A DNA stretch of 64,000 bases, taken from Dehalococcoidia bacterium. Lineage in GTDB: Bacteria; Chloroflexota; Dehalococcoidia; CAUJGQ01. The translations under genes were made by a program, and so were the position numbers. The notes below the pieces were generated by a model that worked only from the letters and a program-made list of their open reading frames with translations, did no database searches and had not been told where the DNA came from. The stretch spans positions 1 to 64,000 of the forward strand of contig DATGEL010000015.1 in the NCBI GenBank assembly GCA_035310145.1, given 5' to 3'. Below, piece after piece: positions 1 to 64,000 of the stretch (positions are counted from its first letter, which is position 1; each line of letters starts with the position of its first letter).

Positions 1-30
1 GGGTGTGACAAGTTGTAATGGGTCAAGTGA

Positions 31-1395
31 TTAGGCGGCCTGGGCGAGTTGCGTGGCGTGCTGGGCGCGGAGTGCAACCATGACCTGGCCGCCAGCATCC
101 GACCAGCGTGCCCCGGCCCGCTTGAGCCGCTGTTGGATGACATGCCGGGCACTGCTCTCCACCGCCCCCGAGCCGATCGGCAAGCCTGCTGCACGAAACG
201 CCGGGTACTGCATCCGCGCGGCATTCCCGCTGAAGTAGCCCCGCTCCGTGCGCAGCTTGGCCGCCGCCCCGGCGTCGAGCCCGGTGGGCGTGGCCAGGTG
301 CGGCAGAATGGCGGCCACCCCCTGGCTCCGCAGTTCCTCCCGCCGTGCGGTCGCCCACGCCGTCGCCGCGGCACTGCCCACGCCCGCCAGCAGCCCCGCC
401 ACGGTCGTCAGGTGTTCGCAGGCGTGGTAGAAGTCCACGATCTCCGTACGGTCGCCGAACTGCGCCGCGGCCTGCTCCCAGATCCAGGCCGCGCCATCGC
501 CGATCACGACGGCGTGCCGCAAGCGTGCCAGACGGTTCCCCCGCCCGTACCAGCCCACCACGTCCACGGCCCCACGCCGCGCCGCCTCCGCGCCCCACTG
601 CGCCCCGAAGACGGCCGGCTGCCCCCGCAGCGCCACATAGCTCGGCGCCTGCAGGTGCGGCGCCGGTCCCTGCTGTGCGGCCACGGTGTCCCACCCACCC
701 ACGACCCCGACCTTGACCTCATGCCAGCCGTCCTGAAAGCGCACCATCACCCCGTCCGCTTCCGCCACGAGTTGATCCGGCGCGGGCGCGTGGGGTGCTG
801 GGGCCGTCGCCGTCTGCGCGACGTGCGCGGCCTGCTGCGCCTGCTGCGCCAGCGCGACGGCCCCGGCGGCTTCGGTCACGCTGCGCACCGTCTCCGCGCT
901 GACGACGAGGCCGGTGGTCTGGGTCAGCAGGCGCGCGGCCGCACGAAAGCTCGTCTCGCCACCGAGGGCGACGAGGAGCTGGCGCAGCCCCGCACTCAGG
1001 CGTTGCGGTCCGGCAAGCCCCAACGCGGTATCGGTGGGGCTGAAGCCGTGGCCGCAGGGCCCGCACTGCGCCCAGGGCCGCGCGAACTGCAGCGGCCCGG
1101 CACGGGTCTGCAGCGTGCGCGGGCGCCAGTCATGCACCGCCGCCGGCTGGTGACACTGCGGGCAGCGTGGCGGCGGGGCCACACTGGTGTCCTGGAGGCG
1201 GCGATGACTGCCTGCCAGCGTCGCCGCGAGCAAGGCAGGCGCCGCCGTGCGCAGGGCGCCCAGCACGGCGTTCTCCAACGCGTCCAGGCTGCACTCGGGG
1301 TGCTCACCGGCAAAGCGGCTGAGCTCGCTGGCCAGGGCACTTGCGGCACGGGCGAGGGCAGGCAGTACGATCACGACGGGAAGGCGGGAAGTCAT
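31..1395 (-). CDS. ISKra4-family transposase
   Basis: 454-residue DDE transposase that would catalyse movement of the surrounding element. The N-terminal third has two Cys pairs (CPQC, CGPC) that look like a zinc finger. Candidate catalytic residues are Asp in EADGVMVRF, Asp in VVIGDGAAWIWE, and Glu in the GLPIGSGAVESSARH block near the C-terminus. The VDFYHACEHL segment is typical of ISKra4 relatives. The frame is intact and near the usual family length, so the element may be active. The start is the ATG at 1395. Its leader carries a 12-bp perfect hairpin that could damp translation driven by outside promoters, which is inference. Confidence 0.88.
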   Translation of the reverse strand: MTSRLPVVIVLPALARAASALASELSRFAGEHPECSLDALENAVLGALRTAAPALLAATLAGSHRRLQDTSVAPPPRCPQCHQPAAVHDWRPRTLQTRAGPLQFARPWAQCGPCGHGFSPTDTALGLAGPQRLSAGLRQLLVALGGETSFRAAARLLTQTTGLVVSAETVRSVTEAAGAVALAQQAQQAAHVAQTATAPAPHAPAPDQLVAEADGVMVRFQDGWHEVKVGVVGGWDTVAAQQGPAPHLQAPSYVALRGQPAVFGAQWGAEAARRGAVDVVGWYGRGNRLARLRHAVVIGDGAAWIWEQAAAQFGDRTEIVDFYHACEHLTTVAGLLAGVGSAAATAWATARREELRSQGVAAILPHLATPTGLDAGAAAKLRTERGYFSGNAARMQYPAFRAAGLPIGSGAVESSARHVIQQRLKRAGARWSDAGGQVMVALRAQHATQLAQAA

Positions 1396-1409
1396 CGGCC
1401 CCTTCCTGC

Positions 1410-1440
1410 GCGACCGACCGTCCTCACTACGGTCGGTCGC
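1410..1440 (-). promoter_or_regulatory. Perfect hairpin in the transposase leader
   Basis: GCGACCGACCGT pairs perfectly with ACGGTCGGTCGC around a 7-nt loop, 15 bp upstream of the transposase ATG. A stable leader hairpin that shields a transposase from readthrough transcription is a known control device in other IS elements. The role here is inferred. Confidence 0.4.
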
Positions 1441-1487
1441 TCTGTTTTCCTCGTTACCCTACTGCATCGCCACGCCTCGCCTCCGTC

Positions 1488-1916
1488 TCATCCCTGCACC
1501 GTGCTTCCACAACTTCTGGGCACACCCTCGAAGTATGCATCGTTGACACGGCCTAACTCCCCCTGTCCACGGGCGATGACCGAGGTGGGGTCCACTTGCT
1601 CCAGATCCACAGTAATTGGCCGGTAGGGGACAATTCCTGTACTCAGACCGGACGCAATTTCCTCCCTGGTTGTGCAGGGTTTCGGTGCCTGGCAGATATT
1701 CAGCCCGTCATAATAGGGACTTTCGGTGAACAGCGCGGCAGCGCCGTCCGCGTCGCCGCGATTGATCGCGTCGAAGAACGCCTGCACCACCGCGACCGGA
1801 TCGGACGCCAGCGCGGGTGTGGGGCTGGGCGCCGGCTGCTGCGCGTCCGCGCCGTACGCCCAACAAGCGAGCACGGCTGCGGCGCAAACGAGCCCAACGC
1901 CGAGAGTTCGCCGCAC
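1488..1916 (-). pseudogene. Secreted NTF2/SnoaL-like protein truncated by the IS
   Basis: Reads from a GTG at 1916: a short positive N-terminus, a hydrophobic stretch ending VLAC (possible lipobox, although Leu at -2 is unusual) or a signal peptidase I site after GADA, then a Pro-rich linker. A SnoaL/NTF2-like fold follows (VVQAFFDAINRGDADGAAAL). The last 13 residues are encoded by the inverted repeat of the IS, so the native C-terminus is lost. The fold is shared by enzymes and binding proteins, so the function is unknown. The start was chosen because the signal peptide begins there and AGGAAG lies a little over 10 bases upstream. Confidence 0.6.
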
Positions 1917-2017
1917 GGCTGCATCTCGCTTCCTACTGATCCGACACGGATACCAGAAGCCGTACGGTACACCACCTGTATGAACGAACGCGCAGCGCCA
2001 ATTCGCACACACAAAAG

Positions 2018-2057
2018 CCCCCTCTCCAGTCGCTGGAGAGGGGGTTGGGGGTGAGGC
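2018..2057. repeat. CTCTCCC palindromic repeat, copy 1
   Basis: Stem CCCCCTCTCCAG / CTGGAGAGGGGG with a 3-nt loop, followed by the G-rich tail GGTGAGG. It is the first of about thirteen intergenic copies in the window. It sits between the 3' end of xerD and the start of the truncated secreted gene. Confidence 0.7.
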
Positions 2058-2066
2058 CACGCCGGC

Positions 2067-2978
2067 TCACACCGCCCGCGGATGCGCCCGGTCGTAGACC
2101 TCGCGCACATGGTCGTTGGCAAGCTGGGTGTAGACCTGGGTGGTCGAAATGTTGGCGTGGCCCAGCAGTTCTTGAACGTGGCGCAGCGGCGCGCCGCCGC
2201 GCAGCATATGCGTGGCGAAGCTGTGGCGCAGCGTGTGCGGCGTCACCGTGCCGCGCAGGTGGGCCGACTCGGCGTAGCCCTTGAGGATCAGCCAGAAGCC
2301 CTGGCGCGTCAGCCGCTCGCCGCGGCGGTTGACGAACAGCGCCTTCTCGCCCGGCGTGCGCACCATCTTGCGCCGCGCCTCGCGCAGGTACATGAGCAGC
2401 GACTCGGCGGCGTGTGTGTGGATCGGCACCGTGCGTTCTTTGGCGCCCTTGCCCAGGCAGCGCACGTAGGCCGTGCCGTCGTTGAGGATGATGTCGGTCA
2501 GGTTCAGCGAGACCAGCTCGGTGACGCGCATGCCGGTGGCGTAGAGCAGCTCCAGCATCGCCTTGTCGCGCTTCGCCTCCGGCGTGCCGCGGCGCAGCGG
2601 TTGCTCCAAAAGCTCGTCCACCTCTTCCGGCGAGATCGGCTTGGGCAGCGACTTGCCCACGCGCGGCGAGGCCAGGTTTTCCGTCGGGTCGCCGGGCGTG
2701 ATCCCCTCGGCGTGCATGAAGCCGAAGAACGACTTGATCGCCGCCACCTTGCGCGCGACGGTGGCGTCGGCGTAGTCGCGCTGTTGCAGGCTGCGCAGGT
2801 ACTCCTGGATGCGCGGGCGGTCGATCTGCGACCAGCTCGGGCGGCTGCCGTTGGTGCGGCCGGCGGCGCAGAAGGTCGCGAACTGCTGGATGTCGTTGCG
2901 GTAGGCGGCGACGGTGTTTTGCGAGGCGCCCTTCTCGACGGTGAGGAACTGCAGAAAGTGGGTGATGGCGTCTTCCAC
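2067..2978 (-). CDS. xerD: Tyrosine recombinase XerD-like
   Basis: 303-residue site-specific recombinase, probably resolving chromosome dimers at dif with a partner Xer protein. The N-terminal SAM-like DNA-binding domain covers about residues 1-90 (FLTVEKGASQNTVAAYRNDI). The catalytic domain follows with Arg in ATGMRVTELVSL, Lys in CLGKGAKERTVP, HTLRHSFATHML (HxxR), LGHANISTTQVYT (His) and the nucleophile Tyr at the end of that block. The GTG at 2978 was chosen because AGGAGG lies 6 nt upstream. A longer TTG start at 3023 has no such site. All catalytic residues are present. XerC versus XerD is not settled. Confidence 0.85.
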   Translation of the reverse strand: MEDAITHFLQFLTVEKGASQNTVAAYRNDIQQFATFCAAGRTNGSRPSWSQIDRPRIQEYLRSLQQRDYADATVARKVAAIKSFFGFMHAEGITPGDPTENLASPRVGKSLPKPISPEEVDELLEQPLRRGTPEAKRDKAMLELLYATGMRVTELVSLNLTDIILNDGTAYVRCLGKGAKERTVPIHTHAAESLLMYLREARRKMVRTPGEKALFVNRRGERLTRQGFWLILKGYAESAHLRGTVTPHTLRHSFATHMLRGGAPLRHVQELLGHANISTTQVYTQLANDHVREVYDRAHPRAV

Positions 2979-3117
2979 GGCGATCCTCCTCGCGGCCTCG
3001 GCGGCGCTGCGGGTGCTGTCCAACAGGCTACCATAGAATTACACCAAAGTAGTTATTAGATAACAGCCCCCTGTGACTCTTTTTTCGGATCCACACCCGC
3101 AAAATCAACCATAAGCG

Positions 3118-3146
3118 TTGACTTCAGAACGTGTGTTCTATATACT
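3118..3146 (+). promoter_or_regulatory. Sigma-70 promoter with LexA-type SOS operator
   Basis: TTGACT (3118-3123) and TATACT (3141-3146) are separated by exactly 17 bp. The spacer holds GAACGTGTGTTC (3127-3138), a perfect GAAC-N4-GTTC box of the kind bound by LexA in Gram-positive bacteria and reported for a green non-sulfur bacterium. LexA bound here would block RNA polymerase directly, so the downstream gene is predicted to be DNA-damage inducible. Confidence 0.8.
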
Positions 3147-3203
3147 ACGCTCATGGCGCTGGGATGAACAGCGTACGCGTGCATCGGATAGAAGGAGCAG
3201 GAG

Positions 3204-3971
3204 ATGAGCGAGCAGCAGGCGCCAGCCGCGGAGAAACAGACGGAGCACGCCGGCCACCAGGCCGCCGCGGGCTTCGACCCCGCCCGCTACCTGACCAAGC
3301 TCAGCCGCCGGCAGAAAACGCCGGACGGCCAGTGGAAGACGATCGAGCTGGACTACATGGAGGTCAAGTGGCGGCTGCTCTGGCTGCGCAGCGAGCATCC
3401 GGACGCGGAGATCGCCACCGAGCTGGCCACGCTCGACCTGGACCGCAACCTCGCCGTGTTCAAGGCGCACGTTGCCGTGCCCGGCCGCGGCAGCGCCACC
3501 GGTTGGGGCAGCGAGACAGCCGACGACTGGCGTGACTTCATCGAGAAGGCCGAGACGAAGGCGCTGGGCCGGGCGCTGGCCGCGCTCGGCTTCGGCACCC
3601 AGTTCTGCGAGGACTTCGACTTTGGTGGCGACGAGGGCAAAGTCGTGGATGCGCCGGTGGACATCCGCAGCACCCGCGGCGGCCAGGCGCAGCCACCGCG
3701 AGCGCAGGCCCAGCCGGCCCGCCGCGCCCCCGAGAGCAACGGCACGGCGCCGGTCGCGCAGGGCCAGCTCGGCGGCGGCGCCTGGACGGACCGCCCGGCC
3801 ACCGAGCCGCAGATCAAGGCGATCTACGCGATCGCCCGCGGCGCCCAGGCGATGGACGACGGCACGCTGGAGGAGTGGGTGCGCAGCCGCTACCACTGCC
3901 TGCCGGCCGAGCTCAACCGCCGCCAGGCGAGTGAGGCGATCGACGCCCTCAAGCTCGGCGCCGCCAGCTAA
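3204..3971 (+). CDS. DdrA/Rad52-like ssDNA-annealing protein, putative
   Basis: 255-residue protein. An N-terminal domain (about 25-140) ends in IEKAETKALGRALAALGFG. This resembles the AET-x-GRALA-x-xG block of DdrA, Erf and Rad52-type annealing proteins. A Pro/Ala/Gln-rich linker follows (about 150-195), then a small C-terminal domain (EPQIKAIYAIARG...RRQASEAIDALK) of a type found on phage recombination proteins. The likely role is binding and annealing single-stranded DNA during repair. The start ATG has AAGGAGCAGGAG just upstream. The SOS-type promoter supports a repair role independently of the weak similarity. A strong terminator follows. The family is inferred from short motifs only. 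Confidence 0.6.
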   Translation: MSEQQAPAAEKQTEHAGHQAAAGFDPARYLTKLSRRQKTPDGQWKTIELDYMEVKWRLLWLRSEHPDAEIATELATLDLDRNLAVFKAHVAVPGRGSATGWGSETADDWRDFIEKAETKALGRALAALGFGTQFCEDFDFGGDEGKVVDAPVDIRSTRGGQAQPPRAQAQPARRAPESNGTAPVAQGQLGGGAWTDRPATEPQIKAIYAIARGAQAMDDGTLEEWVRSRYHCLPAELNRRQASEAIDALKLGAAS

Positions 3972-3996
3972 TGTTGTAGTTGTCCCGTCGAACCGC

Positions 3997-4035
3997 ACAG
4001 CCCCCGGCCAATCGCTGGCCGGGGGCTGTTTGTTG
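3997..4035 (+). terminator. Rho-independent terminator
   Basis: ACAGCCCCCGGCCA (3997-4010) pairs perfectly with TGGCCGGGGGCTGT (4016-4029) around loop ATCGC and is followed by TTGTTGT. It ends the SOS-controlled gene just upstream. Confidence 0.88.
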
Positions 4036-4081
4036 TCTCGCACTCATCCGGAAGGTTTCGGACGGTTTGCTGAACGTGCGA

Positions 4082-4662
4082 TCACTCCTGCTCCGCGGTC
4101 AGTCCCAGCAACGCGTTCAGCGGCAGCGTCAGATCCGGGAAGGCAAGCGGCGAGAGCGTACCGCCCCGTTCCACGATCGTCACGCTGGTGTAGACCCCGT
4201 CCCGCGCGGCTCGCGGTTTACCAGCGCCCGGTCGCCATTCAGGTCAAAGATCCATGCCTCGGGAATGCCGGCCGCGGCGTACAGCGGCAGCTTCTCGAAG
4301 CGATCGATCGCCAGCGAGGAGTCCGCCTCCTCGATCACCAGCAGCACATCCTCCGGGTTGGGGTGCCCGGAGCGATAGTTATCGGCCCGAAGCCGCACGA
4401 GCGCTACGTCCGGCTCCGGCGAAGCCCTCGGCGGCAGGCGGATCGGAATCTGCGTGCGCACCTTCGCCCGGCCGCGTACTCGATCGTAGAACCAGTCGTG
4501 CAGGTCCATCACGCAAACGGAGTGGCGGGCTCCCATCGCCGTCATGCAGACGATCCTCCCATCGAGCAGCTCGATGTGCTCATCCTCGTCGAAGATGCCC
4601 GCCTCGACCATGCGCTCGTACTCTTCGAGCGTGAAGCGCCGATCTACCAAATCCGCGACCAT
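4082..4662 (-). pseudogene. Uma2-family restriction endonuclease-like protein, frameshifted
   Basis: The first 160 residues are a Uma2 (DUF820) PD-(D/E)xK-like protein: TLEEYERMVEAG, HIELLDGRIV, SPEPDVALVR (catalytic Asp), VLLVIEEADSS (Glu), YAAAGIPEAWIFDL. The frame then stops at 4180. One base away, the sequence continues with the expected family ending (DGVYTSVTIVERGG, LSPLAFPDLTLPLNALLG) to a TGA at 4082. The break lies at a CGCGGGAC run near 4190, consistent with one extra G. Either the gene is broken or the read has an error. The ATG has GGGAG upstream. Uma2 genes are common in Chloroflexota and cyanobacteria; their role is poorly known. Confidence 0.72.
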
Positions 4663-4756
4663 TGCTGTGCTCCCATGCGCGCCACGTCAGAGCCACCTCA
4701 TGTGCTGAGTATAGCCAGAGGAGTCGGTGCGCTGATCGGCAGGAACGCCGCGCAGC

Positions 4757-6610
4757 CTACAGCGCCGCCTTCACCCGCTCGGCCACGGCGCGGGTGATGC
4801 CGGGCGTGCCGCTGAGGTCGTCCACGCTGGCCTCGCGGATGCCGCGCACGGAGCCGAACTTCTTGATCAGCGCCTGCTTGCGCGTGGGGCCGATGCCGGG
4901 GATCTCGTCCAGCGCCGACTTGATGCTCGTCTTCTGCCGCACCTGGCGGTGGAAGGTGATGGCGAAGCGGTGCGCCTCGTCGCGGATGCGCTGCACGAGA
5001 TAGAGCGCCTGCGAGGTGCGTGGCAGGATCGCCGGCTCGCTCGCGTCGGAGACGAACAGCTCCTCGTTCTCCTTCGCCAGGCCCGCCGCCGGCACGTCGC
5101 CCAGGCCCAGGTCGCGCAGCACGTCCAGCGCCGCGCCCAGCTGCGGCTTGCCGCCGTCGATCAGCAGCAGGTCGGGCAGCTCCGCCCATTTGGCGTTCTC
5201 GGCCGCGGCCTCGTCATTGTCTTTGGCCTCGCGCGCGGCCACGGCCCGCTTGAAGCGGCGGCGCAGGACTTCGGCCATGCTCTCCACGTCGTTGTTGCCG
5301 TCGCCGTGCTTAATCTTGAAGCGGCGGTACTCGCTGGACCGCGGGTGGCCGTCGATGAAAACGACCATGCTCGCGACCTGGTTCGTGCCCTGCGTGTGCG
5401 AGATGTCGTAGCATTCGATGCGGCGCGGCGCTTTGGGCAGGTCCAGCTCGTCGCGCAGCTCGTCCAGCGCCGCGCCGGTCTTGCCCTTGTCCGCCAGCCA
5501 CTTCACGCGCAGCATCTCCAGCGTCTCGCGCGCGTTCTCGTTGGCGAGGTCCACGAGCTGCTTCTTCTCGCCCCGCTGCGGCGCCGCGACGCTCACCTTC
5601 TTGCCGCGCTTCTCACTCAGCCAGTCCTCGATCAACGCCCGGTCCGCCGGCTCGACCGGCAGCAGGATCTCGGCGGGAATGTAGACGGCCGACTCATAAA
5701 ACTGCTGCAGGAAGCTCTGCAGCACCGATGCGTCGCGCTCCTCGCGCGTGCCCTGCAGCTCGAAGTGGTCGCGGCCGATCACCTTCGTGCCGCGCACGAA
5801 GAAGACCTGCACGCAGGCCTCGTCGTCGGCGCGGGTGATGCCGAACACGTCCCAGTCCACGGGCTTCGTCGTCGCCATTTGCTGGCGTTCCATCACCCGC
5901 TGCACGGCCTTGATCTGGTCGCGGTACATCGCCGCGCGCTCGTAGTCGTACTCCTCGGACGCTTCCTCCATCTTGCCGGAGAGCTCGTCCACGACTTCTT
6001 GGGTGCGCCCTTCGAGGAACTTGATCACCTGCTGGATCACCGCGTCGTACTCCTCTTTGGTGCAGTACGAGGTGCAGGGCGCGATGCAGCGGTGGATGTA
6101 GTAGTCGAGGCAGGGGCGCGGGTCGACGCCGGTGATCGTCTTGGTACACGACCGCCAGGGGAAGAGCTTTTTGACCAGGTCGAGCGTGAGCCGCACGGAG
6201 CCGGCGCTGGCGTACGGCCCGAAGTAGCGCGAGCCGTCGTTCTCGACCTTGCGCGTGATGTAGACGCGCGGCCACGGATCCTGCAGGTCAACCTTGAGAT
6301 AGGGGTAGTGCTTGTCGTCCTTGAGGCGAATGTTGAAGAAGGGCTGGTGCTTCTTCACCAGCGTCGATTCGAGGATCAACGCCTCCTGCTCGCTGCGGCA
6401 GAGAATGTACTCGAAGTCGGCGATCTGCTTGACCAGCCGCCGCGTCTTCGCCTCCAGGCTGCGCGGTGAGCCGAAATAGGAGCGCACGCGGTCCTTCAGC
6501 CGCGTGGCCTTGCCGACGTAGATCACCTCGCCGGCGTCGTTCTTCATGATGTAGACGCCCGGCTTGGCCGGCAGCGCCTTGAGTTGGTCTGCGAACTTGC
6601 TGATTGGCAT
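4757..6610 (-). CDS. uvrC: UvrABC excinuclease subunit C
   Basis: 617-residue nucleotide-excision-repair nuclease that cuts both sides of a UvrB-bound lesion. The N-terminal GIY-YIG domain (about 14-93) shows PGVYIMKNDAGEVIYVGKA. A UvrB-binding UVR motif lies near 205-240 (MEEASEEYDYERAAMYRDQI). The C-terminal RNase H-like nuclease is near 380-540, including IECYDISHTQGT and LLIDGGKPQL. A helix-hairpin-helix ends the protein (IPGIGPTRKQALIKKFGS). Length is normal. The ATG at 6610 has no ribosome-binding site and lies 8 nt after a TATACT -10 box, so the mRNA is probably leaderless. A LexA-type box overlaps the -35 region. Confidence 0.95.
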   Translation of the reverse strand: MPISKFADQLKALPAKPGVYIMKNDAGEVIYVGKATRLKDRVRSYFGSPRSLEAKTRRLVKQIADFEYILCRSEQEALILESTLVKKHQPFFNIRLKDDKHYPYLKVDLQDPWPRVYITRKVENDGSRYFGPYASAGSVRLTLDLVKKLFPWRSCTKTITGVDPRPCLDYYIHRCIAPCTSYCTKEEYDAVIQQVIKFLEGRTQEVVDELSGKMEEASEEYDYERAAMYRDQIKAVQRVMERQQMATTKPVDWDVFGITRADDEACVQVFFVRGTKVIGRDHFELQGTREERDASVLQSFLQQFYESAVYIPAEILLPVEPADRALIEDWLSEKRGKKVSVAAPQRGEKKQLVDLANENARETLEMLRVKWLADKGKTGAALDELRDELDLPKAPRRIECYDISHTQGTNQVASMVVFIDGHPRSSEYRRFKIKHGDGNNDVESMAEVLRRRFKRAVAAREAKDNDEAAAENAKWAELPDLLLIDGGKPQLGAALDVLRDLGLGDVPAAGLAKENEELFVSDASEPAILPRTSQALYLVQRIRDEAHRFAITFHRQVRQKTSIKSALDEIPGIGPTRKQALIKKFGSVRGIREASVDDLSGTPGITRAVAERVKAAL

Positions 6611-6618
6611 ACATAACC

Positions 6619-6656
6619 AGTATACGCCGGCGTGCAGGAATCTTGAACGTTCGTTC
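6619..6656 (-). promoter_or_regulatory. uvrC promoter with LexA-type SOS box
   Basis: On the minus strand, GAACGAACGTTC (6645-6656) fits GAAC-N4-GTTC and its flanks match the fuller consensus CGAACRNRYGTTC. It overlaps a weak -35 (TTCAAG, 6642-6647), which lies 17 bp before TATACT (6619-6624). The expected transcription start coincides with the uvrC ATG. Confidence 0.7.
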
Positions 6657-6675
6657 GTACGGCGCCCCGCCCCGC

Positions 6676-7254
6676 TCAGGTCCGGGCCAGCGCGGCCAGT
6701 TTGCGCACGGTGTTCCAGTTGCGGCCCGTGCCGCGCGTGCCGAGCTTCGCCTCGATCAGCGTGTTCGTCAGCCGCGAGCGGCCGATCCCGTCTGGATAGC
6801 TGATGTAGGCGTGGCGACCGCCGGAGCTGACGGTCTCTCGGCCAGTAATCGCCGCACGCAGCGCCGCCACGGCCGCGTCGCCAGGTGCATGCTTCAGAAA
6901 CATGACGACGAGATGGGCGGGGTCGTGCGCGGCGAGATCGGGGAAGGGATTGTCATCGATCACACCGGTCAACTCTTCGGCGCTACGAACCATGAAATCG
7001 GTGTGCAGATCGAGCCGCCGGGCCGCTTCCAGCTCCAGTCGCCGTTCGATCTCCGCGGCCGCCGACTGCTCGCCGCGGAAGACGAGATTGCCGGTTTGCA
7101 GCAGCGAGCGCACGTCGGCGAAGCCGAGGTCCGCCAGCAGCCCGCGCAGGTCGGTCATGGCGACCGTTGCGTGGCCGCCGACGTTAATGCCGCGCAGCAG
7201 GGCGAGATAGACGGTCGTGTGCAGCCACTCCCCTTCCGTGTGCGCGGCGACCAC
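6676..7254 (-). CDS. DUF1697 family protein
   Basis: 192-residue DUF1697 protein, recognised from VYLALLRGINVGGH near the start, LRGLLADLGFADVRSLLQTGNLVF, and the closing RNWNTVRKLAAL. The family is widespread and lacks a firm biochemical role. The only in-frame initiator is GTG at 7254. A better Shine-Dalgarno-like stretch (GAAGGGGAG) lies slightly downstream without a usable in-frame start, so the N-terminal 10 residues are uncertain. It is the gene upstream of uvrC on the same strand, but the SOS promoter lies between them. Confidence 0.82.
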   Translation of the reverse strand: MVAAHTEGEWLHTTVYLALLRGINVGGHATVAMTDLRGLLADLGFADVRSLLQTGNLVFRGEQSAAAEIERRLELEAARRLDLHTDFMVRSAEELTGVIDDNPFPDLAAHDPAHLVVMFLKHAPGDAAVAALRAAITGRETVSSGGRHAYISYPDGIGRSRLTNTLIEAKLGTRGTGRNWNTVRKLAALART

Positions 7255-7376
7255 GGCGCCGCGGGCATGCCGCTGTTGTACCGTGTCGCCCGTCGCCGTC
7301 GCAAGCCCGACCGTGACCCGCGGAGGTCATGAGCGGCCGGCCGATCGCTGCCGCCGCACCAGCCCGTCGCCGCGGC

Positions 7377-8999
7377 TCAGACGTCCTGCGGCTCCAGCAG
7401 CCGCCGCAGCCGGTCAAGGGCGACGCCGGCCACGGCCAGCACGGCGCTGAGGCCGATGGCGAACAGCACGAGGCCGATCCCGGCGACCATGACATGGGTG
7501 CCCGCGCCGCCGAGCCTGCTCAGCGCCGCGAGGATCGCGGCGGCGGCCAGCGCCACGCTGCCCGTCATGAACAGCAGCGCCACGCCCGTGTACAGCAGAC
7601 AGCCCGCCGAGAGGCCGCTCTGGTGGCCGCGCGTGGCCGCCTGGTCGAAGCGCGGCTGGAAGGCGCCGACGGCCACGCCGGCCGCGCTGCAACCCGCGGC
7701 CAGCCAGGCGCCGCCCAGCGCCGCCACGATCAGGGCGCCAGCCGGCGCCTGGTGCAAGAAGGCGAGCGCCATGCCCGCCAGCGCGGTCAGCACGGCCACC
7801 GGCGTGGCCACGGCGATCGTCTTGCCCAGCAGCAGGCCGCCGGGTTCAAGCGGCGCGGCGCGCAGCACGTCGAAGGCGGGGCCCTCGCGGCTTACGGCGG
7901 CCAGCGCCGGCACCGGCGTCATCAGCAGCGGCACGATCGGCAGCGGCGCCAGGCTGAGCCAGTGTGCAGCGGCGCCGTGGCCGGCCGGCAGGCGAACGAG
8001 AATGAAGGGATAGCCGATCGCGTAGGCCAGCGAGGGCAGCAACGTGCTGAGATAGGGCCAGTCACGCAGCGTCGTGCGCCAGTCCTTGATCGCGATCGAG
8101 AGGGCCACGGAGTGGGTGCGGGCGGGCGCGGCGGCGCGGCTCCGTCGCCGCCGTGGGCCGGCCTCCCGCGCGCTCGACCAGCCGCTGAGGAAGACGCGGG
8201 TGAACAGGGCGTAGGCGACGGCAACGAGCAGCGCCAGGCACCCCGCCAGCGCGACGAGCGCGACTCCCGCCTGCAGCCAGCGGCCGCGGTAGCTCTCGGC
8301 GGCGAGCGCGGCGGCCCAGCCGGGCGGCGTCCAGCGCACCCAGCCGCCCAGCGCCGAGACCTTGTCCAGCGAGTTCTGACTGAAGAGGCCGCGGCGGCTG
8401 GAGGCGTACCAGAGCAACCAGACGCCCACGCCCAGGGCGCTGCCGGCCAGCAGCACCGCCTCGCGCAGCCGCTTCGCCGGGAAGACGCGCGCCAGCAGCA
8501 GCACGAGGCCCAGGTTAAACGCCGCCAGCAGCGCGGTGAGCAGCAGGCAGGACAGCAGCGCCGCGGCGTAGAACAGCGGCGACGCGCCTGTGCCGATCCC
8601 GAAGCCGGCGAGCGAGCAGGCGATCCAGGCAGCCGTCAGCAGCGACGGATAGGTGGTATCGAACAGCTTGAGCGCGAAGAGCACGAGATCCGGCAGCGGC
8701 GCCGTCAGCAACAGCTCGATGTCGGAGGCGACGAACAGCTCGTTGAGCGCCGTGCCGATGCCGCTGAGCAGCACGAACAGTAGCAGCGCCAGAAAGGGCA
8801 GCAGCAGCAGGTCCGCCTCGCGGCCGGGGTACTGATCCTTTGTGGCGGAGGCAATGCCGGCGCCGCCGAGCAGGGTGAACGCGCCGACGACCAGAGAGAT
8901 GATCGCGCTGAAGGCCGGGCCATAGCGCGCCAGGCCGCGCCGCGCGCCCAACGAACGCCGCCAGATCTTCAGCCGCGTGCGCAGGATCAGCAGCAACAT
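7377..8999 (-). CDS. ABC-2 type exporter membrane subunit
   Basis: 540-residue integral membrane protein with roughly 12 hydrophobic segments and no ATP-binding motifs. Examples are AIISLVVGAFTLLGGAGIA, LLLPFLALLLFVLLSGIG and the long C-terminal pair ending near ALDRLRRLLEPQDV. It starts 20 bp after the stop of an ABC ATPase gene on the same strand, so the two very likely form one exporter. The length suggests both membrane halves are fused. The substrate is unknown. The layout resembles multidrug, lantibiotic-immunity or lipid exporters. Confidence 0.78.
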   Translation of the reverse strand: MLLLILRTRLKIWRRSLGARRGLARYGPAFSAIISLVVGAFTLLGGAGIASATKDQYPGREADLLLLPFLALLLFVLLSGIGTALNELFVASDIELLLTAPLPDLVLFALKLFDTTYPSLLTAAWIACSLAGFGIGTGASPLFYAAALLSCLLLTALLAAFNLGLVLLLARVFPAKRLREAVLLAGSALGVGVWLLWYASSRRGLFSQNSLDKVSALGGWVRWTPPGWAAALAAESYRGRWLQAGVALVALAGCLALLVAVAYALFTRVFLSGWSSAREAGPRRRRSRAAAPARTHSVALSIAIKDWRTTLRDWPYLSTLLPSLAYAIGYPFILVRLPAGHGAAAHWLSLAPLPIVPLLMTPVPALAAVSREGPAFDVLRAAPLEPGGLLLGKTIAVATPVAVLTALAGMALAFLHQAPAGALIVAALGGAWLAAGCSAAGVAVGAFQPRFDQAATRGHQSGLSAGCLLYTGVALLFMTGSVALAAAAILAALSRLGGAGTHVMVAGIGLVLFAIGLSAVLAVAGVALDRLRRLLEPQDV

Positions 9000-9019
9000 C
9001 GCCGCATCCCCTCCGGCGC

Positions 9020-9856
<837 letters not shown>

Positions 9857-9870
9857 CGCACCACGTGCGA

Positions 9871-9900
9871 TTGACCGCTCAAACGAGCGCTTACTAGACT
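9871..9900 (+). promoter_or_regulatory. Promoter with imperfect palindrome in spacer
   Basis: TTGACC (9871-9876) and TAGACT (9895-9900) are 18 bp apart. The spacer contains CAAACGAGCGCTTA (9880-9893), an imperfect palindrome nearly identical to the perfect one in the tRNA promoter at 11172. TetR-like regulators of fatty-acid genes often bind such sites, so an operator is plausible. Confidence 0.5.
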
Positions 9901-9941
9901 CGATTCAGAGGCAGCGCCGTGCAGGCGCCGAGGCAGAGGAC

Positions 9942-11147
9942 ATGACGACCACCGCGGACCCCGCGCTGGAGAAACGCGCCCGGCTCGTGGCGCTCGCCGG
10001 TGAGCTGGCGGACGACTTCGCCACACGGGCAGCCGAGCACGACCGCGAGAACACCTTCCCCTTCGAAAATTTTCAGAAGATGCGCGAGACCAAATATCTC
10101 GCGCTGACGATCCCCGAGAGCCTGGGCGGCCTCGGCGCCAGCCTGCTCGACTTCGCCTGCTGCCAGGAGCGGCTGGCGCAGGGCGACGGCTCGACGGCGG
10201 TGGCCGTGAACATGCACCTGTTCGGCATCGGCGCCCTGCTCGAAGGCGGCCTGCCCGACGACGCGGCGCGGCAGTTGATCTTGAAGTCGGTGGCGGACAA
10301 CGGCTGGCTCTTGGGCGGCAGCCTGACGGAGCCGGAGTCCGGCGGCAATTGGGGCTTCCCCGTGACGAAAGCGGAGCACCTGCCCGGCTTCTACAAGCTC
10401 AACGGCCGCAAGATGTTCGCCAGCATGGCGCCGGCGATGAACTTCTTCCTCGTCAGCGCCACCGTGCCCGGCACGGACGGCGCCCCGGACGAAGTCGGCA
10501 CCTTCGCCATTCCCAAGGGCACGCCCGGGTTGGAGATTATCGAGACCTGGGACGCGCTGGGCATGCGCGCCACGGGCAGCCACGACCTGAAGCTGAGCGA
10601 CTGCCTGGTGCCGGAGCTGATGCTGGTCGAGAAGCGGCCGGCGGGCGACTTCGACGAGCGCGGCCTGGCGCTGTTCGCCTGGTTCAGCGTCAGCATCGCC
10701 TCGGTCTACACGGGCGTGGCCACGGCGGCGCGCAACTTCGCCGTGGAGTACGCGAAGCAGCGGCGGCCGTCGGTTTTGGCGCGCAGCATTGCGCATATGC
10801 CGGCGGTGCAGTTCGCGCTGGCGGACATGGACGTGATGCTGGCCACGGCGCGGGCGCTGACGCACACGGTGGCCGAAGAGTGGATGCGCGGCGAGCACCA
10901 CACGATGGCGGGCATGGTGCGCTTGTTGCAGCCGAAATACTTCGCCACGCCCAATGCGATCGAGGTCGTAAACAAGGCGATGGGCATCGTCGGCGGGCTG
11001 GGGCTGTACAAGAAGACGCCTTTGGAGCGCTATTACCGCGACGTGCGCGCCGGCACCTTCCATCCGATCAGCCAGGACGTGACGCGCGAGTGGCTGGGCA
11101 AGGCGGCGCTGGGCATCGACCCCACGGCAGAGCCGCGCTGGGGTTGA
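9942..11147 (+). CDS. Acyl-CoA dehydrogenase family flavoprotein
   Basis: 401-residue protein of the acyl-CoA dehydrogenase fold: N-terminal helical domain (LALTIPESLGGLGAS), middle beta domain (LTEPESGGNW, WDALGMRATGSHDLKL) and C-terminal helical bundle. FAD-contacting features are present. The usual catalytic glutamate block near the C-terminus is not recognisable (AGTFHPISQDVTREWLG instead), so it may be a flavin monooxygenase-like or otherwise specialised member. The start ATG follows GGCAGAGGAC. It is a single gene with its own promoter and candidate operator. Confidence 0.82.
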   Translation: MTTTADPALEKRARLVALAGELADDFATRAAEHDRENTFPFENFQKMRETKYLALTIPESLGGLGASLLDFACCQERLAQGDGSTAVAVNMHLFGIGALLEGGLPDDAARQLILKSVADNGWLLGGSLTEPESGGNWGFPVTKAEHLPGFYKLNGRKMFASMAPAMNFFLVSATVPGTDGAPDEVGTFAIPKGTPGLEIIETWDALGMRATGSHDLKLSDCLVPELMLVEKRPAGDFDERGLALFAWFSVSIASVYTGVATAARNFAVEYAKQRRPSVLARSIAHMPAVQFALADMDVMLATARALTHTVAEEWMRGEHHTMAGMVRLLQPKYFATPNAIEVVNKAMGIVGGLGLYKKTPLERYYRDVRAGTFHPISQDVTREWLGKAALGIDPTAEPRWG

Positions 11148-11162
11148 GCAGCGCCGCCGTGT

Positions 11163-11192
11163 TTGACGCCCCAAGCGGGCGCTTGCTACGAT
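11163..11192 (+). promoter_or_regulatory. tRNA promoter containing a perfect 14-bp palindrome
   Basis: TTGACG (11163-11168) and TACGAT (11187-11192) are separated by 18 bp. The spacer holds CAAGCGGGCGCTTG (11172-11185), a perfect palindrome matching the imperfect site in the acyl-CoA dehydrogenase promoter. Both lie at the same position in an 18-bp spacer. Confidence 0.5.
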
Positions 11193-11203
11193 CGATCGCG
11201 CCT

Positions 11204-11275
11204 GGCAGGGTAGCTCAGCGGTAGAGCAGGGGACTCATAAGCCCTTGGTCGGGGGTTCGAATCCCTCCCCTGCTA
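11204..11275 (+). tRNA. tRNA-Met (anticodon CAT)
   Basis: A cloverleaf can be drawn. The acceptor GGCAGGG pairs with CCCTGCT (one G-U), the D arm is GCTC/GAGC, the anticodon loop is CTCATAA with CAT, the T arm contains GGTTCGAATCC and the discriminator is A. CCA is not fully encoded (ACC then G). The anticodon stem has one weak pair next to the loop. The D-loop and loop bases do not show the C1-A72 mismatch expected of an initiator, so an elongator tRNA is more likely. Confidence 0.88.
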
Positions 11276-11291
11276 CCGGGATTCACGCGTG

Positions 11292-11320
11292 AAACGCCCT
11301 GGATTCGGGGCGTTTTTTCT
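11292..11320 (+). terminator. Terminator after tRNA-Met
   Basis: AAACGCCC (11292-11299) pairs with GGGCGTTT (11308-11315), followed by a T-run (TTTTTTCTT region). It ends the tRNA transcript. Confidence 0.8.
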
Positions 11321-11374
11321 TCGCGTCCGTGGATTTGATACCAACGCTGACAGCAACCGGGCGGCCGGTTGCTG

Positions 11375-11580
11375 TCAGCCCGTAGCGGAACCGCCCAGCG
11401 CCTCGTTCAGCCTGGCCGCGTTGTCGCGCAACAGCTCGGGCGCAAGGCGCACTTAGGTGTTCATTGTCAGACTGATCTGCGAATGCCCGAGCTGTTCCAT
11501 CACCGAACGCATCGACGCGCCGCCGGCGGGCAAGGGCGAGGCGGCGCCGCGACGCAGATCGCGAAGACGGGGGGCCTGTG
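11375..11580 (-). pseudogene. C-terminal remnant of a phage-type tyrosine integrase
   Basis: On the minus strand the frame reads LRDLRRGAASPLPAGG, MRSVMEQLGHSQISLTMNT, stop, VRLAPELLRDNAARLNEAL. This is the last part of a phage integrase. The TAA falls where the catalytic Tyr codon is expected (TMNT-Y). The first residue of the HxLRH box is also changed (RDLRR). Only the C-terminal third remains. It lies just downstream of the tRNA-Met 3' end, the usual attachment site for integrative elements, so it marks an old, decayed insertion. Confidence 0.68.
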
Positions 11581-11722
11581 ACCTGGCGACGGCAGGTCGT
11601 TGCGGGAATTAGCCACGCCGGCACGCTACGGGCCCGATTCCGCTATGCTGGCGCTGGCGCGCAGCCCGACCCGGTACGGCAGCGGCCGCCGGGCGGCAAA
11701 CACGCAGAACGGGAGCGAGGCG

Positions 11723-12547
11723 ATGAGTGAGGCGAAGGTTAACCCCAACGGCGCCCTGGCCGGGCGCGTCGCGGTCGTCACCGGCGCGAGCCGCGGCATC
11801 GGCGAGGCGATCGCCCGCCGCCTGGCGATGGAGGGCGCCAAAGTCGTGGTCGCGGCCCGCACCGTGGAGCAGAGCGAGCACCCGCTGCCCGGCACGATCA
11901 CCGAGACCGTCAAGCACATCCGCGACGCCGGCGGCGAGGCGCAGGCGATCAGGGCCGATCTCTCGCGCAGCGAAGACCGTCACCGCCTGATCGAGCAGGC
12001 GCAGGCGGCCTACGGCCCGGTCGATCTCCTCGTCAACAACGCGGCCGTCACCTACTACGCGCCCACGGCCGAGTTCGTCGAAAAGCGGCTGCGGCTGATG
12101 TTCGAGGTGCAGGTCTTCGGCCCCACGGAGCTGGCACAGCTCGTCTATCCCGGCATGAAGGCGAAGGGCCGCGGCCACATCATCTACATCTCCTCCGGCG
12201 CCGCCTACCACCCGCAGCAGCCCTACACGGCGGCGGCCGCGCGCGGCGGCACGGTCTACGGCATGTGCAAGGCGGCGATGGAACGCTTCTCCACCGGCTT
12301 CGCCTCGGAAGTTTACGGCGACAACGTGGCGGTGAACGCGATCTCCCCCGGCCTCGTCAAGACGCCCGGCACCGAGTTCCTCGGCATCACCAACCAGAAC
12401 ACCCGCGACCGCGAGTCGCCCGTCGAGATGATCGCGGAGGCGGTCTGCTTCATCGCCCGCAGCGAGCCAAAGACGATCACCGGCCGCATCGACCACATTC
12501 CCCAGTTCCTCGAAGAGTTCAAGCTGCAGCCGGCGGCGCTGATCTGA
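11723..12547 (+). CDS. Short-chain dehydrogenase/reductase
   Basis: 274-residue SDR. The NAD(P)-binding motif TGASRGIG is near residue 22 and the NNAA motif is in [12 protein letters not shown]. The active site is Ser in YISSGAAYH with Tyr and Lys in TVYGMCKAA. The 14-residue insertion between Ser and Tyr is longer than usual. The start ATG at 11723 follows GGGAGCGAGG. It ends 46 bp before pncC on the same strand. The substrate cannot be told. Such SDRs in Chloroflexota are often annotated as acting on lipids or steroids. Confidence 0.85.
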
Positions 12548-12593
12548 GCCCATCGGCGCCGATGGCTGCCGCCCGATGTCCCCGGAGGACGCG

Positions 12594-13079
12594 ATGCTGA
12601 ACGAACTGCTGCCGCTGGCCGAAAAAGCCGCGGCGCTGCTCAAGGAGCGGCGCGAGACGATCGCCGTGGCCGAGTCGTCCACCGGCGGGCTGATCGCGGC
12701 GGCGCTGCTCGCCGTGCCCGGCGCCTCGGCCTACTTTCTTGGCGGCGCCGTCGTCTATACGCACGCGGCGCGCACGGCGCTGCTGGCGATTCCGGACGAG
12801 GCGCTCAGCGGCATGCGCGCCTCAACCGAGCCGTACGCGCTGCTGCTGGCGCGCACGGCGCGTGAGCGCTTCGCCGCGAGTTGGGGCTTAAGCGAGAGCG
12901 GCGCCACCGGCCCCACGGGCAACCGCTACGGCGACGCCGCCGGCCACAGCTGCCTCGCGCTCGCCGGCGCGAGCGAACGCGCGATTACGCTGGAGACCGG
13001 CGACGCCGACCGTCTGCGCAACATGCAGGCTTTCGCCGCCGCGGGCCTGGAGCTGCTCCTGCAAGGCCTGGCGCGCTGA
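12594..13079 (+). CDS. pncC: CinA-C / nicotinamide-nucleotide amidohydrolase family protein
   Basis: 161-residue stand-alone CinA C-terminal domain. Members deamidate nicotinamide mononucleotide in the pyridine-nucleotide salvage cycle. The signature AESSTGGLIAAALLAVPGAS near residue 24 carries the presumed catalytic Ser. GGAVVYTHAARTALLAI and SESGATGPTGNRYG follow, close to the family consensus (GIAGPTG-like). Start ATG 12594 has CCCGGAGG upstream. It probably shares a transcript with the preceding SDR. Confidence 0.85.
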   Translation: MLNELLPLAEKAAALLKERRETIAVAESSTGGLIAAALLAVPGASAYFLGGAVVYTHAARTALLAIPDEALSGMRASTEPYALLLARTARERFAASWGLSESGATGPTGNRYGDAAGHSCLALAGASERAITLETGDADRLRNMQAFAAAGLELLLQGLAR

Positions 13080-13090
13080 GCACAGATGAG

Positions 13091-13179
13091 CTCCCTCGCT
13101 CCCCCGTCCCCACTTTCCCTAACCCAATCTGGAGGAGATCCGCGGCTGTTCAAGCGCGTATGGGAGAGAGGGGCGATCC
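13091..13179. repeat. CTCTCCC palindromic repeat, copy 2
   Basis: An internal GGAGATCCGCGGCTGTTC segment followed by GCGTATGGGAGAG links this copy to the subfamily that clusters around the DUF559 gene at 61.4-62.7 kb. The left arm is degraded (CCCGTCCCCACTTTCCC). Nothing else is visible between 13080 and 13310. Confidence 0.6.
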
Positions 13180-13310
13180 GGTAGCGCTGGCGCGAGGCGG
13201 CGCCGGACGGTACGACGCGCCGCAGGCGCGACCGACGGCGCGAAAGGCGCTGGCGGTGCGCTCCCGCAGCAGCCTGCTAACCCAATCCCGCCCCGGAACT
13301 TCCTGCCAAT

Positions 13311-13402
13311 GATCGCCCCTCTCCCTCTCTCGATGTACCATCGCGTTCCACGCGATATACACGATTGGGAGAGGGAGAGGGGTCGGGGGTGAGGGTGAGG
13401 GC
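13311..13402. repeat. CTCTCCC palindromic repeat, copy 3
   Basis: GATCGCCCCTCTCCCTCTC pairs with GGGAGAGGGAGAGGGG around a loop that holds a smaller palindrome (ATCGCG / CGCGAT). It ends with the family tail GGGTGAGGGC. It lies just past the 3' end of the permease gene. Confidence 0.7.
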
Positions 13403-13409
13403 CGACCGC

Positions 13410-14969
13410 CTACGCCCCCGTCTGCACCGAGGCGCTGAGCATGGAGCGGCCCTGCCGCGCCGAGTTCCAGACGAACCAGAGGATGCCCAGCACCACCCAC
13501 ACGCCGACGATCAGGATCGCCATCTGGCCGTCCTGGGCCGAGTTGCCGCCCGCCGAAAGGGCGATGTAGAACACGGCGAGCATCATGAAGATGTTCAGCA
13601 CCGCGCCGGCGGCCGGAACGATCTTGTGCCGCAGGAAGTCGCGGTCGGCATGGCTCCAAAAGGCCACGAGCGTCACCAGGCAGGTGAAGCCGTACAGGAT
13701 AAAGGTGCCGACGTTGGAGGCGAGCGTGATCTGCAGCAGGTTGTCGGCGCTGCGCACGCCGTAGGCGCCGAACAACGCCGAGACGATCACCATGCACAGC
13801 ACGCCGTAGTGCGGCGTGGCGTACTTGCCGTGCAGGAAGCCGAGCAGGCCCGGCATCTCCTTGTCACGGCCCATCACGTAGGTGATGCGCACGCCGGTGT
13901 TCATCGCCGAGAGGATGCTGCCCACCAGCGCCAGCACCACCGTGACCGCCACGATCGTGGCGAAGGCGATGCCGAGGTTGCTGAACCAGTGATCGCCCAT
14001 GTACTTGAGGAAGTCACCCAGCGGCGATCCGGAGGCCGCGGCCGCGGCATAGCCGGTTGGCGCGGGCGTGTTGGCGTCTGGCGCCGTGCCGACGATGTGG
14101 CTGCCAATGAAGTAGTTGGCGGCGAAGTACTCGAACAGGTAGGCGAAGATGCCCTGGATCGTGAGCGAGAGCAGGATCGCCTGGCGGATGTGGCGCTTCG
14201 GGTTCTTCGCCTCGGCGCCCAGCGCCGTCACCGACTCGAAGCCGACCAGCAACAGGATCGCGATCGTCCCCTGGTAGACCACGCTGCTGAAGTGGTGCGG
14301 CGTGAGCACGTCGATCACGCCGCTGTGCTCGTACTGCAGGCCGCCGTGCGTGGCGCGGAACACGATCGCCAGCACCGAGACGAGCAGCAGCGTCACGAGC
14401 TGGATCACGTTGATCGCCAGCGCCGTCATCGTCGAGCCGTTGATGCCGCGCAGGGCGATAAAGCCGATCAATGCCGCCGCGACAACCGCGATCAGCATCT
14501 GGACGTTGATGTTTACCGCCGTCGAGCTGTACAACCCGACGACGTAGACGATCAGCGTGGCGATAAACGCGACGAGGATGCCCGGATAGACCCAGTAGTA
14601 GAGGTGCGAGATCCAGCCGGCGGTCATCTTCGCCGCGCGTGCCCAGCGCTGATGGTGCGCCTTCTCCTTGTCGAGGAAGGCGGCCTCGGCGAAGTAGTAG
14701 GACGAGCCGGCGCCGGCCCGCGGGTAGAGGTTTGCCAGCTCCGAGTAGCAGAGCGCGGTCAAAAAGGCGATCGCGATCGAGGCGATCAGCGCAAACCACA
14801 TATCCGACGCCGTGCGGCTCGAGCCGTTCGCCAGCGTGGCCTGCGCCTGGAACGTCGTCCAGAGGAAGGCGCCGGGCGCGATCAGCGCCATCGCGTTCAC
14901 GGTCAGGCCGGTGAGGCCCAGGGTAGGCTGCGGGCCGCCTTCGGACGCCGCCGGTGGATTGGCCGCCAT
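13410..14969 (-). CDS. APC-superfamily amino-acid permease
   Basis: 519-residue transporter with about 12 predicted membrane segments. The first carries LTVNAMALIAPGAFLWTTFQ, and VGFESVTALGAEAKNPKRHIRQAI is the loop typical of APC amino-acid/polyamine carriers. It imports or exchanges an unidentified amino acid or amine. The ATG at 14969 has AAGGAGG 6 nt upstream. The leader (14970-15240) holds two long direct repeats with mini-ORFs, which suggests control after transcription start. Confidence 0.85.
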   Translation of the reverse strand: MAANPPAASEGGPQPTLGLTGLTVNAMALIAPGAFLWTTFQAQATLANGSSRTASDMWFALIASIAIAFLTALCYSELANLYPRAGAGSSYYFAEAAFLDKEKAHHQRWARAAKMTAGWISHLYYWVYPGILVAFIATLIVYVVGLYSSTAVNINVQMLIAVVAAALIGFIALRGINGSTMTALAINVIQLVTLLLVSVLAIVFRATHGGLQYEHSGVIDVLTPHHFSSVVYQGTIAILLLVGFESVTALGAEAKNPKRHIRQAILLSLTIQGIFAYLFEYFAANYFIGSHIVGTAPDANTPAPTGYAAAAASGSPLGDFLKYMGDHWFSNLGIAFATIVAVTVVLALVGSILSAMNTGVRITYVMGRDKEMPGLLGFLHGKYATPHYGVLCMVIVSALFGAYGVRSADNLLQITLASNVGTFILYGFTCLVTLVAFWSHADRDFLRHKIVPAAGAVLNIFMMLAVFYIALSAGGNSAQDGQMAILIVGVWVVLGILWFVWNSARQGRSMLSASVQTGA

Positions 14970-15024
14970 ACGCTCCTCCTTAAAGATCTCCGCTGGTCAT
15001 AGGGAGCGAGCCCCCTGTCACCCC

Positions 15025-15111
15025 CGAATGTGAAGTCCGCTGCGCGGACGATGATTTCACCGCGGGCATCACGCTTGCCTCGAAGAGCTCCGCTGGTCGT
15101 ACGGGGCAAGC
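15025..15111 (-). repeat. Leader direct repeat, promoter-distal copy
   Basis: About 87 bp and roughly 85% identical to 15151-15238. On the minus strand it contains GACCAGCGGAGCTC, a GAGG site, an ATG and a mini-ORF beginning MPAVKSSSAQ, and a GTCCGC-TGC-GCGGAC-type hairpin. The start region of the permease itself (GACCAGCGGAGATC...AAGGAGG...ATG) looks like a third, partial copy. Confidence 0.6.
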
Positions 15112-15150
15112 TTGGGTACTGGATGGGCGCTTACGCGCCCATGGCGCTCA

Positions 15151-15238
15151 CCCCGAATGTGGAGTCCGCTATGCGGACGTAGATTTCAGTGCGGGCATCA
15201 CGCTTACCTCGGGTAACGCCGATGGTCGTAGGGGCAAG
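15151..15238 (-). repeat. Leader direct repeat, promoter-proximal copy
   Basis: Same layout as the copy at 15025: GAGG, ATG, then the 9-codon mini-ORF MPALKSTSA and the GTCCGC/GCGGAC hairpin. Differences between the copies are mostly third-base or conservative in the mini-ORF. It may be part of a leader-peptide or RNA-based switch for the permease. Confidence 0.55.
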
Positions 15239-15281
15239 TCCTCTTTCGCCCCGGTCGCAGGGTCTGTCGTGCAGCAGCAGG

Positions 15282-15728
15282 CTAGCGCCGGCCGCCGGCG
15301 GCGCGCAGGCGGCGCCGTTTGGCCGCGTTGCCGCGCCGCGACGACGTGGCTAGCGGAACGACGATCGGCGCCGCGCTGCCGGCGGCCGTGCCCGTGTGCA
15401 GGCGGGCGGCCAGCCAGAAGACGGCGAGGCTGGACGCCACGCCCAGCGCCGTGGCAACGCCGCCGATCGCGCCGTAGCCGCTGGAGACACGCCAGAGCAC
15501 GAGCGCGTAGATGCTGAGCGCGGCGGCGGGCAGGTGCTTCCATGCCGCGCGCGGCGGGCCGGAGAGATAGTAGAAGGCCAGCAGCGGCATGGCCGCCGCC
15601 CAGAGCAGCGGCAGCGCCCCGGTCTTGATGTGGACGAGCGCAAACGACCAGGAGATGCCCAGCGCCACCGTGGCGCCGATCAGCGCCCCGCCGCGCAGTT
15701 TCACCAGCATTGCCTGCTGCAGCTTCAT
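15282..15728 (-). CDS. Small multi-pass membrane protein, unknown
   Basis: 148 residues with about four hydrophobic helices (GALIGATVALGISWSFALVH, LPLLWAAAMPLLAFYYL, ALSIYALVLWRV, ATALGVASSLAVFWLAARL) and a strongly basic C-terminal tail (RRGNAAKRRRLR). The ATG at 15728 was chosen for GGAGCG upstream and because the hydrophobic part begins soon after. I recognise no family. Its 3' end abuts the permease leader, so it could be the upstream gene of that operon. Confidence 0.55.
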   Translation of the reverse strand: MKLQQAMLVKLRGGALIGATVALGISWSFALVHIKTGALPLLWAAAMPLLAFYYLSGPPRAAWKHLPAAALSIYALVLWRVSSGYGAIGGVATALGVASSLAVFWLAARLHTGTAAGSAAPIVVPLATSSRRGNAAKRRRLRAAGGRR

Positions 15729-16186
15729 CGTCGCTCCAATGACCAGGTCTGTGACGAAATGCGCACAAAATGGCGCAACGATCGCCGTTCGCCGGCAGCA
15801 TGCACAGCCCGCGCAGCATTTCCGGCTTCTCGGTCGAGGCGTTCTCATCGTCGTGTTTCGCGGTTTCGCCAGTGTGTCCCCAATGTGAAATCTATGTTTC
15901 TGCAGGGCAGTATCCGGCTGCGTCGCCGTTTTATGTGTCGCCAGCTCCATAACGCTCGCCAGGGCGCAGCTTCGCCGTTTCCTGCAGATTTCCAGGCGGT
16001 TTACCGTACGTTACGCCGGCCGCGCCGCCGGGTCTGCCGCGCGTCCGGCGTGCTAAAGTTTCGCCGCGCCGCCGCGATACTTGCGGTGAGCTCTTGCGTT
16101 CGCCTAGTCGCACGGCGCCGCGGTTCGGCCTTCCGGCGCCGCTGCCCGGTTACGACGCGGTTATGTAATAATGAGGCGCGGCGCCC
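15729..16186. other. Intergenic region without a recognisable gene
   Basis: About 460 bp between divergent genes. TATGTAATAAT near 16162-16172 could be the -10 region for the GGDEF/EAL gene. I see no RNA gene or repeat. Confidence 0.4.
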
Positions 16187-18463
16187 ATGACGACGACGGC
16201 TGGTGAGGCAGATGCCACGGAGGAGTTCTTGACCTCCGAGACCCCGCAGCAGGAGCCGTATGTGCCGGCGATGCACCAGGCCGTGCGCCTGCTCGCCCTG
16301 CACGAGCTGGCGCTGGACGCCGGCCTGGCGCACTCCACGTCAGAGCTGGGCGAACGCATCGTCGAGGCCGCGCTGCGCATCAGCGAGGGCGAAAGCGCCT
16401 CAGTCTATCTCTGGGACTCGGGTGAGGGCCTGCTGCGCGCCGTGGCCCACGGCGGCGAAGCGACGCCGCCGCCGCCGGAACGCGTGCAGCCGGGGCAGGG
16501 CATCACCGGCACGGTCTGGCAGCTCGGCTCGCCGCTGATGGTGGATGTCTTCGACGGTGGCGACGCCAGCGGCCGGACGGGCCTGCGCGCCACGCTCGGC
16601 GCGCCGCTGGAGGCGGGCACGCAGAAGCTCGGCGTCGTGATCGTGCGCCGCTACGCGCCGGGCGCCGCCTTCTCCGCCGAAGACACGCGCCTGCTCAGCC
16701 TGCTGGCGGCGCAGGCCGGCCACCTGCTGGCGCGCCGCTCGGCTGAGGAGGGGGTGCGCGCCAGCGAAGCGCGCTTCCGCGCCCTGGTGGACCGCAGCTC
16801 CGACATCATCCTCGTGCTCGACCCGATCGGCACGATCACCTTCCTCAGCCCCGCCGCCGAGCGCAGCATCGGCTACCCCGCTGAGCGCCTGCTCGGCAGC
16901 AGCATCTTCGAAACGATCGCCCGTGAGGACGCCGAGCGGCTGCACAGCGCCCTCGACGAGGTTTCCGCCACGCCGGGGCACCAGCGCACGGTCGAGTATC
17001 GTCAGCAGTCTGGCGACGGCGCCTGGAGGTATATCGAGGCGATCCTGCGCAACTCGCTGGACGATGCCCACGTGGACGGGATTATCGTCACCGCGCGCGA
17101 CATCACGGCGCGCAAGCAGGCCGAGGAGCTGTTGCAGCACCAGGCGCTGCACGACGCGCTCACCGGCCTGCCCAACCGCATCCTGCTGCAAGACCGCCTG
17201 CAGCACGCCATCCGCCTCGCCTATCGGCAGCGCTCGCCGCTGGCCCTGCTCTTCCTCGACCTGGACCAGTTCAAAGAGGTGAACGACCGCTTCGGCCACC
17301 ATGCCGGCGACCAGCTCTTGCAGCAGGCCGCGCCGCGGCTGCAAAGCGCCCTGCGCGACTCGGACACGCTGGCGCGGCTGGGCGGCGATGAGTTCGCCGT
17401 GGTGCTGCCCGGCGCCCGCAACCCCGAGGCCGAGATCGTGGCGCAAAAGATCGTGCGCGCCTTCGAGCAGCCCTTCGTGATCGACGGCCGCCACCTCACC
17501 ATGCACGTGAGCACCGGCATCGCCCTCTTCCCCGACCACGGCGCCGATGCCGAGACGCTGGTACGCCACGCCGACCTGGCGATGTACGCCGCCAAGCGCA
17601 GCGGCAGCGACACCGCCCGCTTCGGCGAGCCGCAGGCCGCGGAAGACCCGAACCGGCTGGCGCTGCTCTCCGAGCTGCGTCGCGCCCTGGCCCAGCGCTG
17701 GCTGCTGCTGCACTATCAGCCCGTGGTCGAGCTGCCCTCGGGCCGCATCGTGCGCGCCGAGGCGCTGGCGCGCTGGCAGCACCCGGAGCGCGGCCTGCTG
17801 ATGCCCGACCAGTTCATCCCGCTGGCCGAGCAGGCGGGGCTGATCGCGCCGCTGACACGCTGGGTGCTGGCCACGGCATTGCGCCAGTGCCGCGCCTGGC
17901 GGCTGGAGGGACTGGAGCTGGGCGTCACGGTCAACCTCTCGCCCAAGCTCGGCTACAACTCGCTGCTCTCCGACACGCTCACCACGCTGCTCTCACACCT
18001 CGAAGTCGATCCGGGCTGGCTCACCTTCGGCATCACGGACAGCGGCGTGGCCGAAGACCTGCGCCGCGCCGTGGCCATGCTGCAGCAGCTCGACGCGGCG
18101 GGTGTGCGCCTCTCCGTCGAGGGCTTCGGCTCCAGCCAGTTCACACAGCCGCACCTGGCCCAGCTTGGCGTGGACGAGATCAAGATCGACCGGGCGACGG
18201 TCGGCCGCATGGTTGAAGACCCGCCCGCGCACGCCGTCGTGCGCTCCGTGATCGAGCTGGCGCACAACGCCGGCCTGGTGGTGGTGGCCGAGGGCGTGGA
18301 GAACCAGGAGACCTGGGACGCGCTGGTGGCGCTGGGCTGCGACGCGGCGCAGGGCTTCTTCGTCGGCCGGCCGATGCCCGCCGGCATGCTGGCCGCCCGT
18401 ATGCACGAGCAGCTGCGAACTCATAGGGAACAGGGAACAGGGAACAGGGAACAGGGGGCGTAG
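16187..18463 (+). CDS. GAF-PAS-GGDEF-EAL signalling protein
   Basis: 758-residue soluble c-di-GMP enzyme. GAF lies at about 30-185 and PAS at about 195-315 (FRALVDRSSDIILVLD). The GGDEF domain near 330-490 has intact RLGGDEF (about 397) and an upstream RDSD that fits the inhibitory RxxD site. The EAL domain near 505-745 keeps EALARW, KIDR, VAEGVEN and QGFFVGRP but has EGFG where active enzymes have DDFG, and ITDSG in place of ELTES. So cyclase activity is likely and phosphodiesterase activity doubtful. The last dozen residues (REQGTGNREQGA) are encoded by a heptad repeat and are probably not functional. Confidence 0.88.
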   Translation: MTTTAGEADATEEFLTSETPQQEPYVPAMHQAVRLLALHELALDAGLAHSTSELGERIVEAALRISEGESASVYLWDSGEGLLRAVAHGGEATPPPPERVQPGQGITGTVWQLGSPLMVDVFDGGDASGRTGLRATLGAPLEAGTQKLGVVIVRRYAPGAAFSAEDTRLLSLLAAQAGHLLARRSAEEGVRASEARFRALVDRSSDIILVLDPIGTITFLSPAAERSIGYPAERLLGSSIFETIAREDAERLHSALDEVSATPGHQRTVEYRQQSGDGAWRYIEAILRNSLDDAHVDGIIVTARDITARKQAEELLQHQALHDALTGLPNRILLQDRLQHAIRLAYRQRSPLALLFLDLDQFKEVNDRFGHHAGDQLLQQAAPRLQSALRDSDTLARLGGDEFAVVLPGARNPEAEIVAQKIVRAFEQPFVIDGRHLTMHVSTGIALFPDHGADAETLVRHADLAMYAAKRSGSDTARFGEPQAAEDPNRLALLSELRRALAQRWLLLHYQPVVELPSGRIVRAEALARWQHPERGLLMPDQFIPLAEQAGLIAPLTRWVLATALRQCRAWRLEGLELGVTVNLSPKLGYNSLLSDTLTTLLSHLEVDPGWLTFGITDSGVAEDLRRAVAMLQQLDAAGVRLSVEGFGSSQFTQPHLAQLGVDEIKIDRATVGRMVEDPPAHAVVRSVIELAHNAGLVVVAEGVENQETWDALVALGCDAAQGFFVGRPMPAGMLAARMHEQLRTHREQGTGNREQGA

Positions 18464-18590
18464 GGACGCCGGGACGAGGAAATAGAGCACAGAAAATAGG
18501 AACGAGGGACGAGGCCACCGCACCCCTATTTCCTATTTCCTCGTTCCTATTTCCTCGTTCCTGATTCCTCGTCCCTCGTCCCTATTCCCT
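18423..18590. repeat. Heptad/hexad low-complexity repeat between convergent genes
   Basis: The left half is purine-rich (tandem GGGAACA units, then AGGAACGAGGGACGAGG). The right half is pyrimidine-rich (CCTATTTCCTCGTTCC units), so the whole is a loose inverted repeat. Both convergent genes read into it, which adds repetitive C-terminal tails to each protein. Confidence 0.7.
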
Positions 18591-19320
18591 GCAGCGCCTC
18601 GTGCAGCGCCAGCATGAAGCCGGCGCCCTCCGGCAAGCCCAGCCGCGGATAGCCGACGGCCTGCGCCGCCGCGTCGCCGTAGAGGCAGGCGATGATCACC
18701 GGATAGGCGGTCTCCTCGCGGCGCGGGTCGATCACGGCACGGATCGCGGCCAGCTCTTGCACTGAGCGGTCGGGCGGCGGCGTTTCGGCGAAGGCGGCGA
18801 CCTGGCCCTCCTGGCGCAGCATCTGGCCGAGCGTGCGCGGCTCGCCGTGGCGGCGCACATAGCAGGCGCGGAAGATCGCGGCGAGCGTTTCCCGGCGCAC
18901 GGTCTCGCGCGATGGCGTCTCGCTGCTCCAGAGCAACACCGTCGCCCAGCCGCGCTTGAGCGCCGCGTCGATCTCGAAGCGGTGTTTGGCGTCGGTCAGC
19001 TCGCGCTGCGTCCAGCCGCCCTGCGCGTCGTCGGCGACGACCAGCCCGACCTTGAGCGAGCCGGCCTCGCCCGCCAGCCGGCGGCCGGCATCGGCGGCGG
19101 CCTCGGCCGCGACCGCCTCCGCGTCGAGCGCCAGCAGCGCGTCGAGCACGGCGGCGACGTGTTCTTTGCCCATCGGGTTGAGCGCGACGAGCGGCAGCAA
19201 CTCCACATCGTTTGTGCCGCCCTGCATCGTCGCCAGGTACTTGCGGAAGCGCGCGAAGCCGCGCGGCGTGTGGTACAGCTCGCGCTCGACGCGCAGCAGC
19301 GGGACCAGTTCCAGGTGCAT
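18547..19320 (-). CDS. Conserved-looking protein of unknown function
   Basis: 257 residues from the ATG at 19320 (GGAGCGGAACC upstream). It is rich in Ala and Leu, has no signal peptide or membrane segment, and has no motif I recognise. Segments such as LRVERELYHTPRGFARFRKYL, ALNPMGKEHVAAVLDALL and RHRFEIDAALKRGWATVLLW-like stretches suggest a folded alpha/beta protein. The final 15 residues come from the heptad repeat. It follows a TetR regulator by 22 bp on the same strand, so it is the likely regulated partner. Confidence 0.6.
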   Translation of the reverse strand: MHLELVPLLRVERELYHTPRGFARFRKYLATMQGGTNDVELLPLVALNPMGKEHVAAVLDALLALDAEAVAAEAAADAGRRLAGEAGSLKVGLVVADDAQGGWTQRELTDAKHRFEIDAALKRGWATVLLWSSETPSRETVRRETLAAIFRACYVRRHGEPRTLGQMLRQEGQVAAFAETPPPDRSVQELAAIRAVIDPRREETAYPVIIACLYGDAAAQAVGYPRLGLPEGAGFMLALHEALQGIGTRDEESGTRK

Positions 19321-19342
19321 CGGTTCCGCTCCAGGGCCGTGG

Positions 19343-19900
19343 CTACGCCTGCGCCGTGTCCGGGCCGATGCCGCGCAGCACCAGGCCGACGAGTTGTGGG
19401 CGCGCCCGCTCTGAAGCCCAGCCATGGCGGCCGCGCAGGTGCACGTAGGGCCAGCAGACCGCGTTGAAGACCACGTTCGCCAACTCCCGCGGATCGCCCG
19501 CGGGCTGCAACGAGCCGTCGGCGAGGCCGTCGCGCAGCAGGCGCTCGATCGGCCCGTTGAAGTTGAAGCCCGGCGCCCCGGACTGGTGAAAGGCCGTGTC
19601 CGAGGCCAGCAGCAGCGGCAGGTGGCGGTCGGCCACGCTGCAGAGCGCCTCCAGCGCCCGGCGCAGCCGCTCGCGGCCGCTGCCTTCGGCCGTGAGGATC
19701 GGCCAGAGCGCCTCGCGGTAGTCGGCGGCGAGCCGCTCGAGCAGGGCGGCGATCAGCGACTCGCGGGAAACGCCCTGCCGCCAGAGCGTGACCCGGGAGA
19801 CGCCCGCCTGTTCGGCCACGCGGTCGAGGCTGACCGCCTCGAGGCCGCCCTCGGCCAGCACGGCCAGGGTTGCGTCAAGCAGTTTTCGATCCATCGGCAC
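19343..19900 (-). CDS. TetR/AcrR-family transcriptional regulator
   Basis: 185 residues. The N-terminal helix-turn-helix is LDATLAVLAEGGLEAVSLDRVAEQAGVSRVTLWR, with a C-terminal ligand/dimer domain of about 125 residues. It starts with GTG 19900 or ATG 19894. A candidate operator, GAGACG-TCAT-CGTTTC, lies about 45 bp upstream. It probably represses its own operon, which includes the unknown gene that follows, and possibly the divergent genes. The inducer is unknown. Confidence 0.85.
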   Translation of the reverse strand: MPMDRKLLDATLAVLAEGGLEAVSLDRVAEQAGVSRVTLWRQGVSRESLIAALLERLAADYREALWPILTAEGSGRERLRRALEALCSVADRHLPLLLASDTAFHQSGAPGFNFNGPIERLLRDGLADGSLQPAGDPRELANVVFNAVCWPYVHLRGRHGWASERARPQLVGLVLRGIGPDTAQA

Positions 19901-19943
19901 ACGGACCTCGCCGGCCGCGGTGGAACATGATAGACTCTTCTGT

Positions 19944-19959
19944 GAGACGTCATCGTTTC
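19944..19959. promoter_or_regulatory. Candidate TetR operator
   Basis: GAGACG-TCAT-CGTTTC, an inverted repeat with one mismatch, in the divergent region upstream of the TetR gene. The size and spacing fit TetR-family operators. Confidence 0.4.
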
Positions 19960-20084
19960 ATATACGCAGCGTAACAAACACACACAAGCAGCGCGATCTG
20001 CACACGCTTGTAGCTGGCGCCTGCTGCTTAGTGTACCCGCTTGGCCGGCGCCAGCCGCAGCGCGGATGGAGAGAGGGCGAAGCC

Positions 20085-20309
20085 ATGGACTTCGGACGCA
20101 TTCAGGAGGCGCAGGAACGCCGGCGGCAGGAGCTGCGCGCTGCGCAACGCCGGTCCGCACTGCTACGGGAACTCGATCTGCTGGCCGCCGAGCGAGCGGC
20201 CACGATGCGGCACGGCGCCAGGGCGAACCGCCCGCCGCGGGCCGCCCGCTCGCTCGCCTGCTGGCTACGCGCCCATTTCGCGCGGGCGCGGGCCTGGCGG
20301 CGAGCGTGA
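20085..20309 (+). CDS. Small basic protein, hypothetical
   Basis: 74 residues from an ATG with GGAGAGAGGG upstream. It begins [20 protein letters not shown], a likely amphipathic helix or coiled coil, and ends in a basic, Trp-containing tail. I recognise no family. Its position just before a large LuxR-type regulator suggests shared transcription. Support is the ribosome site and helix-like composition only. Confidence 0.4.
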
Positions 20310-20436
20310 AGGGCGGCATCGCGCAGGCTGGGTGTGCGGGTGCGCGAAATGCGCCTCACCGATCGTTTATCGTGGACGGAGGCGTCTCGCCGGGAAGGCG
20401 CCCGGCGCGGCCGTCTCGTACGCGAGGCAAAGCGCG

Positions 20437-23070
20437 ATGTCCAGCAGAAACCACGCGCACGCCGCGAGCCCGTTCACTCCCGCCGCGTTGCCCGCGCCGC
20501 GCACGCCGCTGCTGGGCCGCGACGACGAGCTGGCGGCCGTGCGAGCGCTGCTGCTGCGCGACGACGTGGGGCTGGTCACGCTCACCGGCGCCGGCGGCTC
20601 GGGCAAGACGCGGCTCGCCATCGCCGCTGCCCGCGCGGTCGCGGACGCCTTCCCCGATGGCCTCGTCTTCGTCGACCTGGCGCCGCTGCGTGAGCCGGTG
20701 CTGCTGCTCGGCGCCCTGGCGCGGGCGCTGGGGCTGCTGGAGACGCACGCTCCGGCGACGCTGGACGATCTCGTCCGCGCCCTCGATGGCAGGCGCCTGC
20801 TGCTGCTGCTCGACAACTTCGAGCAGCTGGCGGAGGCGGCGCCGCTGCTCGCCGCGCTGTTGGAGCGCTGCCCGCTCCTCACGCTGCTGGTCACCAGCCG
20901 TACGCCGCTACGCCTGCGCGACGAGTACGAATACGGCGTGGCGCCGCTGGCCTTGCCGGCAGAGGGCGAAACGGATCTCAGCAGCGTGCAGGCGAGCCCG
21001 GCGGTGCAGCTCTTCTGCGCCCGCGCCGCCGCGGCGCGCTTCGGCTTCACGCTCGACGCGGAGAACACCCCAGCCATCGCAGCGATCTGCCGGCGGCTGG
21101 ACGGGCTGCCGCTGGCGCTGGAGCTGGCCGCGGCGCGGGTGCGCACGCTCTCACCGGCGGCGCTGCTGGCGCGGCTGGACCGGCGGCTGGCCCTGCTGGT
21201 GGAAGGGCCGCGCGACCTGCCCGAGCGGCAGCAGACACTGCGCCAGACGCTGGCCTGGAGCTACGAGCTGCTGAGCGCCGAGCAGCAGGCGGTCTTCCGG
21301 CGGCTGGCGGTGTTCGCGGGTGGCTTCGGGTTGCAGGTCGTCGCCGCCGTCTGCCTGCCGCCAGGCGCCGATGCCGACGCCCTGGCGCCGATCGCGGCGC
21401 TCGTCGATCAGCACCTGGTCACGCCGTTGGCCGATCTGCAGGGCGAGCCGCGCTTCGGCCTGCTGGAGACGGTGCGCGAGCTGGCGATCGAGCGGCTCGA
21501 GGCCGCAGGAGAAGCCGAGGCGGCGCTGCGCCGGCACGCGCGCTGCTATCTCGATCTCGCCGAGGAGTCGGACACGCTGGAGGCCGACCGCAGGGCCGAG
21601 GTGTGGGCGGACCGCCTCGCCGCCGAGCGCGAGAACCTGGCAACGGCGCTGGAGTGGGCGATCGCGCACAGGGAGACACAGATCGCCCTACGTTTCGTCG
21701 CGGCGCTGGGCTGGTACTGGCGCCGGCGGACGGAGCTGCGCGCGGGCCGCGACTGGGCCGAACGGGCGCTGGCCCTGTCCGACGCGGCGGAGTTCGAGCG
21801 GGCGTGGGCCGGGGCGATCACGGTGAAGGCCCGGCTCAACCAGGCCGAGGGGATCCTGGCGACGGAGCTGGCCGGGGCGCTGCGGGAAGCGGCACGCATC
21901 CTGGAGACACACGGCGACAAGCGCGGCGCCGGCCGGGCGTGGTCGGCGCTGGGCGCCAACCTGCCGGATACCGCCGAGGGGCGGGCGCGCAGCCACGAGG
22001 CCGCGGGCCTCTTCCTTGCGGCCGGCGACCGCCCGCAGTGGGCGCTGGCGACGATCAACGCGGCGATCTACACGGATGTGGCTGGCGATCAAGCCACGGC
22101 GCTGCGACTGTTCGACGAAAGCCTGCGCGCCCTGCGCGCCTACGGCGATCCCTGGTACCTCGCGCATGGGTTGCAGCAGCTGGGCATGCAGCGCTTTCGG
22201 CACGAGGAGTATGAGGCGGCGGAGGCGCCCCTCGCCGAGGCGCTGGCGCTGGGGCGCGCGAGCGGCGACTGGATCGTGGCCACACGCACGCTCGACCTGC
22301 TGGGCGCCGTGGCGGACCGGCTGGGCGACGAGCGCCGCGGCGCCGAGCTGCTCGCCGAGAGCCGCCGCATCAGCCGTGCGCGTGGTCTGAGCGCGCGGCT
22401 GATGGAGACGCTGATCCTGCGCGCCGTCTACCTCAACAGCCGCAACGCCTCCGCCCGCGCCCGCGAGCTGCTGATCGAGGCGATCGAGCTGGCCCGCGAG
22501 CAGGGGCACCTGGCCAGTCGCGGCTTCGCCCTGGGCACGTTCGGCGCCATGGCCAACCGCCTGGGCGATCCGCGCCGCTCGGCCGTGCTGTTCGGCGCGG
22601 GCGAGGCGCTGCGCGAGCGGGCTGGCGCCCCGAACACCGCGATCAGCACAGGGCTGCACGAGCGCACGATGGCCTCGCTCAAGCGCAAGCTGGGCGAGGA
22701 GGCGTTCGCCGCAGCCTGGGCCGAGGGGCGGGCGCTCTCCGAAGACGAAGCGATCGCATTGGCGCTCGCGCTGCCCATCCCCGCCGAGCCGGCCGCTCAA
22801 GCCGTATCCGTCGCGCCGCCGCAACCCACGGCAGCTCCCGCGCGGCTGCCCAACGGCCTCAGCGCCCGCGAAGTCGAGGTGCTGCGGCTCGTAGCGCTGG
22901 GCAAAAGCAACCGCGAGATCGCCGCTGCGCTCGTGATCAGTGTGAACACCGTCTTCCAGCACGTGCGCAGCATCTTGAACAAGACCGGCTGCGCCAACCG
23001 CACCGAAGCCGCTGGCTACGCACTGCGGCACGGGCTGGTGGAGTACGCCGCGATCTATGCCGGCGTGTAG
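20437..23070 (+). CDS. LuxR-family regulator with AAA/NB-ARC-like ATPase and TPR region
   Basis: 877-residue signal-transducing regulator. The P-loop is [13 protein letters not shown] (about residue 50), Walker B is [11 protein letters not shown] and the sensor segment [11 protein letters not shown] follows. [14 protein letters not shown] is typical of this ATPase group. A long helical, TPR-like region covers about 400-770. A LuxR HTH ends the protein ([36 protein letters not shown]). The family usually senses a ligand through the TPR part and activates neighbouring genes. ATG 20437 was chosen because similarity begins soon after. The 3' end overlaps the convergent gene by 16 bp. Confidence 0.85.
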
Positions 23071-23750
23071 AGCAGCCGCGCCGTGCCGCCGCAGAAGCGC
23101 GTGGTCAGCGCGGTCAACTCCTCGACGGCGGCGCGGATGCTCGCGGCGGGCGTGTGCATGTTGCCCTGCACGATGTAGAAGGCGGCGGTCGTGCTTTCGG
23201 TGACTTTCGTCTTCTCTACCTGCACGACCTCCATGCGGCAGAGCACGTCGTTCGCCGCGTCGCAGTAGGCGTATTCGCCGGCGAAGATGGGCTCCGGCTC
23301 GGCCGCGCCCAGCGGCCGGAAGCCCTCGCTGCCGTCCGTGAGCCGCAGGCAGACGCCGCCCTCGATCCGCGCCACGTCGTGGGCGCCGAGCGCCAACCGC
23401 GTCTTCAGGCTCACGAGGTTATAGATGTCCACCAGCAGGTTGACGCGCGGCAGCGCGCCCGTGCGCTGAAAGCGGCCCAGCAGCGCCTCCGGCGAGGCCA
23501 CGAAGCGGCGGTTGGAGCGGCCCACGCGCGTGTGCAGCTCGCGGAAGCCGGCCAGCACGGGGTCTGTCTTCGCAAAATCCGGCGCGGCGTACTGCTCGCG
23601 CAGCGCCGGCAGCTCGGCCTCAAGCAGCGCCTCGAAGGCCGCGTGCGTGGCGCGGCTGGCGATGCCGTCGATCACGAGGTAGGCGCCGCCGAGGCCCAGC
23701 GCCAGCACCTCCGGCGCGATCGTGAACGTCAGCTCGGCGGGTTCGGCCAC
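23055..23750 (-). CDS. B3/B4 (PheT-like) domain protein
   Basis: 231 residues resembling the stand-alone B3/B4 domain of phenylalanyl-tRNA synthetase beta chain: [56 protein letters not shown]. Stand-alone copies are thought to help edit mischarged tRNA or bind nucleic acid, but evidence is limited. The GTG start at 23750 has GGAGG 7 nt upstream. It converges on the LuxR-type gene with a 16-bp overlap. Its promoter region is taken up by heptad repeats. Confidence 0.75.
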
Positions 23751-23774
23751 GCGGCAGCCTCCGGCGGTGCGTAG

Positions 23775-23865
23775 GTAACAGGTAACAGGTGACAGGTGAC
23801 AGGTGACAGGGTACAGGTGACAGGAAACAGGGAACAGGGCGTAGGGCGTAGAGCGTAGAGCGTAG
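23775..23865. repeat. Tandem 7-bp repeat, 13 units
   Basis: Thirteen consecutive heptads drift from GTAACAG through GTGACAG and GGAACAG to AGCGTAG. They occupy the short region between divergent genes (the B3/B4 protein and tag), about 50 bp before tag. They are similar to the short tandem heptads known from cyanobacteria. Confidence 0.85.
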
Positions 23866-23914
23866 TATGAGGGGCGTGCTGCGCGCAGGGCGCGTTGCAC
23901 CGGAGCAGGACGAC

Positions 23915-24490
23915 ATGGCCGAACCAACCCGCTGCGGCTGGGCGCGCAGCGCGCTCAGCCTGCCCTACCACGACACGGAGTGGGGCACGCCGCTGCACGA
24001 CGATCGCGCCCTGTTCGAGTTCATCGTGCTCGAGGGCGCCCAGGCCGGCTTAAGCTGGGAGACGATCCTGGCGAAGCGCGACAACTACCGCGCCGCCTTT
24101 GACGGCTTCGAGCCGGCGCGCGTGGCCGCCTACAGAGCGGAGAAGGTCGCCGAACTGCTCGGCAACGCCGGCATCGTGCGCAACCGGCTGAAGATCGCCG
24201 CCGCGATCGGGAACGCACGGGCGTTTCTCGATCTCCAAACGGAGCACGGCAGCTTCGACGCCTGGCTGTGGCCGTTCGTGGGCGGCAGCCCGCGGCAGAA
24301 CGCCTGGCAGAGCCTGGCGGAGGTGCCGGCGCGCACGGCCGAGTCCGACGCGCTCAGCGCCGCGTTGCGAAAGCGCGGCTTCCGCTTCGTCGGCTCGACG
24401 ATCTGCTACGCCTTCATGCAGGCGACGGGCATGGTCAACGACCACCTCACGAGCTGCTTCCGGCACGGGGAGCTGGCGAAGCTGGATTGA
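23915..24490 (+). CDS. tag: DNA-3-methyladenine glycosylase I
   Basis: 191-residue base-excision enzyme that removes 3-methyladenine from alkylated DNA. CGWARSALSLPYHDTEWGTP at the N-terminus supplies Cys and His of the zinc site. NDHLTSCFRH near the C-terminus supplies the second His and Cys. FEFIVLEGAQAGLSWETIL and FVGSTICYAFMQATGMVNDH are diagnostic of Tag. ATG 23915 follows GGAGCAGGA. Length is normal. Confidence 0.93.
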   Translation: MAEPTRCGWARSALSLPYHDTEWGTPLHDDRALFEFIVLEGAQAGLSWETILAKRDNYRAAFDGFEPARVAAYRAEKVAELLGNAGIVRNRLKIAAAIGNARAFLDLQTEHGSFDAWLWPFVGGSPRQNAWQSLAEVPARTAESDALSAALRKRGFRFVGSTICYAFMQATGMVNDHLTSCFRHGELAKLD

Positions 24491-24508
24491 AGCGGCTCGG
24501 CGCGCCCG

Positions 24509-24590
24509 GCCCTCTATCCCCCGTCCCCTTTCCCCCAATCTCTGACATCGCGCGGGGAGCGCTTTGGGATGAGGGAAAGGGGCGATCGGG
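24509..24590. repeat. CTCTCCC palindromic repeat, copy 4
   Basis: Degenerate copy: CCCCGTCCCCTTTCCCCCAATC against GGGATGAGGGAAAGGGGCGATC, ending in the family tail GGGCGATCGGGCGGAGCAC, which recurs at 32510. Confidence 0.55.
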
Positions 24591-24682
24591 CGGAGCACGA
24601 ATCGGACGGCGCAGGGGTAACCGTGCGCCCCTACACAAACGTGCTAACCCTGCGCCTTCCGGATCGCTCCAACCCGGGATCG

Positions 24683-24742
24683 CCCCTCTCCTTCTCCCAG
24701 TATTGGGAGAAGGAGAGGGGTAAGGGGGTGAGGATGAGGGCC
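24683..24742. repeat. CTCTCCC palindromic repeat, copy 5
   Basis: Perfect 17-bp stem CCCCTCTCCTTCTCCCA / TGGGAGAAGGAGAGGGG with loop GTAT, then the tail GGTGAGGATGAGGGC. It lies between tag and the convergent alcohol dehydrogenase gene and could act as a bidirectional terminator. Confidence 0.8.
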
Positions 24743-24755
24743 CGCCACGCCTCGC

Positions 24756-25859
24756 CTACCACGCGATCACGGCCCGTGTCACGGCTGTCGGGTTGGCGGC
24801 GCGGTTCAGCCACTCGGCTTCGGCGAAGGCCCGGTCGATCTGCTCCAGCGGGTACTTGTGCGAGACGATCGCCTCGAACGGGTACGTGTGCCGCGTGCGC
24901 TGCAGGAAGTCGAGCGCGGTAGGGATCGTCCACGGCTCGTAGTGATAGATGCCGATGATCTTCTTGCTGGGGAAGACCAACCGCGCCGGCTGCAACGTTA
25001 CGCTCGCGTCCGTGCTGATCGTGCCGACTTCGAGATACGTCCCGCCGAAGCGCAGCATCTCGATCCCTTCCGGGATCACCGCGGTGAAGCCGACGAAGTC
25101 GCAGACCACGTCCGCGCCGACGCCGTCCGTCAGGTCTTTGATCGCGGCGATGCGCTTTTCCGGCGTATCGACCTCGTTGATGTTTATGGTGTGATCCACG
25201 CCGAAGCGTTTGGCGATCGCCAACCGGCCGGCGACGCCATCGATCGCGATGATCTTGGCCGCGCCCATCTCTCGCGCCACGGCGGCGGCGTTCAGCCCCA
25301 GCCCGCCCGCGCCCTGCAAGACGACCGTGTCGCCCAGGCGCACGCCCGCCTTGTGCAGGCCGTACATCACCTGCGAAAGGGCGCAGTTGACCGGCGCCAC
25401 CAGCTCGTCCGGCAGCTCGTCGGGCACGCGGTAGACCCAGTGGCCCGGACGCAGATAGTAGTAATCGGCGAAGGCGCCGGTGAAGTAGGGCGCCTCGCCC
25501 AGCTTCACGGCGGGTGATTGGTTGGGGCAGGCGGCCGGCTCGCCGCGCAGGCAGACGTAACAGCGGCGGCAGGGATAGAAGTAGGCGTAGGCGATACGGT
25601 CGCCCTCGCGCAGCGGCTTGCCCAGCGAATCGCTGCGCACGTGCTCGCCGAGCTGGTAGACGCGGCCGGTCATCTCGTGGCCGGCGGGGAGGTGGAAGCG
25701 GGCGGGAATCTCGCCGCGCCAGATGTGCAGGTCGGAGCCGCAGATGCCCGCCATCGCGACCTTGACCATGATCGCGTCCGCTTCGAGCGGCGGCAACGGG
25801 AACTCGCGCAGCTCAAAGGGCTGCTCCGGGCCGTGATAGATCGCCGCACGTCCGTTCAC
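24756..25859 (-). CDS. Zinc-dependent alcohol dehydrogenase (MDR family)
   Basis: 367 residues. Catalytic zinc ligands are in ICGSDLHIW (Cys) and LPAGHEMTG (His-Glu). The structural zinc Cys cluster is YPCRRCYVCLRGEPAAC. The nucleotide-binding motif GAGGLGLNAAAVAREMG is followed by IIAID, an acidic residue that favours NAD. It oxidises or reduces an unidentified alcohol or aldehyde. GTG 25859 follows GGAGGCGTCAG. It is a single gene ending at a strong palindrome. Confidence 0.88.
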   Translation of the reverse strand: MNGRAAIYHGPEQPFELREFPLPPLEADAIMVKVAMAGICGSDLHIWRGEIPARFHLPAGHEMTGRVYQLGEHVRSDSLGKPLREGDRIAYAYFYPCRRCYVCLRGEPAACPNQSPAVKLGEAPYFTGAFADYYYLRPGHWVYRVPDELPDELVAPVNCALSQVMYGLHKAGVRLGDTVVLQGAGGLGLNAAAVAREMGAAKIIAIDGVAGRLAIAKRFGVDHTININEVDTPEKRIAAIKDLTDGVGADVVCDFVGFTAVIPEGIEMLRFGGTYLEVGTISTDASVTLQPARLVFPSKKIIGIYHYEPWTIPTALDFLQRTRHTYPFEAIVSHKYPLEQIDRAFAEAEWLNRAANPTAVTRAVIAW

Positions 25860-25913
25860 CTGACGCCTCCTGCCGTGTATCGCCGGCTGTCGCCGCCCGG
25901 CGCGGCGCCTATT

Positions 25914-26858
25914 CTACACCGGCGCGTGGCGGCCTGAGCGCCGCGCCAAGTGGCGCAACAGGTCCGTCTCCTTCACGGCGCGCGCCAGCTCGAGGAAGGC
26001 GGCCTGCGCGGCGGTGAGCGGAGCGCTGCGGTGCCGGGCGATGTAGAGCATACGCCGGCCGTCGAATTCCGGCACGGGCAGCACGCGCAGCCGCGCCGCC
26101 TGCAGCTCGACCTCCAGCGCGTAAATCGAGGTGAGGCCGACGCCCAGCCCGGCGAGCACGGCCCGCTTCACCGCCTCGTTGCTGCCCAGCTCCATCACGA
26201 AGCGCGGCGCCATGCCGGCGGCGACCAGCGCCCGCTCGCCCGTGGCCCGCGTGGCGCTGCCCGGCTCGCGCGCGATCAGCCCCGCCTCCAGGACATCGGC
26301 CAGGGTCACGACCGTGCGCCGGGCCAGCGGGTGGCCGCTGGCGACGAAGAGCACGACGCGGTCTTCGACGAACGGCTCCAGCGGCAGATCGGGGTGCTCG
26401 ACGCGGTCGCCGATGAAGCCGAGGTCGTAGACGTGGCGCATCAGCCAGTCGGTGACGCGGCGCGTGTCGGCGATCTCCAGCTCGACGCTGACGCCGGGGT
26501 AGCGGCGGTGAAACTCGCCCAGCACCGCCGGCAGCAGGTAATCCCCCGGCGTCTGGCCGGCGCCCACCACCAGCCGGCCGGCGCTGAGGCCCGTCAGCGC
26601 CGTGATCTCCGCCTGCAGCTGCTCGCTGAGCCGCAGGATGCGGTCGCCGTACTCGGCCGCGATCTGCCCGGCCTCGCTGAGCCGCACGCCGCGGCCGGCG
26701 CGCACGATCAGCCGCGCGCCCAGCGCCCGCTCCAGCGCCGCGACGTGCTGGGAAACGGCGGGCTGACCGAGATCCAGCGCCTCCGCCGCGCGCGTCAGGC
26801 TGCCCAGCCGCGCGACGCTGCGGAAGATGGCGAGCTGACGCAGCGTCGGCTCAATCAT
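25914..26858 (-). CDS. LysR-family transcriptional regulator (CysL/CbbR-like)
   Basis: 314 residues from ATG 26858. The winged HTH is LRQLAIFRSVARLGSLTRAAEALDLGQPAVSQHVAALERALG. The effector domain begins near residue 90 (GRLVVGAGQTPGDYLLPAVLGEFHRRYPGV). It is divergent from the two ArsM-like methyltransferase genes with only 107 bp between, the standard layout for a LysR protein and its target. So it probably controls them. Its closest look is to CysL/CbbR-type regulators; the co-inducer is unknown. Confidence 0.87.
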   Translation of the reverse strand: MIEPTLRQLAIFRSVARLGSLTRAAEALDLGQPAVSQHVAALERALGARLIVRAGRGVRLSEAGQIAAEYGDRILRLSEQLQAEITALTGLSAGRLVVGAGQTPGDYLLPAVLGEFHRRYPGVSVELEIADTRRVTDWLMRHVYDLGFIGDRVEHPDLPLEPFVEDRVVLFVASGHPLARRTVVTLADVLEAGLIAREPGSATRATGERALVAAGMAPRFVMELGSNEAVKRAVLAGLGVGLTSIYALEVELQAARLRVLPVPEFDGRRMLYIARHRSAPLTAAQAAFLELARAVKETDLLRHLARRSGRHAPV

Positions 26859-26965
26859 GCGTCTATCCTCATGCTTTCCATGCAATACCGCATCTACCAC
26901 GCATTTTACGCCCGCGCTTTCATGATCGTGTCCGTGAAGACGCACGCCAGCGAAAGGCGGCCGCG

Positions 26966-27769
26966 ATGGTTACCACGCCGCTCGATCTCGACGCGCTCAG
27001 CTGCGCGGTGCAGGACAAGTACACGGAGGTCGCGACGGATCCCGATCGCGGCTTCCACTTCCACACCGGCCGGCCGCTGGCGGCGCTGCTGGGCTATCCG
27101 GACGCCTGGGTAGCGGCGGTGCCCGACGCGGCCGTGCGGCGCTTCGCCGGCGTGGGCAATCCCTTCCAGTTCGGCACGCTGCCCGCGGGCACAACCGTGC
27201 TGGACGTCGGCTGCGGCGCCGGTTTCGACGCGCAGCACGCCGCCCGCCAGGTGGGAACAGGCGGCCGCGTGATCGGCGTCGACATGACACCGGCGATGCT
27301 GGCGGAGGCACGCGCCGCGGCCGCGCAAGCAGGGCTCTCGCACCTCGAGTTTCGCGAGGGCCGCGCCGAGCGCCTGCCGCTGGCGGACGCTTCCGTCGAC
27401 ATCGCGATCAGCAACGGCGCGATCAACCTCTGCCCGGACAAGGCCGCGGTCTACCGCGAGCTGTGGCGCGTGCTCAAGCCGGGTGGCCGCCTGCAGATCG
27501 CCGACGTGATGGTGCAGATCCCGGTGCCCGACGAGGCCAAAGCCGAGATCGACCTCTGGACCGGCTGAATCGCCGGCGGACTCCTCGTGGAGGAGTACCT
27601 GGACGTGGTGCGTGGCGCCGGCTTCGCCGACGTCGAGCTCGGTGAGATGGTGGATGTCTTCTCCGGATCGCCGCACGAGTCGGACGCGCGCGAGTTCGAG
27701 ACGCGCGGCGTCGGCTTCAGCGCCCGCAAGCCCGGCCGGCAGGAACGCAGCGATGTCCCAACTACCTGA
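26966..27769 (+). CDS. ArsM-like methyltransferase with in-frame UGA (probable selenoprotein)
   Basis: 267 codons if the TGA at 27566-27568 (residue 201) is read as selenocysteine. The SAM motif I is VLDVGCGAGFDAQHAA. INLCPDKAAVYRELWRVLKPGGRL matches the arsenite-methyltransferase-like family. After DLWTG comes UGA, then IAGGLLVEEYLDVVRGAGFADVEL and a normal tail GVGFSARKPG. ArsM proteins have CIAG or CVGG there, with the metal-binding Cys. A hairpin follows (27580-27596). The ATG is 107 bp from the divergent LysR gene. The full reading overlaps the next gene's start by 17 bp. Substrate inferred only: metalloid or thiol. If UGA is a stop, the protein is a 200-residue fragment. Confidence 0.75.
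27580..27596 (+). promoter_or_regulatory. Candidate SECIS hairpin 1
   Basis: ACTCCTC pairs perfectly with GAGGAGT around loop GTG. The loop G is nucleotide 19 after the UGA. Bacterial SECIS hairpins sit immediately downstream of UGA with a G early in the apical loop, roughly 16-37 nt away. This fits. Confidence 0.6.
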
Positions 27770-28520
27770 CGGCCTCTCGCCCGACGCGGTGCAGGCGGCC
27801 GTACGCGAGCGCTACAGTGGCGTTGCCGCCGAACCTGCGCGGGACTTCGGCTTCCCGGTTGGCCGCGCCTTTGCGGAGGCCGTGGGCTACGCGCCGGAGC
27901 TGCTGGCGGCGCTGCCCGCGGAGGCGGCGGAGGCGTTCGCCGGCGTCGCCTGCCCCGTGCCGCGGGCCGAATTACACCCCGGCGAGACGGTGGTCGACCT
28001 GGGCTGCGGCGCGGGGCTCGACAGCCTGCTCGCGGCGCGGGCCGTGGGGGAGACGGGCCACGTGATCGGCGTCGACTTCGCACCGCAAATGGTGGAACGG
28101 GCGCGGCGCGTGGCGAACGTGGCGAGGATGCCGCAGGTCGAGATACGGCTGGCGGACGGCTGCGCCCTGCCACTGGCGGACGAGTCGGCCGACGCCGTGC
28201 TGGTCAACGGCATCTTCAACCTCAACCCCGACAAGACGGCGCTGCTGCGCGAGGCGGGGCGCGTGCTGCGGCCGGGCGGGCGGCTGGTCGCGGCCGAGAT
28301 CATCCTGACCGCGCCGCTGCCGGAGGGCGAAGGGCACAGCCTGGACGACTGGTTCCGTTGAATCGGCGGCGCTGAACCGGAAGGGGACCTTCTGGACCAC
28401 GTCACCGCCGCCGGCTTCGCCCGCGTCGCCGTGCTCGACCGCTGCCGCAACGCCCGCACCGGCGCGGCGCAGTCGGCCGTGCTGCTGTTCCGCGCGCGCA
28501 AAGCCGCAACCGTGCGCTGA
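27753..28520 (+). CDS. Second ArsM-like methyltransferase with in-frame UGA (probable selenoprotein)
   Basis: 255 codons with UGA at residue 203 (28359-28361). It is paralogous to the gene before it: VRERYSGVAAEPARDFGFPVGR, SAM motif VVDLGCGAGLDSLLAAR, FNLNPDKTALLREAGRVLRPGGRL. After DDWFR comes UGA, then IGGAEPEGDLLDHVTAAGFARV and a tail ending LLFRARKA, again as the family continues after its conserved Cys. A SECIS-like hairpin follows (28377-28395). The ATG at 27753 (AGGAACGCAGCG upstream) lies inside the tail of the first gene, so the pair is translationally linked only if the first UGA is decoded. Function inferred as in the first gene. Confidence 0.75.
28377..28395 (+). promoter_or_regulatory. 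Candidate SECIS hairpin 2
   Basis: CCGGAAGG pairs with CCTTCTGG (one G-U) around loop GGA. The first loop G is nucleotide 24 after the UGA, inside the usual bacterial SECIS range. The stem sequence is unrelated to hairpin 1 while the geometry is the same. Confidence 0.6.
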
Positions 28521-28530
28521 TCCTGCCGGA

Positions 28531-28941
28531 TCAGTCGAAGCAGTAGTGGAAGCTGATCGCGCAGGCGGCGGAGTCAGCGCAGGCGAGATCGATCACGCCG
28601 CGCAGGCCGGAAAGCTCGCCGGTGCCGGAGCCGGGCACGACGGTGCGCTTGGAGGTGAGCACGCCGTTGCGGCAGGCGCCGACGTGCTCCAGCACGAAGC
28701 TGCCCGTCCTGCCGCCCACGCTGCCGCTGGCGCGCTCGATGCCGTAGATGCTGGCCGAGCCGTCGGCGAAGTCGATGCGCAGCTCCTCCAGCACACCCGC
28801 GCCTGCCAGATCGCCCTCGTACCTGATCGCGAAGCTGGCGCTGCTCAGCCGCGGGCCGCCGTCTGCAGCGGCGAACGGCCGTTGCTCGGCGGCAGTAAGC
28901 GTTAGTCGTGCGTGCGCGATCTGTCCCGCAACCGCCGTCAT
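28531..28941 (-). CDS. DUF3224 family protein
   Basis: 136 residues from ATG 28941. It resembles DUF3224: SFAIRYEGDLAGAGVLEELRIDFADGSASIYGIERASGSVGGRTGSFVLEHVG, then VVPGSGTGELSGLRGVIDL. The fold is probably a small beta barrel. The function is unknown. The stop lies 10 bp from the convergent methyltransferase stop. It follows a VOC-family gene by 34 bp on the same strand, so the two are likely co-transcribed. Confidence 0.82.
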   Translation of the reverse strand: MTAVAGQIAHARLTLTAAEQRPFAAADGGPRLSSASFAIRYEGDLAGAGVLEELRIDFADGSASIYGIERASGSVGGRTGSFVLEHVGACRNGVLTSKRTVVPGSGTGELSGLRGVIDLACADSAACAISFHYCFD

Positions 28942-28975
28942 CGTCTGTCCCGTTTCCCTGAACCCGCGTTCGGCG

Positions 28976-29368
28976 TCAGAGCGCCGGGCGGTAGGAGCCG
29001 AAGCTCCACTCGTTGCCTTCGAGGTCGCGCGCCGCGTAGCCACGCCCGCCGTAGTCGTTGTCGTGCGGCGGCAGCGTGATCTCGGCGCCGGCGGCGGCCG
29101 CGCGGGCGTGGTGCGCGTCCGCATCGGCGACGAAGACGTACGGCGCCCGCTGGCGCAGGCCGGTATCGGTGTCACGCAGGCTGCCGAGCATCAGCACGCC
29201 GTTGCCCAGCTTCAGCTCGGCGTGGGCGACGGTGCCCTTCGGCCCCGGCACCAGCAGCAGCTCCTCGAAGCCGAACGCCCGCTCCAGCCAGGCGATGGCC
29301 GCCGGGGCATCGCGGTAGGAAAGACCGGGATAGAGCGTCGGCATATGATTCGCCGCTGGCCGTGCCAT
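28976..29368 (-). CDS. VOC/glyoxalase-like protein
   Basis: 130 residues of the vicinal-oxygen-chelate fold: TLYPGLSYRDAPAAIAWLERAFGFEE, VAHAELKLGNGVLMLG, APYVFVADADAHHARAAAAGAEI, YAARDLEGNEWSFGSYRP. Putative metal ligands His and Glu are in the positions usual for PhnB/bleomycin-resistance-like members. The substrate is unknown. It is first gene of a two-gene unit with DUF3224, a pairing seen in actinobacteria and Chloroflexota. Confidence 0.85.
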   Translation of the reverse strand: MARPAANHMPTLYPGLSYRDAPAAIAWLERAFGFEELLLVPGPKGTVAHAELKLGNGVLMLGSLRDTDTGLRQRAPYVFVADADAHHARAAAAGAEITLPPHDNDYGGRGYAARDLEGNEWSFGSYRPAL

Positions 29369-29520
29369 GGTTGTGCGCCTCCCGCCGGACGGGGCGCCGG
29401 AGCGCCCCGAGGTGTTACCACATTACAGCGGAGACGCACGTATGTTCTGAATTCTTACGTCGAGTAGAGGAAGGCGCCTGGGACGCCTGCGGGCGCGCGG
29501 GCGAGGCGCCCCGCCGCGGT

Positions 29521-29604
29521 TAACAGATGGTTTCAAAACCGGCGGGCACGTGCGATCGCATCTCTGCAAGCGGGAACCCGAGCCGGTTTTGAAACCATGT
29601 CTAA
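29521..29604. repeat. 84-bp palindromic element, intergenic copy
   Basis: Ends TAACAGATGGTTTCAAAACC and GGTTTTGAAACCATGTCTAA are long inverted repeats. It is about 88% identical to, and the same length as, the copy inside a universal stress protein gene at 47628-47711. The frame that is translated there is also open here. The rest of 29369-29684 shows no gene. Confidence 0.85.
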
Positions 29605-29684
29605 GGGAACCGCAGGCGCAGCACACCGACCGCGCCCACGCGGCACAACGATTGACATGGGAGTGGTTCGCGCTGGTGGCTCGC

Positions 29685-30416
29685 TCAGTTATTGTTCGAA
29701 CTCGCCACCAGCGCCGGTGGAAAATCCGGCGGCTGCGGCGAGGTGTCCAGCACGTAGCCGACACCCTGCACGGTGCGGATCAGGCGCGGCTGCGCGGGAT
29801 TGCGCTCGATCTTCTGGCGCAGACGGCTGATCCAGACGCGCAGGAACTGCACGTCGTCGCGGTACTGCTGCCCCCAGGTCCTCTCCAGCAGGTCCTCGTG
29901 CAGGAGGGTGCGGCCAGGATGGGTGGCGAGCTGCTCCAGCAACTGCCACTCCTTGGGCGAAAGCGCTACCGGCCGGCCCTCGACCGTGACGCTGTGGCCG
30001 TCGAGATCGATCACGACGTTGTCGAGGTCGACGCGGCGGCCCTCGGTGCGGCGGCGGGGTTGGCGGGTGCGGCGCAGCACGGCCTTGACGCGCTCGACGA
30101 CTTCCTCGGGGTTGAAGGGCTTGACGATGTAGTCGTCGGCGCCGAGCTGCAGGCCCCTGATGCGGTCGAGGTCGGCTGTCTTGGCGCTGACGACGACGAC
30201 GGGCGTGGGCGAATGCTCGCGGATGCGGCGCAGCACCTCGAGGCCGTCCATGTCGGGCAGCATCAGGTCCAACAGCACCAGCCAGGGCTTGCGCTTGTCG
30301 AACTGGTCGAGCGCCTCATTGCCGTTGGCGGCCTCGGCAGTGCGATACTCATGCGCACGCAGCTCGACCTTGAGCAGCCGGCGGATCTTCGGGTCGTCGT
30401 CGACGACGAGGATCAT
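29685..30416 (-). CDS. OmpR/KdpE-type response regulator
   Basis: 243 residues. The receiver domain has acidic pocket VVDDD, phospho-acceptor Asp in LVLLDLMLPDMDG, Thr/Ser in VVVSAK and Lys in DDYIVKPF. The C-terminal winged helix covers about 130-225 (LSPKEWQLLEQLATHPGRTLLHEDLLERTWG). The spacing resembles KdpE. No kinase gene is adjacent, so it is an orphan here. ATG 30416 follows GGAGGG. Confidence 0.9.
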   Translation of the reverse strand: MILVVDDDPKIRRLLKVELRAHEYRTAEAANGNEALDQFDKRKPWLVLLDLMLPDMDGLEVLRRIREHSPTPVVVVSAKTADLDRIRGLQLGADDYIVKPFNPEEVVERVKAVLRRTRQPRRRTEGRRVDLDNVVIDLDGHSVTVEGRPVALSPKEWQLLEQLATHPGRTLLHEDLLERTWGQQYRDDVQFLRVWISRLRQKIERNPAQPRLIRTVQGVGYVLDTSPQPPDFPPALVASSNNN

Positions 30417-30969
30417 AGCCGCACCCTCCGCGGGGTAAATGATCAGGCGCTAACGCCTTCGCCTGGATACTATCCCATTACAAGGCCGACAACAAGGCCG
30501 ATTACGTCGATACCGTGTTCGGCGCCGATCGCCGCCGCGCTGTGCGCCGGACGTCTTCGCCAGAAGCAAACCGTCTCTTACCGAGAGCATACCATAACGG
30601 CAGCACGTCTGTTCGCGCCTCAAGGGTATAACACGCCTGCTCTGCGCTTCCGTTATCCGCGAAGGCCGCGCGCCGAACCCCGCGGTGATTCCACATCGCC
30701 GCTCCGCGGCGTTCTGAAGAGTGCGGTGCCTCCCTTCCCCTCAGGTCATGTGTCTCACGTGTGTCGTGAGGAAGGGTCATGCGAGGGCTCTCGCTTGCGG
30801 GGTCAGCGATCGGCGTGCGGCAGGGGCAGCCCGTGATTTCCCCGCGTGGAAACGGCATTGAAACACGCAGGAAACATCCACGGCGTAGGCTGAGCGGTGT
30901 GCCCTGGTCGAGGCCGGGCCGCAACTTTGCCCAGAGTTGAGAGTCCCGAAAGTCGGAGGAGGCGCGGCG
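30417..30969. other. Long leader region upstream of glutamine synthetase
   Basis: About 550 bp with no gene. CTCACG-TGTGT-CGTGAG (30754-30770) is an inverted repeat. Its right arm could alternatively pair, together with GAAGGG, with upstream CCCTTCCCCTCA (30732-30743), giving two mutually exclusive folds. Such switching would suit nitrogen control of the downstream gene, but nothing proves it. Confidence 0.35.
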
Positions 30970-32403
<1,434 letters not shown>

Positions 32404-32477
32404 CCGACCGGGGCATGGGGCAACAATCGAGGCGATTCGGACTGGCCCGTGGAGCGAGCGGCTCCGCGGGCCGTTCG

Positions 32478-32527
32478 GCCCTCAACCCCCTTCCCCTCTC
32501 CCAATCCTGGGCGAGGGGCGATCGGGC
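32478..32527. repeat. CTCTCCC palindromic repeat, copy 6
   Basis: GGCCCTCAACCCCCTTCCCC leader, CTCTCCCAATCCTGGGCGAGGGG hairpin, then the tail GCGATCGGGCGCAGCACG. It lies just after the first glutamine synthetase gene. Confidence 0.65.
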
Positions 32528-32589
32528 GCAGCACGACGCGGACGTCGTCGGGTTAACCGATAGCTGATTGGAACGCCCGACGCTCGATC

Positions 32590-32646
32590 GTCTCCTTCCC
32601 CCATCGTGCAACGAATGGGGGAAGGAGACGGGAGAGGTTGAGGGCC
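32590..32646. repeat. CTCTCCC palindromic repeat, copy 7
   Basis: GTCTCCTTCCCCCAT pairs perfectly with ATGGGGGAAGGAGAC. An inner CGT/ACG pair extends the stem, and the tail is GAGAGGTTGAGGGC. It sits about 30 bp upstream of the second glutamine synthetase start and would lie in its leader. Confidence 0.75.
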
Positions 32647-32676
32647 GAGAGCTCCGCATGCAAGGACAGAGCTCCT

Positions 32677-34023
32677 ATGAACGACGAGCAAGAGCGCCAG
32701 GAAACCAAAGAGTACGTCCTGCAACACGCCCGCGACCAGGACGTGAAGTTCATCCGCCTCTGGTTCACCGACATCATCGGCTCGCTCAAGAGCCTGGCGA
32801 TCACGGTCGAGGAGCTGGAGAACGTGCTGGACGAGGGCATGATCTTCGACGGCTCGGCGATCGAGGGCTTCGCCCGCCACGACGAGACCGACATGATCGC
32901 CATGCCCGACCCCACGACCTTCCAGGTGCTGCCCTGGCGGCCGCGCTCGCAGGCCGTGGCGCGGCTGATCTGCGACGTGCAACTGCCGGACGGCACGCCC
33001 TTCGAGGGCGACCCGCGCTACGTGCTGCGCCGCAACCTGCAGCGCGCCGCGAAGCTCGGCTACACCTTCTACGTCGAGCCGGAGCTGGAGTTCTTCTACT
33101 TCAAGAACGCCGAGGGCACCGAGGGGCTGGACGACGGCGGCTACCTGGACCTGACGCCGCTGGACGTGGCCAGCGACCTGCGCCGCGAGACGGTGCTGGC
33201 CCTGGAAGCGATGGGGATCGGCGTCGAGTACAGCCATCACGAGGTCGCCGCCAGCCAGCACGAGATCGGCCTGCGCTACACCGACGCGCTGACCATGGCC
33301 GACGCGGCGATGACCTACCGCATGGTGGTCAAAGAGGTGGCCCTGCGCCACGGCGTCTACGCGACCTTCATGCCGAAGCCGCTAGCCGGCCAGAACGGCA
33401 GCGGCATGCACACGCACCAGTCGCTGTTCCGCGGCGAAGCCAACGCGTTCTTCGACGAGACGGCAGCCTATCACCTCTCGGCCGCAGCGCAAGGCTACGT
33501 GGCCGGCCTGCTGCGCCACGCGCGCGAGATCACGCTCGTCACCAACCAGTGGGTGAACTCCTATAAGCGGCTGCTGCCCGGCTATGAGGCGCCCGTCTAC
33601 CTGACCTGGGCGGCGCGGCGCAACTGGTCGAACCTGGTGCGCATTCCCGAGTTGAAGACCGGCCGGCCGGACCAGATGCGCGCCGAGTACCGCGCGCCGG
33701 ACCCGGCCTGCAACCCCTATCTCGCCTTCGCGGCGATGCTGGCCGCGGGACTCGACGGCATCGAGAAGGAGTACCCGCTGCCGGAGCCGGTGGAGGCGAA
33801 CGTCTTCGCCATGAGCGCGGAGGAGCGCGAGCGGCGCGGCATCGGCCAGTTGCCCGGCGATCTGCACGAGGCGATTGAAGAAGCCGCGGGCAGCGAGCTG
33901 CTGCGCAACGCCCTGGGCGAGCGGCTGATGGAGAGCTTCGTGCAGAACAAGCTGATCGAGTGGGAGGCGTACCGCAGCGCAATCACCGACTTCGAGCTGA
34001 AGCGCTACTTGCCGGTGCTGTAG
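32677..34023 (+). CDS. glnA: Glutamine synthetase type I (alpha-like)
   Basis: 448 residues. It carries FIRLWFTDIIGSLKSLAITVEELE and MIFDGSAIEGFARHDETDM, FYVEPELEFFYFK, YSHHEVAASQHEIGLRY, KPLAGQNGSGMHTHQSL and KRLLPGYEAPVYLTWAARRNWS. It is shorter than its neighbour and lacks the adenylylation-loop Tyr block (AMSAEERERRGIGQLPGDL instead), as in the GSI-alpha group controlled by feedback. It could also be a GlnA-like ligase for another amine. ATG 32677 follows AAGGA. Confidence 0.9.
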   Translation: MNDEQERQETKEYVLQHARDQDVKFIRLWFTDIIGSLKSLAITVEELENVLDEGMIFDGSAIEGFARHDETDMIAMPDPTTFQVLPWRPRSQAVARLICDVQLPDGTPFEGDPRYVLRRNLQRAAKLGYTFYVEPELEFFYFKNAEGTEGLDDGGYLDLTPLDVASDLRRETVLALEAMGIGVEYSHHEVAASQHEIGLRYTDALTMADAAMTYRMVVKEVALRHGVYATFMPKPLAGQNGSGMHTHQSLFRGEANAFFDETAAYHLSAAAQGYVAGLLRHAREITLVTNQWVNSYKRLLPGYEAPVYLTWAARRNWSNLVRIPELKTGRPDQMRAEYRAPDPACNPYLAFAAMLAAGLDGIEKEYPLPEPVEANVFAMSAEERERRGIGQLPGDLHEAIEEAAGSELLRNALGERLMESFVQNKLIEWEAYRSAITDFELKRYLPVL

Positions 34024-34038
34024 CCGCCTCACCCCCTG

Positions 34039-34105
34039 GCCCCTCTCCATCAACTCCATCAACTCCATCAACTCCATCAACTCCATCAAATGGAGAGGGG
34101 GAAGG
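34039..34105. repeat. CTCTCCC palindromic repeat, copy 8, with 9-bp tandem repeat in the loop
   Basis: CCCCTCTCCA and TGGAGAGGGG arms surround four full and one partial copies of CATCAACTC (34048-34089). The tandem array expands what is a 3-40 nt loop in other copies. Confidence 0.75.
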
Positions 34106-34150
34106 TATGGAGGGGTGTTGCTTGAAGAGGAGTTCTACTCCCCTACTCCG

Positions 34151-35032
34151 CTACTCCCTGTTCCCTCGGAGTGAAGAAGGTTTGCCGGCACCGGCCGCCG
34201 GGCCGCCCTGCATGCCTTGCAGCGCCTGCATGAACGGCGCCGCGGCCGAGAGCGTCCAGTCCATCAGCCGCGGGGCGAAGGTGCTGAAGAAGTCGATCGC
34301 CTGCGCGTCGAGCGAGAGCACGATCTCCGGCTGCGGCCAGCGCGCGTCGTTGACGATCACCTGCGCGAGCTGGCTAGCCGGGTACTTGGGGAACTCCGGC
34401 AACTGCCCGCCAAGCCGGTTGCCCGCCGCCTGCCAGATCTCGGATTCGACCGCACCGGGGCAGACGACGCTCAGGGCGATGTTGCTGGAGGCCAGCTCCG
34501 TGCGCAGCGCTTCTGTGAAGCCGACCACGGCGAACTTGCTGGCGCAGTAGGCTGTGCTGAAGGGCATGCCGCGCTTGCCCATGATCGAGGCGACGTTGAT
34601 GATCACGCCGCGCCGCTGCTCGGTCATCACCGGCAGCGCGGCGCGGCAGCCGTGCACCACACCCCAGAAGTTCACGTCCATCAGCCGGCGGAACTCTTCG
34701 AGCGTGACATCGGCGAAGGCGGCGGCCAGGCCGACGCCGGCGTTGTTGACCAGCACGTCGAGCCGGCCGAAGCGCTCGCGCGCCCGCGCGATCAGCGCCT
34801 CCACCTGGGCGAAGTCGGAGACATCCGTCTGCACGCCAAGCGCCTGGCCGCCCGTCTTCTCGATCGCGGCGGTGAGTTCGTCCAGGCGGTCCTTGCGCCG
34901 GCCGGCGACGACAACGCTGGCACCGGCGCCGGCGAAGGCCCGCGCTGTCTCGTAGCCGATGCCGCTGGTGGCGCCGGTGACAACCACCGTGGCGCCGCGG
35001 ACCTGGTTGCCGAACACCCCCTGCGCGACCAT
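34151..35032 (-). CDS. Short-chain dehydrogenase/reductase
   Basis: 293 residues: VVVTGATSGIGYETARAFAGAGA (NAD(P) site), Asn-Asn-Ala-Gly in VLVNNAGVGL, and active-site Ser in NVASIMGKRG with STAYCASKFAV (YxxxK). The C-terminal 60 residues are an extension beyond the classic fold, ending in a Gly/Ala-rich tail that runs into low-complexity sequence. ATG 35032 has AGGAGGTGCCTC upstream. The substrate is unknown. Confidence 0.86.
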   Translation of the reverse strand: MVAQGVFGNQVRGATVVVTGATSGIGYETARAFAGAGASVVVAGRRKDRLDELTAAIEKTGGQALGVQTDVSDFAQVEALIARARERFGRLDVLVNNAGVGLAAAFADVTLEEFRRLMDVNFWGVVHGCRAALPVMTEQRRGVIINVASIMGKRGMPFSTAYCASKFAVVGFTEALRTELASSNIALSVVCPGAVESEIWQAAGNRLGGQLPEFPKYPASQLAQVIVNDARWPQPEIVLSLDAQAIDFFSTFAPRLMDWTLSAAAPFMQALQGMQGGPAAGAGKPSSLRGNRE

Positions 35033-35079
35033 GAGGCACCTCCTGGTAGGTCGGTCAGCGTGCGGGAGCCGGAGGAAAT

Positions 35080-35160
35080 AGGATAGAGGAACCAGAAAAT
35101 AGCAACGAAGAAGACGCACTATTTCCTATTTTCTACGTCCTATTTCCTCGTTCCTCGCCC
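35080..35160. repeat. Purine/pyrimidine low-complexity inverted repeat
   Basis: A purine-rich half (GGAAATAGGATAGAGGAACC and similar) is followed by a pyrimidine-rich half (TATTTCCTATTTTCTACGTCC...). This is the same architecture as at 18423-18590. It fills the gap between the lactonase stop and the SDR leader. Confidence 0.6.
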
Positions 35161-35162
35161 GC

Positions 35163-36110
35163 CTAATACGCCCCCTGCTGCTCGAAGATGCGGCGCGGAT
35201 TGTCGACCAGCATCTGCGAGATCTGCGCCTCGCTCACGCCCTGCGCCCGCAGCGCCGGCAGCACATCGTCAGGGATGTGGTTATAGTGCCAGTTCGGCCA
35301 CTGCCTGCGCACCGTCTCGGCGTCGCGCGCGTCGGAGAAGCAGCTCGCGTCATGCGAGAGCACCATCTTGCCGGCGTAGCCCTCTTTGCAGAGCGCCGCG
35401 ATGGTGGCCACGCGCCGGTCGGTCGGCAGCAGGCGGTCGATGCCGAAGCGGTCCATGCCGATGGAACTGCCGCGGTCCATCAGCCGCTTGAGATAGCCGA
35501 GGTCCTCCGAGTCGCCGCTGTGGCCGATGATCACGCGCGAGAGATCGACGCCTTCGGAGGCGAAGATGTCCTGCTGCACGGTGCCCATCTCGCCGGCGGC
35601 GTAGGTGTGCGTGGAGATCGGCACGCCGGTGCGGCGGTGGGCACGGGCCGAGGCGCGCAGGATCTTCTCGATCGGCGGCGTGGCGCCCTCGGTGTCGGTC
35701 GCGCACTTGATGATGCCGCAGCGGATGTTCGTGCCCGCCGTGCCGCGCTCGATATCCTGCACGAACAGGTCCGCGATCGCGTCAACCTCGCGGCTGTGAA
35801 AGTAGCGCTGCGGCTGCCACCAGATCCCCGTGGCCACGATCACGTTCACGCCGGCGCCGGCGGCGATCTCGCGCACGAAGGCCACGTCGCGGCCCAGGTC
35901 CACGGTGGTCAGGTCCACCAGCGTGTCGATGCCGCGGCGCTGCACGTCCTGCAGCTTCACGATCGCCTGCTGCTTCACCGTCTCACGGTCCCAGAGACCG
36001 GGCCAGTTCTCGATGACGCCCGGCGAGAGGGTGATGATGTGCTCGTGCATCAGCACGCGGCCGAGCTTGCCGGTGTCGATCGGGCCGGTCACCGCCTGGA
36101 TCGTCGCCAT
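35163..36110 (-). CDS. Phosphotriesterase-like lactonase (amidohydrolase family)
   Basis: 315 residues. The metal site is recognisable: HxH in RVLMHEHIITL, the Lys that is carboxylated in CGIIKCATD, His in ISTHTYAAGEMG and VIIGHSGDSEDL, and Asp in VLSHDASCF. These are shared by phosphotriesterases and quorum-quenching lactonases. Length is normal and all metal ligands are present, so an active hydrolase of lactones or phosphotriesters is likely. ATG 36110 has GGAGGAGACGGC upstream. It is divergent from a Fur-family gene. Confidence 0.88.
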   Translation of the reverse strand: MATIQAVTGPIDTGKLGRVLMHEHIITLSPGVIENWPGLWDRETVKQQAIVKLQDVQRRGIDTLVDLTTVDLGRDVAFVREIAAGAGVNVIVATGIWWQPQRYFHSREVDAIADLFVQDIERGTAGTNIRCGIIKCATDTEGATPPIEKILRASARAHRRTGVPISTHTYAAGEMGTVQQDIFASEGVDLSRVIIGHSGDSEDLGYLKRLMDRGSSIGMDRFGIDRLLPTDRRVATIAALCKEGYAGKMVLSHDASCFSDARDAETVRRQWPNWHYNHIPDDVLPALRAQGVSEAQISQMLVDNPRRIFEQQGAY

Positions 36111-36203
36111 CGCCGTCTCCTCCGCGGGCCGCTGCGCCCGCGCTGCGTATGGTACCGCGATTCGGCCAGGGCATGACCGCATGAGCGGATCGTGCGTGTC
36201 GGG

Positions 36204-36209
36204 TACAAT
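36204..36209 (+). promoter_or_regulatory. -10 box of the Fur-family gene
   Basis: TACAAT, 21 bp before the start codon. No convincing -35 is visible, which is compatible with activation or an extended promoter. Confidence 0.35.
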
Positions 36210-36230
36210 ATTGGCGGAGGCAGAGCAACG

Positions 36231-36674
36231 ATGGACGCGACGATCGACGCGCGCATGCGACGGGCCGGCCTGAGGCTCAGCGGGCCGCGCCGCGCCGTGG
36301 TCGAGACGATGGAGCGTGAAGACTGCTGCCTCGACGCGAACGAGATCTTCCTGCGCCTGCGCGGCGCCGGTCAGAAGACCGGACTCACCTCGGTCTACCG
36401 CGTGCTGGACCTGCTGCAGAGCCTCGGCCTGGCGGCGAAGATCGACTTCGGCGCCGGCACCTACAAGTACGAGCTGGTGAAGGGCGGCCACCATCACCAC
36501 GTCGTCTGCTCCGACTGCGGCGGCGTCGGCGTGTTCGACGACCCGGCGATCGAGCTGGCGGTGCAGCACGCCGCCGAGCAGACCGGCTTCGCCATCGACA
36601 ATCACCGTGTGGAGCTGTTCGGCCGCTGCGGCGCCTGCCAGAGCGCGAAGGCGAACGGCGCGCGGCCCGCCTGA
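36231..36674 (+). CDS. Fur-family metalloregulator
   Basis: 147 residues. The N-terminal winged helix is LRLSGPRRAVVETMERED, then TSVYRVLDLLQSLGL. The dimer/metal domain has the HHHHVVCSDCGG metal site and two CxxC pairs (CSDC, CGAC) for structural zinc. It could be a Fur, Zur or PerR; the residues seen do not decide. ATG 36231 has GGCGGAGG upstream. Confidence 0.87.
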   Translation: MDATIDARMRRAGLRLSGPRRAVVETMEREDCCLDANEIFLRLRGAGQKTGLTSVYRVLDLLQSLGLAAKIDFGAGTYKYELVKGGHHHHVVCSDCGGVGVFDDPAIELAVQHAAEQTGFAIDNHRVELFGRCGACQSAKANGARPA

Positions 36675-36796
36675 CCGTCGCACAGGGCGTAGGGCGTAGG
36701 ACAAATAAATGCAGTGGGGGCATTCCTGCGGCCGCGCGGCAGCCATCTCCGATCCGCAGGCGACCGCGAGCCGAAGCGCGGGCGAGGGCCGGCGAT
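36675..36796. other. Short spacer with heptad remnants
   Basis: GGGCGTAGGGCGTAGG near 36684-36700 is a short run of the same GCGTAGG heptad found at 23838. No gene is visible. Confidence 0.4.
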
Positions 36797-37480
36797 TCAG
36801 GCGCCGCCCGGCTTCAGCAAGCCCTTGTCCAGGGCGTAGCGCACCAGCTCGGAGCGATGGTGCAGGTCGAGCTTCTCCATGATGCGCTGGCGGTAGGTAT
36901 CGACCGTCTTGCTGGAGAGATAGAGCCGTCCGGCGATCTCGTGGTTGCTGTAGCCCTCCGCCGTCAGCGCGAGCACCTGCTCCTCGCGCTCGGAGAGGCG
37001 GCCCCGCGCCGGCCGGCTCTCCGCCGCACCGCGCTCGCCGGCCAGGTAGCTGCGCAGCAGCAGGCGCGTGGCCGCGGGATAGAGAAACACCTCGCCCCGC
37101 GCGACGGTGCGGATCGCCTGCATCAGCTCGCGCTCGGCGGCGCTTTTCAGCACGTAGCCCGAGCCGCCGGCTTCCAGGACTTTGAGGATATGGGCCTCTT
37201 CGTCGTGCATCGTGAGCACGAGCACTTTCGTGGATAGCCCCGCGGCGCTGATGCGGCGTGTGGCCTCCAGCCCGTCCAGCTCCGGCATGTCGAGGTCCAT
37301 CACCACCACGTCGGGCCGCCGCCGCTCAACGAGCGTGACCGCCTCGGCGCCGTTGCCGGCCTCGCCCACGATCGCGAAGTCCGGCTCGTCCTCCAGCAGG
37401 GCGCGCAGGCCCGCCCGCAGCACGGCGTGGTCATCGGCCAGAACGATGCGCAGCGGGGTGTGCTCGGTCGAGGTCGTCAT
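36797..37480 (-). CDS. NarL/FixJ-type response regulator
   Basis: 227 residues. The receiver has IVLADDHAVLRAGL, Asp in VVVMDLDMPELDG and Lys in GYVLKSAAER. The C-terminal LuxR HTH is LSEREEQVLALTAEGYSNHEIAGRLYLSSKTVDTYRQRIMEKL. It stands at the edge of the stress-protein region that shares the TTGCCCGRCAGAC promoter motif, so it is a candidate regulator of that group, much as DosR is in mycobacteria. That link is inference. ATG 37480 follows GAAGGGCG. Confidence 0.9.
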   Translation of the reverse strand: MTTSTEHTPLRIVLADDHAVLRAGLRALLEDEPDFAIVGEAGNGAEAVTLVERRRPDVVVMDLDMPELDGLEATRRISAAGLSTKVLVLTMHDEEAHILKVLEAGGSGYVLKSAAERELMQAIRTVARGEVFLYPAATRLLLRSYLAGERGAAESRPARGRLSEREEQVLALTAEGYSNHEIAGRLYLSSKTVDTYRQRIMEKLDLHHRSELVRYALDKGLLKPGGA

Positions 37481-37540
37481 TTTCGCCCTTCACTCGCGAC
37501 GCGGCGATCGGATCCGTTCGGGGAGCCCTGCACCGCCCGC

Positions 37541-38290
37541 CTAACGCCGCCGCCAGCGCGCGATGCCGAGCAGCCCCAGCGCCGCGGCGATCGCGGCGAG
37601 GCCGAGCTTGGTGACGTCCACCACCGGCCGCACCTGCACGCCGTCCGGGCCAACTACTACGATCGCAACAGCCCGACTGCGCCCGCCGCCGCCGCCACCG
37701 CCGCCTCCGCCGCTGCTGCCGGGGGCGCCGTCCGGCCGCGGCCCCGTGCCGCCGCCCAGCCCGATACCGTAGCCGCCGCCGAACATCGTCTCCAGCAGCG
37801 GCACCGCCGTGAAACCGTGCGCGGCGATCGCCTGGCCGACCGCCGCCTCGGGGCGGGCCGCCGCGGCCAGGGCGCCCGCGATCGTCTCGGCGCCGGCGGC
37901 CCGGCCCACGGCCGACAAGAGCTGGGCATCGGGCCAGCTGCTTTCGTTCTCCGTTCGGGTCTGCCCCCGGCTGTCCTGGTTAACCATGGCCGTTCCTCCC
38001 GGTTGCCGCTGTACGATCGCGCGCCGGAAGCGTGTGCGCGGCAGGCCGGCGACGAGCAGCCCGGCCAGCAACCCGGCCGGCCCGCGGGCGACGACCGGCA
38101 CGCCGTGCCAGCGCCGCCCGGCGGAGCGTTCGAGCACGCCGATCGGCGTGCAGAGCTCGCCGTACAGGGCGACCCTGCCCACCGCGCCGAGCCGCAGGCG
38201 CAGCAGGGCGTGAACCGGCACGATCGCGCGATTGCCATCCGCGGCGATCTGCTTGCCCGCGACCAGGCGCCGCTGCCCGTACAGTAGCAT
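37541..38290 (-). CDS. GerW/YtfJ-like protein with N-terminal extension
   Basis: 249 codons in one frame. The C-terminal part (from an internal ATG at 37987 with GGGAGG 8 nt upstream) resembles GerW/YtfJ: AVGQAIAAHGFTAVPLLETMFGGGYGIGLGGG, a poly-Gly run, AIVVVGPDGVQVRPVVDVTKL, then a membrane helix. The N-terminal 100 residues (GKQIAADGNRAIVPVHALLRLRLG) look like a second related domain. Either one fused protein or two genes in the same frame. GerW is known from spore formers, but relatives occur in non-spore formers. It follows a USP gene by 36 bp. Confidence 0.58.
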   Translation of the reverse strand: MLLYGQRRLVAGKQIAADGNRAIVPVHALLRLRLGAVGRVALYGELCTPIGVLERSAGRRWHGVPVVARGPAGLLAGLLVAGLPRTRFRRAIVQRQPGGTAMVNQDSRGQTRTENESSWPDAQLLSAVGRAAGAETIAGALAAAARPEAAVGQAIAAHGFTAVPLLETMFGGGYGIGLGGGTGPRPDGAPGSSGGGGGGGGGGRSRAVAIVVVGPDGVQVRPVVDVTKLGLAAIAAALGLLGIARWRRR

Positions 38291-38326
38291 GCGCTTCCAC
38301 CACGAGCCGGGTGCCGGGCGACCGGC

Positions 38327-38782
38327 TCACGCGGGCTGCGGTGCCGCACGCCGCGGGGCGATCACCAGCACGGCGCCGGCCGCGGCCGCGATCAGCACGC
38401 GCTCCGCCTCGTTCGGCGCCAGCGACCGCGGATCGTCATCCCGCGGCCGCGCCATCACGGTCAGCACGACCTCGGGCGCCGCCACGGCCTCCCGCAGCGC
38501 CGCCAGCGGCTCACCGCCGGCGACCAGCACCTCGGTCATAATGCCACGCTGCTGCAGCGCCCGCGCCGTGCGATGGAGGTAGTCCTCCAGCCGCTCGCGC
38601 CGCTCAAGCGCGCGAAGCTGCTGCGGCGACTCGGGCAGTGCCTCGTCGGGGCCGGCGGCGGCGCTGAGGCCGAGCAGCCGCAGACTGCGGCCCATCGCCC
38701 GCGTGGCCGCCTCGGCTTCGGGCAGCGCGGCCTCGGCTTCGGCGGATCCATCGAGCGGAATGAGAACCACGGGCGGTCGCAT
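38327..38782 (-). CDS. Universal stress protein, single domain
   Basis: 151 residues: VVLIPLDGSAEAEAALPEAEAAT at the N-terminus is typical of Usp. The C-terminal ATP-binding loop (usually GxxGxxxxxxxxGS) is not recognisable (DDDPRSLAPNEAERVLIAAAAG), so it may not bind ATP. ATG 38782 has AGGAGGCGCGCC upstream. It starts about 72 bp from one half of a divergent promoter motif shared with the PPOX gene. Confidence 0.72.
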   Translation of the reverse strand: MRPPVVLIPLDGSAEAEAALPEAEAATRAMGRSLRLLGLSAAAGPDEALPESPQQLRALERRERLEDYLHRTARALQQRGIMTEVLVAGGEPLAALREAVAAPEVVLTVMARPRDDDPRSLAPNEAERVLIAAAAGAVLVIAPRRAAPQPA

Positions 38783-38853
38783 GGCGCGCCTCCTGCGAAG
38801 CTGGCAGCGGTAGTGGCGCTGTGTCCAATTCGATCTCAACGCGTCGCCGGCTG

Positions 38854-38906
38854 AGTGTCAGTCGGGCAAGCTACGCCCGCCGCGTCTGGCGTTGCCCGGC
38901 AGACAC
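38854..38906. promoter_or_regulatory. Paired stress-promoter motif (USP / PPOX)
   Basis: GTGTCAGTCGGGCAA (38854-38868) and TTGCCCGGCAGACAC (38892-38906) form an inverted pair matching at 13 of 15 positions. Each lies about 70 bp upstream of a divergent gene. The motif recurs upstream of other stress genes to 50.4 kb. Confidence 0.6.
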
Positions 38907-38975
38907 CCTGCCCCCGCGGCGCTAGCCTGTACACCGGATCGCTGGTTCGGCTTCCGGCGGTTGGGGAGAACGGCC

Positions 38976-39419
38976 ATGCTGGGCACACTGACAGACGAGG
39001 ACGCGCGAGCGGTCTTGCGCCAGGAACGCATCGGCCGGCTCGGCGTCTGGGACGGCGAGCGCGTCTTCATCTATCCCGTCAACTACGGCTACGACGGCGC
39101 GAACCTCTACCTGCAGTCGCGCGATGGCGAAAAGGTGCGTGGCATGCGCCGCCATCCAGAAGTCTGCGTGCAGGTCGATCAGATCATCACCCCCGCCCGC
39201 TGGCGCAGCGTGATGGTGCACGGCAGCTTCGAGGAGATCGGTGAGGAGTCGGCGCGCGATGCCGCGCTGGCCGCCATCGTGCGTCAGGCCGGCGCCCAGC
39301 CGCCGAGCATCGCGCCCTACCTGGACGGGCCGGAACATCTCGTGGTCTACCGCGTGCCGGTGCGGGAGATCAGCGGCCGCTACGAGGAGAGTGAGGTGCC
39401 GCAGCCCCGCGGCGGGTAG
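38976..39419 (+). CDS. Pyridoxamine 5'-phosphate oxidase family (FMN/F420-binding) protein
   Basis: 147 residues with the split-barrel fold: LRQERIGRLGVWDGERVFIYPVNYGYDGANLYLQS, EKVRGMRRHPEVCVQVD, RSVMVHGSFEEI. It resembles NimA/PPOX-like flavin reductases rather than true PdxH. The role may be reduction of nitro or nitrosated compounds. ATG 38976 follows GGGGAGAACGG. It is controlled by the divergent motif shared with a USP gene. Confidence 0.82.
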   Translation: MLGTLTDEDARAVLRQERIGRLGVWDGERVFIYPVNYGYDGANLYLQSRDGEKVRGMRRHPEVCVQVDQIITPARWRSVMVHGSFEEIGEESARDAALAAIVRQAGAQPPSIAPYLDGPEHLVVYRVPVREISGRYEESEVPQPRGG

Positions 39420-39461
39420 ACTGAGCCTGAGCGCGGCCGCCGGAAGGAGCCAAACGCCACG

Positions 39462-40862
39462 ATGCCGCCGAGACGCCGCGCCGCGGCCGGGCGGGTGGAC
39501 GCCTCCCCGCTGCCCGCGCACGTGACGGCCTTGCTCGCGCCCGACGCGCTGGGACCGGGGGAGGGCCGCGCCGAGCTGGTGCAGACGCACGGCTCCTACG
39601 TGCTGCTGGGCGCCACGCGCGTCTGCAAGCTGAAGAAGCCGCTCGACTTCGGTTTCCTCGACTACACCACGCCGGCGCAGCGGCGCCGCGCCTGTGAGGC
39701 CGAGCTGCAGCTGAACCGGCGGCTCACCAGCGACGTCTACCTGCGCATCGCCGCCGTAGTCAAGGCGCCCGGCGGCTTCGCGCTGGCCGGGGCGGGAGAC
39801 GCGGACGCCGCGGCCGACTACGCCGTGCTGATGCGGCGCCTGCCGCAGGCGGGGATGCTCGACCGGCTCGTGGAGCGGGACGCGCTCTCCTCGGCGTTGA
39901 TCGCGCGGCTGGCGGAGCGGCTCGCCCGCTTCTACCGGCAGGCAGATCGCGGCGCCGCGATCGACGACGGCGCCCGGCCCGCCATGCTGCTCACCAACTG
40001 GCAGGAGAACTTCGCGCAGACGCTGCCATACGTGGACCGCACGCTGACCGCGGCGCAGTACCGGCGCATCGCCGCGGCGGCCTACGCCGATCTGCTGCGC
40101 CTGCGGCCGCTCTGGCGGCAGCGCATTGCCGAGGGCAGAGCGCGCGACGGCCACGGCGATCTGCGCCTCTCTGCCGTCTGCGTCGAAGGCGAGACGATCC
40201 AGATCTACGACTGCATCGAGTTCAACGAGCGCTTCCGCCACGCCGATGTGGCCGCCGACATCGCCTTTTTGGCGATGGATCTCGACGCGCACGGCCGTCC
40301 CGACCTGGCTGATGAGTTCGTGGCCGCCTTCATGGCCGCCAGCGGCGACACGACGCTCGGCGCCGTGCTGCCGTTCTACCTGTGCTACCGCGCCTATGTG
40401 CGCGGCAAGGTGTACAGCTTCCAACTGGACGAGCGCGAGGTACCGCCGGCGCAGCGGCGCCGGGCAGCGCTGACGGCGCGGGCGCGCTTCCGCCTCGCCG
40501 CGGGCTACGCGCGGCGCGCGCGGCCCAGCGTGACGCTCGTGTCCGGCGACGAAGGCCCGCTGCGCGCGGCCGTGGCGGCGGCGCTCGCCAGCCGGCGCGG
40601 CGCCGTGCCGATCGAGGCCGCGGACGTAACGAGCGCCGCGGACCAGGCCGCGCACTGGCTGCGGCAGGGGATCGGCGCCGTGCTCGGCGGGCCGCCGGAG
40701 CTGCACGAGCTGGCCGGTTGCCTGCCGCCGCGTACGCCGTTCGCCATGTACGTGCTGGGCACCGGCGCAATGCCGGCGGGAGCGCGGCGGCTGGCGGAAA
40801 CCGGCTCCGTGCGCGCCGCCCTGGGCGCGCTGCACGGGCTTCCGCGCGCCGCCAGAGGATAG
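39462..40862 (+). CDS. COG2187-type kinase-like protein with degenerate ATPase domain
   Basis: 466 residues. The N-terminal part is an aminoglycoside-phosphotransferase-like fold: VQTHGSYVLLGATRVCKLKKPLDFGFLDY, catalytic HGDLRLSAVC and IYDCIEFNERFRHADVAADIAFLAMDL. Full-length relatives end in an AAA-type P-loop domain (GLSGSGKST-like). Here that place reads VTLVSGDEGPLRAAVAAAL, without Lys-Ser/Thr, so the second domain looks inactive. Relatives often lie with universal stress and hypoxia genes, as here. The substrate is unknown. It follows the PPOX gene by 42 bp. Confidence 0.72.
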   Translation: MPPRRRAAAGRVDASPLPAHVTALLAPDALGPGEGRAELVQTHGSYVLLGATRVCKLKKPLDFGFLDYTTPAQRRRACEAELQLNRRLTSDVYLRIAAVVKAPGGFALAGAGDADAAADYAVLMRRLPQAGMLDRLVERDALSSALIARLAERLARFYRQADRGAAIDDGARPAMLLTNWQENFAQTLPYVDRTLTAAQYRRIAAAAYADLLRLRPLWRQRIAEGRARDGHGDLRLSAVCVEGETIQIYDCIEFNERFRHADVAADIAFLAMDLDAHGRPDLADEFVAAFMAASGDTTLGAVLPFYLCYRAYVRGKVYSFQLDEREVPPAQRRRAALTARARFRLAAGYARRARPSVTLVSGDEGPLRAAVAAALASRRGAVPIEAADVTSAADQAAHWLRQGIGAVLGGPPELHELAGCLPPRTPFAMYVLGTGAMPAGARRLAETGSVRAALGALHGLPRAARG

Positions 40863-40913
40863 CGATCGCAGCCGCGGGTGCGGGCCGGGCGGCACATGCC
40901 CCGGCTCAGCGCA

Positions 40914-41282
40914 TCAGCGGTCGCGAGCGGCGGCCCCACGGGCGCGGCCGAGCCCGGCGACGATGAAAAGCACGGTCAGCACGGCGCCCAGCCGCAACGC
41001 CCGCGTCTCCAGGTTGGCCAGCATCGCCGCCACGGCGAACAGGCCGAGCAGCAGCGCCCGCGGCACGGTGCGCGTGGGGTCGCGTGTCTCCTCGGCCACG
41101 GTGTTGACCTCGTCGAAGCCGAGGAAGGCGAAGAAGACCAGCGCCGCCGCGCCGATCAGCACGCGGATGCCGGCGCCGACGATCATGCCCACGCCGCCGG
41201 CCGTGACCTCGGCCAGGCCCAGCGTGCGATTGAGCGTGGGGCGCTGAACTTCGCCGCCGGGCTGGTTGCTCGTCGCCGTCAT
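40914..41282 (-). pseudogene. Internally deleted APC amino-acid permease
   Basis: 122 residues joining permease pieces that are normally far apart. The start RTLGLAEVTAGGVGMIVGAGI (helix 1) runs straight into VFFAFLGFDEVNTVAEETRDPTRTVPRALLLGL (helix 6-7 loop) and then a final helix pair (LTVLFIVAGLG). About 300 residues are missing. The frame stays open across the junctions, so the product might be made, but transport is unlikely. Confidence 0.68.
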
Positions 41283-41350
41283 CCGCTGGCCGAAGGGAAG
41301 CGGCAGCCGCCGCGCCCGCTCCGATCAGCATCAGGGTTCTACGCGCCGCC

Positions 41351-41431
41351 GTCTGTCGGGTAATGCCGTAGCGAGGGGCGTCGCTTTGTCAGGGAAAACG
41401 ACCGGCGCTTCTCCGATCTGGCCCGGCAGAC
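41351..41431. promoter_or_regulatory. Paired stress-promoter motif (permease remnant / nirK)
   Basis: GTCTGTCGGGTAA (41351-41363) points left, 69 bp before the permease remnant. TGGCCCGGCAGAC (41419-41431) points right, 88 bp before nirK. The inverted arrangement is the same as at 38854-38906. Confidence 0.55.
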
Positions 41432-41518
41432 GCGCAGCTCCGCGGCATTGACACTGCAGACAGAAGAATCCGGCCCTCCTCAGGCGAGCGCCGGACCGAT
41501 CGTAGTGGAGGCGCAGCG

Positions 41519-43009
41519 ATGGCGTTAGTTTCACAGCAGCCTGCCGCACCGAGGAGAGGCTTCCCCTTCCCCTCCGGCAAGACATTACTGGCCCTTGCCG
41601 TGCTGGTAGGCGCGGTCTGGGCGGCGCTGGCCGTGCAGGCCGCGATTCTGAGCGACTGGTCGGCGGGCGATACGCAGGGCCTGCAACACCAGATCGATCA
41701 GTTGAAGGCCGGGGCCGGCCGGCCGGCCGCGAGCACTCTCCCGATGCAGGTTTCGGACCAGGCGCAGGCGCAGCCGTTCGACGCCACGCTGCCGCCGCTG
41801 GCCGACACGCCGGTGAAGGAGATCGCGCTCACCGCGAGCGACAGCACGATGATCGGCATCGCCAAGGGGATCAACTTCCAGGGCTGGTCGTTCGGCGACA
41901 GCATCCCGGCGAAGCCGCTGCACGTGCGCCAGGGCGACACGGTCAAGTTCACGCTGACGAATAACGGCACGATGGGCCACGGCATGGACTTCCACGCCGC
42001 GGAGATCGATCCGGGCGCCAACTACAAGACCGTGCTGCCCGGTGAATCGTTCAGCTTCAGCTGGACGGCGAACCGGCCCGGCGTGTTCATGTTCCACTGC
42101 AGCGCCGCGCCGGTGATCCAGCACATCGCCGACGGCATGTTCGGCGCGATCGTGGTCGATCCGCCCACGCCGCTGCCGCCCGCCAAAGAGTACGTGCTGG
42201 TGCAGTCCGAGTACTACCTGAAGCAGCAGGGCGATGTCTACGTCGGTGACGTGAACAAGATGCTGGCCGGCACGCCGGATTACGTCGTCTTCAACGGCAT
42301 GTTCAACCAGTACCGCGAGCACCCGCTGACGGCCGATCCGGGCCAGCTGGTCCGCCTCTACGTCGTGAACGCCGGGCCGGTGGACACCAGCGCCTTCCAC
42401 GTGATCGGCACGATCTTCAGCGCGGTCTACCCCGACGGCAACACGGCGAACAAGCTGGTCGGCGTGCAGACCTACAACGTGCCGCCCGGCGGCGGCGCGA
42501 TGTTCGAGATGACGATGCCCAACGCCGGCACCTACCCCTTCGTCACCCACTCCTTCGCCGATGCCTCGAAGGGCGCGATCGGCGTCATCCAGGTCGGCCA
42601 GCCGCCGGTGAGCGGCGCCGCGGTGCACGACATGAACGCGCCGATGCCTATGCCCACGGCGCAGGTTCCCGCGCAGCCGGCGCAGAGCGGGGCGCAGGCG
42701 CAAAGCGGCGGCCAGGCCGCGGCGGGCGGCAGCAACGCGATCACGGCGACGGATAACGCCTTCACCCAGAAGCAGCTCAGCGTGAAGGCCGGCGAGGCGC
42801 TGACGCTGACGCTCACCAACAAAGGCAGCGCCATGCACAACCTGCACGTGATCGGCCTGAAGGGCGCGGACGGCAAGGACGTGCAGACCGCGCTGCTCGA
42901 GGGCGGCAAGAGCGGCAGCGTGACCTTCACGCCGACGCAGCCGGGCAGCTACAAGTTCCAGTGCGACGTGCATCCCGCCGAGATGACCGGCACGCTCACC
43001 GTCAAGTGA
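41519..43009 (+). CDS. nirK: Copper nitrite reductase NirK with C-terminal cupredoxin
   Basis: 496 residues; reduces nitrite to nitric oxide outside the membrane. An N-terminal anchor covers about 20-45. The first cupredoxin has type 1/type 2 ligands in GHGMDFHAAE (two His) and MFHCSAAPVIQHIADGM (His, Cys, His, Met). The second has NQYREHPL (catalytic His) and TSAFHVIGTIF (type 2 His). A Gln/Ala-rich linker follows, then a plastocyanin-like domain (MHNLHV, FQCDVHPAEM) with a complete type 1 site, probably an electron donor. All copper ligands are present. A stress motif lies upstream and a hairpin terminator follows. Confidence 0.9.
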   Translation: MALVSQQPAAPRRGFPFPSGKTLLALAVLVGAVWAALAVQAAILSDWSAGDTQGLQHQIDQLKAGAGRPAASTLPMQVSDQAQAQPFDATLPPLADTPVKEIALTASDSTMIGIAKGINFQGWSFGDSIPAKPLHVRQGDTVKFTLTNNGTMGHGMDFHAAEIDPGANYKTVLPGESFSFSWTANRPGVFMFHCSAAPVIQHIADGMFGAIVVDPPTPLPPAKEYVLVQSEYYLKQQGDVYVGDVNKMLAGTPDYVVFNGMFNQYREHPLTADPGQLVRLYVVNAGPVDTSAFHVIGTIFSAVYPDGNTANKLVGVQTYNVPPGGGAMFEMTMPNAGTYPFVTHSFADASKGAIGVIQVGQPPVSGAAVHDMNAPMPMPTAQVPAQPAQSGAQAQSGGQAAAGGSNAITATDNAFTQKQLSVKAGEALTLTLTNKGSAMHNLHVIGLKGADGKDVQTALLEGGKSGSVTFTPTQPGSYKFQCDVHPAEMTGTLTVK

Positions 43010-43048
43010 ACGGGCGCGGGAGGCCAGTCTCCCGCACCGTTCTCCTCA

Positions 43049-43091
43049 GCCGGCGCCCGCTCACACCCCGAGCGGGCGCCGGCCCTCTCTT
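43049..43091 (+). terminator. Hairpin terminator after nirK
   Basis: GCCGGCGCCCGCTC (43049-43062) pairs perfectly with GAGCGGGCGCCGGC (43070-43083), followed by CCTCTCTTT. The pyrimidine run is weak. Confidence 0.65.
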
Positions 43092-43144
43092 TGCGTAGCG
43101 ACCTCGCCGCGCTGGTCCGTGAGCGGCACCACCGCCGCGCCGGC

Positions 43145-43198
43145 AGGGCCCACGAAGACGCCGCTGGTGAGAGAACCAGCGGCGTCTTCGTGGGCCCT
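43145..43198. terminator. Perfect 24-bp hairpin between convergent genes
   Basis: A 24-nt arm starting AGGGCCCACGAAGACG pairs without mismatch with the arm ending CGTCTTCGTGGGCCCT around loop GAGAGA. There is no T-run. It sits 13 bp from the stop of the convergent unknown gene and probably blocks readthrough both ways. Confidence 0.55.
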
Positions 43199-43210
43199 AG
43201 GTTGCCCCGG

Positions 43211-43726
43211 TCACAGGGCGAAGGGCTGCACGTTTGGCGACGCCGTGCAGAGCGGGCCGGCTCGCCTGGCCGCCGCGATCGCCCTGGCCAGCGCCGGCCC
43301 GGATGCGTCCTCGCTCACGGCAAGCGTGGCGCCGCTGACGATGAAATGGTGCGGCCGGTCTTCCGCGTCGAAGCAAAGGGTTACCGCGTACGAGCAGACG
43401 ATGTGCATCACCGGCCCGAAGATCCGCGCCGTCAACGTCCAGCAGGCGCCGGCCTCCGGTGTTGCCGGCCAGATGGTGTCGTAGATGGTGAGCGACGGCT
43501 GCATCACCAGCAGCCGGGCAGACAGCCGCGGCAACAACGCCCGCACCGTCGGATCGAGCGCCAGCGCTGCCTGCCGCCGCGTGACGATGCGCCCGGCCGT
43601 GGTGTGCGCCGGCGAGTCGGCTCCGCCGCGGTCCTTCCGCGCGCTCGGACGGCGGTGTCCGGCACGACGGTAGCCGTCACGCTCGGAGCCGACGACTGGC
43701 CGGGCGGGGCTCATGGTCGTCGTCAT
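43211..43726 (-). CDS. Unknown protein in the stress region
   Basis: 171 residues from ATG 43726 (GGGAGGTGGCGCG upstream). The first 60 residues are basic and look disordered (ERDGYRRAGHRRPSARKDRG). The rest may be a compact alpha/beta domain (LLVMQPSLTIYDTIWPA, VMHIVCSYAVTLCFDAEDRPHHFIVSGATLAVS). No family recognised. It has a stress-promoter motif about 48 bp upstream of its start, so it probably belongs to the same regulon as nirK and the universal stress proteins. Confidence 0.6.
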   Translation of the reverse strand: MTTTMSPARPVVGSERDGYRRAGHRRPSARKDRGGADSPAHTTAGRIVTRRQAALALDPTVRALLPRLSARLLVMQPSLTIYDTIWPATPEAGACWTLTARIFGPVMHIVCSYAVTLCFDAEDRPHHFIVSGATLAVSEDASGPALARAIAAARRAGPLCTASPNVQPFAL

Positions 43727-43773
43727 CGCGCCACCTCCCTCGTACGCCGAGCGTAGGCGGGCGCGAACCGCGC

Positions 43774-43786
43774 GTCTGTCGGGCAG
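43774..43786 (-). promoter_or_regulatory. Stress-promoter motif upstream of unknown gene
   Basis: GTCTGTCGGGCAG on the plus strand, that is CTGCCCGACAGAC toward the leftward gene, 48 bp before its ATG. One of at least eight copies between 38.8 and 50.5 kb. Confidence 0.5.
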
Positions 43787-43830
43787 CGCATGACAGTGCT
43801 GAAGGCGATCAACGGTCAGCGCCATGCCGC

Positions 43831-45024
43831 TCAGTTGCGGAGGTCCGGGTCTTCGTCGGCCTCGTCCAGCGGCAGCCGCACGGTGACCGTCGTGCCGGCG
43901 CCTTCGCGGCTCTCCAGCGCGATCGAGCCGCCATGCTGCTCGACGATCTGCCGCGACGCTGCCAGGCCGATGCCGCTGCCGCGCAGGGTGCCCGCGGCGT
44001 TGCGCGCCCGGTAGAAGGGCTGCAGCAACCGCTCCCGCTCGTCGGCGGGAATGCCGATCCCCTCGTCGCGCACGCGCAGCACCGCCTGCCGCGCCGCGTC
44101 CTGCTGCTCACGCCGTATCTCGACCGTGATCGTGCCGCCGGCGGGGCTGAACTTCACGGCGTTGGAGAGCAGGTTGGAGATCACCCGGGCCAGCCGCTGC
44201 TCGTCCCACTCGCCCGTGATCGGGCCGTCCGGCTCGGCCACGCGGATCTGATGCCGGCTCGTCGTCGCTTGGTGGAGGGTCACCTGCGCCTGCACGAGCG
44301 CGTTGAGGTCAACCGGCGCGTAGTCGAGGTCGAGCGGCCGGCCGGCCTGCAAGCGCGCCAGGTCGAGCAGCTCGCGCAGCATCCCCAGCATCGCGGTTGA
44401 GGCCTCGTCGATCAGCGCCAGTTGGCCGGCCAGCTCGGACGCCGGCGGCGGTGTGCCCGCCTCGGCGCGACGGCGCAGCCGCCGGTTCACCGCGCGGATC
44501 GCCGCCAGCGGCTGGCCGAGATCGTGCGAGAGCACCGACTGCGCGGCGTCGCGGTCGTGCAGATCGCTGCGGGCGCGGGCGTAGAGCTGTTCCAGCGCCT
44601 CCCGTTGCTGCCGCAGGCGCAGGTAGAGCAACCGCGTCTCCAGCAGGTTGCTGACGCGCAGCACCAGCTCGACGCGGTCGAAGGGCTTGGTCAAAAAGTC
44701 CTTCGCGCCCGAGGCGAGCGCCCGCTGCCGCGTCTGCGGCGTCACGTCGGCGGTGAGCACCAGGATCGGCAAATAATCGTCCGGCGTGAGTGCGCCTTTA
44801 ATCTGCTCCAGCACCGCAAAGCCGTCCAGGTGCGGCATCAGCAGGTCGAGCAGCACCAGGTCGAAGCTTTCGCTCGTGATCCGCGGCAGCACGGCGCGCG
44901 GATCGGTGAGGCCGGCCACATGCTGGAAGCCGGCGCGCGCCAGCAACTGCTGCAGCAGGTCGACGTTGGCCTCTTCGTCGTCGACGACGAGGATGCGGGC
45001 GCCGGCGAGGCTGGATTCGGCCAT
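43831..45024 (-). CDS. Hybrid response regulator / histidine kinase
   Basis: 397 residues. The receiver domain is first (ILVVDDEEANVDLL, Asp in LVLLDLLMPHLDG, Lys in DFLTKPFD). A coiled linker follows, then HisKA with His in QSVLSHDLGQPLAAIRAV and HATPase motifs NLLSNAVKFSPAGG, VRDEGIGIP and GSGIGLAASRQIVEQHGG. No output domain. The start codon overlaps the stop of the upstream kinase (TGATG), so translation is coupled. It forms the last gene of a USP-kinase-kinase operon. Confidence 0.9.
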   Translation of the reverse strand: MAESSLAGARILVVDDEEANVDLLQQLLARAGFQHVAGLTDPRAVLPRITSESFDLVLLDLLMPHLDGFAVLEQIKGALTPDDYLPILVLTADVTPQTRQRALASGAKDFLTKPFDRVELVLRVSNLLETRLLYLRLRQQREALEQLYARARSDLHDRDAAQSVLSHDLGQPLAAIRAVNRRLRRRAEAGTPPPASELAGQLALIDEASTAMLGMLRELLDLARLQAGRPLDLDYAPVDLNALVQAQVTLHQATTSRHQIRVAEPDGPITGEWDEQRLARVISNLLSNAVKFSPAGGTITVEIRREQQDAARQAVLRVRDEGIGIPADERERLLQPFYRARNAAGTLRGSGIGLAASRQIVEQHGGSIALESREGAGTTVTVRLPLDEADEDPDLRN

Positions 45025-47090
45025 CAGCCCTCCCGCGATCCGGCGTGCCGCTGCAGGGCGTCCGCCACGACGGTCAGAAACTCCGCCACGTCCAGCGGCT
45101 TGGTCAGATAGGCGTGGGCGCCGGCGGTGAGCAGCCGTTCGACCTGCCCCGGCGTGGCGTCGGCGCTGAGAATGACCACGGGGATCGCCGCCGTCTCCGG
45201 GTTCGCTTTGAGCACCTGCAGCACGTCAAGGCCGTTCATATCCGGCAGGTGCAGATCGAGCAGGATCACGTCCGGCCGGTGCTGGAACGCCAGGTCGAGG
45301 CCGAGGCGACCCTGCATGGCGGCGAGCGAGCCAACGCCCGGCCAGCGTTCGAGGATCTGCTCGACCAGCTCCAGGTTGGAGAGGTTGTCCTCGATGTAGA
45401 GCACGCGCTGTGTGCGGCCGGACGGTTCCGGTCGCGGCTCGCCGGCAGGTGCGGCGAACGTCTGCTGCAGCAGCGGATCCGCGGCTTCGATCAGCTCGAT
45501 GTGGAAGACGCTGCCGGCGCCGATCGTACTCTCCACGCCGATCGTGCCGCCCATCGCCTCCGCCAGCCGCCGCGAAAGCGCCAGCCCGAGCCCCGTGCCC
45601 TCGACCTCGGTCGTCTCGGCGCCCAGGCGATCGAAGGGCTGAAACAGGCGGGAGAGCTTGGCCGCGGGGATGCCGCGGCCCGTGTCGCGCACGCTGATAC
45701 GCAGGCGGCCGGCGGCGGGCGCGGAGCAGACGACGCTCACGCTGCCCTGGTCGCGGTTGTACTTCACGGCGTTGGAGAGCAGGTTGAGCAAGATCTGCTT
45801 GAGCCGCTGGCGGTCGGCCAGCACAAAGCGGCCGTCGATCTCGGCGTCGCCGGCCAGCGACACGCTGATCTCGTGTTCAGCGGCCAGCGGCCGCACCAGA
45901 TCCAGTGTCTCCGTGACCACCTCACGCAGCCGCACCGGCTCCGGCGAAAGCGGCAGGCGGCCGGACTCGATCCGCGCGATGTCGAGCACCTCGTTGATCA
46001 ACTCCAGCAGGTGGCGGCCGGCCTTGAGGATCCGCTCCACGTTCTTCTGCTGCTGCGGCTCAAGCGGATCGAACTCCAGCAGTTGCGCGAAGCCGAGCAC
46101 GGCGTTCAGCGGCGTGCGCAGCTCGTGGCTCATGCGCGAAAGAAACTCGCTCTTGGCCAAATTCGCCTGCTCGGCTTCCTCCTTGGCGTGTTGCAGCTCG
46201 CGCTCGCTTTCCAGGCGCGCGGTGATATCCTGCGTGACCTTGGCGAAGCCCTGCAGGCCGCCGTGCTCGTCGCGCAACGCCGTCAGCACGACTTCGGACC
46301 AGAAGCGCGAGCCATCCTTGCGTACGCGCACGCCGATATCGTGCACGTACCCCTCGTCGCGCGCGGCCTGTAGCTCGCGCTCCGGCGCGCCGGTGGCCAC
46401 GGCCTCGGGTGGATAGAAGCGCGAGAAGTGCTGCCCCAGCATCTCATCGGCCTGGTAGCCGAGGATGCGCTCGGCGCCGGCGTTCCAGCTTGCAATGCGG
46501 CCGTCCGGATCGAGCATGAAGATCGCGTAGTCGCGCACCCCCTCGAGCAGGGCGCGCAGCCGCTGGTCCTGCTCGCGCACGATCGCCTCGATCTGGCGGC
46601 GGCGGCTGATGTCCCGCACGATGCTGGTGATCAGCAACTGGCCGTCCGAGTCGAGCGGGCTCAGGCTCACCTCGACCGGAAACTCGCCGCCGTCCTTGCG
46701 CTGGCCGTACAGCTCCAGGCCGACACCCATCGGCCGGGTGTGCGGCGCGGCGATGTAGCCCTGGCGATCGGCGACATGCCGATGGTGGAAGCGGGCGGGG
46801 ATCAGCAGCTCGATCGGCCGGCCGTGCAGTTCATCGCGGCGATAGCCGAACAGCGCTTCGGCTTGCTGGTTGACAATCGCGATCTTGCCGGCGGCATCCA
46901 CGATCACGATCGCATCGGGCGCAGCCTCCAGCAGGTTGCGAAAGCGCGCGTCGTCGGCCGACGCGGTTCGTTCGGTTCCCGCCGGCACGCCGTTGCTCTC
47001 CGTCATCCATCTCTCCAGGCGCGCAGCTTGCCGCCGGACCCGCTCGGCCATGCGGCCATCCGCAGCCATGATACGGTGCGCAGTCAGCAC
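45024..47090 (-). CDS. PAS-PAS histidine kinase with C-terminal receiver
   Basis: 688 residues, cytoplasmic. The first PAS is at about 50-165 (FRNLLEAAPDAIVIVDAAGKI), the second at about 180-300 (GVRDYAIFMLDPDGRIASWNAGAERILGYQ). HisKA has phospho-acceptor His in FLSRMSHELRTPLNAVLG. HATPase has NLLSNAVKYNRDQG, VRDTGRGIP and GTGLGLALSRRLAEAMGG. The receiver has Asp in VILLDLHLPDMNG and Lys in YLTKPLD. The GTG start lies 2 nt after the USP stop, which supports it despite the lack of a ribosome site. PAS domains could sense redox or oxygen. Confidence 0.9.
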   Translation of the reverse strand: MLTAHRIMAADGRMAERVRRQAARLERWMTESNGVPAGTERTASADDARFRNLLEAAPDAIVIVDAAGKIAIVNQQAEALFGYRRDELHGRPIELLIPARFHHRHVADRQGYIAAPHTRPMGVGLELYGQRKDGGEFPVEVSLSPLDSDGQLLITSIVRDISRRRQIEAIVREQDQRLRALLEGVRDYAIFMLDPDGRIASWNAGAERILGYQADEMLGQHFSRFYPPEAVATGAPERELQAARDEGYVHDIGVRVRKDGSRFWSEVVLTALRDEHGGLQGFAKVTQDITARLESERELQHAKEEAEQANLAKSEFLSRMSHELRTPLNAVLGFAQLLEFDPLEPQQQKNVERILKAGRHLLELINEVLDIARIESGRLPLSPEPVRLREVVTETLDLVRPLAAEHEISVSLAGDAEIDGRFVLADRQRLKQILLNLLSNAVKYNRDQGSVSVVCSAPAAGRLRISVRDTGRGIPAAKLSRLFQPFDRLGAETTEVEGTGLGLALSRRLAEAMGGTIGVESTIGAGSVFHIELIEAADPLLQQTFAAPAGEPRPEPSGRTQRVLYIEDNLSNLELVEQILERWPGVGSLAAMQGRLGLDLAFQHRPDVILLDLHLPDMNGLDVLQVLKANPETAAIPVVILSADATPGQVERLLTAGAHAYLTKPLDVAEFLTVVADALQRHAGSREG

Positions 47091-47092
47091 GA

Positions 47093-48133
47093 TCAGGACG
47101 TCGCGCGGGCGGAATGGAGCGCGCGTCCATTCGTGTCGGACGAGTCGGTAGCCGGTGGCGTGACCGCCCCTTGCGGCACGATCAGGGTGGGCAGCCCGGC
47201 GGCGATCAGGTCAAAGGCGACGCTGCCCCGCAGCGTTCGGCTCAGCCCGGTTCGGCCGTGCGAGGCGATCACAGCCAGGTCAACGCCGGCGGCGCGAGCC
47301 AGCGCGATCAGCTCGGCGCCCGCCGCACCGTGCAGGACGAGGGACTCGACCGGCAGATTCGGCGGCAGCCCTGTGGCTTTGCCGCTGAGGTAGGTTTCGG
47401 CGCGCGCGGTCTGGCGGCGCTCGGTGGCCCCGGCGTCGGGCACGTGGCCATGGCCCGGCGTCCACGAGGCGTACTCCTGCACAACGCGGGCGAGCAGCAG
47501 GCGGGCGCCGAGCGCGCGGGCGAGCTCGGTCGCCGGCGCCAGCGCGGCTTCGGCCAGCGCGGTGCCGTCCAGGGGCACCAGGATGCGTTGGATGGAAGCC
47601 GGAGCCTGCCGCTCCCCACCGTCGTACTTAGACATGGTTTCAAAACCGGCTCGAGTTCCCGCTTGTAGGTGTGCGATCGCACCTGAACGCCGGTTTTGAA
47701 ACCATCTGTTAGCCAGCAGGACGGGGCGGTTGCCGCGGCTGGCCACATCATCCGCGACACTGCCGAGCGCCCAGCGGGCCAATTCGCCGCGGCCGTGCGT
47801 CGCCATCGCGATCAGCGACGCATTCAGCGCCGTGGCCGCCCCCTGGATCTCGCCGGCCGGATCGCCCCACATCAGCGCGGTGGCGACTTGCAGCCCGTCC
47901 TCGCGCAGGCGCCGTTCGCTGCGGATCAGGTACTGCTCCAGCGCCTGGCGCCGCTGCTGCGCGGCCGCCTCGCGATCGCCGTCGCTCGTGGGCGCAAGCC
48001 GCGGATCGGCCTCGACGACGGCGAGCAGCACCAGCTTCTGGCCCGTGCCGCGCGCGATCGCCATTGCCAGGGGCAGCACCGCTTCGGCCACGCCGCTGCC
48101 ATCGAGACACACCAGGATCCGCTCCGCAACCAT
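47093..48133 (-). CDS. Tandem universal stress protein carrying an in-frame palindromic element
   Basis: 346 residues from ATG 48133. Two Usp domains: residues about 1-150 (RILVCLDGSGVAEAVLPLAMAIA, then MATHGRGELARWALGSVADDVASRG) and about 190-340 (RILVPLDGTALAEAALAPATELA, then ASHGRTGLSRTLRGSVAFDLIAAG). Both have the ATP-binding Gx2Gx9 pattern. Between them, 28 residues (NRWFQNRRSGAIAHLQAG...) are encoded by an 84-bp palindromic element that keeps the frame. The insert falls in the interdomain linker, so the protein may still fold. It is first in an operon with two kinases. Confidence 0.88.
   Translation of the reverse strand: MVAERILVCLDGSGVAEAVLPLAMAIARGTGQKLVLLAVVEADPRLAPTSDGDREAAAQQRRQALEQYLIRSERRLREDGLQVATALMWGDPAGEIQGAATALNASLIAMATHGRGELARWALGSVADDVASRGNRPVLLANRWFQNRRSGAIAHLQAGTRAGFETMSKYDGGERQAPASIQRILVPLDGTALAEAALAPATELARALGARLLLARVVQEYASWTPGHGHVPDAGATERRQTARAETYLSGKATGLPPNLPVESLVLHGAAGAELIALARAAGVDLAVIASHGRTGLSRTLRGSVAFDLIAAGLPTLIVPQGAVTPPATDSSDTNGRALHSARATS
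47628..47711. repeat. 84-bp palindromic element, copy inside a USP gene
   Basis: Same length and about 88% identical to 29521-29604, in the opposite orientation. The ends are long inverted repeats (GGTTTCAAAACCGGC / GCCGGTTTTGAAACC), flanked on both sides by TTA/TAA, which might be a 3-bp target duplication. It adds exactly 28 codons without a stop. Confidence 0.88.
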
Positions 48134-48205
48134 CTCCACCGCTCCTGCGCCGGCCCGACCCCGCGTGCGGGCGCCGGGCGCCAAAAGCTCCGCGCGTCGC
48201 GGGCC

Positions 48206-48218
48206 GTCTGTCTCTCAA
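48206..48218 (-). promoter_or_regulatory. Stress-promoter motif upstream of USP-kinase operon
   Basis: GTCTGTCTCTCAA on the plus strand (TTGAGAGACAGAC toward the operon), about 73 bp before the USP start. It is a weaker match to TTGCCCGRCAGAC. Confidence 0.4.
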
Positions 48219-48299
48219 CACTGCCGAACGGAGGCGCTCACGTATGCCGGGCAGGCAGAGACAGTGGCGGGCCGGTTTTGCCCCACGGGGCGAGCCGTG

Positions 48300-49247
48300 C
48301 TACGCCGGCCGCTCCGCGCCGGCTGTCTCGAAGGAGATGGCAGCGCCGGGTTGCAGATCGGGCCGCAACAGCAGCGTGGGCACGCCGGAGCGCACGATCC
48401 GATCGGCCGTGCTGCCCAGCACCAGCCGCTTGACGCCACCGCGGCTGTGCGTGGTCATCACCACCAGGTCCGCCGGCTCGGTCTTGAAGTAGTCCAGCAG
48501 GGCCAGCGGGGCCGCACCCCGCAGCAGCACCGTCTCGACCTCGGGTATGGACTGCAGACGCGTGCGCACCTCTTGCAGATACGCCTGGTCGGCCTGATCG
48601 ATCTCTGCCTGGATCTCGGCCAGGTCCGGGACATAGGCATAGGGTTCCGTCGCCGTCAGCACGAACGGCTGCGCCCGGATCAGGAGCAGCGCGGCGCCCG
48701 TCGCCTGGGCGAGGCGCGCGGCAACCGGCAGCGCCGCCTCGGCGAGCTCGGATCCGTCCAGTGGCACTGCGATCCGCCGCAGCGGCGCCGCGGCCGTACG
48801 ATCGGCGGACGGCTCCGGCGTCAGCAGCAGCACGGGGCGCGGTGCCAGGCGCATCAGCTTATCCGCCACGCTGCCCAGGTACCAGCGTTGCAGGCCGCCG
48901 CGGCCGTGGGTGGCGATCACGACCAGCGCCACGTCGGCATCCTCGGCGGCGGCAAGCAGTTGCTCGATCGGCTCGCCCTGCGCCAGCAGTACGCCGGCCG
49001 GCTGGCCCGACGTTTCCAGCCTGGCGGCCTGCTGGTGCAGATAGTGCTTGGCCTTTTCCTGTTCGGCCTCCAGCAGCCGATCGTGCTCCGCCGTCGCGCG
49101 GGCGTGTGGCCAGGCGGGGCCGGTGTCGACGACGCTGACAAGGCGGATGCCGAAGCCCAGCGCCCTTGCGACGGCGCGGGCGAGCGGCAAGGCGCCCTCC
49201 GCCAGTTCGGAGCCATCCAGCGGCAGCAAAACGACGTGATCGGTCAT
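48300..49247 (-). CDS. Tandem-domain universal stress protein
   Basis: 315 residues, two Usp domains: HVVLLPLDGSELAEGALPLARAV with VIATHGRGGLQRWYLGSVADKLMR, and RIAVPLDGSELAEAALPVAARLA with MTTHSRGGVKRLVLGSTADRIVR. Both carry intact ATP-binding loops. ATG 49247 has GAGGAAGAACGC upstream. It follows the next USP gene by 66 bp on the same strand. The roles of such proteins in dormancy and redox stress are known only in general terms. Confidence 0.92.
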   Translation of the reverse strand: MTDHVVLLPLDGSELAEGALPLARAVARALGFGIRLVSVVDTGPAWPHARATAEHDRLLEAEQEKAKHYLHQQAARLETSGQPAGVLLAQGEPIEQLLAAAEDADVALVVIATHGRGGLQRWYLGSVADKLMRLAPRPVLLLTPEPSADRTAAAPLRRIAVPLDGSELAEAALPVAARLAQATGAALLLIRAQPFVLTATEPYAYVPDLAEIQAEIDQADQAYLQEVRTRLQSIPEVETVLLRGAAPLALLDYFKTEPADLVVMTTHSRGGVKRLVLGSTADRIVRSGVPTLLLRPDLQPGAAISFETAGAERPA

Positions 49248-49313
49248 GCGTTCTTCCTCGTCCCTGAATCGAAAGCATGGAGTCATGCTCAGGGCATTGC
49301 GCCGCTCGGCCCG

Positions 49314-50273
49314 TCAGCGGTGTTCCCCGAGCAGCGTGCGCGGATGCAGGACCAGCACGGGGCCGCGGGCCTGCTGCACCACGCGCATGGCGACGCTGCC
49401 GGAGAACAGCCGCGGCAGGCCGTGCCGCGCGTGCGTCGCCAGGGCGATCACACTGCCGGGCCACGAGGCGGCGTAGTCGCTGATCGCGCGCGCGGCATCG
49501 TCGCCATGTAGGACATCCCACTGCGCATCGACGCCTTGCCGGCGCAGGGCTTCCGCCAGGCCGTGCACGTAGTTGCCTTCCAGCACATCGGCCGGCGGCA
49601 CCGCCACGGGATCGACGGGCGCGACGGAGACGAGCACCACCCGCAGGTCCAGGCGGCGCACCCAGGCGGCCAGCGGCAGGATCGACTCCGCGAAGGGCGA
49701 GCCGTCCACGCAGACGATCAGCGTCGTCCAGCCCGTCGTGTGATCGATCTGCATGTGCGGGCCGGCCAGCAGCACGGGAATCTCCAGCTCGCGCACCACG
49801 CCTTCGGCGACGCTGCCCAGCACCGTGCGCCGCACGGCGCCGCGCGCGTGCGTGCCCATCACCACCAGATCGATCGGCTGCCGGCGGGCGTAGGCCGCGA
49901 TCGCCGCCGCCGGCCGCTCATGGATCTCGACGGCGAGGGTGACGGGACGTCCGCTGAAGCGCTTGCCGAGGTTGGCCAGGCGATCGTGCGCTTCGTCAAC
50001 GGCGCGGACGGCCGCCTGTGTGCGCGTCTCGACGATGACATCGGCGGCAGACGGCGGCGTGGGGTAGGGAATCAGCCCGCCGCTCGGGTCGGCCGCCGGC
50101 CGCGAGGCTGCTCCCCCGAACGGAACCGCCGGCACGAAGGTGCCGTGCTCGTGGTGCGGCGAAATGACGGTCAGCAGGTGAACATCGGCCTGCAGCCGCT
50201 GCGCCGCGCGCACGGCCAGGGCAACGGTTGCCTCGTGCGGCTGCCGCAGATCGAGCGCTGTCAGCATCTGCAT
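49314..50273 (-). CDS. Tandem-domain universal stress protein
   Basis: 319 residues from ATG 50273 (GGGAGGATAGTG upstream). The first domain starts QMLTALDLRQPHEATVALAVRAAQRL and ends VVMGTHARGAVRRTVLGSVAEGVVREL. The second has TLIVCVDGSPFAESILPLAAWV and VIALATHARHGLPRLFSGSVAMRVV. The first domain lacks the usual P-LDGS start, so one ATP site may be altered. Probably co-transcribed with the USP gene downstream of it. A GTCTGTCAGACAC element lies 96 bp upstream. Confidence 0.9.
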   Translation of the reverse strand: MQMLTALDLRQPHEATVALAVRAAQRLQADVHLLTVISPHHEHGTFVPAVPFGGAASRPAADPSGGLIPYPTPPSAADVIVETRTQAAVRAVDEAHDRLANLGKRFSGRPVTLAVEIHERPAAAIAAYARRQPIDLVVMGTHARGAVRRTVLGSVAEGVVRELEIPVLLAGPHMQIDHTTGWTTLIVCVDGSPFAESILPLAAWVRRLDLRVVLVSVAPVDPVAVPPADVLEGNYVHGLAEALRRQGVDAQWDVLHGDDAARAISDYAASWPGSVIALATHARHGLPRLFSGSVAMRVVQQARGPVLVLHPRTLLGEHR

Positions 50274-50368
50274 CACTATCCTCCCGCAACGCCGGCAGCT
50301 GGCGCGTCCCTGCAGACGCCGCGCATGCCGCTGGCCGCGAGACCAGTCTCCACTGCACGCGGCCGGCG

Positions 50369-50440
50369 GTCTGTCAGACACAGGCAGGCAAACGTGTCGG
50401 GCGATTGCCGGGCTGCAGAGGGGGCAGTTGCCGGACAGAC
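50369..50440. promoter_or_regulatory. Paired stress-promoter motif (USP / flavodoxin)
   Basis: GTCTGTCAGACAC (50369-50381) faces the leftward USP gene. TTGCCGGACAGAC (50428-50440) faces the rightward flavodoxin-like gene and lies 84 bp before its ATG. This is the same inverted, divergent layout as at 38.9 and 41.4 kb. Confidence 0.5.
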
Positions 50441-50523
50441 GCGGCGGGCGCGCGGCGCGATGATGCAACAAGGCCGGAGGAGGCCGGGCGGCGCACAGGG
50501 CAGGCGCCGCGGGAGATGCTGCG

Positions 50524-51216
50524 ATGTCCGCTGCCAGACCCGCGAGTGAAGTCTTGATCCTGTACTACAGCCGCTTCGGCGTACTCAAGGACCTGGCCGA
50601 AGCGATCGCGGAGGGGGTGCTCCAGGAACCCGGCGCCGACGTGCACCTGCTGGAGATCGGCGACGATCCGATCGACATGCCGCGGCCGGGTGAGGATGAG
50701 CAGGCCGTGGCGCTGCGCCGGGCGCCGCTGCTCGGGCGCCTCACCGCCGCGGACGCGTTGATCGTCGGCGCGCCGTCGTACTTCGGCAGCATGGCTTCAC
50801 CGATCAAGCGCTTCTTCGAGGATTGCCTGACCGCGAGCAACCCGCCGCAGCACGACCGCTCGCGCCCCTGGTACGCCGAGCGCTTCCGCGACAAGGTGGG
50901 CGCGGCCTTCACCGCCTCGGCCACGGCGCACGGCGGCAACGAGCAGGGCTTGCACTCGATCCTGACGCTGATGATGCACCTGGGCATGATCACGGTGACG
51001 CCGGGACAGGGGGCGCCGATCCTCGCCAACGACGCCGCGCCCTACGGCGCCACCGTGATCGCCGGCGCGGAAGGCAACCGCCTGGCGCGGCCGCCCGAAC
51101 TGGCGGCGGCGCGCGATTTGGGCCAACGCGTGGCCCGCGTGACGGACTGGCTGCGCCTGGGGCGCACGGCGTGGGAGCAGCAGCGCCCGCAAGCGGCCGC
51201 GGGACGGCGGGCCTGA
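50524..51216 (+). CDS. WrbA-like NAD(P)H:quinone oxidoreductase / flavodoxin
   Basis: 230 residues. The FMN phosphate loop is LILYYSRFGVLKDLAEAIAEG, the second FMN loop is ALIVGAPSYFGSMASPIKRFFEDC and the third is FTASATAHGGNEQGLHSI. Two-electron reduction of quinones protects against redox stress. It has about 30 residues more than typical WrbA, mostly a C-terminal helix. ATG 50524 has GGGAGATG upstream. It is divergent from the universal stress protein gene and shares its promoter motif. Confidence 0.87.
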   Translation: MSAARPASEVLILYYSRFGVLKDLAEAIAEGVLQEPGADVHLLEIGDDPIDMPRPGEDEQAVALRRAPLLGRLTAADALIVGAPSYFGSMASPIKRFFEDCLTASNPPQHDRSRPWYAERFRDKVGAAFTASATAHGGNEQGLHSILTLMMHLGMITVTPGQGAPILANDAAPYGATVIAGAEGNRLARPPELAAARDLGQRVARVTDWLRLGRTAWEQQRPQAAAGRRA

Positions 51217-51240
51217 ACGCGCGGGCGGGCATCGCGTCCG

Positions 51241-52221
51241 TCAGCGTCCGCCGGGCAACACCAGCAGCGGGTTGACGGGGAAGCCGTTGAGGCGGACCTC
51301 GAAATGCAGGTGCGGGCCGGTGCTGTTGCCCGTGGTGCCGGAGAGGCCGATCGGGTCGCCGGCGTGGATCGGCTGGCCCACGGCGAGCGCGGGCACGTAG
51401 AGCAGGTGGCCGTAGCGGGTGATGATGCCGTCGCCGTGGTCGATGTCGACGTAGTAGCCGTAGCTGCAGCAGGCGTTGCCGCCGGCGAAGGCGATGCGGC
51501 CGTCGGCCATCGCCTGCACGATCGTGCCCTGCGGAATGCCGATGTCGATGCCGAGCGGATGCGCCGGCCCGAAGAGGCTGGTGATCGGCCCGCGCGCCGG
51601 CCAGACGATCACGGCGCCTGCCGATGACGCGACGGCAGGCGGCGCAGTCGTATTCAGGTAGGAGCGGCCGTCGGCTGCCGCGGTCGGTGCGGCGCTGATC
51701 GCCGCGGGCGGCGCCGCCGGCACGGCGGCTGCATCGCCCGCGGCAGGTCCGCCGACCCCGGACGGTGCTGGCTCAGCATTCGTGGCAGCGGCGTCGGACG
51801 CGGCCTCCGTGCTAGCGTCCGCGGCCGCGGCGGGCGCGGGGCCGGCGGCCGGGCCGGGGGCGCCTGCTGCACCGGCGGCGTTTGCCGCGTGGCCGGCCAG
51901 CGCCTGCACGATCTGCCGCGGCGCGTCGACGGGCGGCGGGCCGGCCGGCACCGACTCCGGGTCGGCGTCGCTTGCGGCGGACAGCGGGGCGGGCGCCGCC
52001 GCGTCCGGACTCTGCACCAGCGTGAGGCGGCGCCGCGAGAGGCGGGGGCTGAGCAGCAGGCCGGCGCCGAGCATCGCCGCGATCGCGATCGTCGCCAGCA
52101 CAAGCCGGCCGCGCCGGCGCCGCGCGGCACGCTCCTGCCAGCGCCGCGGGTCCGATTCCCGAGGCGCGGCCGGCACCAGCAGTCGAACAGTCTCGCCGTG
52201 TTCGGCTGGCGCCACGCTCAT
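51241..52221 (-). CDS. Membrane-anchored M23 metallopeptidase
   Basis: 326 residues. A basic N-terminus, one membrane helix (LVLATIAIAAMLGAGLLL), an Ala/Pro-rich linker of about 140 residues, then the M23 domain. HPLGIDIGIPQGT supplies zinc ligands His and Asp, GHLLYVP holds a His, and GNSTGPHLHFEVR supplies the HxH. It probably cuts peptidoglycan cross-links. The start overlaps the stop of tadG by 4 bp, so it belongs to the Tad pilus operon, where it may open the wall for pilus passage. Confidence 0.9.
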   Translation of the reverse strand: MSVAPAEHGETVRLLVPAAPRESDPRRWQERAARRRRGRLVLATIAIAAMLGAGLLLSPRLSRRRLTLVQSPDAAAPAPLSAASDADPESVPAGPPPVDAPRQIVQALAGHAANAAGAAGAPGPAAGPAPAAAADASTEAASDAAATNAEPAPSGVGGPAAGDAAAVPAAPPAAISAAPTAAADGRSYLNTTAPPAVASSAGAVIVWPARGPITSLFGPAHPLGIDIGIPQGTIVQAMADGRIAFAGGNACCSYGYYVDIDHGDGIITRYGHLLYVPALAVGQPIHAGDPIGLSGTTGNSTGPHLHFEVRLNGFPVNPLLVLPGGR

Positions 52222-53264
52222 TGGATCAGCTTCGGCATGCAGACGCCGATGCCGGTGCCGCAGGAGCCGCCCGGCGGCGGCGGTGTGCCGGTGCCGGTGT
52301 TGAAGCCGGCGAGCGTGGTGCTGAGCTGGGTGATCTGTCCGTAAATGTCTTTCGAGCAGGCGTTCGGCGGGTTGATCGGCAGCGTTCCTGCATTCTGGGA
52401 GATGTTCACATTCAAGGCCGCGAAGGTCTCGACCGTAACATTCACATTGCCGTTGCCAGATTCGTAATTGAGGACGGTTACTATGATTGGTGTCTGGTTG
52501 ATGTAGGCCTGGTTGATCAGGTTAATCCAATAGGCTTCTTTCGTCGGATCTGTGACACTGCCGCAGGCGTCGCCGCCCTTCGTCAAGATATCGCCGTCGG
52601 CAACGAAGGGGTTGCTGCTGCCGCAGCCGCTCACGAAATTGCTGCCCGTCCTGAAGAAGCCCTTAAAATCCTTCGATGTGCCCGTCCAGTCGGGTCCGGG
52701 GACGGCTTGTACGCTCTTCTGCACCCAGGCATTCGATCGGAAGACGACCACGTCACCAACTGCTAGAGGCGTGCCGTCCTTGTTCTCAAACCAGATCGCA
52801 TAGGGCACGAAGCCGCCGCAGCCGACGGCTCCCTGCGTGATCGTGCCGACCACTACCACCGCCCTGGCTCCCACGCTGCCGCTGGTCAGGCCGAGCACGC
52901 GCATAAAGGAGTAGCCCACCGTGCGTGTAAGCGAGACGGTGATCGTGTCGTTGGGCACGTAGGTCTGGCTGACAACGTTGGTGGTGACCTCGCCGCCGCT
53001 GCTGCCGTTGGCCGTCAGCCATTGCAGGTCCTCGGTCGTAGCGGCAGTGGGATCTTGCGGCAGGCGGTAGGCGCCGGCGAAGGCGGCGGCATCGGCGGCG
53101 TTTTGCAGGTGGCGGCGGTTGTTCTGCAGGTTGCTGCCGTCCAGCACAAGACCGGTCATGCCGATGATCACGGTGAGGCAGAGCACCCAGAGCACGAGCG
53201 CCTGGCCCTCTTCGCCGCGGTGCAGCCAGCCTCGCCGGCGTAGTGCGGGGTTCGAGCGGTTCAT
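52218..53264 (-). CDS. tadG: TadG-like pilus-associated protein
   Basis: 348 residues. The N-terminal hydrophobic segment is GQALVLWVLCLTVIIGMTGLVLDG, then NNRRHLQNAADAAAFAGAYRL, both typical of Tad/TadG proteins. The rest is exported and rich in Gly, Thr and Asn, with paired cysteines that could form disulfides. Base composition is clearly less GC-rich than the neighbours. ATG 53264 has GGAGGCCTGCT upstream and overlaps the tadC stop; the end overlaps the M23 start. Confidence 0.8.
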   Translation of the reverse strand: MNRSNPALRRRGWLHRGEEGQALVLWVLCLTVIIGMTGLVLDGSNLQNNRRHLQNAADAAAFAGAYRLPQDPTAATTEDLQWLTANGSSGGEVTTNVVSQTYVPNDTITVSLTRTVGYSFMRVLGLTSGSVGARAVVVVGTITQGAVGCGGFVPYAIWFENKDGTPLAVGDVVVFRSNAWVQKSVQAVPGPDWTGTSKDFKGFFRTGSNFVSGCGSSNPFVADGDILTKGGDACGSVTDPTKEAYWINLINQAYINQTPIIVTVLNYESGNGNVNVTVETFAALNVNISQNAGTLPINPPNACSKDIYGQITQLSTTLAGFNTGTGTPPPPGGSCGTGIGVCMPKLIQ

Positions 53265-54145
53265 AGCAGGCCTCCGCGCTGCACGAAGCCGATCACAGCC
53301 GGGCCGAGGATCACGGCGAACATCGTGGGGAAGAGCAGCAGCGCCAGCACGAAGATGATCTTGATCGGCGCCTTCTGCGCGGCCTGCTCGGCGCGCTGCT
53401 TCTGCGCCACGCGCACGACCTCGGCCTGCACGCGCAGCGTCTCGCCCAGGCTGCTGCCCACCGTCTCCGACTGCACCACGGCCGTGACGAACGAACTCAG
53501 GTCCGGCACGCCGTTGCGCGCCGCCAGGTCCTGCAGCGCCTGCTTGCGGCTGCGGCCAATCGCCACGCTGCCCAGCGTGCGGCGCAGCTCCGTGCGCAGC
53601 GGCTCGCGCACCTTTTCGGCCACGCGCGCCAGCGCCGCGTCGATGCCGAGTCCCGCCTCCACACACGTCGTGAGCAGGTCCATCATGTCCGGCATGGCGC
53701 GCAGCAGCTTGTGCCGGCGGCCGCGCGCCCGCGCCCGCACCAGCACCAGCGGGCCGTAGAGCGAAGCCACCGCCGTGGCGCCCACGGCGAGCACGCCGCG
53801 GCCACCGAGTCCCGCCTTGCCCGCGCTCAGCTCCAGCAGGATCAGCAGGGGTAGGCCGGCGCCGAACAGCGCCCAGAGGATCAGCGCCGTCTCCGGGTCG
53901 AGGCCCAGGCCGGCGGCGTAGAGCGCCCTGGCCATGCGGTCGCGCGTGCGGCCGGGCAGCGCCTCGCGCAGCCAGCGGCGCAGCGCCTCGCCCCGCGTTG
54001 GGCCTTCCCGCTCGAGCGACGGCAGGCGCGGCCGGCCCAGCGCAAGCTCGCCCAGGCGGCGACGCGCCGCCGGCGCCGGCCGGGTGAGCGCGGCGTAGGC
54101 CAGCAGGACGAAGGCGACGAAGCCAAGCAGCGCGATCAGCAGCAC
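53261..54145 (-). CDS. tadC: Tad pilus inner-membrane platform protein TadC
   Basis: 294 residues of the type II secretion F family. N-terminal helix, central cytoplasmic GspF-like domain (MPDMMDLLTTCVEAGLGIDAALARVAEK, SSFVTAVVQSETVGSSLGETLRVQAEVVR) and a C-terminal helix pair (IKIIFVLALLLFPTMFAVILGP). With TadB it forms the platform on which TadA acts. GTG 54145 was chosen because it lies 5 bp after the tadB stop with GAGGTG upstream. Confidence 0.88.
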   Translation of the reverse strand: MLLIALLGFVAFVLLAYAALTRPAPAARRRLGELALGRPRLPSLEREGPTRGEALRRWLREALPGRTRDRMARALYAAGLGLDPETALILWALFGAGLPLLILLELSAGKAGLGGRGVLAVGATAVASLYGPLVLVRARARGRRHKLLRAMPDMMDLLTTCVEAGLGIDAALARVAEKVREPLRTELRRTLGSVAIGRSRKQALQDLAARNGVPDLSSFVTAVVQSETVGSSLGETLRVQAEVVRVAQKQRAEQAAQKAPIKIIFVLALLLFPTMFAVILGPAVIGFVQRGGLL

Positions 54146-54150
54146 GGCCG

Positions 54151-55131
54151 TTACACCTCGATGTTGACGATGTTGCGGATGATGAAGAAGCCGAGGAGCT
54201 GCGCCGCGCCGCAGACGATCAGCGTGATGCGGCCGCCCGTCGTGGTGAAGAGCGGCGCCATATAGGTGTGGTTGATCGCGGTGAGCGCGGCCAGCAGGCC
54301 GGCGGGCAGCAGCGCGAGGATGTAGCCGCTGAACTGCTGCTGCGTGGTCAGCGTCTTGATCTCGCCGCGGATACGAATGCGCTCGCGCATGGTGTGCGCC
54401 ACGCTGTCCAGGATCTCGGCTAAATTCCCGCCGGTGCCGCGCTGGATCAGGATGGCGCTGACCACGATGTCGAGGTCGCGGTCGTTCATGCGCTCGTTCA
54501 AGGCGCTGAAGGCAAGCTCCGGCGTGGCGCCGAGCTGCACCTCGCGGATTACGCGGCGCAGCTCGTCCGACATCGGCGGCTTGAGCTGCTCGGAAGCATG
54601 GTTGAGCGCCTGCATCAGCGCCACGCCGGCCTTCAGCGCGTTGGCGACGAGCGGCAGCATCTCCACGAGCTGCTTGACGAACTTCTTGCGCCGGCGCGAG
54701 ACGGCGATGCGCAGCACGAACAGCGGCAGGTAGAGGCCGAGCAGGCCCAGCGGCAGCGCCAGCAGCCGGCTGAAGGCCGAGCCGAGCAGGGCGAAGGCCA
54801 TGCCGCTGACGACCGTGATCATCAAGAACTCGGTGACGGTGAGTCGCCAGGCCGCGCGTTCGAGCTGTTCCGCCAGCCACTGCATCGAAGCGGCGCGCGA
54901 AAGCAGCCGCGTGAACGGTCCGCTGACGCCGAAGCGGCTTTTGCGCAGCGCCGGGTCCTGGCCGATGCTGAAGGCGTTGGCGCCCGGCCCCATGCCCGGC
55001 TGGCCGGCCAGCGCCAGGCGGCCGCTGCGGGCGCGGCGGGCCATGGCGGCGCGCATCGCCATGGCGTAGCCGAAGAGGGCGATGCAGGCGGCGGCGATCG
55101 CGGCGGTGAGCAGGACCACGGGCTTCCTCAC
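54151..55131 (-). CDS. tadB: Tad pilus inner-membrane platform protein TadB
   Basis: 326 residues. N-terminal anchor, two helices near 95-135, a GspF-like domain (LPLVANALKAGVALMQALNHASEQLKPPMSDELRRVIREVQLGATPELAFSAL region, VVSAILIQRGTGGNLAEILDSVAHTMRER) and a C-terminal helix pair ending NIVNIEV. Paralogous to TadC, which follows 5 bp later. Length and domain order are typical. Confidence 0.88.
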   Translation of the reverse strand: MRKPVVLLTAAIAAACIALFGYAMAMRAAMARRARSGRLALAGQPGMGPGANAFSIGQDPALRKSRFGVSGPFTRLLSRAASMQWLAEQLERAAWRLTVTEFLMITVVSGMAFALLGSAFSRLLALPLGLLGLYLPLFVLRIAVSRRRKKFVKQLVEMLPLVANALKAGVALMQALNHASEQLKPPMSDELRRVIREVQLGATPELAFSALNERMNDRDLDIVVSAILIQRGTGGNLAEILDSVAHTMRERIRIRGEIKTLTTQQQFSGYILALLPAGLLAALTAINHTYMAPLFTTTGGRITLIVCGAAQLLGFFIIRNIVNIEV

Positions 55132-55305
55132 TTTGGCTGACGGCTGCGGCGAGCGTTCCCAGCGCCGCTGGCCCCCCGGAGCGCCTACCCCTGACGGCTA
55201 GCGCCGTCTGTCCCCTCCCGCGGCGGGAGGGGTGGGGTGAGGTCGAGCGGTTGTGCTCAATCCCCACCCGACCGGTGCCGGGAAGCGAGACGCTGCTTGC
55301 TCCAG

Positions 55306-55345
55306 ATCGCCGCGCGGCGGCGATGCCGAATCAAAAGCAAGGTCA
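55306..55345. repeat. ATCGCCGC hairpin repeat, left copy
   Basis: AGATCGCCGC and GCGGCGAT arms, followed after a gap by AAGCAAGGTCAGG. A related copy lies at 55847-55886. The pair brackets the Ig-like secreted protein gene. Confidence 0.45.
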
Positions 55346-55368
55346 GGCGGCGGGGCCGGGCGACCAGC

Positions 55369-55761
55369 CTAGACGACGACGAAGATTGCCGTTGTCTGCA
55401 TACCAGACGTTTCGCCCGTGATCGTCACCGTCCAGGTGCCGGCCAGCGGCGTCAGCCAGTCGGACGGCGTGAACTCGAACGAGCCGGTGCCGTCGTCCTG
55501 GGTCACGGCGTACCAGGTCGTGCCGTCGCCGACGTTCGCGGCGGCGCCGGTCGGGTCGGTGAAGGTGAAGTCCAGCGTCTCGCCCGAGCCGAAGCCGGAG
55601 AAACTGACGACGCGCAGGTCGGTCATGGCGCCGCTGGCCGGGTCGAAGCCAACCGCGGCCGCCACCTGGGCCCGCGCCCTGGGCACGCCCGCCGCGCCGT
55701 GGCTCAGCGCCGCGAGCTGCACGAGAAACAGGGCAATCACCATCCATCGCACGTACCGCAT
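55369..55761 (-). CDS. Small secreted Ig-like protein inside the Tad cluster
   Basis: 130 residues. Signal peptide MRYVRWMVIALFLVQLAALSHGAAG, then one beta-sandwich-like domain (LRVVSFSGFGSGETLDFTFTDPTG, WYAVTQDDGTGSFEFTPSDW, GTWTVTITGETSGMQTTAIFVV) similar to domains of surface proteins. No Cys, no anchor. It sits between tadA and tadB on the same strand, so it may be a pilus-associated or minor surface component. It is bracketed by two short hairpin repeats, which may mean it was inserted as a unit. No known Tad protein matches. Confidence 0.65.
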   Translation of the reverse strand: MRYVRWMVIALFLVQLAALSHGAAGVPRARAQVAAAVGFDPASGAMTDLRVVSFSGFGSGETLDFTFTDPTGAAANVGDGTTWYAVTQDDGTGSFEFTPSDWLTPLAGTWTVTITGETSGMQTTAIFVVV

Positions 55762-55846
55762 GCCAGGCTCCTTTCAGTCCTACGCGTTCACGGCCGCTTC
55801 AACCCCATGGCACATGAGGGAAAGGGAGACGCGGCATTCTTCAGAT

Positions 55847-55886
55847 CGCCGCAGAGCGGCGATATTGAAGCAAAGCAGGGTTAGGC
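55847..55886. repeat. ATCGCCGC hairpin repeat, right copy
   Basis: AGATCGCCGC/GCGGCGAT arms and the tail AAGCAAAGCAGGGTTAGG, matching the copy at 55306. It overlaps the last codons of tadA. Confidence 0.45.
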
Positions 55887-57434
55887 CCGCCCCCAGCGCG
55901 GCGTTGGCGGCGGCTTGTGAAACGTCTCCGCCGGCAGCGGGATGCCGGCCAGGTAGAACTCCTCCGAGAAGGTCGGGCGGATGCCGGTGGACTGCAGCGT
56001 GCCGCGCACGCGGCCCTGCCCGTCCAGCCCCTCGTGCTCGAAGGCGAAGATGTCTTGCAGCGCGATCGTCTGCACCTCCATGCCGGTGATCTCGCTGATG
56101 TGCGTGACTCTGCGGGTGCCGTCGCTGAAGCGGTTCAAATGCACGAGCATGTGCACGGCGGAGGCGATCTGCTCGCGCACGGCGCGCAGCGGCAGCTCCA
56201 TGCCGGCCATCAGCACCATGTTCTCCAACCGGGCGAGCGCGTCGCGCGGTGAGTTCGCATGGACGGTGCTGAGCGAGCCTTCGTGGCCCGTGTTCATCGC
56301 TTGCAGCATGTCGAAGGCCTCGCCGCCGCGGACTTCGCCCACGACGATGCGGTCGGGGCGCATGCGCAGGGCGTTGCGCACCAGGTCGCGCTGTGAGACG
56401 GCGTTCTTGCCCTCGATGCTGGGCGGCCGCGCCTCGAGCGCCACCACGTGCGGCTGCTGCAGGCGCAGCTCGGCCGGGTCCTCGATCGTCACCAGCCGCT
56501 CGTCGTCGGGAATGGCGCTGGAGACGGCGTTGAGCAGCGTGGTTTTGCCGGAGCCGGTGCCGCCGGAGACGATGATGTTGCGGCGGATGCGCACACAGGC
56601 GCGCAGCACGGCCACCGCCTCCGGCGTGACTGAGCCGACGGAGATGAGCTGCTCCAGCGTCATCTTGTCGGCGCGGAACTTGCGGATCGTGATCGTCGGG
56701 CTCTTCAGCGCCACGGGCGGGATGATGATGTTGACGCGCGAGCCGTCGGGCAGACGGGCGTCCACCATCGGCGCCGCCTCGTCCACGCGCCGGCCGATGC
56801 GCGAGACGATGCGCTCGGCGATGCGCATGATGTGCGCGTCGTCGCGGAAGTGCACGCCGCTGCGCGAGAGGCGGCCGTTGCGCTCCACCCAGACCTGGTC
56901 GGGACCATTGACCATGACTTCGGTGATGCCGCTGTCGCGCAGCAGCGGCTCGATCGGGCCGAGGCCGAGCACCTCGTCGGTGACGGCGGAGACGACCTCG
57001 TCGCGGCCGAGGCCGACGACCTCCGGCGCTTCGACGGCGACCACGCGGCGGGCGGCCTCGCGCACCGCGGCATGCGCCTCTTCGGTGCCGAGCCGTTCCA
57101 GCCGCGTCGCGTCCAGCTCTTGGATAAGGCGGCGGTGCACGCGCTCGCGCGCCTCTTCCAGCCCGTGCTCAAGGCTGCCGCTGCCCAGCATCCCCGTCGA
57201 GCCGGGGGTGAGCCCGTCCAGGAAGCGCGCATGCCGCACGGCCGGCAGGGAGGGGTCGCGGCCGCGGTCGTACCAGCGAGCGGCCTGCGAGGCGGCGCCC
57301 GCGTCCCCGCCTGCTGTCCCGTTGTCGATGTTGTCGACTTCATGGGGCATTGCAACGGAGCCGGCAGGCCCGGCCGGCGCGCCGTCGAGCAGGCCGGTGG
57401 CCGCGGGCGGCCGTGGGAAGGACTCGGGTTCCAT
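55881..57434 (-). CDS. tadA: Tad pilus assembly ATPase TadA/CpaF
   Basis: 517-residue secretion ATPase that powers pilus assembly and retraction. The N-terminal 100 residues are low complexity, then the CpaF N-domain (GLGPIEPLLRDSGITEVMVNGPDQVWVERNGRL). Walker A is VSGGTGSGKTTLLNA, the Asp box is VTIEDPAELRLQQPHVVALEAR, Walker B is RIVVGEVRGGEAFDMLQAMNTGHEGSLSTVHANS with the His box. ATG 57434 is the longest start; shorter ones such as MPHEVDN would also keep the domain. A 480-bp repeat cluster separates it from cpaE. Confidence 0.93.
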   Translation of the reverse strand: MEPESFPRPPAATGLLDGAPAGPAGSVAMPHEVDNIDNGTAGGDAGAASQAARWYDRGRDPSLPAVRHARFLDGLTPGSTGMLGSGSLEHGLEEARERVHRRLIQELDATRLERLGTEEAHAAVREAARRVVAVEAPEVVGLGRDEVVSAVTDEVLGLGPIEPLLRDSGITEVMVNGPDQVWVERNGRLSRSGVHFRDDAHIMRIAERIVSRIGRRVDEAAPMVDARLPDGSRVNIIIPPVALKSPTITIRKFRADKMTLEQLISVGSVTPEAVAVLRACVRIRRNIIVSGGTGSGKTTLLNAVSSAIPDDERLVTIEDPAELRLQQPHVVALEARPPSIEGKNAVSQRDLVRNALRMRPDRIVVGEVRGGEAFDMLQAMNTGHEGSLSTVHANSPRDALARLENMVLMAGMELPLRAVREQIASAVHMLVHLNRFSDGTRRVTHISEITGMEVQTIALQDIFAFEHEGLDGQGRVRGTLQSTGIRPTFSEEFYLAGIPLPAETFHKPPPTPRWGRA

Positions 57435-57469
57435 CTACATCACCAGTCCGTTCATGCTGGCCCTCACCG

Positions 57470-57916
57470 TCGGCCCTCACCCCCGGCCCCTCTCCCAATC
57501 CTGGGAGAGGGGGGACTCAGTGCCGCGCCTTCAAGCCCCACGCGTCCGTCCGAAGCTTCCCCTCCTCCTGGGAGAGGGGAGCTTCGGGCCGGAGCTGGGG
57601 AGGTTCTGCACCCCGCCTTCAGCCCCAAGCCTCCCGCGGTAGATCCCCCTCTCCTGGGAGAGGGGACTCTGCGCCGCGGCCGCGGTCTCGATCCGCCGTC
57701 CCGCGATCTCCGCTTCCCTTCCTGGGAGTGGGGGAGAGGGGGAGAGGGGAGACGCTGGGCGGCTTCGCCCTCAGCCCCACTCGTCCATCCACAGAGTCCC
57801 CTCCTTCCAGGAGAGCGGGACTCTGCGCCGTGCCTTCAGCCCTCATGCCCCGAAAGTAGCCCCCTTCCCTCCAGGATTGGGGGAAGGGGACGGGGGGTGG
57901 GGGCCGACGGCCTCGC
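57470..57916. repeat. Cluster of about six CTCTCCC-type hairpins inside the Tad operon
   Basis: Hairpins at about 57486-57513, 57551-57586, 57633-57667, 57711-57760, 57793-57824 and 57861-57890. Several share the flank GGACTCTGCGCCG...CCTTCAGCCC, so units have been duplicated locally. The best is CGAAGCTTCCCCTC / GAGGGGAGCTTCG. They lie between cpaE and tadA and may terminate, or process and stabilise, the transcript. Confidence 0.75.
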
Positions 57917-59158
57917 TCAGCCTCCCAGCGGCACCAGCCGGCGGATCAGGCCGTGCTTCTGACCGTTCGCGGACTTCGCCGCGGCGCCGCCGATCGATTC
58001 GGCCAGCTTGCGGATGTTGCCCGCGGCGCTCGAGTTGGGCCGCAGCGTCACCACCGGCTTGCCCACCTGCACGCTGCGCAGCACCGCCTCGTCGTGCGGC
58101 ACCGACCAGAAGACGCTCATGTCCAGCGTCTTGCCCACGTCCGCGGCCGAGACGCTGTTCACCCGGTTCGCGTGGTTGACCGTGAGCCGCAGCTTCTCCT
58201 CGGGGAAGGACCAGGAGCGCAGCATCTTCAGCACCAGGCCGGAGTTCTTGACGCTGGACATCTCCGGGCTGGTGATCAGCAGCACGATCGTGGCGAGGTC
58301 GAGCGCGGCGGCGATGATCTCGTTGAAGGCGCCGGGCGTGTCGAGAATCACGTAGTCGTGCGTTTGCGCCAGCAGCCGCACGATCTGCACGATCTGCGGC
58401 GGCGTAACCGCATCCCAGTCGGTCGGCTCGGTGGGCGCGGGCAGCAGGAAGACGCCCGATTCGTGCTTCGTCAGGTAGCGCTTGATCGAGCCGCGGTCGA
58501 GCTGCGCCGCGTCGCGCGCGGCGTCGGCCAGGCTGGTCTCGACTTTGGTATCCATCATGATCGCCACGTCGCCGAAGCGCTGGTCGAGATCGACGACGGC
58601 GACGGCGGCGTCCTGCGTCTTCGCCAGCGCCACGGCCAGATTCGTGGCGATCGTGGTCTTGCCCGTGCCGCCCTTGGCGCCGAAGACGGTGACGATCATG
58701 CCGGCGCCAGCGCCCTTCGCCTGGCCCGCGGCCGGCGTCTGGCTGGCGGCGCGCTCCAGGGCGCGGCCGATGCTCTCTATCGAGTCCTTGCCGGCGAGCG
58801 GAAAGCTCAGATAGTCGGCGGCGCCGGCCAGCATCGCCTGGCGCACGGAGGGGCCGTCGGCGATGGTCGAGTAGGCGATCACCGGCGTGGCCGGGAAGCT
58901 GGCGGCGACGGCCTCCAGCGTTTGCAGGCCGCGCGCGACCGGCGCTTCTAAAGAGAGCAGCACGCAGTCGGGGCGCGACTCGCCCACGAGCGTGTGGCCT
59001 TCGACGCCGTGGCCGCCCTCGGCTATGACGTTGACGCCCGCCATCGCCAGCACGCGGTGCGCCTCGGCGCGGTTCTCGGCGCTGGGGTCGAGGATGACGG
59101 CCTTCGGCGCTGTGCTCATCGAAGTGGTCTCCCGAGCCTGGCTGGCGCTGGTGCTCAT
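57917..59158 (-). CDS. cpaE: Tad pilus localisation ATPase CpaE/TadZ
   Basis: 413 residues. The N-terminal receiver-like domain is at about 18-125 (KAVILDPSAENRAEAHRVLAMAG, LLSLEAPVARGL; the phospho-acceptor Asp is not conserved). The MinD/ParA-like ATPase has deviant Walker A VFGAKGGTGKTTIATNLAVALA, VVDLDQRFGDVAIMM and ILDTPGAFNEI. It positions the pilus machine. ATG 59158 overlaps the cpaB stop by 4 bp. Confidence 0.9.
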   Translation of the reverse strand: MSTSASQARETTSMSTAPKAVILDPSAENRAEAHRVLAMAGVNVIAEGGHGVEGHTLVGESRPDCVLLSLEAPVARGLQTLEAVAASFPATPVIAYSTIADGPSVRQAMLAGAADYLSFPLAGKDSIESIGRALERAASQTPAAGQAKGAGAGMIVTVFGAKGGTGKTTIATNLAVALAKTQDAAVAVVDLDQRFGDVAIMMDTKVETSLADAARDAAQLDRGSIKRYLTKHESGVFLLPAPTEPTDWDAVTPPQIVQIVRLLAQTHDYVILDTPGAFNEIIAAALDLATIVLLITSPEMSSVKNSGLVLKMLRSWSFPEEKLRLTVNHANRVNSVSAADVGKTLDMSVFWSVPHDEAVLRSVQVGKPVVTLRPNSSAAGNIRKLAESIGGAAAKSANGQKHGLIRRLVPLGG

Positions 59159-60021
59159 TGCGTGGCCCCGCCGGGCTGCGTCTGGCCGGGCTGCGCCTGG
59201 CTGTTGCCGCCGCCGCCGATCGCGGGCAGGGTGTTGGGCACGGGGTTGAGCTGCGGCGCGTCGTGCTCGCCCAGCTTGTGCAGTGAGAGGCGCAGCGTGC
59301 CCATCTGGTCGGCCAAAAACAGCTTCTGCGCGTCGTCCGGCGTGACGGCGAGGGTGACACTCTTGGCGTCGGGCTGGGCCTTGGTGCTGGTCTTGCTGCT
59401 CACGCCGTCGTCGCTGCGCTGCGCCACGGCCAGCACCTTGACGTCGGTGAGCACGGTGACGGCGGCAAAGTGCTTGACCGTGCCGCCGGCATCCTTGGCA
59501 AACGAAGCGCCGTTGGCAGCCGCGCCGCCCTGGACCTCGAAGACGCCGACCACGTCGACCTCATCGCCGGGCTCGATCAGGCCGCCGTTGGTGACGACCT
59601 CGGCCACGGTGATCGAGGCGGCGCGCATGCCCGCCGGCACCTGGGCGGCGAAGTCGAGATCGCGCACCGAGGCGGCGACACGGTCGCTGAGCACCTGCTC
59701 GCCGGCGTTGACCTGCACGCGCGCGACCTGGCCGACGGCGGCCTTCGTATCGGTGAAGGCGCTGCCCAGGCGCACGCCCTTCGGCACCTGCTTCACGTCC
59801 AGCATGCCGGCGGTGATCGTGGTGCGGGCGGGGATGTCCTGCTTCGCCACGACGACGGGCACGGTGTTGACCTGCACCGTCTTCGCCTGGGTGGAGGCGA
59901 GCAGCCGCCAGAGCAGCAGCGCCGCCAGCAGGCCGAGCACCAGCGAGATCAGCAGGATACGCCGGTTGCTGCCCGACGAGGCGATGGCGGCGGGATCGCG
60001 CGGGGTCCAGGTGACGGCCAT
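59155..60021 (-). CDS. cpaB: Tad pilus protein CpaB/RcpC
   Basis: 288 residues. A single N-terminal membrane helix (ILLISLVLGLLAALLLWRLLA), an SAF domain (VVVAKQDIPARTTITAGMLDVKQVPKG) and the RcpC/CpaB domain (DVVGVFEVQGGAAANG, VLAVAQRSDDG, VTLAVTPDDAQKLFLADQMGTLRLSLH). A Gln/Gly-rich tail follows. In diderms it works near the secretin; no secretin gene is visible here. ATG 60021 lies 9 bp after the tadE stop. Confidence 0.88.
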   Translation of the reverse strand: MAVTWTPRDPAAIASSGSNRRILLISLVLGLLAALLLWRLLASTQAKTVQVNTVPVVVAKQDIPARTTITAGMLDVKQVPKGVRLGSAFTDTKAAVGQVARVQVNAGEQVLSDRVAASVRDLDFAAQVPAGMRAASITVAEVVTNGGLIEPGDEVDVVGVFEVQGGAAANGASFAKDAGGTVKHFAAVTVLTDVKVLAVAQRSDDGVSSKTSTKAQPDAKSVTLAVTPDDAQKLFLADQMGTLRLSLHKLGEHDAPQLNPVPNTLPAIGGGGNSQAQPGQTQPGGATQ

Positions 60022-60030
60022 GGTCAGACC

Positions 60031-60507
60031 TCACTCGATGCGCATGGTGGCGGAGTTGTTGATCGTGAACGTGGACGGAATCGAGCCGCCCGAAATGAAG
60101 TTGGCGATGGCCGCGAGCGGCGTGATGAATGAAAAACTGTAGCTCGATGTCACGACCACAGATTGGCCGCTCGAACAGCTCGCGCTACAGGTTGGATTTG
60201 GAACGGTCAGGCTCCCAGTGTTGTATGGGCCAGCAGCGTTTTGAACCTTCGCAATGATGCCTGCGGTGTCAGTAGGATTGGTGATGCCGTAGCGAGCACC
60301 TTCACGGACTGCGTTAGTCAGGGTGATTGACGTTGAGTAGGCTCGACCGAAGTCAATCATTCCGAAGATGAGTAACAGAAATGTTGGTACTATAAGAGCG
60401 AATTCAACGAGTGCAACGCCAGATTGATCGGAGCGGTTACGAAGTGAAAATCGACCATCATTACAGCGAGGCTGAAGGAACCACCGAGAATAGCGATGCT
60501 TCATCAT
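60031..60507 (-). CDS. tadE: TadE-like minor pseudopilin
   Basis: 158 residues from the ATG pair at about 60507. The TadE signature is SGVALVEFALIVPTFLLLIFGMIDFGRAYSTSI followed by LTNAVREGARYG. The remainder is exported, with CSASC near residue 110. Base composition is notably lower in GC than most of the window. The ribosome site is weak, so the exact start is uncertain. It is adjacent to cpaB (9 bp) and follows the pilin genes. Confidence 0.82.
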   Translation of the reverse strand: MMKHRYSRWFLQPRCNDGRFSLRNRSDQSGVALVEFALIVPTFLLLIFGMIDFGRAYSTSITLTNAVREGARYGITNPTDTAGIIAKVQNAAGPYNTGSLTVPNPTCSASCSSGQSVVVTSSYSFSFITPLAAIANFISGGSIPSTFTINNSATMRIE

Positions 60508-60615
60508 CACCGACTCAGTCCATGAACACTGGATAGTTGGCAAGGCGGCGTCTTCGAAGTTGACTCTGACAAGCAGAGACCATGACCGAAGACGCCGCCC
60601 AGTCCGCGCACTAGG

Positions 60616-60807
60616 CTATGCGCCAGCCAAGGTGCCGCCTATGCTCGTGAAGATACCGTTGATTCCTCCGCTCAGGATCCCTAGAGCTCCTATTGCGGCG
60701 ATCGCGACAAAGGCGAGGATGAGCGCGTATTCGACTAATCCCTGCCCATGTTGCTGCCTGCGAAGGTGGTAGACGAGCTCACTCACGACAGTGATCAGGG
60801 AACGCAT
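60616..60807 (-). CDS. flp: Flp/Fap-type pilin 1
   Basis: 63 residues from ATG 60807 (GGAG 7 nt upstream). The short leader ends QQHGQG, then LVEYALILAFVAIAAIGAL with the conserved Glu-Tyr of Flp pilins. The cleavage site is expected after Gly in HGQG or shortly before. It ends GINGIFTSIGGTLAGA. It is the major shaft protein candidate together with the second copy. No prepilin peptidase gene is in the window. Confidence 0.9.
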   Translation of the reverse strand: MRSLITVVSELVYHLRRQQHGQGLVEYALILAFVAIAAIGALGILSGGINGIFTSIGGTLAGA

Positions 60808-60833
60808 GGTGAACTCCGTCGGCATCAACGCAC

Positions 60834-61025
60834 TTAGGCTCCCGCCAGGGTGCCGCCGATGCTCGTGAACACACCGTTGATGTCCCCACTTAGAATCCCA
60901 AGGGCTGCAATGGCGGTGATGGACACCAGCGCGATGATGAGCGCATACTCAACCAGCCCCTGCCCTTCCTCGCGGGTCTGCAGGCGGTTAACCAGCTCGT
61001 TCACGAGGGTGATTGCGTACTGCAT
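60834..61025 (-). CDS. flp: Flp/Fap-type pilin 2
   Basis: 63 residues, about 65% identical to the other pilin: EEGQGLVEYALIIALVSITAIAALGILSGDINGVFTSIGGTLAGA. It is the first gene of the Tad cluster. ATG 61025 has GGAG about 12 nt upstream. The two pilins share an identical C-terminal 12 residues, suggesting recent duplication or conversion. Confidence 0.9.
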   Translation of the reverse strand: MQYAITLVNELVNRLQTREEGQGLVEYALIIALVSITAIAALGILSGDINGVFTSIGGTLAGA

Positions 61026-61436
61026 TTTCAGTTGTGCTCCTGTTGATGATGATGTCTCGGCAGATTGGGTGGCGCGGCTGTCGCGCGTGGCTTCGTTGCT
61101 CCCGTCCCGACCTCCTCGTCCTCGGCCGCCGGATTGGCGCGTGCCGGCTGCTCTCCCTCGACAGTGGCCCGGCGGCGCTGCCGCCGTTTGCGGCCCGTCT
61201 CGCGCCGCCGGCCGCGCGGGTGGCGCAACGCGGTGGGTGGGAGGCGGGCCTGGCCGTGTCGAGGGCGGCGCCGCGGCGCCAGGGCGGCGGCCGCGTCCGG
61301 GTGCGGGCGGGAAGTCCGTCGCAGTCGGAACCTCCCTCGACCAGCCGCAGTGTATGGGGCGCAGTCTGGCCTTGCGGTTTCCTAACCATTGGCAAGTTAT
61401 GCGGATGCGGGCGGAAAGGTGGGGATTCTGTAAAGC
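61026..61436. other. GC-rich leader region upstream of the pilin genes
   Basis: About 410 bp with no gene I can support. It would contain the Tad operon promoter, but no clear -35/-10 pair is visible. Confidence 0.4.
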
Positions 61437-61527
61437 GGCCCTCACAACCCCCGACCCCTTCTCTCCCATACACAGCGGCTTGGAGATCCGCGGCTGTTCA
61501 CGAGCGTATGGGAGAGAAGGGGCGAGC
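61437..61527. repeat. CTCTCCC palindromic repeat, copy 9 (DUF559 subfamily)
   Basis: CCCCTTCTCTCCCATAC and GTATGGGAGAGAAGGGG arms around a GGAGATCCGCGGCTGTTC core, close to the two 93-bp copies that flank the DUF559 gene and to copy 2 at 13.1 kb. Confidence 0.8.
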
Positions 61528-61717
61528 CATGGGAGGTGGGCGAGGCGGCGCGGCGCTAACCGAAGGAAAGCGCCGCGGCGACGAGCGCACGCCCATGGCC
61601 GCTCCGCGGGCATCCTCAACCACCGCGTTGTTCGCGCCAACGGCGCGACAATCGGGGCGCGAGATTCCCTGCCGCGCCGCCCGAGAACCGGCGGTCACGA
61701 TGCCAGGGTAAATCTCG

Positions 61718-61866
61718 CTAAGGCGTGTCCGACAATTGGCTCAGCCTCAGCAAAGTGCGTGATTTGCTGGTCTCTCAATCAGTTCGTCAGGCGTGAGAGC
61801 AGCCGGTCGGGATGGCCAACTACTGTAACTTATTGCGGCTGGATGATTTATCGGACACGCCCTAAC
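61718..61866. mobile_element. Short non-autonomous IS5-like element (MITE)
   Basis: About 149 bp with terminal inverted repeats AAGGCGTGTCCGACAA and TTATCGGACACGCC. It is flanked by CTA on both sides, a likely 3-bp target duplication. The interior encodes only a short remnant (LTPDELIERPANHAL) that could derive from a transposase N-terminus. The ends resemble those of IS5-group elements. Confidence 0.65.
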
Positions 61867-61890
61867 CCGAAACCATCTGCACCTGCACCG

Positions 61891-61983
61891 CACGATCGCC
61901 CCTTCTCTCCCATACGCTCTTGATCCGTAGCGGATCTCCAGCAGATTGTGTATGGGAGAGAAGGGGAAGGGGGTTATGAGGGC
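61891..61983 (-). repeat. 93-bp repeat, left inverted copy flanking DUF559
   Basis: Identical, in reverse complement, to 62430-62522 over all 93 bp. It contains CCCCTTCTCTCCCATAC / GTATGGGAGAGAAGGGG arms. Its right end (AAGGGGAAGGGGGTTATGAG) supplies the ribosome-binding site and ATG of the DUF559 gene. Confidence 0.95.
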
Positions 61984-62365
61984 AGAGCGCCGCTTCCGTG
62001 CCGTCGGCCCCGCCGTACGCGAGGCCGCCCGCACCTTTCGCCAGCAGCCGACACCCGCCGAAGCGCTGCTCTGGGAGCGGCTGCGCGACCGGCGGCTCGG
62101 CGGGCTCAAGTTCCGGCGCCAGCACGCCGTGCTGGGCTTCGTGCTCGACTTCTACTGCCCGGAACGCCGGCTGGCGATCGAGGTGGACGGCGCCGTGCAC
62201 GCCGCGCCGGAGCAGCGCGCCCGCGACGCCGAGCGCAGCAAGCAGCTTGCCGCCGCCGGCGTGCGCGTCCTGCGCCTGGACAACGCCGAAGTTCTGAACA
62301 ACACCGGCGCGGCGCTGGCGACGATCGCGCGCGCCGCCGCGGCGCACGGGGCACGCGGGGGCTGA
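61976..62365 (+). CDS. DUF559 (Vsr-like) endonuclease-domain protein
   Basis: 129 residues. DUF559 core: ARTFRQQPTPAEALLWERLRDRRLGGLKFRRQHAVLGFVLDFYCPERRLAIEVDGAVH, with catalytic Asp in LDFYCP and Glu in IEVDG as in Vsr-like PD-(D/E)xK nucleases. AGVRVLRLDNAEVLNN then closes the domain. The ATG at 61976 and its AGGGGG site lie inside the left 93-bp repeat. The gene plus repeats form a compact unit. By analogy with REP-associated transposases, the nuclease might act on the repeat hairpins. That is inference. Confidence 0.85.
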   Translation: MRAERRFRAVGPAVREAARTFRQQPTPAEALLWERLRDRRLGGLKFRRQHAVLGFVLDFYCPERRLAIEVDGAVHAAPEQRARDAERSKQLAAAGVRVLRLDNAEVLNNTGAALATIARAAAAHGARGG

Positions 62366-62429
62366 AGGCGCGGCGGACGGTGCGGGCATGCCGGGCGATT
62401 CGACGCGCTGACGACGCTCGCCCGCGGGG

Positions 62430-62522
62430 GCCCTCATAACCCCCTTCCCCTTCTCTCCCATACACAATCTGCTGGAGATCCGCTACGGATCAAGAGCGTA
62501 TGGGAGAGAAGGGGCGATCGTG
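62430..62522 (+). repeat. 93-bp repeat, right inverted copy flanking DUF559
   Basis: A perfect inverted copy of 61891-61983, starting 64 bp after the DUF559 stop. The outward end is GGGGCGATCGTG; similarity fades after one mismatch beyond it. Confidence 0.95.
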
Positions 62523-62645
62523 GGGTGCTGGCTCGGGCAGTATTGGGCTCCCAGACTCCGGCAGCTCGTGAGCGGCCTGTCGCGGCCGCAGGCGCGATAA
62601 ACAGCGCTCCGGGCAACCGCATGCCGCCCTGGATCGCTTCACGCC

Positions 62646-62738
62646 GGATCGCCCCTTCTCTCCCATACACACGAGGCCTTGAGACCGCGAGGGGGTTGAG
62701 GGCGGTATGGGAGAGAAGGGGAAGGGGGTTATGAGGGC
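62646..62738 (-). repeat. CTCTCCC palindromic repeat, copy 12 (DUF559 subfamily)
   Basis: The same arms as the 93-bp copies and the same AGGGGGTTATGAGGGC end, but the core between the arms differs (ACGAGGCCTTGAGACCGCG). Its ATG-bearing end faces the response regulator gene and opens no real gene. Confidence 0.85.
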
Positions 62739-62744
62739 CGCAGG

Positions 62745-63587
62745 CTATGAGGGCCTCGCCTCGCGTTCGCCCACGGCGCTGAGGTCCGGGCGCGCGGGGA
62801 TGCGGGCGCGGGTGTCGCGCATCGCCCGCGCCAGCTCGCCGCCGTTAGCCGCGATCATCGAGCGCACCGGCAGCGCCGCCTCGGCCAGCTCCTCCGGCGA
62901 CTCGCGACGGAAGGAGTAGCCCACGCCGTAGACCGTGTGGATCAGCGTCACGCCGTTGCGGCCGTCCTCCAGCTTGCGGCGCAGGTTCAGCACATGGCCG
63001 CGCAGCAGCCCCGCGTCGGCCGGGTCGTCGTAGCCCCAGACGCGGTCCACCAGCGTCTGGTAAGGCAACACCTGGCCGGCGTGCACCATCAGCTCCTGCA
63101 GCAGCTTGAACTCGGTGACGGTGAGACGCAGCGGCTGGCCGGCGCGCGTCACCGAGTGCGAGCGCGTATCCAGCACCAGGTCGCCGGAGCTGAGCGCCTG
63201 CCAGCCGGCGACGGCGGCGCCGCCCACGCGCTGCACGCGGCGCAACACGGCGCGCACGCGCGCCAGCAGCAGGTTGAAGCTGAACGGCTTGGTGATGTAG
63301 TCGTCGGCGCCCAGCTCCAGCGCCTGCGCGATCGTCTTCTCGGCATTGAGCGCGGAGAGCACGATCACCGGCGTCGAGCCGTCGCGGCAGACCTGCTTGC
63401 AGACCTCCCAACCGCTGACGCGCGGCACTTCCAGGTCGAGCAAAAGCAGCTCCGGCCCCTTGGTCTGCCACAGCTTGAGCGCGGCGTTGCCGTCGTAGGC
63501 CGGAATCACGTCCAGGCCGCCGCGGCGGAAGGTATAACAGATCAAGTCGATCAGGTCCGCATCGGTGTCGACAACCAGGATCGCCAT
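62745..63587 (-). CDS. OmpR-family response regulator
   Basis: 280 residues. The receiver has ILVVDTDADLI (one of the usual paired acids is Thr), Asp in LLLLDLEVPRVSG, Ser in VIVLSALNAEK and Lys in DDYITKPFS. The winged helix is LTVTEFKLLQELMVHAGQVLPYQTLVDRVWGYD, ending TLIHTVYGVGYSF. A 50-residue tail follows the wing, longer than usual. No kinase is adjacent. The promoter region (63600-63760) is AT-richer than the rest of the window. Confidence 0.9.
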   Translation of the reverse strand: MAILVVDTDADLIDLICYTFRRGGLDVIPAYDGNAALKLWQTKGPELLLLDLEVPRVSGWEVCKQVCRDGSTPVIVLSALNAEKTIAQALELGADDYITKPFSFNLLLARVRAVLRRVQRVGGAAVAGWQALSSGDLVLDTRSHSVTRAGQPLRLTVTEFKLLQELMVHAGQVLPYQTLVDRVWGYDDPADAGLLRGHVLNLRRKLEDGRNGVTLIHTVYGVGYSFRRESPEELAEAALPVRSMIAANGGELARAMRDTRARIPARPDLSAVGEREARPS

Positions 63588-63938
63588 GCTGCCACTCCCC
63601 CGCGCCCTGGGGCGGTCCGCCCGGCCCTGCTGAAAAATTAGGGAAGTTCCCTATTGCGTCCGCGACAATCGCGGGCGTCGCCTGGCATAACGAAACAATA
63701 CAGCAACTGTTGCGTCGGAATTCTATAGTTTCGAATAGCAGATTTATGTCGAATTGTGCCGGGTCGAGCGCCGCTGCGCCTGGCCGGCGAGATTTGAACA
63801 GGATTCGGTCCGCTTGCGGCCCGGCGTCCTCCCCCGCCGCGTGCCCGAGCGCGGCCACCCGAACGCAACCGACATGTACAGCTCGTCGCAGCATGCTGCC
63901 GGAGATCAATCACGATGGATGCCATGCCTCCGCAGCGT
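63588..63938. other. Intergenic region upstream of the response regulator
   Basis: 350 bp without a gene. An AT-rich stretch at about 63655-63760, unusual for this window, probably holds the leftward promoter. Confidence 0.4.
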
Positions 63939-64000
63939 TCAGTACACGTGCGGCAGCAGGCGCCAGCGCACCCGCGCCGCGTAGGCCGCATAGGCCGGGT
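63939..64000 (-). CDS. C-terminal fragment, isoprenylcysteine-methyltransferase-like
   Basis: Only the last 20 codons are in the window: PAYAAYAARVRWRLLPHVY then stop. The pattern of Tyr-Ala repeats followed by RWRLLP resembles the end of ICMT/phospholipid-methyltransferase-like membrane enzymes. The rest lies beyond the right edge. Confidence 0.4.
   Translation of the reverse strand, partial: PAYAAYAARVRWRLLPHVY

Follow-up and report, generated by a model that had tools for sequence, protein, structure and literature searches.

Selenocysteine (Sec) has been reported before in proteins related to the arsenite methyltransferase ArsM. Eight Sec-containing sequences of the arsenite S-adenosylmethyltransferase type are given in the GOS study of 2008 (PMC2398784), and a Sec arsenite methyltransferase with the motif UxxG is tabulated in two reviews from 2022 (PMC9312934) and 2026 (PMC13188914), the latter of which credits a Sec ArsM-like protein to Fomenko 2007. 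Sec at this position of ArsM is already in published selenoproteome lists, and the family had been recognised as Sec-containing before. The published protein (PRK11873/NF008823 type), for which Cys homologues are known, shares with the two genes described here the same fold and Sec in the same CxxG column, and the published Sec members may include the clade of these two genes. Three further families, NF041537 (ArsM_AhpD_UU), NF041536 (ArsM_DUF2284_UU) and NF047649, are attributed to Haft and Tolstoy 2025 in PMC13188914. Their methyltransferase domain has Sec in UxxG, as do our genes, but it is fused to another domain that also has Sec, whereas the proteins described here are single-domain. Small S-methyltransferases of the UbiE fold that act on H2S and MeSH are also known, namely MddM2 and MddH, and no description of either as a selenoprotein was found in the accessible part of their report (PMC12904073).

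In the window, which is the whole analysed stretch of 64,000 nucleotides, two genes for ArsM-like S-adenosylmethionine (SAM) methyltransferases lie side by side on the plus strand. Gene A (26966..27769), recognised from its open reading frame, homology, alignment and an AlphaFold (AF2) model, starts with the ATG at 26966 and ends with the TGA at 27767-27769; it would encode a stand-alone selenoprotein of 267 amino acids with Sec at residue 201, where a UGA (27566..27568) stands in the motif LWTGUIAGG. Gene B (27753..28521), placed by reading frame, homology, alignment and tree, runs from the ATG at 27753 to the TGA at 28519-28521 and would encode 255 amino acids with Sec at residue 203, from a UGA (28359..28361) in the motif DWFRUIGGA. 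Each gene contains a single in-frame TGA, after which the frame is open to the terminal TGA. An earlier sequence-only reading had described two neighbouring paralogues of this form at 26966-28520, and both the arrangement and the location were borne out by reading the frames, except that the end was one base short (28521 is correct).

The two internal TGAs fall in one alignment column, as that reading had noted, and every one of the 24 aligned proteins has either Cys or Sec in this column. In solved ArsM structures its counterpart is the Cys of 'ECLxG', which is Cys174 in the numbering of the algal enzyme, which agrees with the residue proposed earlier. In a search for gene A orthologues across 197 genomes of the class, matches (E<1e-74) came from many families, and almost all of them carried a single internal TGA at that codon, with the consensus LW[ST]GUIAGALL...DVFSGSxHESDA around it. 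The earlier argument that two independent errors at this codon are very unlikely can therefore be strengthened, as chance is excluded. A wider scan, covering 84,980 species genomes, added members of the A clade from Actinomycetota, Pseudomonadota, Gemmatimonadota, Acidobacteriota, SAR324, Dormibacterota and others, making at least eight phyla. That both TGAs are sequencing errors, or that UGA is read as tryptophan under an altered genetic code, has nothing in its favour beyond the in-frame TGAs themselves; the UGA is common to independent genomes of many phyla, A and B both terminate at TGA, and homologues without UGA have Cys and never Trp at the site, so that this explanation can be given practically no weight.

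Another explanation is that the UGAs are real stops, leaving proteins of 200 and 202 residues, or decayed genes. A truncated fold is conceivable, as the Rossmann core is mostly N-terminal to the UGA. However, about 50-65 residues 3' of the UGA are conserved, and gene B starts 17 nt before the distal stop of gene A, an overlap that fits read-through as the normal event. Together with the behaviour of the hairpin and of the codon itself, described below, this makes termination at the UGAs very improbable.

A search of the two-gene region with Rfam gave no SECIS family, only weak chance matches; candidate hairpins were therefore examined by folding, synonymous shuffling and covariation. SECIS-like hairpins were found just 3' of both UGAs. 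In gene A it is ACUCCUC-GUG-GAGGAGU (27580..27596, plus strand), with the triloop 19-21 nt after the UGA, and in gene B, where it was identified by folding, CCGGAAGG-GGA-CCUUCUGG (28377..28395, plus strand), with the triloop at 24-26 nt. Among 28 distinct sequences of the A clade, 89.8% of the helix cells were paired, falling to 47% or less in slid registers, and two-sided changes were seen in 18 cells vs 4.9 in shuffles. The hairpin of the window's gene A lies one base further 3' than the common register of its clade. Six of the seven helix positions pair in 86-97% of the Sec genes but in only 26-54% of the Cys genes, while the outermost pairs in both alike, and the energy relative to synonymous shuffles gave a mean z of -1.3 for 77 Sec genes vs -0.11 for 50 Cys genes. 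This covariation, and the loss of the hairpin in Cys genes, are hard to reconcile with UGA as a real stop. For gene B, the hairpin outperformed dinucleotide shuffles (z -2.3 to -2.6) but was no better than synonymous ones (z -0.14), although its orthologues keep similar hairpins at about +25. The evidence from the hairpin is thus strong for A, through covariation, and statistically weaker for B.

The genome that carries the window (5.32 Mb in 148 contigs, 99.8% complete) has the machinery for Sec. Outside the window, which had been noted correctly as free of selA, selB, selC and selD, we found selA (519.6 bits), selB (325.2 bits), a tRNA-Sec with the anticodon UCA (74.4 bits) and selD (365.5 bits), which has its own in-frame TGA within 'SCGGUASKV' (G000:C119:309-1241, L012). 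The Rfam model for tRNA-Sec also matches Ser-like tRNAs at 30-54 bits, and only matches of at least 61 bits were therefore counted. On this basis, 22 of the 23 genomes of the class with a UGA orthologue had one or more of selA, selB (above cut-off) and tRNA-Sec. The exception, G113, has a UGA copy of gene A and no detectable selA, selB or tRNA-Sec; this copy (L104, about 7160-7900) looks inactive because of a frameshift inside the gene, though the frameshift could be a sequencing error. Genome G051 has the Cys codon UGC at the site and none of selA, selB and tRNA-Sec. A 47-bit tRNA-Sec match in that genome was discounted by analogy with a 48-bit match in the host genome, which ARAGORN calls tRNA-Ser. 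As a Cys version also occurs alongside Sec machinery (L117), the dependence between codon and machinery is one-way, as would be expected.

In Modestobacter sp. DSM 44400, the orthologue of gene A has TAG (UAG) at the Sec site (L142:5001-5786), and the tRNA-Sec of this genome (66.9 bits, L213:1501-1596) has the anticodon CUA. UAG at the site was found only where the tRNA-Sec reads UAG, which argues against a real stop, and this pairing of codon and anticodon amounts to a natural experiment that identifies the site as Sec. ARAGORN labels this CUA tRNA-Sec as tRNA-Pyl. The use of UAG for Sec in the bacterial family of Modestobacter is already known for other selenoproteins (PMC5330540).

Sec and Cys also exchange at the site. 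The A side of the tree has 77 rows, of which 69 are Sec (UGA or UAG) and 8 are Cys, and the label changes at least six times over the whole tree; Cys is found in L096, L110, L117, L134 and canonical ArsM. The homologues thus retain Cys where they lack Sec, the machinery is present and the region after the UGA has not decayed, so none of the findings that could have overturned the sequence-only reading was obtained. Its central claim, that both UGAs are decoded as Sec, is supported by all the lines of evidence examined, namely the machinery, the SECIS covariation, the exchange with Cys, the swap of UGA for UAG and the downstream conservation. From these comparisons, we consider A and B to be selenoproteins with a probability of about 0.9. 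The internal UGAs would be read as Sec by the cell's SelA, SelB, SelD and tRNA-Sec, with the hairpin just 3' of each UGA directing the insertion, and full-length products of 267 (A) and 255 (B) amino acids would be made.

The two genes are paralogues, as previously claimed, but they do not come from a recent duplication. A recent tandem duplication was rejected because B does not cluster with A; it forms a separate all-UGA clade with B genes from other members of the Chloroflexota (SH-aLRT 99). In a further genome of this phylum (G283, L202), a divergent LysR gene, an A gene with UGA and a B gene with UGA follow in the same order as in the window, A and B being separated by about 530 nt, and the same LysR-A-B arrangement is shown by L121. 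A and B are, therefore, a pair of Sec paralogues of old origin that distant Chloroflexota have retained as a LysR-A-B tandem, which was less expected.

Other tandems of related genes were seen. A Nitriliruptoraceae bacterium has another double-UGA methyltransferase tandem (L136:1932 and 2912), in which the partner belongs to another ArsM-like subgroup (AWAGUVAGAL) and not to B. Five proteobacterial loci (L155, L157, L158, L163 and L165) have tandems of two Cys-type relatives, with CIGG and CVVG, and several of these have an ECF sigma factor gene nearby.

In the window, A and B are flanked on one side by a gene for a LysR-type regulator (25914..26945, minus strand), which is divergent from and adjoins gene A, and on the other side by DUF3224 and glyoxalase-like genes, with nothing else. 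A-type genes have a homologous LysR gene as their neighbour both in G283/L202, where it precedes A and B, and in G367/L206, which makes the LysR of the window the probable regulator. It is the only neighbour common to the window and the relatives. Further along the window, two tandem glutamine synthetase look-alikes (30937-32403 and 32638-34023) were noticed by eye from the translations.

Although A and B have the fold of ArsM, two features that define ArsM failed when tested. The AF2 model of A (mean pLDDT 90.9) has as its best match in the PDB the ArsM structure 4fr0 (Z 27.2, rmsd 4.3 over 223 residues), but Z values near 20 were also obtained with many other methyltransferases that share the fold, so that fold comparison cannot separate substrates. 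Compared with ArsM/AS3MT (PDB 4fr0, 6cx6, 5evj, 8xt7), A and B share the fold and the SAM motifs and have Sec in place of the active-site Cys, in the Cys174 column. Equivalents of Cys44 and Cys72, which are present in ArsM/AS3MT, are missing from the alignment of A, B and their Sec relatives. In the A clade, GFHFHTG, a stretch with no Cys, replaces the CC motif, FAG[TV]GNP replaces GCGNP with Val or Thr in the Cys72 column, and 'SNC' of ArsM is 'SNG' in A, B and the Sec relatives. Past the Sec region, where an equivalent of Cys224 would be sought, the alignment thins; in the whole part after Sec, A has no Cys and B has one. ArsM/AS3MT proteins are also longer, at about 380 amino acids with a C-terminal extension that A and B do not have.

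Against the ArsM model NF008823 (cut-off 263 bits), A scored 217.5 and B 178.3 bits, both below the cut-off, while the other homologue in the host genome, a canonical Cys ArsM on contig 44 (L026), scored 306.1. The best or near-best NCBIfam scores of A and B were to the three Sec fusion models, at 190-224 bits with cut-offs of 460-575. For NF041537 these were 220.7 and 224.2 bits (A and B; cut-off 510), through the methyltransferase part only, and for NF047649 (MTase_UXPK_star, a double selenoprotein) 201.2 and 212.7 bits (cut-off 460). A and B have one Sec each.

The gene neighbourhood of the relatives was surveyed with 136 adjacent proteins of the A clade, without selection by family. The leading families were rhodanese (12), OsmC (9), ArsR helix-turn-helix (7), DsrE (5) and metallo-beta-lactamase (5), with up to 9 further methyltransferases; the recurrent neighbours were ArsR-rhodanese, and metallo-beta-lactamase-rhodanese plus MFS. 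One Cys-type member of the Sec clade (L110:4971-6047) is fused to a TusA sulfurtransferase domain, and DsrE and OsmC genes come after it. The 25 commonest families of these neighbours included no arsenic pump or reductase, and no selenium-specific gene recurred among the 136 proteins.

The loss of the Cys44 and Cys72 equivalents, together with relatives that lie among rhodanese, TusA, DsrE and OsmC genes, make a sulfide, persulfide or thiol the most likely substrate, one that is probably not arsenic. Of the metalloid or thiol methyltransferase proposed earlier, the thiol alternative fits better, and metal binding is weakened by the same absences and neighbours. We favour, tentatively and at somewhat less than even odds, selenol-dependent sulfide, persulfide or thiol methyltransferases. 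The sulfur context comes from the relatives and not from the window, and rhodanese and ArsR genes can occur near metalloid genes too. The selenol would stand in place of the substrate-binding Cys174 of ArsM, facing the methyl group of SAM, and may bind or activate a soft nucleophile. The substrate, or its selenium analogue, would then be methylated in thiol or persulfide detoxification, the function for which MddH and MddM2, which A and B resemble by description, are used. Within this LysR-flanked tandem of ArsM/UbiE-fold enzymes, the two paralogues might, speculatively, act in sequence or as a heteromer. A more specific and slightly more doubtful proposal is a two-enzyme, doubly Sec-dependent system for methylating the sulfur of persulfides, sulfide or thiols and not arsenic, as part of a detoxification pathway with rhodanese, TusA, DsrE and OsmC that is conserved in several phyla.

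It is also possible, though unlikely, that the selenoproteins A and B truly methylate arsenite or methylarsenite, with a single selenol offsetting the missing thiols and the tandem carrying out successive methylations. The loss of Cys72 and Cys44 alone is compatible with binding of a trivalent metalloid through the selenol, ArsM/AS3MT are, in both sequence and fold, the closest relatives with a solved structure, the Sec column is that of the As-binding Cys174, and the published Sec-containing relatives carry the name arsenite methyltransferase. However, the whole Sec clade is without both Cys equivalents, A and B remain under the ArsM cut-off that the Cys homologue of the same genome exceeds, and arsenic pumps and reductases are missing from the commonest neighbour families. 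An action on selenide or methylselenol, giving volatile methylated selenium, seems rather improbable. The host has Sec metabolism, MddM2 and MddH methylate H2S and MeSH with a related fold, and sulfur-relay neighbours could handle selenium too, but no selenium-specific gene recurs nearby and the use of Sec is by itself no sign of a selenium substrate.

Compared with the published Sec arsenite S-adenosylmethyltransferase, A and B fall under the NF008823 cut-off, do not have Cys44 and Cys72, form a tandem of old Sec paralogues and have relatives with sulfur-related neighbours. No mention of a tandem of two Sec paralogues was found in the accessible text of PMC2398784, PMC9312934 and PMC13188914. 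Within the accessible literature, the following appear to be new: a clade of stand-alone, thiol-poor proteins that has a sulfur context, the B clade, a double-Sec tandem that is conserved, and the use of UAG for Sec in this family.

Enzymes that use Sec mostly carry out redox chemistry. A broad clade of methyltransferases that have Sec and only one conserved chalcogen ligand offers a clean test of what selenium contributes to a site of methyl transfer. As automatic gene calls are cut short at the UGA and the proteins score below curated models, many such genes probably carry the annotation of a truncated arsenite methyltransferase, and surveys of arsenic methylation would be biased by this.

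Follow-up and report, generated by a model that had tools for sequence, protein, structure and literature searches.

The protein-embedded palindromic elements of Rickettsia (RPEs) are about 150 bp long, and nearly half of them are inserted in open reading frames (ORFs) (PMC10969869). Among transposable elements, members of the IS5/PIF-Harbinger (PHIS) superfamily, to which bacterial IS5 is related, are known to insert at C|TNA|G (PMC4482050). Here we describe a short palindromic element with two copies in the window, the whole 64,000-nt stretch of DNA that was analyzed. It very probably belongs to a 78-bp MITE family with a C|TWA|G target and a TWA duplication, mobilized in trans by an IS5/PIF-Harbinger-type DDE transposase, with in-gene copies carried as passengers and with inversion of the core.

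The initial annotation described two copies of a palindromic element, at 29521 and 47628, each of 84 bp (28 codons) with TTA or TAA at its flanks. Both are present in the sequence, but the 84-bp stretches (47628-47711 and 29521-29604) each consist of a 78-bp element plus a 3-bp duplication on both sides, with boundaries taken from the alignment of the genome copies. Both duplications had been counted; the net gain per insertion is 81 bp, or 27 codons. The element consists of 20-bp imperfect terminal inverted repeats around a 38-bp core, with no gene inside. The window copies lie in opposite orientations on the plus strand, appear as an inverted pair (29518-29605 and 47627-47714; 88 nt, 90% complementary), and, as the annotation stated, share an open frame, which in the intergenic copy is on the plus strand. 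The features are as follows.

47093-48184, minus strand: host gene, a two-domain universal stress protein (USP), open through the element (ORF; Pfam Usp in two stretches)
47628-47630, unstranded: target-site duplication TTA, left of the USP copy, with C before it (sequence; flanking-triplet test)
47631-47708, minus strand: 78-bp element within the two-domain USP gene; its minus-strand reading with one duplication is NRWFQNRRSGAIAHLQAGTRAGFETMS (sequence, genome BLAST, paralogue without insert)
47631-47650, unstranded: terminal inverted repeat, GAC end, GACATGGTTTCAAAACCGGC (inverted-repeat comparison, copy alignment)
47651-47688, unstranded: 38-bp core, family A (copy alignment; identical core in 8 copies)
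47689-47708, unstranded: terminal inverted repeat, CAG end, reverse complement CAGATGGTTTCAAAACCGGC (inverted-repeat comparison, copy alignment)
47709-47711, unstranded: target-site duplication TTA, right of the USP copy, then G (sequence, copy alignment)
48300-49286, minus strand: adjacent USP paralogue without the insert (alignment, 35% identity over the full length)
29521-29523, unstranded: target-site duplication TAA, left of the intergenic copy (sequence, copy alignment)
29524-29601, plus strand: 78-bp element, intergenic copy (sequence, genome BLAST, copy alignment)
29544-29581, plus strand: 38-bp core, family A, intergenic copy (copy alignment)
29602-29604, unstranded: target-site duplication TAA, right of the intergenic copy (sequence, copy alignment)

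The annotation had also proposed that a mobile palindromic repeat lies in frame in the linker of the USP gene, and the gene bears this out. The host frame is open and encodes 363 aa, the translated insert included; in the full-length alignment with the adjacent paralogue, the insert falls exactly opposite a gap of 26 residues. No homologue in this comparison had the same linker; one that did would have spoken against a repeat.

Of the five confirmed in-gene copies, four leave the host frame open, namely, those in the USP gene and in further genes for an SDR, a Uma2 protein, and an ISL3 transposase. In the SDR gene (L008 and L224; G000:C50:20997-21905), the 27-residue insert directly follows the lysine of the catalytic YxxxK motif, and the remainder of the gene is intact. 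One clean homologue of the same class (L225; the L231 row was left out as a wrong ORF) has YSSSKHAALAYSESL where this genome has YTTTK plus 27 residues. The YxxxK helix is likewise uninterrupted in PDB 5ig2, compared to which the SDR here has 27 extra residues. When the 81 bp are taken out, the SDR profile match is a single stretch (2-192), the Uma2 match extends from 54-143 to 54-171, and a match to the ISL3 zinc ribbon emerges at 7e-8. The USP paralogue, the SDR homologue with PDB 5ig2, and the restored Uma2, SDR, and ISL3 matches are empty sites at the protein level. The fifth copy (L029; G000:C38:18150-18235) truncates a gene of the CcbP calcium-binding type, in which two stops are met and whose PF11535 match is obtained without the insert. 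Most other apparent in-frame ORFs were dismissed because translation probably starts downstream of the element. The copy in the ISL3 transposase (L011; G000:C125:3271-3356) sits within the zinc ribbon and is thus a mobile element inside a mobile element.

When the window copy was used as a BLAST query against its own genome (5.32 Mb, 148 contigs), about 40 family A copies were found, with a best E value of 5e-39. Searches based on the ends raised the total to about 56 dispersed copies, with 0 to 1 in reversed-pattern controls, and a gapped two-end pattern gave 29 palindromic sites versus 0 in its reversed control. Because of these numbers, the match between 29521 and 47628 is not due to chance. 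In a class-wide DNA search, no copy turned up in the only genome sampled from the same taxonomic family or in some 390 further genomes; the single match outside the element's own genome (G080) covered 18 bases and was taken as chance. Plasmid and phage searches with the element gave no match. The 17-base end had single matches with no partner repeat nearby, both among the contig matches listed and in six viral stretches.

The ends of the element read (CAG or GAC)ATGGTTTCAAAACCGGC, also written (CAG|GAC)ATGGTTTCAAAACC. One CAG end is paired with one GAC end in 44 of 53 copies, and in none of the 53 are the two alike. Paired ends were about 54 bp apart throughout, even though the search imposed no spacing, and nearly every copy has a core of 38 bp. 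The cores themselves differ: the families with multiple copies are A (37 copies), B (5 copies, including L059, which ungapped comparison overlooked), and D (4 copies, with a 39-bp core), and at least four more copies with good ends (L060, L061, L079, and L082) have unrelated 38-bp cores. Several unrelated cores under the same ends are atypical and count against a single-deletion MITE. In families A and B, the core is found in either orientation relative to the CAG and GAC ends; one identical core occurs in eight copies, five in one orientation and three in the opposite one.

Template switching between the arms of an inverted repeat inverts spacers and homogenizes arms (PMC8604942). The core has probably been inverted in place by DNA polymerase switching templates between the 17-bp identical arms, although such switching is best documented for short spacers (inversions of 2 to 5 bp [PMC8604942] versus 38 bp here). 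The same process would also explain identical changes on both arms, of which there were 13 versus 59 one-sided changes; the 13 are not independent because some are common to subfamilies. It is also conceivable, if rather unlikely, that transposition as such sets the length of the element and reorients or replaces the core, so that the element consists of obligatorily asymmetric conserved ends around an exchangeable 38-bp cargo. If that were true, insertions would always be 81 bp and could act as ready-made 27-residue protein linkers.

The triplets flanking the element are identical in 29 of 53 copies, and all of these are TAA or TTA; shuffling the partners for 10,000 rounds gave a mean of 14.2 and a maximum of 26. 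Many of the nonidentical triplets in the other 24 copies resemble single-base decay. C precedes the left triplet in 42 of the 53 copies and G follows the right one in 36, and thus the target is C|TWA|G. Both this target and the 3-bp TWA duplication are those of the IS5/PIF-Harbinger group. The inverted-repeat ends on a short element without genes, the target-site duplication, the dispersed copies, and the empty sites are those of a MITE. The ends, fixed length, duplications, copy number, and protein-level empty sites support the MITE reading directly.

Like REP/BIME sequences mobilized with a RAYT, the element is a small palindrome with many copies. It could accordingly be a palindrome of that kind, whose hairpin is the substrate of a single-strand (Y1, RAYT) transposase: its hairpin is strong on either strand (z about -6 to -7.6) and has a fixed loop length, the core is reversible, and the 13 symmetric arm changes would fit as well. 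To our knowledge, however, target duplications are not a feature of REP/BIME palindromes. The direct TWA duplications and the palindromic C|TWA|G target are instead signs of double-strand DDE integration. REPs also carry tetranucleotide tags, and the element has no GTAG or CGTC tag, unlike the two large REP superfamilies (PMC3733652). We therefore give a single-strand mover little credence.

A simple gene caller based on codon usage, with the window as its training set, classified 57 copies: 36 were intergenic, 11 lay exactly on a stop codon, and 10 were coding. L060 to L063 are uncertain among the ten, and L082 fits better as a twelfth copy on a stop codon. Empty CTWAG sites, a small sample (30 sites in 275 kb) drawn partly from the surroundings of copies, fell into the same classes in similar proportions (18, 6, and 6, respectively), so target availability explains the placement. 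Among the frames that are open at the empty site, 51% remain open with the element in them (family A copies), which makes four open copies out of five unremarkable.

The initial annotation likened the element to those of Rickettsia, whose tolerance inside genes it attributed to frame keeping; the data do not support this explanation for the copies here. If it were a Rickettsia-type element, its length and open frames would have been selected for life inside proteins. The net insertion of 81 bp (78 + 3), which leaves the reading frame intact whenever a standard copy enters a gene, the four open in-gene copies, and the use of two frames (WFQNR... and DGFKTG...) would all suit such selection. However, only 5 of about 56 copies are confirmed in genes and one of these is stopped, the coding share (10 of 57) equals that of the CTWAG sites (6 of 30) and is not the large ORF share of RPEs, the sequence by itself leaves about half of the frames open, and the 39-bp core of family D makes an 82-bp, frame-breaking insertion. 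Because placement follows that of the empty sites and half of the frames are open anyway, no in-frame adaptation is needed, and we regard selection of this kind as improbable. That in-gene copies can be translated is apparently due to luck of length, not design.

The many copies that are intergenic or on stop codons, together with the stable hairpin, would also be expected of a functional structural RNA or terminator hairpin dispersed as a regulatory module close to the ends of genes. An Rfam search of the window found only a tRNA and no match at the element, no T-run follows the stem, the cores differ, and the placement matches target-site availability; we consider this explanation extremely unlikely.

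Under the MITE reading, a DDE transposase of the IS5/PIF-Harbinger superfamily would have moved the element in trans, recognizing the 20-bp ends and requiring one CAG and one GAC end; no such transposase was found in the assembly, and it may be lost. Copies on stop codons would be harmless because the duplication restores TAA. Some in-gene copies, such as that in the USP linker, would persist as translated passengers, with the frame kept and about half of the target frames free of stops. An autonomous partner with the element's ends was not found among the transposase loci searched (IS5 and IS630 types) in the 148-contig draft: loci of IS630 (PF13358) and IS5 (PF13340, PF01609, and PF13586) are present, and none has these ends. 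Two IS5-type ends of the same genome, found via their transposase, abut CTAA. A pattern search gave further ends beside CTAA or GTTA, again unlike those of the element; these count for less because the search pattern contained the target. Since none of the ends found matches the element's, the mobilizing partner is one that we infer.

Other repeats were noted. GCGCCTATCCCGTAAG adjoins one copy (L019 and L237; G000:C7:6905-6927), with the TTA in common, and is similar to the IS5-type end GAGCCTATCCCGATAG; it may mark an IS that once inserted at this target, or the likeness may be due to chance. Another dispersed repeat (GTATGGGAGAGAAGGGGAAGGGGGTTATGAGGGC) occurs in the window at 61437-61539, 61882-61983, 62429-62531, 62705-62741, and 13089-13191, with arms up to 98% complementary, and an IS5 element in L089 has a sequence like it at its flank. 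Short tandem heptamer arrays of the ACAGGGA and CTCGTTCCTATTTC types lie between genes (window 18410-18590, 23758-23853, and 35119-35169), and window 15022-15234 has two direct 84-nt repeats, 82% identical and 129 bp apart.

This family is a clean case of a bacterial MITE with a net size that is a multiple of three and a duplication that restores stop codons, and consequently it can settle with little damage in a gene-dense genome of 70% G+C. A USP linker and the catalytic helix of an SDR each carry a natural 27-residue insertion, and the identical cores in both orientations offer a means of measuring spacer inversion in short palindromes. Before selection is claimed for protein-embedded repeats elsewhere, the null model based on target-site distribution should be applied.

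Among known systems, RPEs are similar in being palindromic and, in some unrelated genes, in frame and translated. Going by their description (PMC10969869), they are set apart by their length, compared to 78 bp here, and by their share in ORFs, compared to 5 of about 56 copies confirmed here, as target sites predict. The IS5-family elements of the same genome, with ends GAGCCTAACCCGTTAG (C39) and GAACCTATCCCACTAG (C79), have the same target, but their terminal repeats are unlike the element's GACATGGTTTCAAAACC. With the PHIS MITEs (e.g., Tourist-like elements and NuwaII, whose target is C|TNA|G), the element shares a TWA duplication in C|TWA|G, terminal inverted repeats, a lack of coding capacity, and dozens of copies. 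It differs from them in being only 78 bp long, in having no partner transposase found, and in its interchangeable and invertible cores of a fixed 38 bp. It is a new MITE family that is ordinary in kind but unusual in its fixed length, its asymmetric ends, and its reversible and replaceable cores.

Follow-up and report, generated by a model that had tools for sequence, protein, structure and literature searches.

Self-comparison of the window (the whole 64,000-nucleotide stretch analyzed here, part of a Dehalococcoidia draft genome of 5.32 Mb) revealed two 93-bp arms that are exact reverse complements of each other and bracket an intact DUF559 gene, as the original prediction had stated (Table 1). 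The match extends, imperfectly, to 102 nt at 98%, and chance is excluded as the origin of this arm pair. The left arm ends in AAGGGGAAGGGGGTTATGAGGGC and holds both Shine-Dalgarno-like AAGGGG runs and the ATG that opens the 129-codon reading frame, in agreement with the proposal that ribosome-binding site and start codon lie inside the repeat. Each arm is itself palindromic, as had likewise been proposed, and consists of a hairpin, CCCCTTCTCTCCCATAC, with a stem of 17 to 19 bp and a loop of 30 to 36 nt, plus a one-sided purine-rich tail directed toward the gene. No target-site duplication was seen at the window locus, and positions 58000 to 64000 gave no Rfam match to a structured RNA or intron. 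A known defense system was considered and rejected, as PADLOC returned weak matches only, the best being DpdF and a homing-endonuclease profile. Among the best matches in other genomes, relatives of the neighboring response regulator are 41 to 46% identical, and hence there is no syntenic allele to compare with the window locus. Besides, a MITE-like stretch of about 140 bp with the ends AAGGCGTGTCCGACAA and TTATCGGACACGCCCTAA adjoins the DUF559 element (positions 61718 to 61865).

Table 1. Palindromic units and the DUF559 gene in the window
Feature	Position	Strand	Remarks
Diverged copy of window-type unit	13101..13173	.	77% complementary to 61900-61972
Unit	13316..13382	+	16-bp stem; tail GGGGGTGAGGG; third-strand score 9/9
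Unit	24525..24582	-	13-bp stem; tail on left
Unit	24683..24720	+	17-bp stem; 4-nt loop; outer GATCG; third-strand score 9/9
Unit	32589..32630	+	16-bp stem; third-strand score 8
Unit	34040..34100	-	11-bp stem; third-strand score 9
BoxC-like unit CCCCTCTCCCAATCCTGGGAGAGGGG, tail CCCTCACCCCC	57487..57512	-	Type framing the genome's second DUF559 gene (L002)
Unit	57861..57889	+	Third-strand score 7
Window-family unit	61437..61525	-	Hairpin 61455-61522; tail left, away from gene; 84% complementary to left arm
Left 93-bp arm	61891..61983	+	Outer CGATCG end; hairpin 61899-61966; purine tail 61967-61983 toward gene
DUF559 gene, 129 aa, predicted Vsr/EDxHD-type nuclease	61976..62365	+	Pfam match, alignment, AlphaFold model
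Right 93-bp arm	62430..62522	-	Tail 62430-62446 toward gene; hairpin 62447-62514; outer CGATCG
Window-family unit	62646..62740	+	Hairpin 62652-62721; tail GGGGGTTATGAGGGCC right, away from gene

Related copies had been claimed to lie across the window, and we found them in two forms. The exact 17-mer palindrome occurs eight times and belongs to four units, arranged as tail-left, tail-right, gene, tail-left, tail-right. About nine further, diverged units have other stems but often share the outer CGATCG and the inner GGGGG..GAGGG end. With up to one mismatch allowed, the 17-mer palindrome had 25 matches in the genome, compared with 0 for a reversed control pattern, and alignment of the matches defined about 16 window-type units of approximately 95 bp each with sharp ends (GATCGCCCC...GTTATGAGGGCC). 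A whole-genome search detected three intact DUF559 genes and one remnant. All three intact genes are framed by inverted palindromes, each of its own type: CCCCTTCTCTCCCATAC in the window, CCCCCTCTCCCAGGATTGGGAGAGGGGG at the second gene, and CCCCCTCTCCATGG..CCATGGAGAGGGGG at the third (L003), where the tails are directed away from the gene. The window also contains a different palindromic repeat, present as 88-nt inverted copies that are 90% alike (29518 to 29605 and 47627 to 47714; ends TAACAGATGGTTTCAAAACCGGC and GCCGGTTTTGAAACCATGTCTAAG), and heptanucleotide-like repeat arrays (GGGAACA, CTCGTTCCTATTTC) at 18410 to 18590, 23758 to 23853, and 35119 to 35169.

DUF559 is a very widespread family of unknown role. 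The protein of the window matches the Pfam DUF559 profile over residues 15 to 119 (E = 7e-31), and its AlphaFold model (pLDDT 86) resembles the structures of NGO0050 (PDB 3hrl; Z 15.0), I-Bth0305I (3r3p; Z 11.8, rmsd 2.7 over 95 residues; Foldseek E 1e-4), Vsr (1cw0; Z 9.3, rmsd 2.7 over 101 residues), and, weakly, TnsA of Tn7 (Z 5.8). A weak similarity to I-Bth0305I was also found at the sequence level (E = 2e-4). The window protein retains E29, D58, E69, D71, H75, D84, and R87, residues that do not vary among 65 homologues. The model thus suggests a single-domain endonuclease of the Vsr/EDxHD type, with catalysis predicted from the fold. NGO0050 of Neisseria gonorrhoeae belongs to the same family; no functional study of it was found in the literature, and a gonococcal DUF559 locus (L224) carries one unit upstream. 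Vsr shares the fold, but the window sequence scores 15.9 bits against the NCBIfam Vsr profile TIGR00632, under the cut-off of 97.85, and it sits in an element context, not one of mismatch repair. I-Bth0305I, an EDxHD homing endonuclease, shares the catalytic-domain fold, whereas the DUF559 protein is a single 129-aa domain that lacks the long DNA-binding part, lies outside introns, and is framed by complete palindromes.

BoxC is a common repeat known since the 1990s. Judged by their architecture, the window repeats are members of the known BoxC/PIT/triplex-motif class rather than a new family. Both consist of a hairpin, CCCTCTCCC-GGGAGAGGG, followed by a third strand, GGGTGAGGG (for example, CCCTCTCCC..GGGAGAGGG-TTA-GGGTGAGGG), and both are scattered between genes singly or in inverted pairs. 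The tail mirrors the purine arm at at least 6/9 in 88 of 140 gene-side tails, compared with 4 of 140 on the outer side; the window arms reach a third-strand score of 7/9 and other units of the window up to 9/9. The published definition (ITxF) requires a loop of 1 to 6 nt, which most units of other loci match with 3 to 6 nt, while the window arms have 30 to 36 nt. BoxC, the PIT element, and the intrastrand triplex motif (TM) of Escherichia coli are one and the same (Hoyne et al. 2000; Holder et al. 2015, PMC4666352), and the E. coli motif forms a triplex in vitro (PMC4666352). The latter paper describes no connection between the motif and mobile elements, and its text gave no match to the word "nuclease". 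Our literature search found no mobilizer of, or gene associated with, BoxC/PIT repeats, and none of the listed titles and abstracts of papers mentioning DUF559 concerns repeats. The DUF559 gene of E. coli K-12, ycjD, adjoins such a repeat: a BoxC unit lies close on its 3' side, with a remnant overlapping the gene end, and none was found on the 5' side.

The idea that DUF559 genes elsewhere would be flanked by inverted palindromes was well supported by two sets of loci, namely, 41 PF04480 loci of the same class, for which repeats were not a selection criterion, and 80 loci from many phyla, which were picked by protein similarity alone and, owing to the search pattern, over-represent a single DUF559 subfamily (KFRRQQPIG). 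Inverted repeats with a score of at least 14 flanked the gene at 26 of the 41 class loci (99th percentile of shifted windows, 13.5) and at 62 of the 80 many-phyla loci, as opposed to 23 of 2,495 shifted windows. A separate unit finder placed units on both sides of the gene at 65 of the 78 scorable many-phyla loci and at 27/41 class loci, compared with 2 of 447 control positions. Of the tails in the many-phyla set, 120 point toward the gene and 12 away from it. Bacteria of over a dozen phyla show this partnership of gene and repeat. It is not universal, as implied by a hand-picked set from the families f61 and f14, in which 6 of 21 loci were framed.

In a midpoint-rooted tree of 157 DUF559 proteins, 111 were framed on both sides, 28 on one side, and 18 on neither, and framed genes lie on either side of the root. 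Unframed proteins are concentrated in two groups, a clade of ten rows from f61 and the intein-borne copies, both of which mostly have no units, and unusual AATCACTCCCCCC units are confined to one protein clade. Inward-facing unit pairs 300 to 700 bp apart enclosed DUF559 in 35 of 35 cases, a biased figure as the loci had been chosen for DUF559. We also started from the repeats and searched 400 genomes for inward-facing tails (GGGTGAGGG-N345..375-CCCTCACCC). Among the 14 places found, six had hairpins on both sides; two of these six enclose DUF559, and the remaining four held no recognized gene. A third DUF559 place has the hairpin on one side. Within this small sample, the share of DUF559 is far above chance for any single gene family. 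A Vsr-like DUF559 nuclease framed by inverted, dispersed palindromes is a recurrent, specific, and widespread architecture.

Co-occurrence of gene and repeat was analyzed in 301 Chloroflexota genomes with a strict hairpin-plus-tail pattern, which gave thousands of matches, whereas its reversed form gave a few dozen. The repeat was present in 90 of 98 genomes with a strong DUF559 match and in 69 of the 203 others (odds ratio 22, P = 3e-23). The association persisted in a within-family permutation (P = 0.0002), by which alone kinship was handled. Abundant repeats in genomes lacking the gene had been named as an observation that would speak against the original prediction, and the 69 genomes agree with this in part, yet nearly all genomes with the gene carry the repeat. 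Three genomes without a DUF559 match (G146, G227, and G214) have 80 to 180 repeat units each, which may be relics or the product of another mobilizer. For Y1_Tnp, the RAYT family, the odds ratio with the repeats was 1.3 (P = 0.35), and its coefficient fell near zero once DUF559 entered the model.

The similarity of the units tracks that of the DUF559 proteins (Mantel r = 0.36 for the many-phyla set and 0.56 for all loci; P = 0.001), almost unchanged in a partial Mantel test on G+C content (r = 0.35 and 0.56, respectively; P = 0.001). Unit and protein sequences diverge together. Since co-divergence is expected from linked inheritance alone, we take it as evidence of a long partnership rather than of recognition.

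Sites at which the element is present in one genome and missing from a relative had been suggested as a check, and two such sites were found in the genus g57. Upstream of an HDAC-family gene, one genome (G093) has the unit-DUF559-unit block; G233, with no DUF559 match, has a solo unit that follows a conserved terminator and agrees with the block in place and orientation; and G287 has no unit. Downstream of the gene, G301 has the unit-DUF559-unit block, G287 a solo hairpin, and G093 and G233 nothing. This alternation fits insertion next to a unit and, equally, decay of the block to a solo unit. In six genomes of the family f61, metH contains an in-frame DUF559 block bounded by units at both ends. 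All these insertions occupy a single common position and belong to one protein clade, and a short linker devoid of BoxC palindromes is present in related metH genes. Other low-complexity in-frame inserts (e.g., CCAATTACCAATTACC) occur in the metH linker of G133, G170, G109, and G117, so that the site seems to be generally tolerant.

Three further comparisons concern more distant bacteria. The ycjD block with its BoxC unit (L213, 5164 to 5839, between fabI and sapF) is present in about 3,334 of 5,426 E. coli genomes. We rejected the locus for a clean empty-site comparison: efflux-pump genes take the place of the block in O157:H7, Nissle, and ST131, and the difference between E. coli genomes is therefore not one of simple presence or absence. 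No empty allele was found in Azospirillum, in which the region is present in all close strains found. The only near-identical pair of recent copies comes from one Omnitrophota genome, in which two 502-bp copies that are 99.8% identical (L125 and L129, each at 5875 to 6376) lie on different contigs. Their flanks are unrelated, and one copy is bordered by a 9-bp target duplication, AGTTCAAAA. Their outer ends, GGTAGTGTCAAATAAGT...GCCAAAATTGGCAGAAC, recur in that genome without DUF559 and represent another MITE family, indicating that the gene travelled there as cargo.

The best reading of these sequence comparisons is that DUF559 moves the repeats. In our judgment, the locus is probably a small element, selfish or in part domesticated, in which a single nuclease gene is combined with two units that face inward and that the nuclease would spread. 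For cutting, unit recognition, and the chemistry of copying, we infer the following course. The DUF559 protein most likely recognizes its own unit, either in duplex form or, while the DNA is replicated, as a hairpin or triplex, and would nick or cut it; break repair or replication-coupled copying could then spread the whole unit-gene-unit block or single units. Solo BoxC-type repeats would be the non-autonomous copies and the targets of the nuclease. Because the left unit supplies the ribosome site and the start codon, gene and unit would travel as one piece. Counting against this explanation are the mostly unframed f61 clade and intein-borne copies, the low framing in the hand-picked set, the repeat-bearing genomes without a strong DUF559, the two of six repeat-first pairs, the missing target-site duplication at the window, and the apparent role of the Omnitrophota gene as a passenger.

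An alternative, which we regard as unlikely, is that DUF559 is a free-standing homing endonuclease of the EDxHD type that uses pre-existing BoxC repeats of other origin as its homing site; a solo unit elsewhere would be cut, and the gene would be copied in by gene conversion via the common unit. The best-characterized structural relative, I-Bth0305I, is a homing endonuclease, DUF559 occupies the endonuclease slot of intein-like inserts (L168 and L170), the sister species in g57 has a solo unit at the site and in the orientation of the block, and the metH insertions share one position and one protein clade. The flanks, however, are complete units facing each other rather than the halves of a split recognition site, and the empty metH sites have no palindrome. 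Besides, the repeats are statistically tied to the gene and diverge with it, neither of which an independent origin of the repeats would predict.

It is improbable that the palindromes serve as ordinary terminators, or as hot spots for illegitimate recombination, beside which DUF559 accumulates or which it uses for expression. Units can indeed supply a ribosome-binding site and start codon, a terminator function has been suggested for such palindromes in Enterobacter sp. 638 (PMC2869309), and in Omnitrophota the block moved inside another MITE. Nevertheless, hot spots would enclose many kinds of genes, whereas the sampled inward pairs of gene size enclose DUF559 only, and neither the fixed inward orientation nor the co-divergence would be expected. 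That RAYT (TnpA_REP) mobilizes the repeats as REP elements, with DUF559 being incidental, is highly improbable and was rejected for this phylum: although enterobacterial REPs are associated with and cleaved by TnpA_REP (PMC8266576), the repeats showed no association with Y1_Tnp in the 301 genomes, with or without DUF559, the window's genome had no match to Y1_Tnp (PF01797), and no GTAG lies beside the units.

The DUF559 element resembles the REPtron (RAYT/TnpA_REP with REP/REPIN), since both have a single nuclease gene framed by inverted palindromes and related palindromes dispersed singly or in alternating pairs. They differ in that RAYT is an HuH Y1-transposase, while DUF559 has a PD-(D/E)XK/Vsr-type fold, and in that a GTAG/CGTC tetranucleotide stands by the REP palindrome, whereas DUF559 units have CGATCG outside and GGGGG(TTAT/TG)AGGG inside. 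The third-strand (triplex) tail belongs to the DUF559 units, and DUF559 genes are often several per genome and sometimes lie in frame inside host genes. The original prediction of a REP/RAYT equivalent built on a Vsr/DUF559 nuclease stands insofar as the framing is specific, the repeats co-occur with the gene, and RAYT offers no explanation; it is weakened by the repeats in 69 of the 203 genomes without a strong DUF559. Taken with the co-divergence, the same-site alternation, and the fold, the idea of a REP/RAYT-like partnership with an unrelated nuclease is largely borne out, and there is a fair chance that the DUF559 system forms a class separate from REP/RAYT.

Our comparisons suggest the DUF559 family as the partner that BoxC has lacked so far, and perhaps also as the enzyme that spreads it. 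With a specific partner gene that spans phyla, the origin of BoxC/PIT becomes testable with one small protein and one DNA substrate. If the suggestion is true, the DUF559 family gains a function, and the REP-RAYT way of living in genomes arose again with an unrelated nuclease. More tentatively, DUF559 nucleases could be dedicated BoxC/PIT mobilizers throughout bacteria, independent of RAYTs and DDE transposases and acting on hairpin or triplex DNA, a generalization that we find plausible but would not yet expect to hold.

Finally, DUF559 was also observed at the place of the homing-endonuclease domain in intein-like inserts of an N6/N4 DNA methyltransferase (L166, L168, L170, and L065), where the Intein_splicing matches fall below the Pfam cut-off. 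In Chloroflexota, it further occurs in frame within long host open reading frames (L157 to L175, L066, and L067), and many of these hosts are DNA methyltransferase genes of various types (DUF1156, MmeI, Type ISP, Eco57I, and N6_N4_Mtase).
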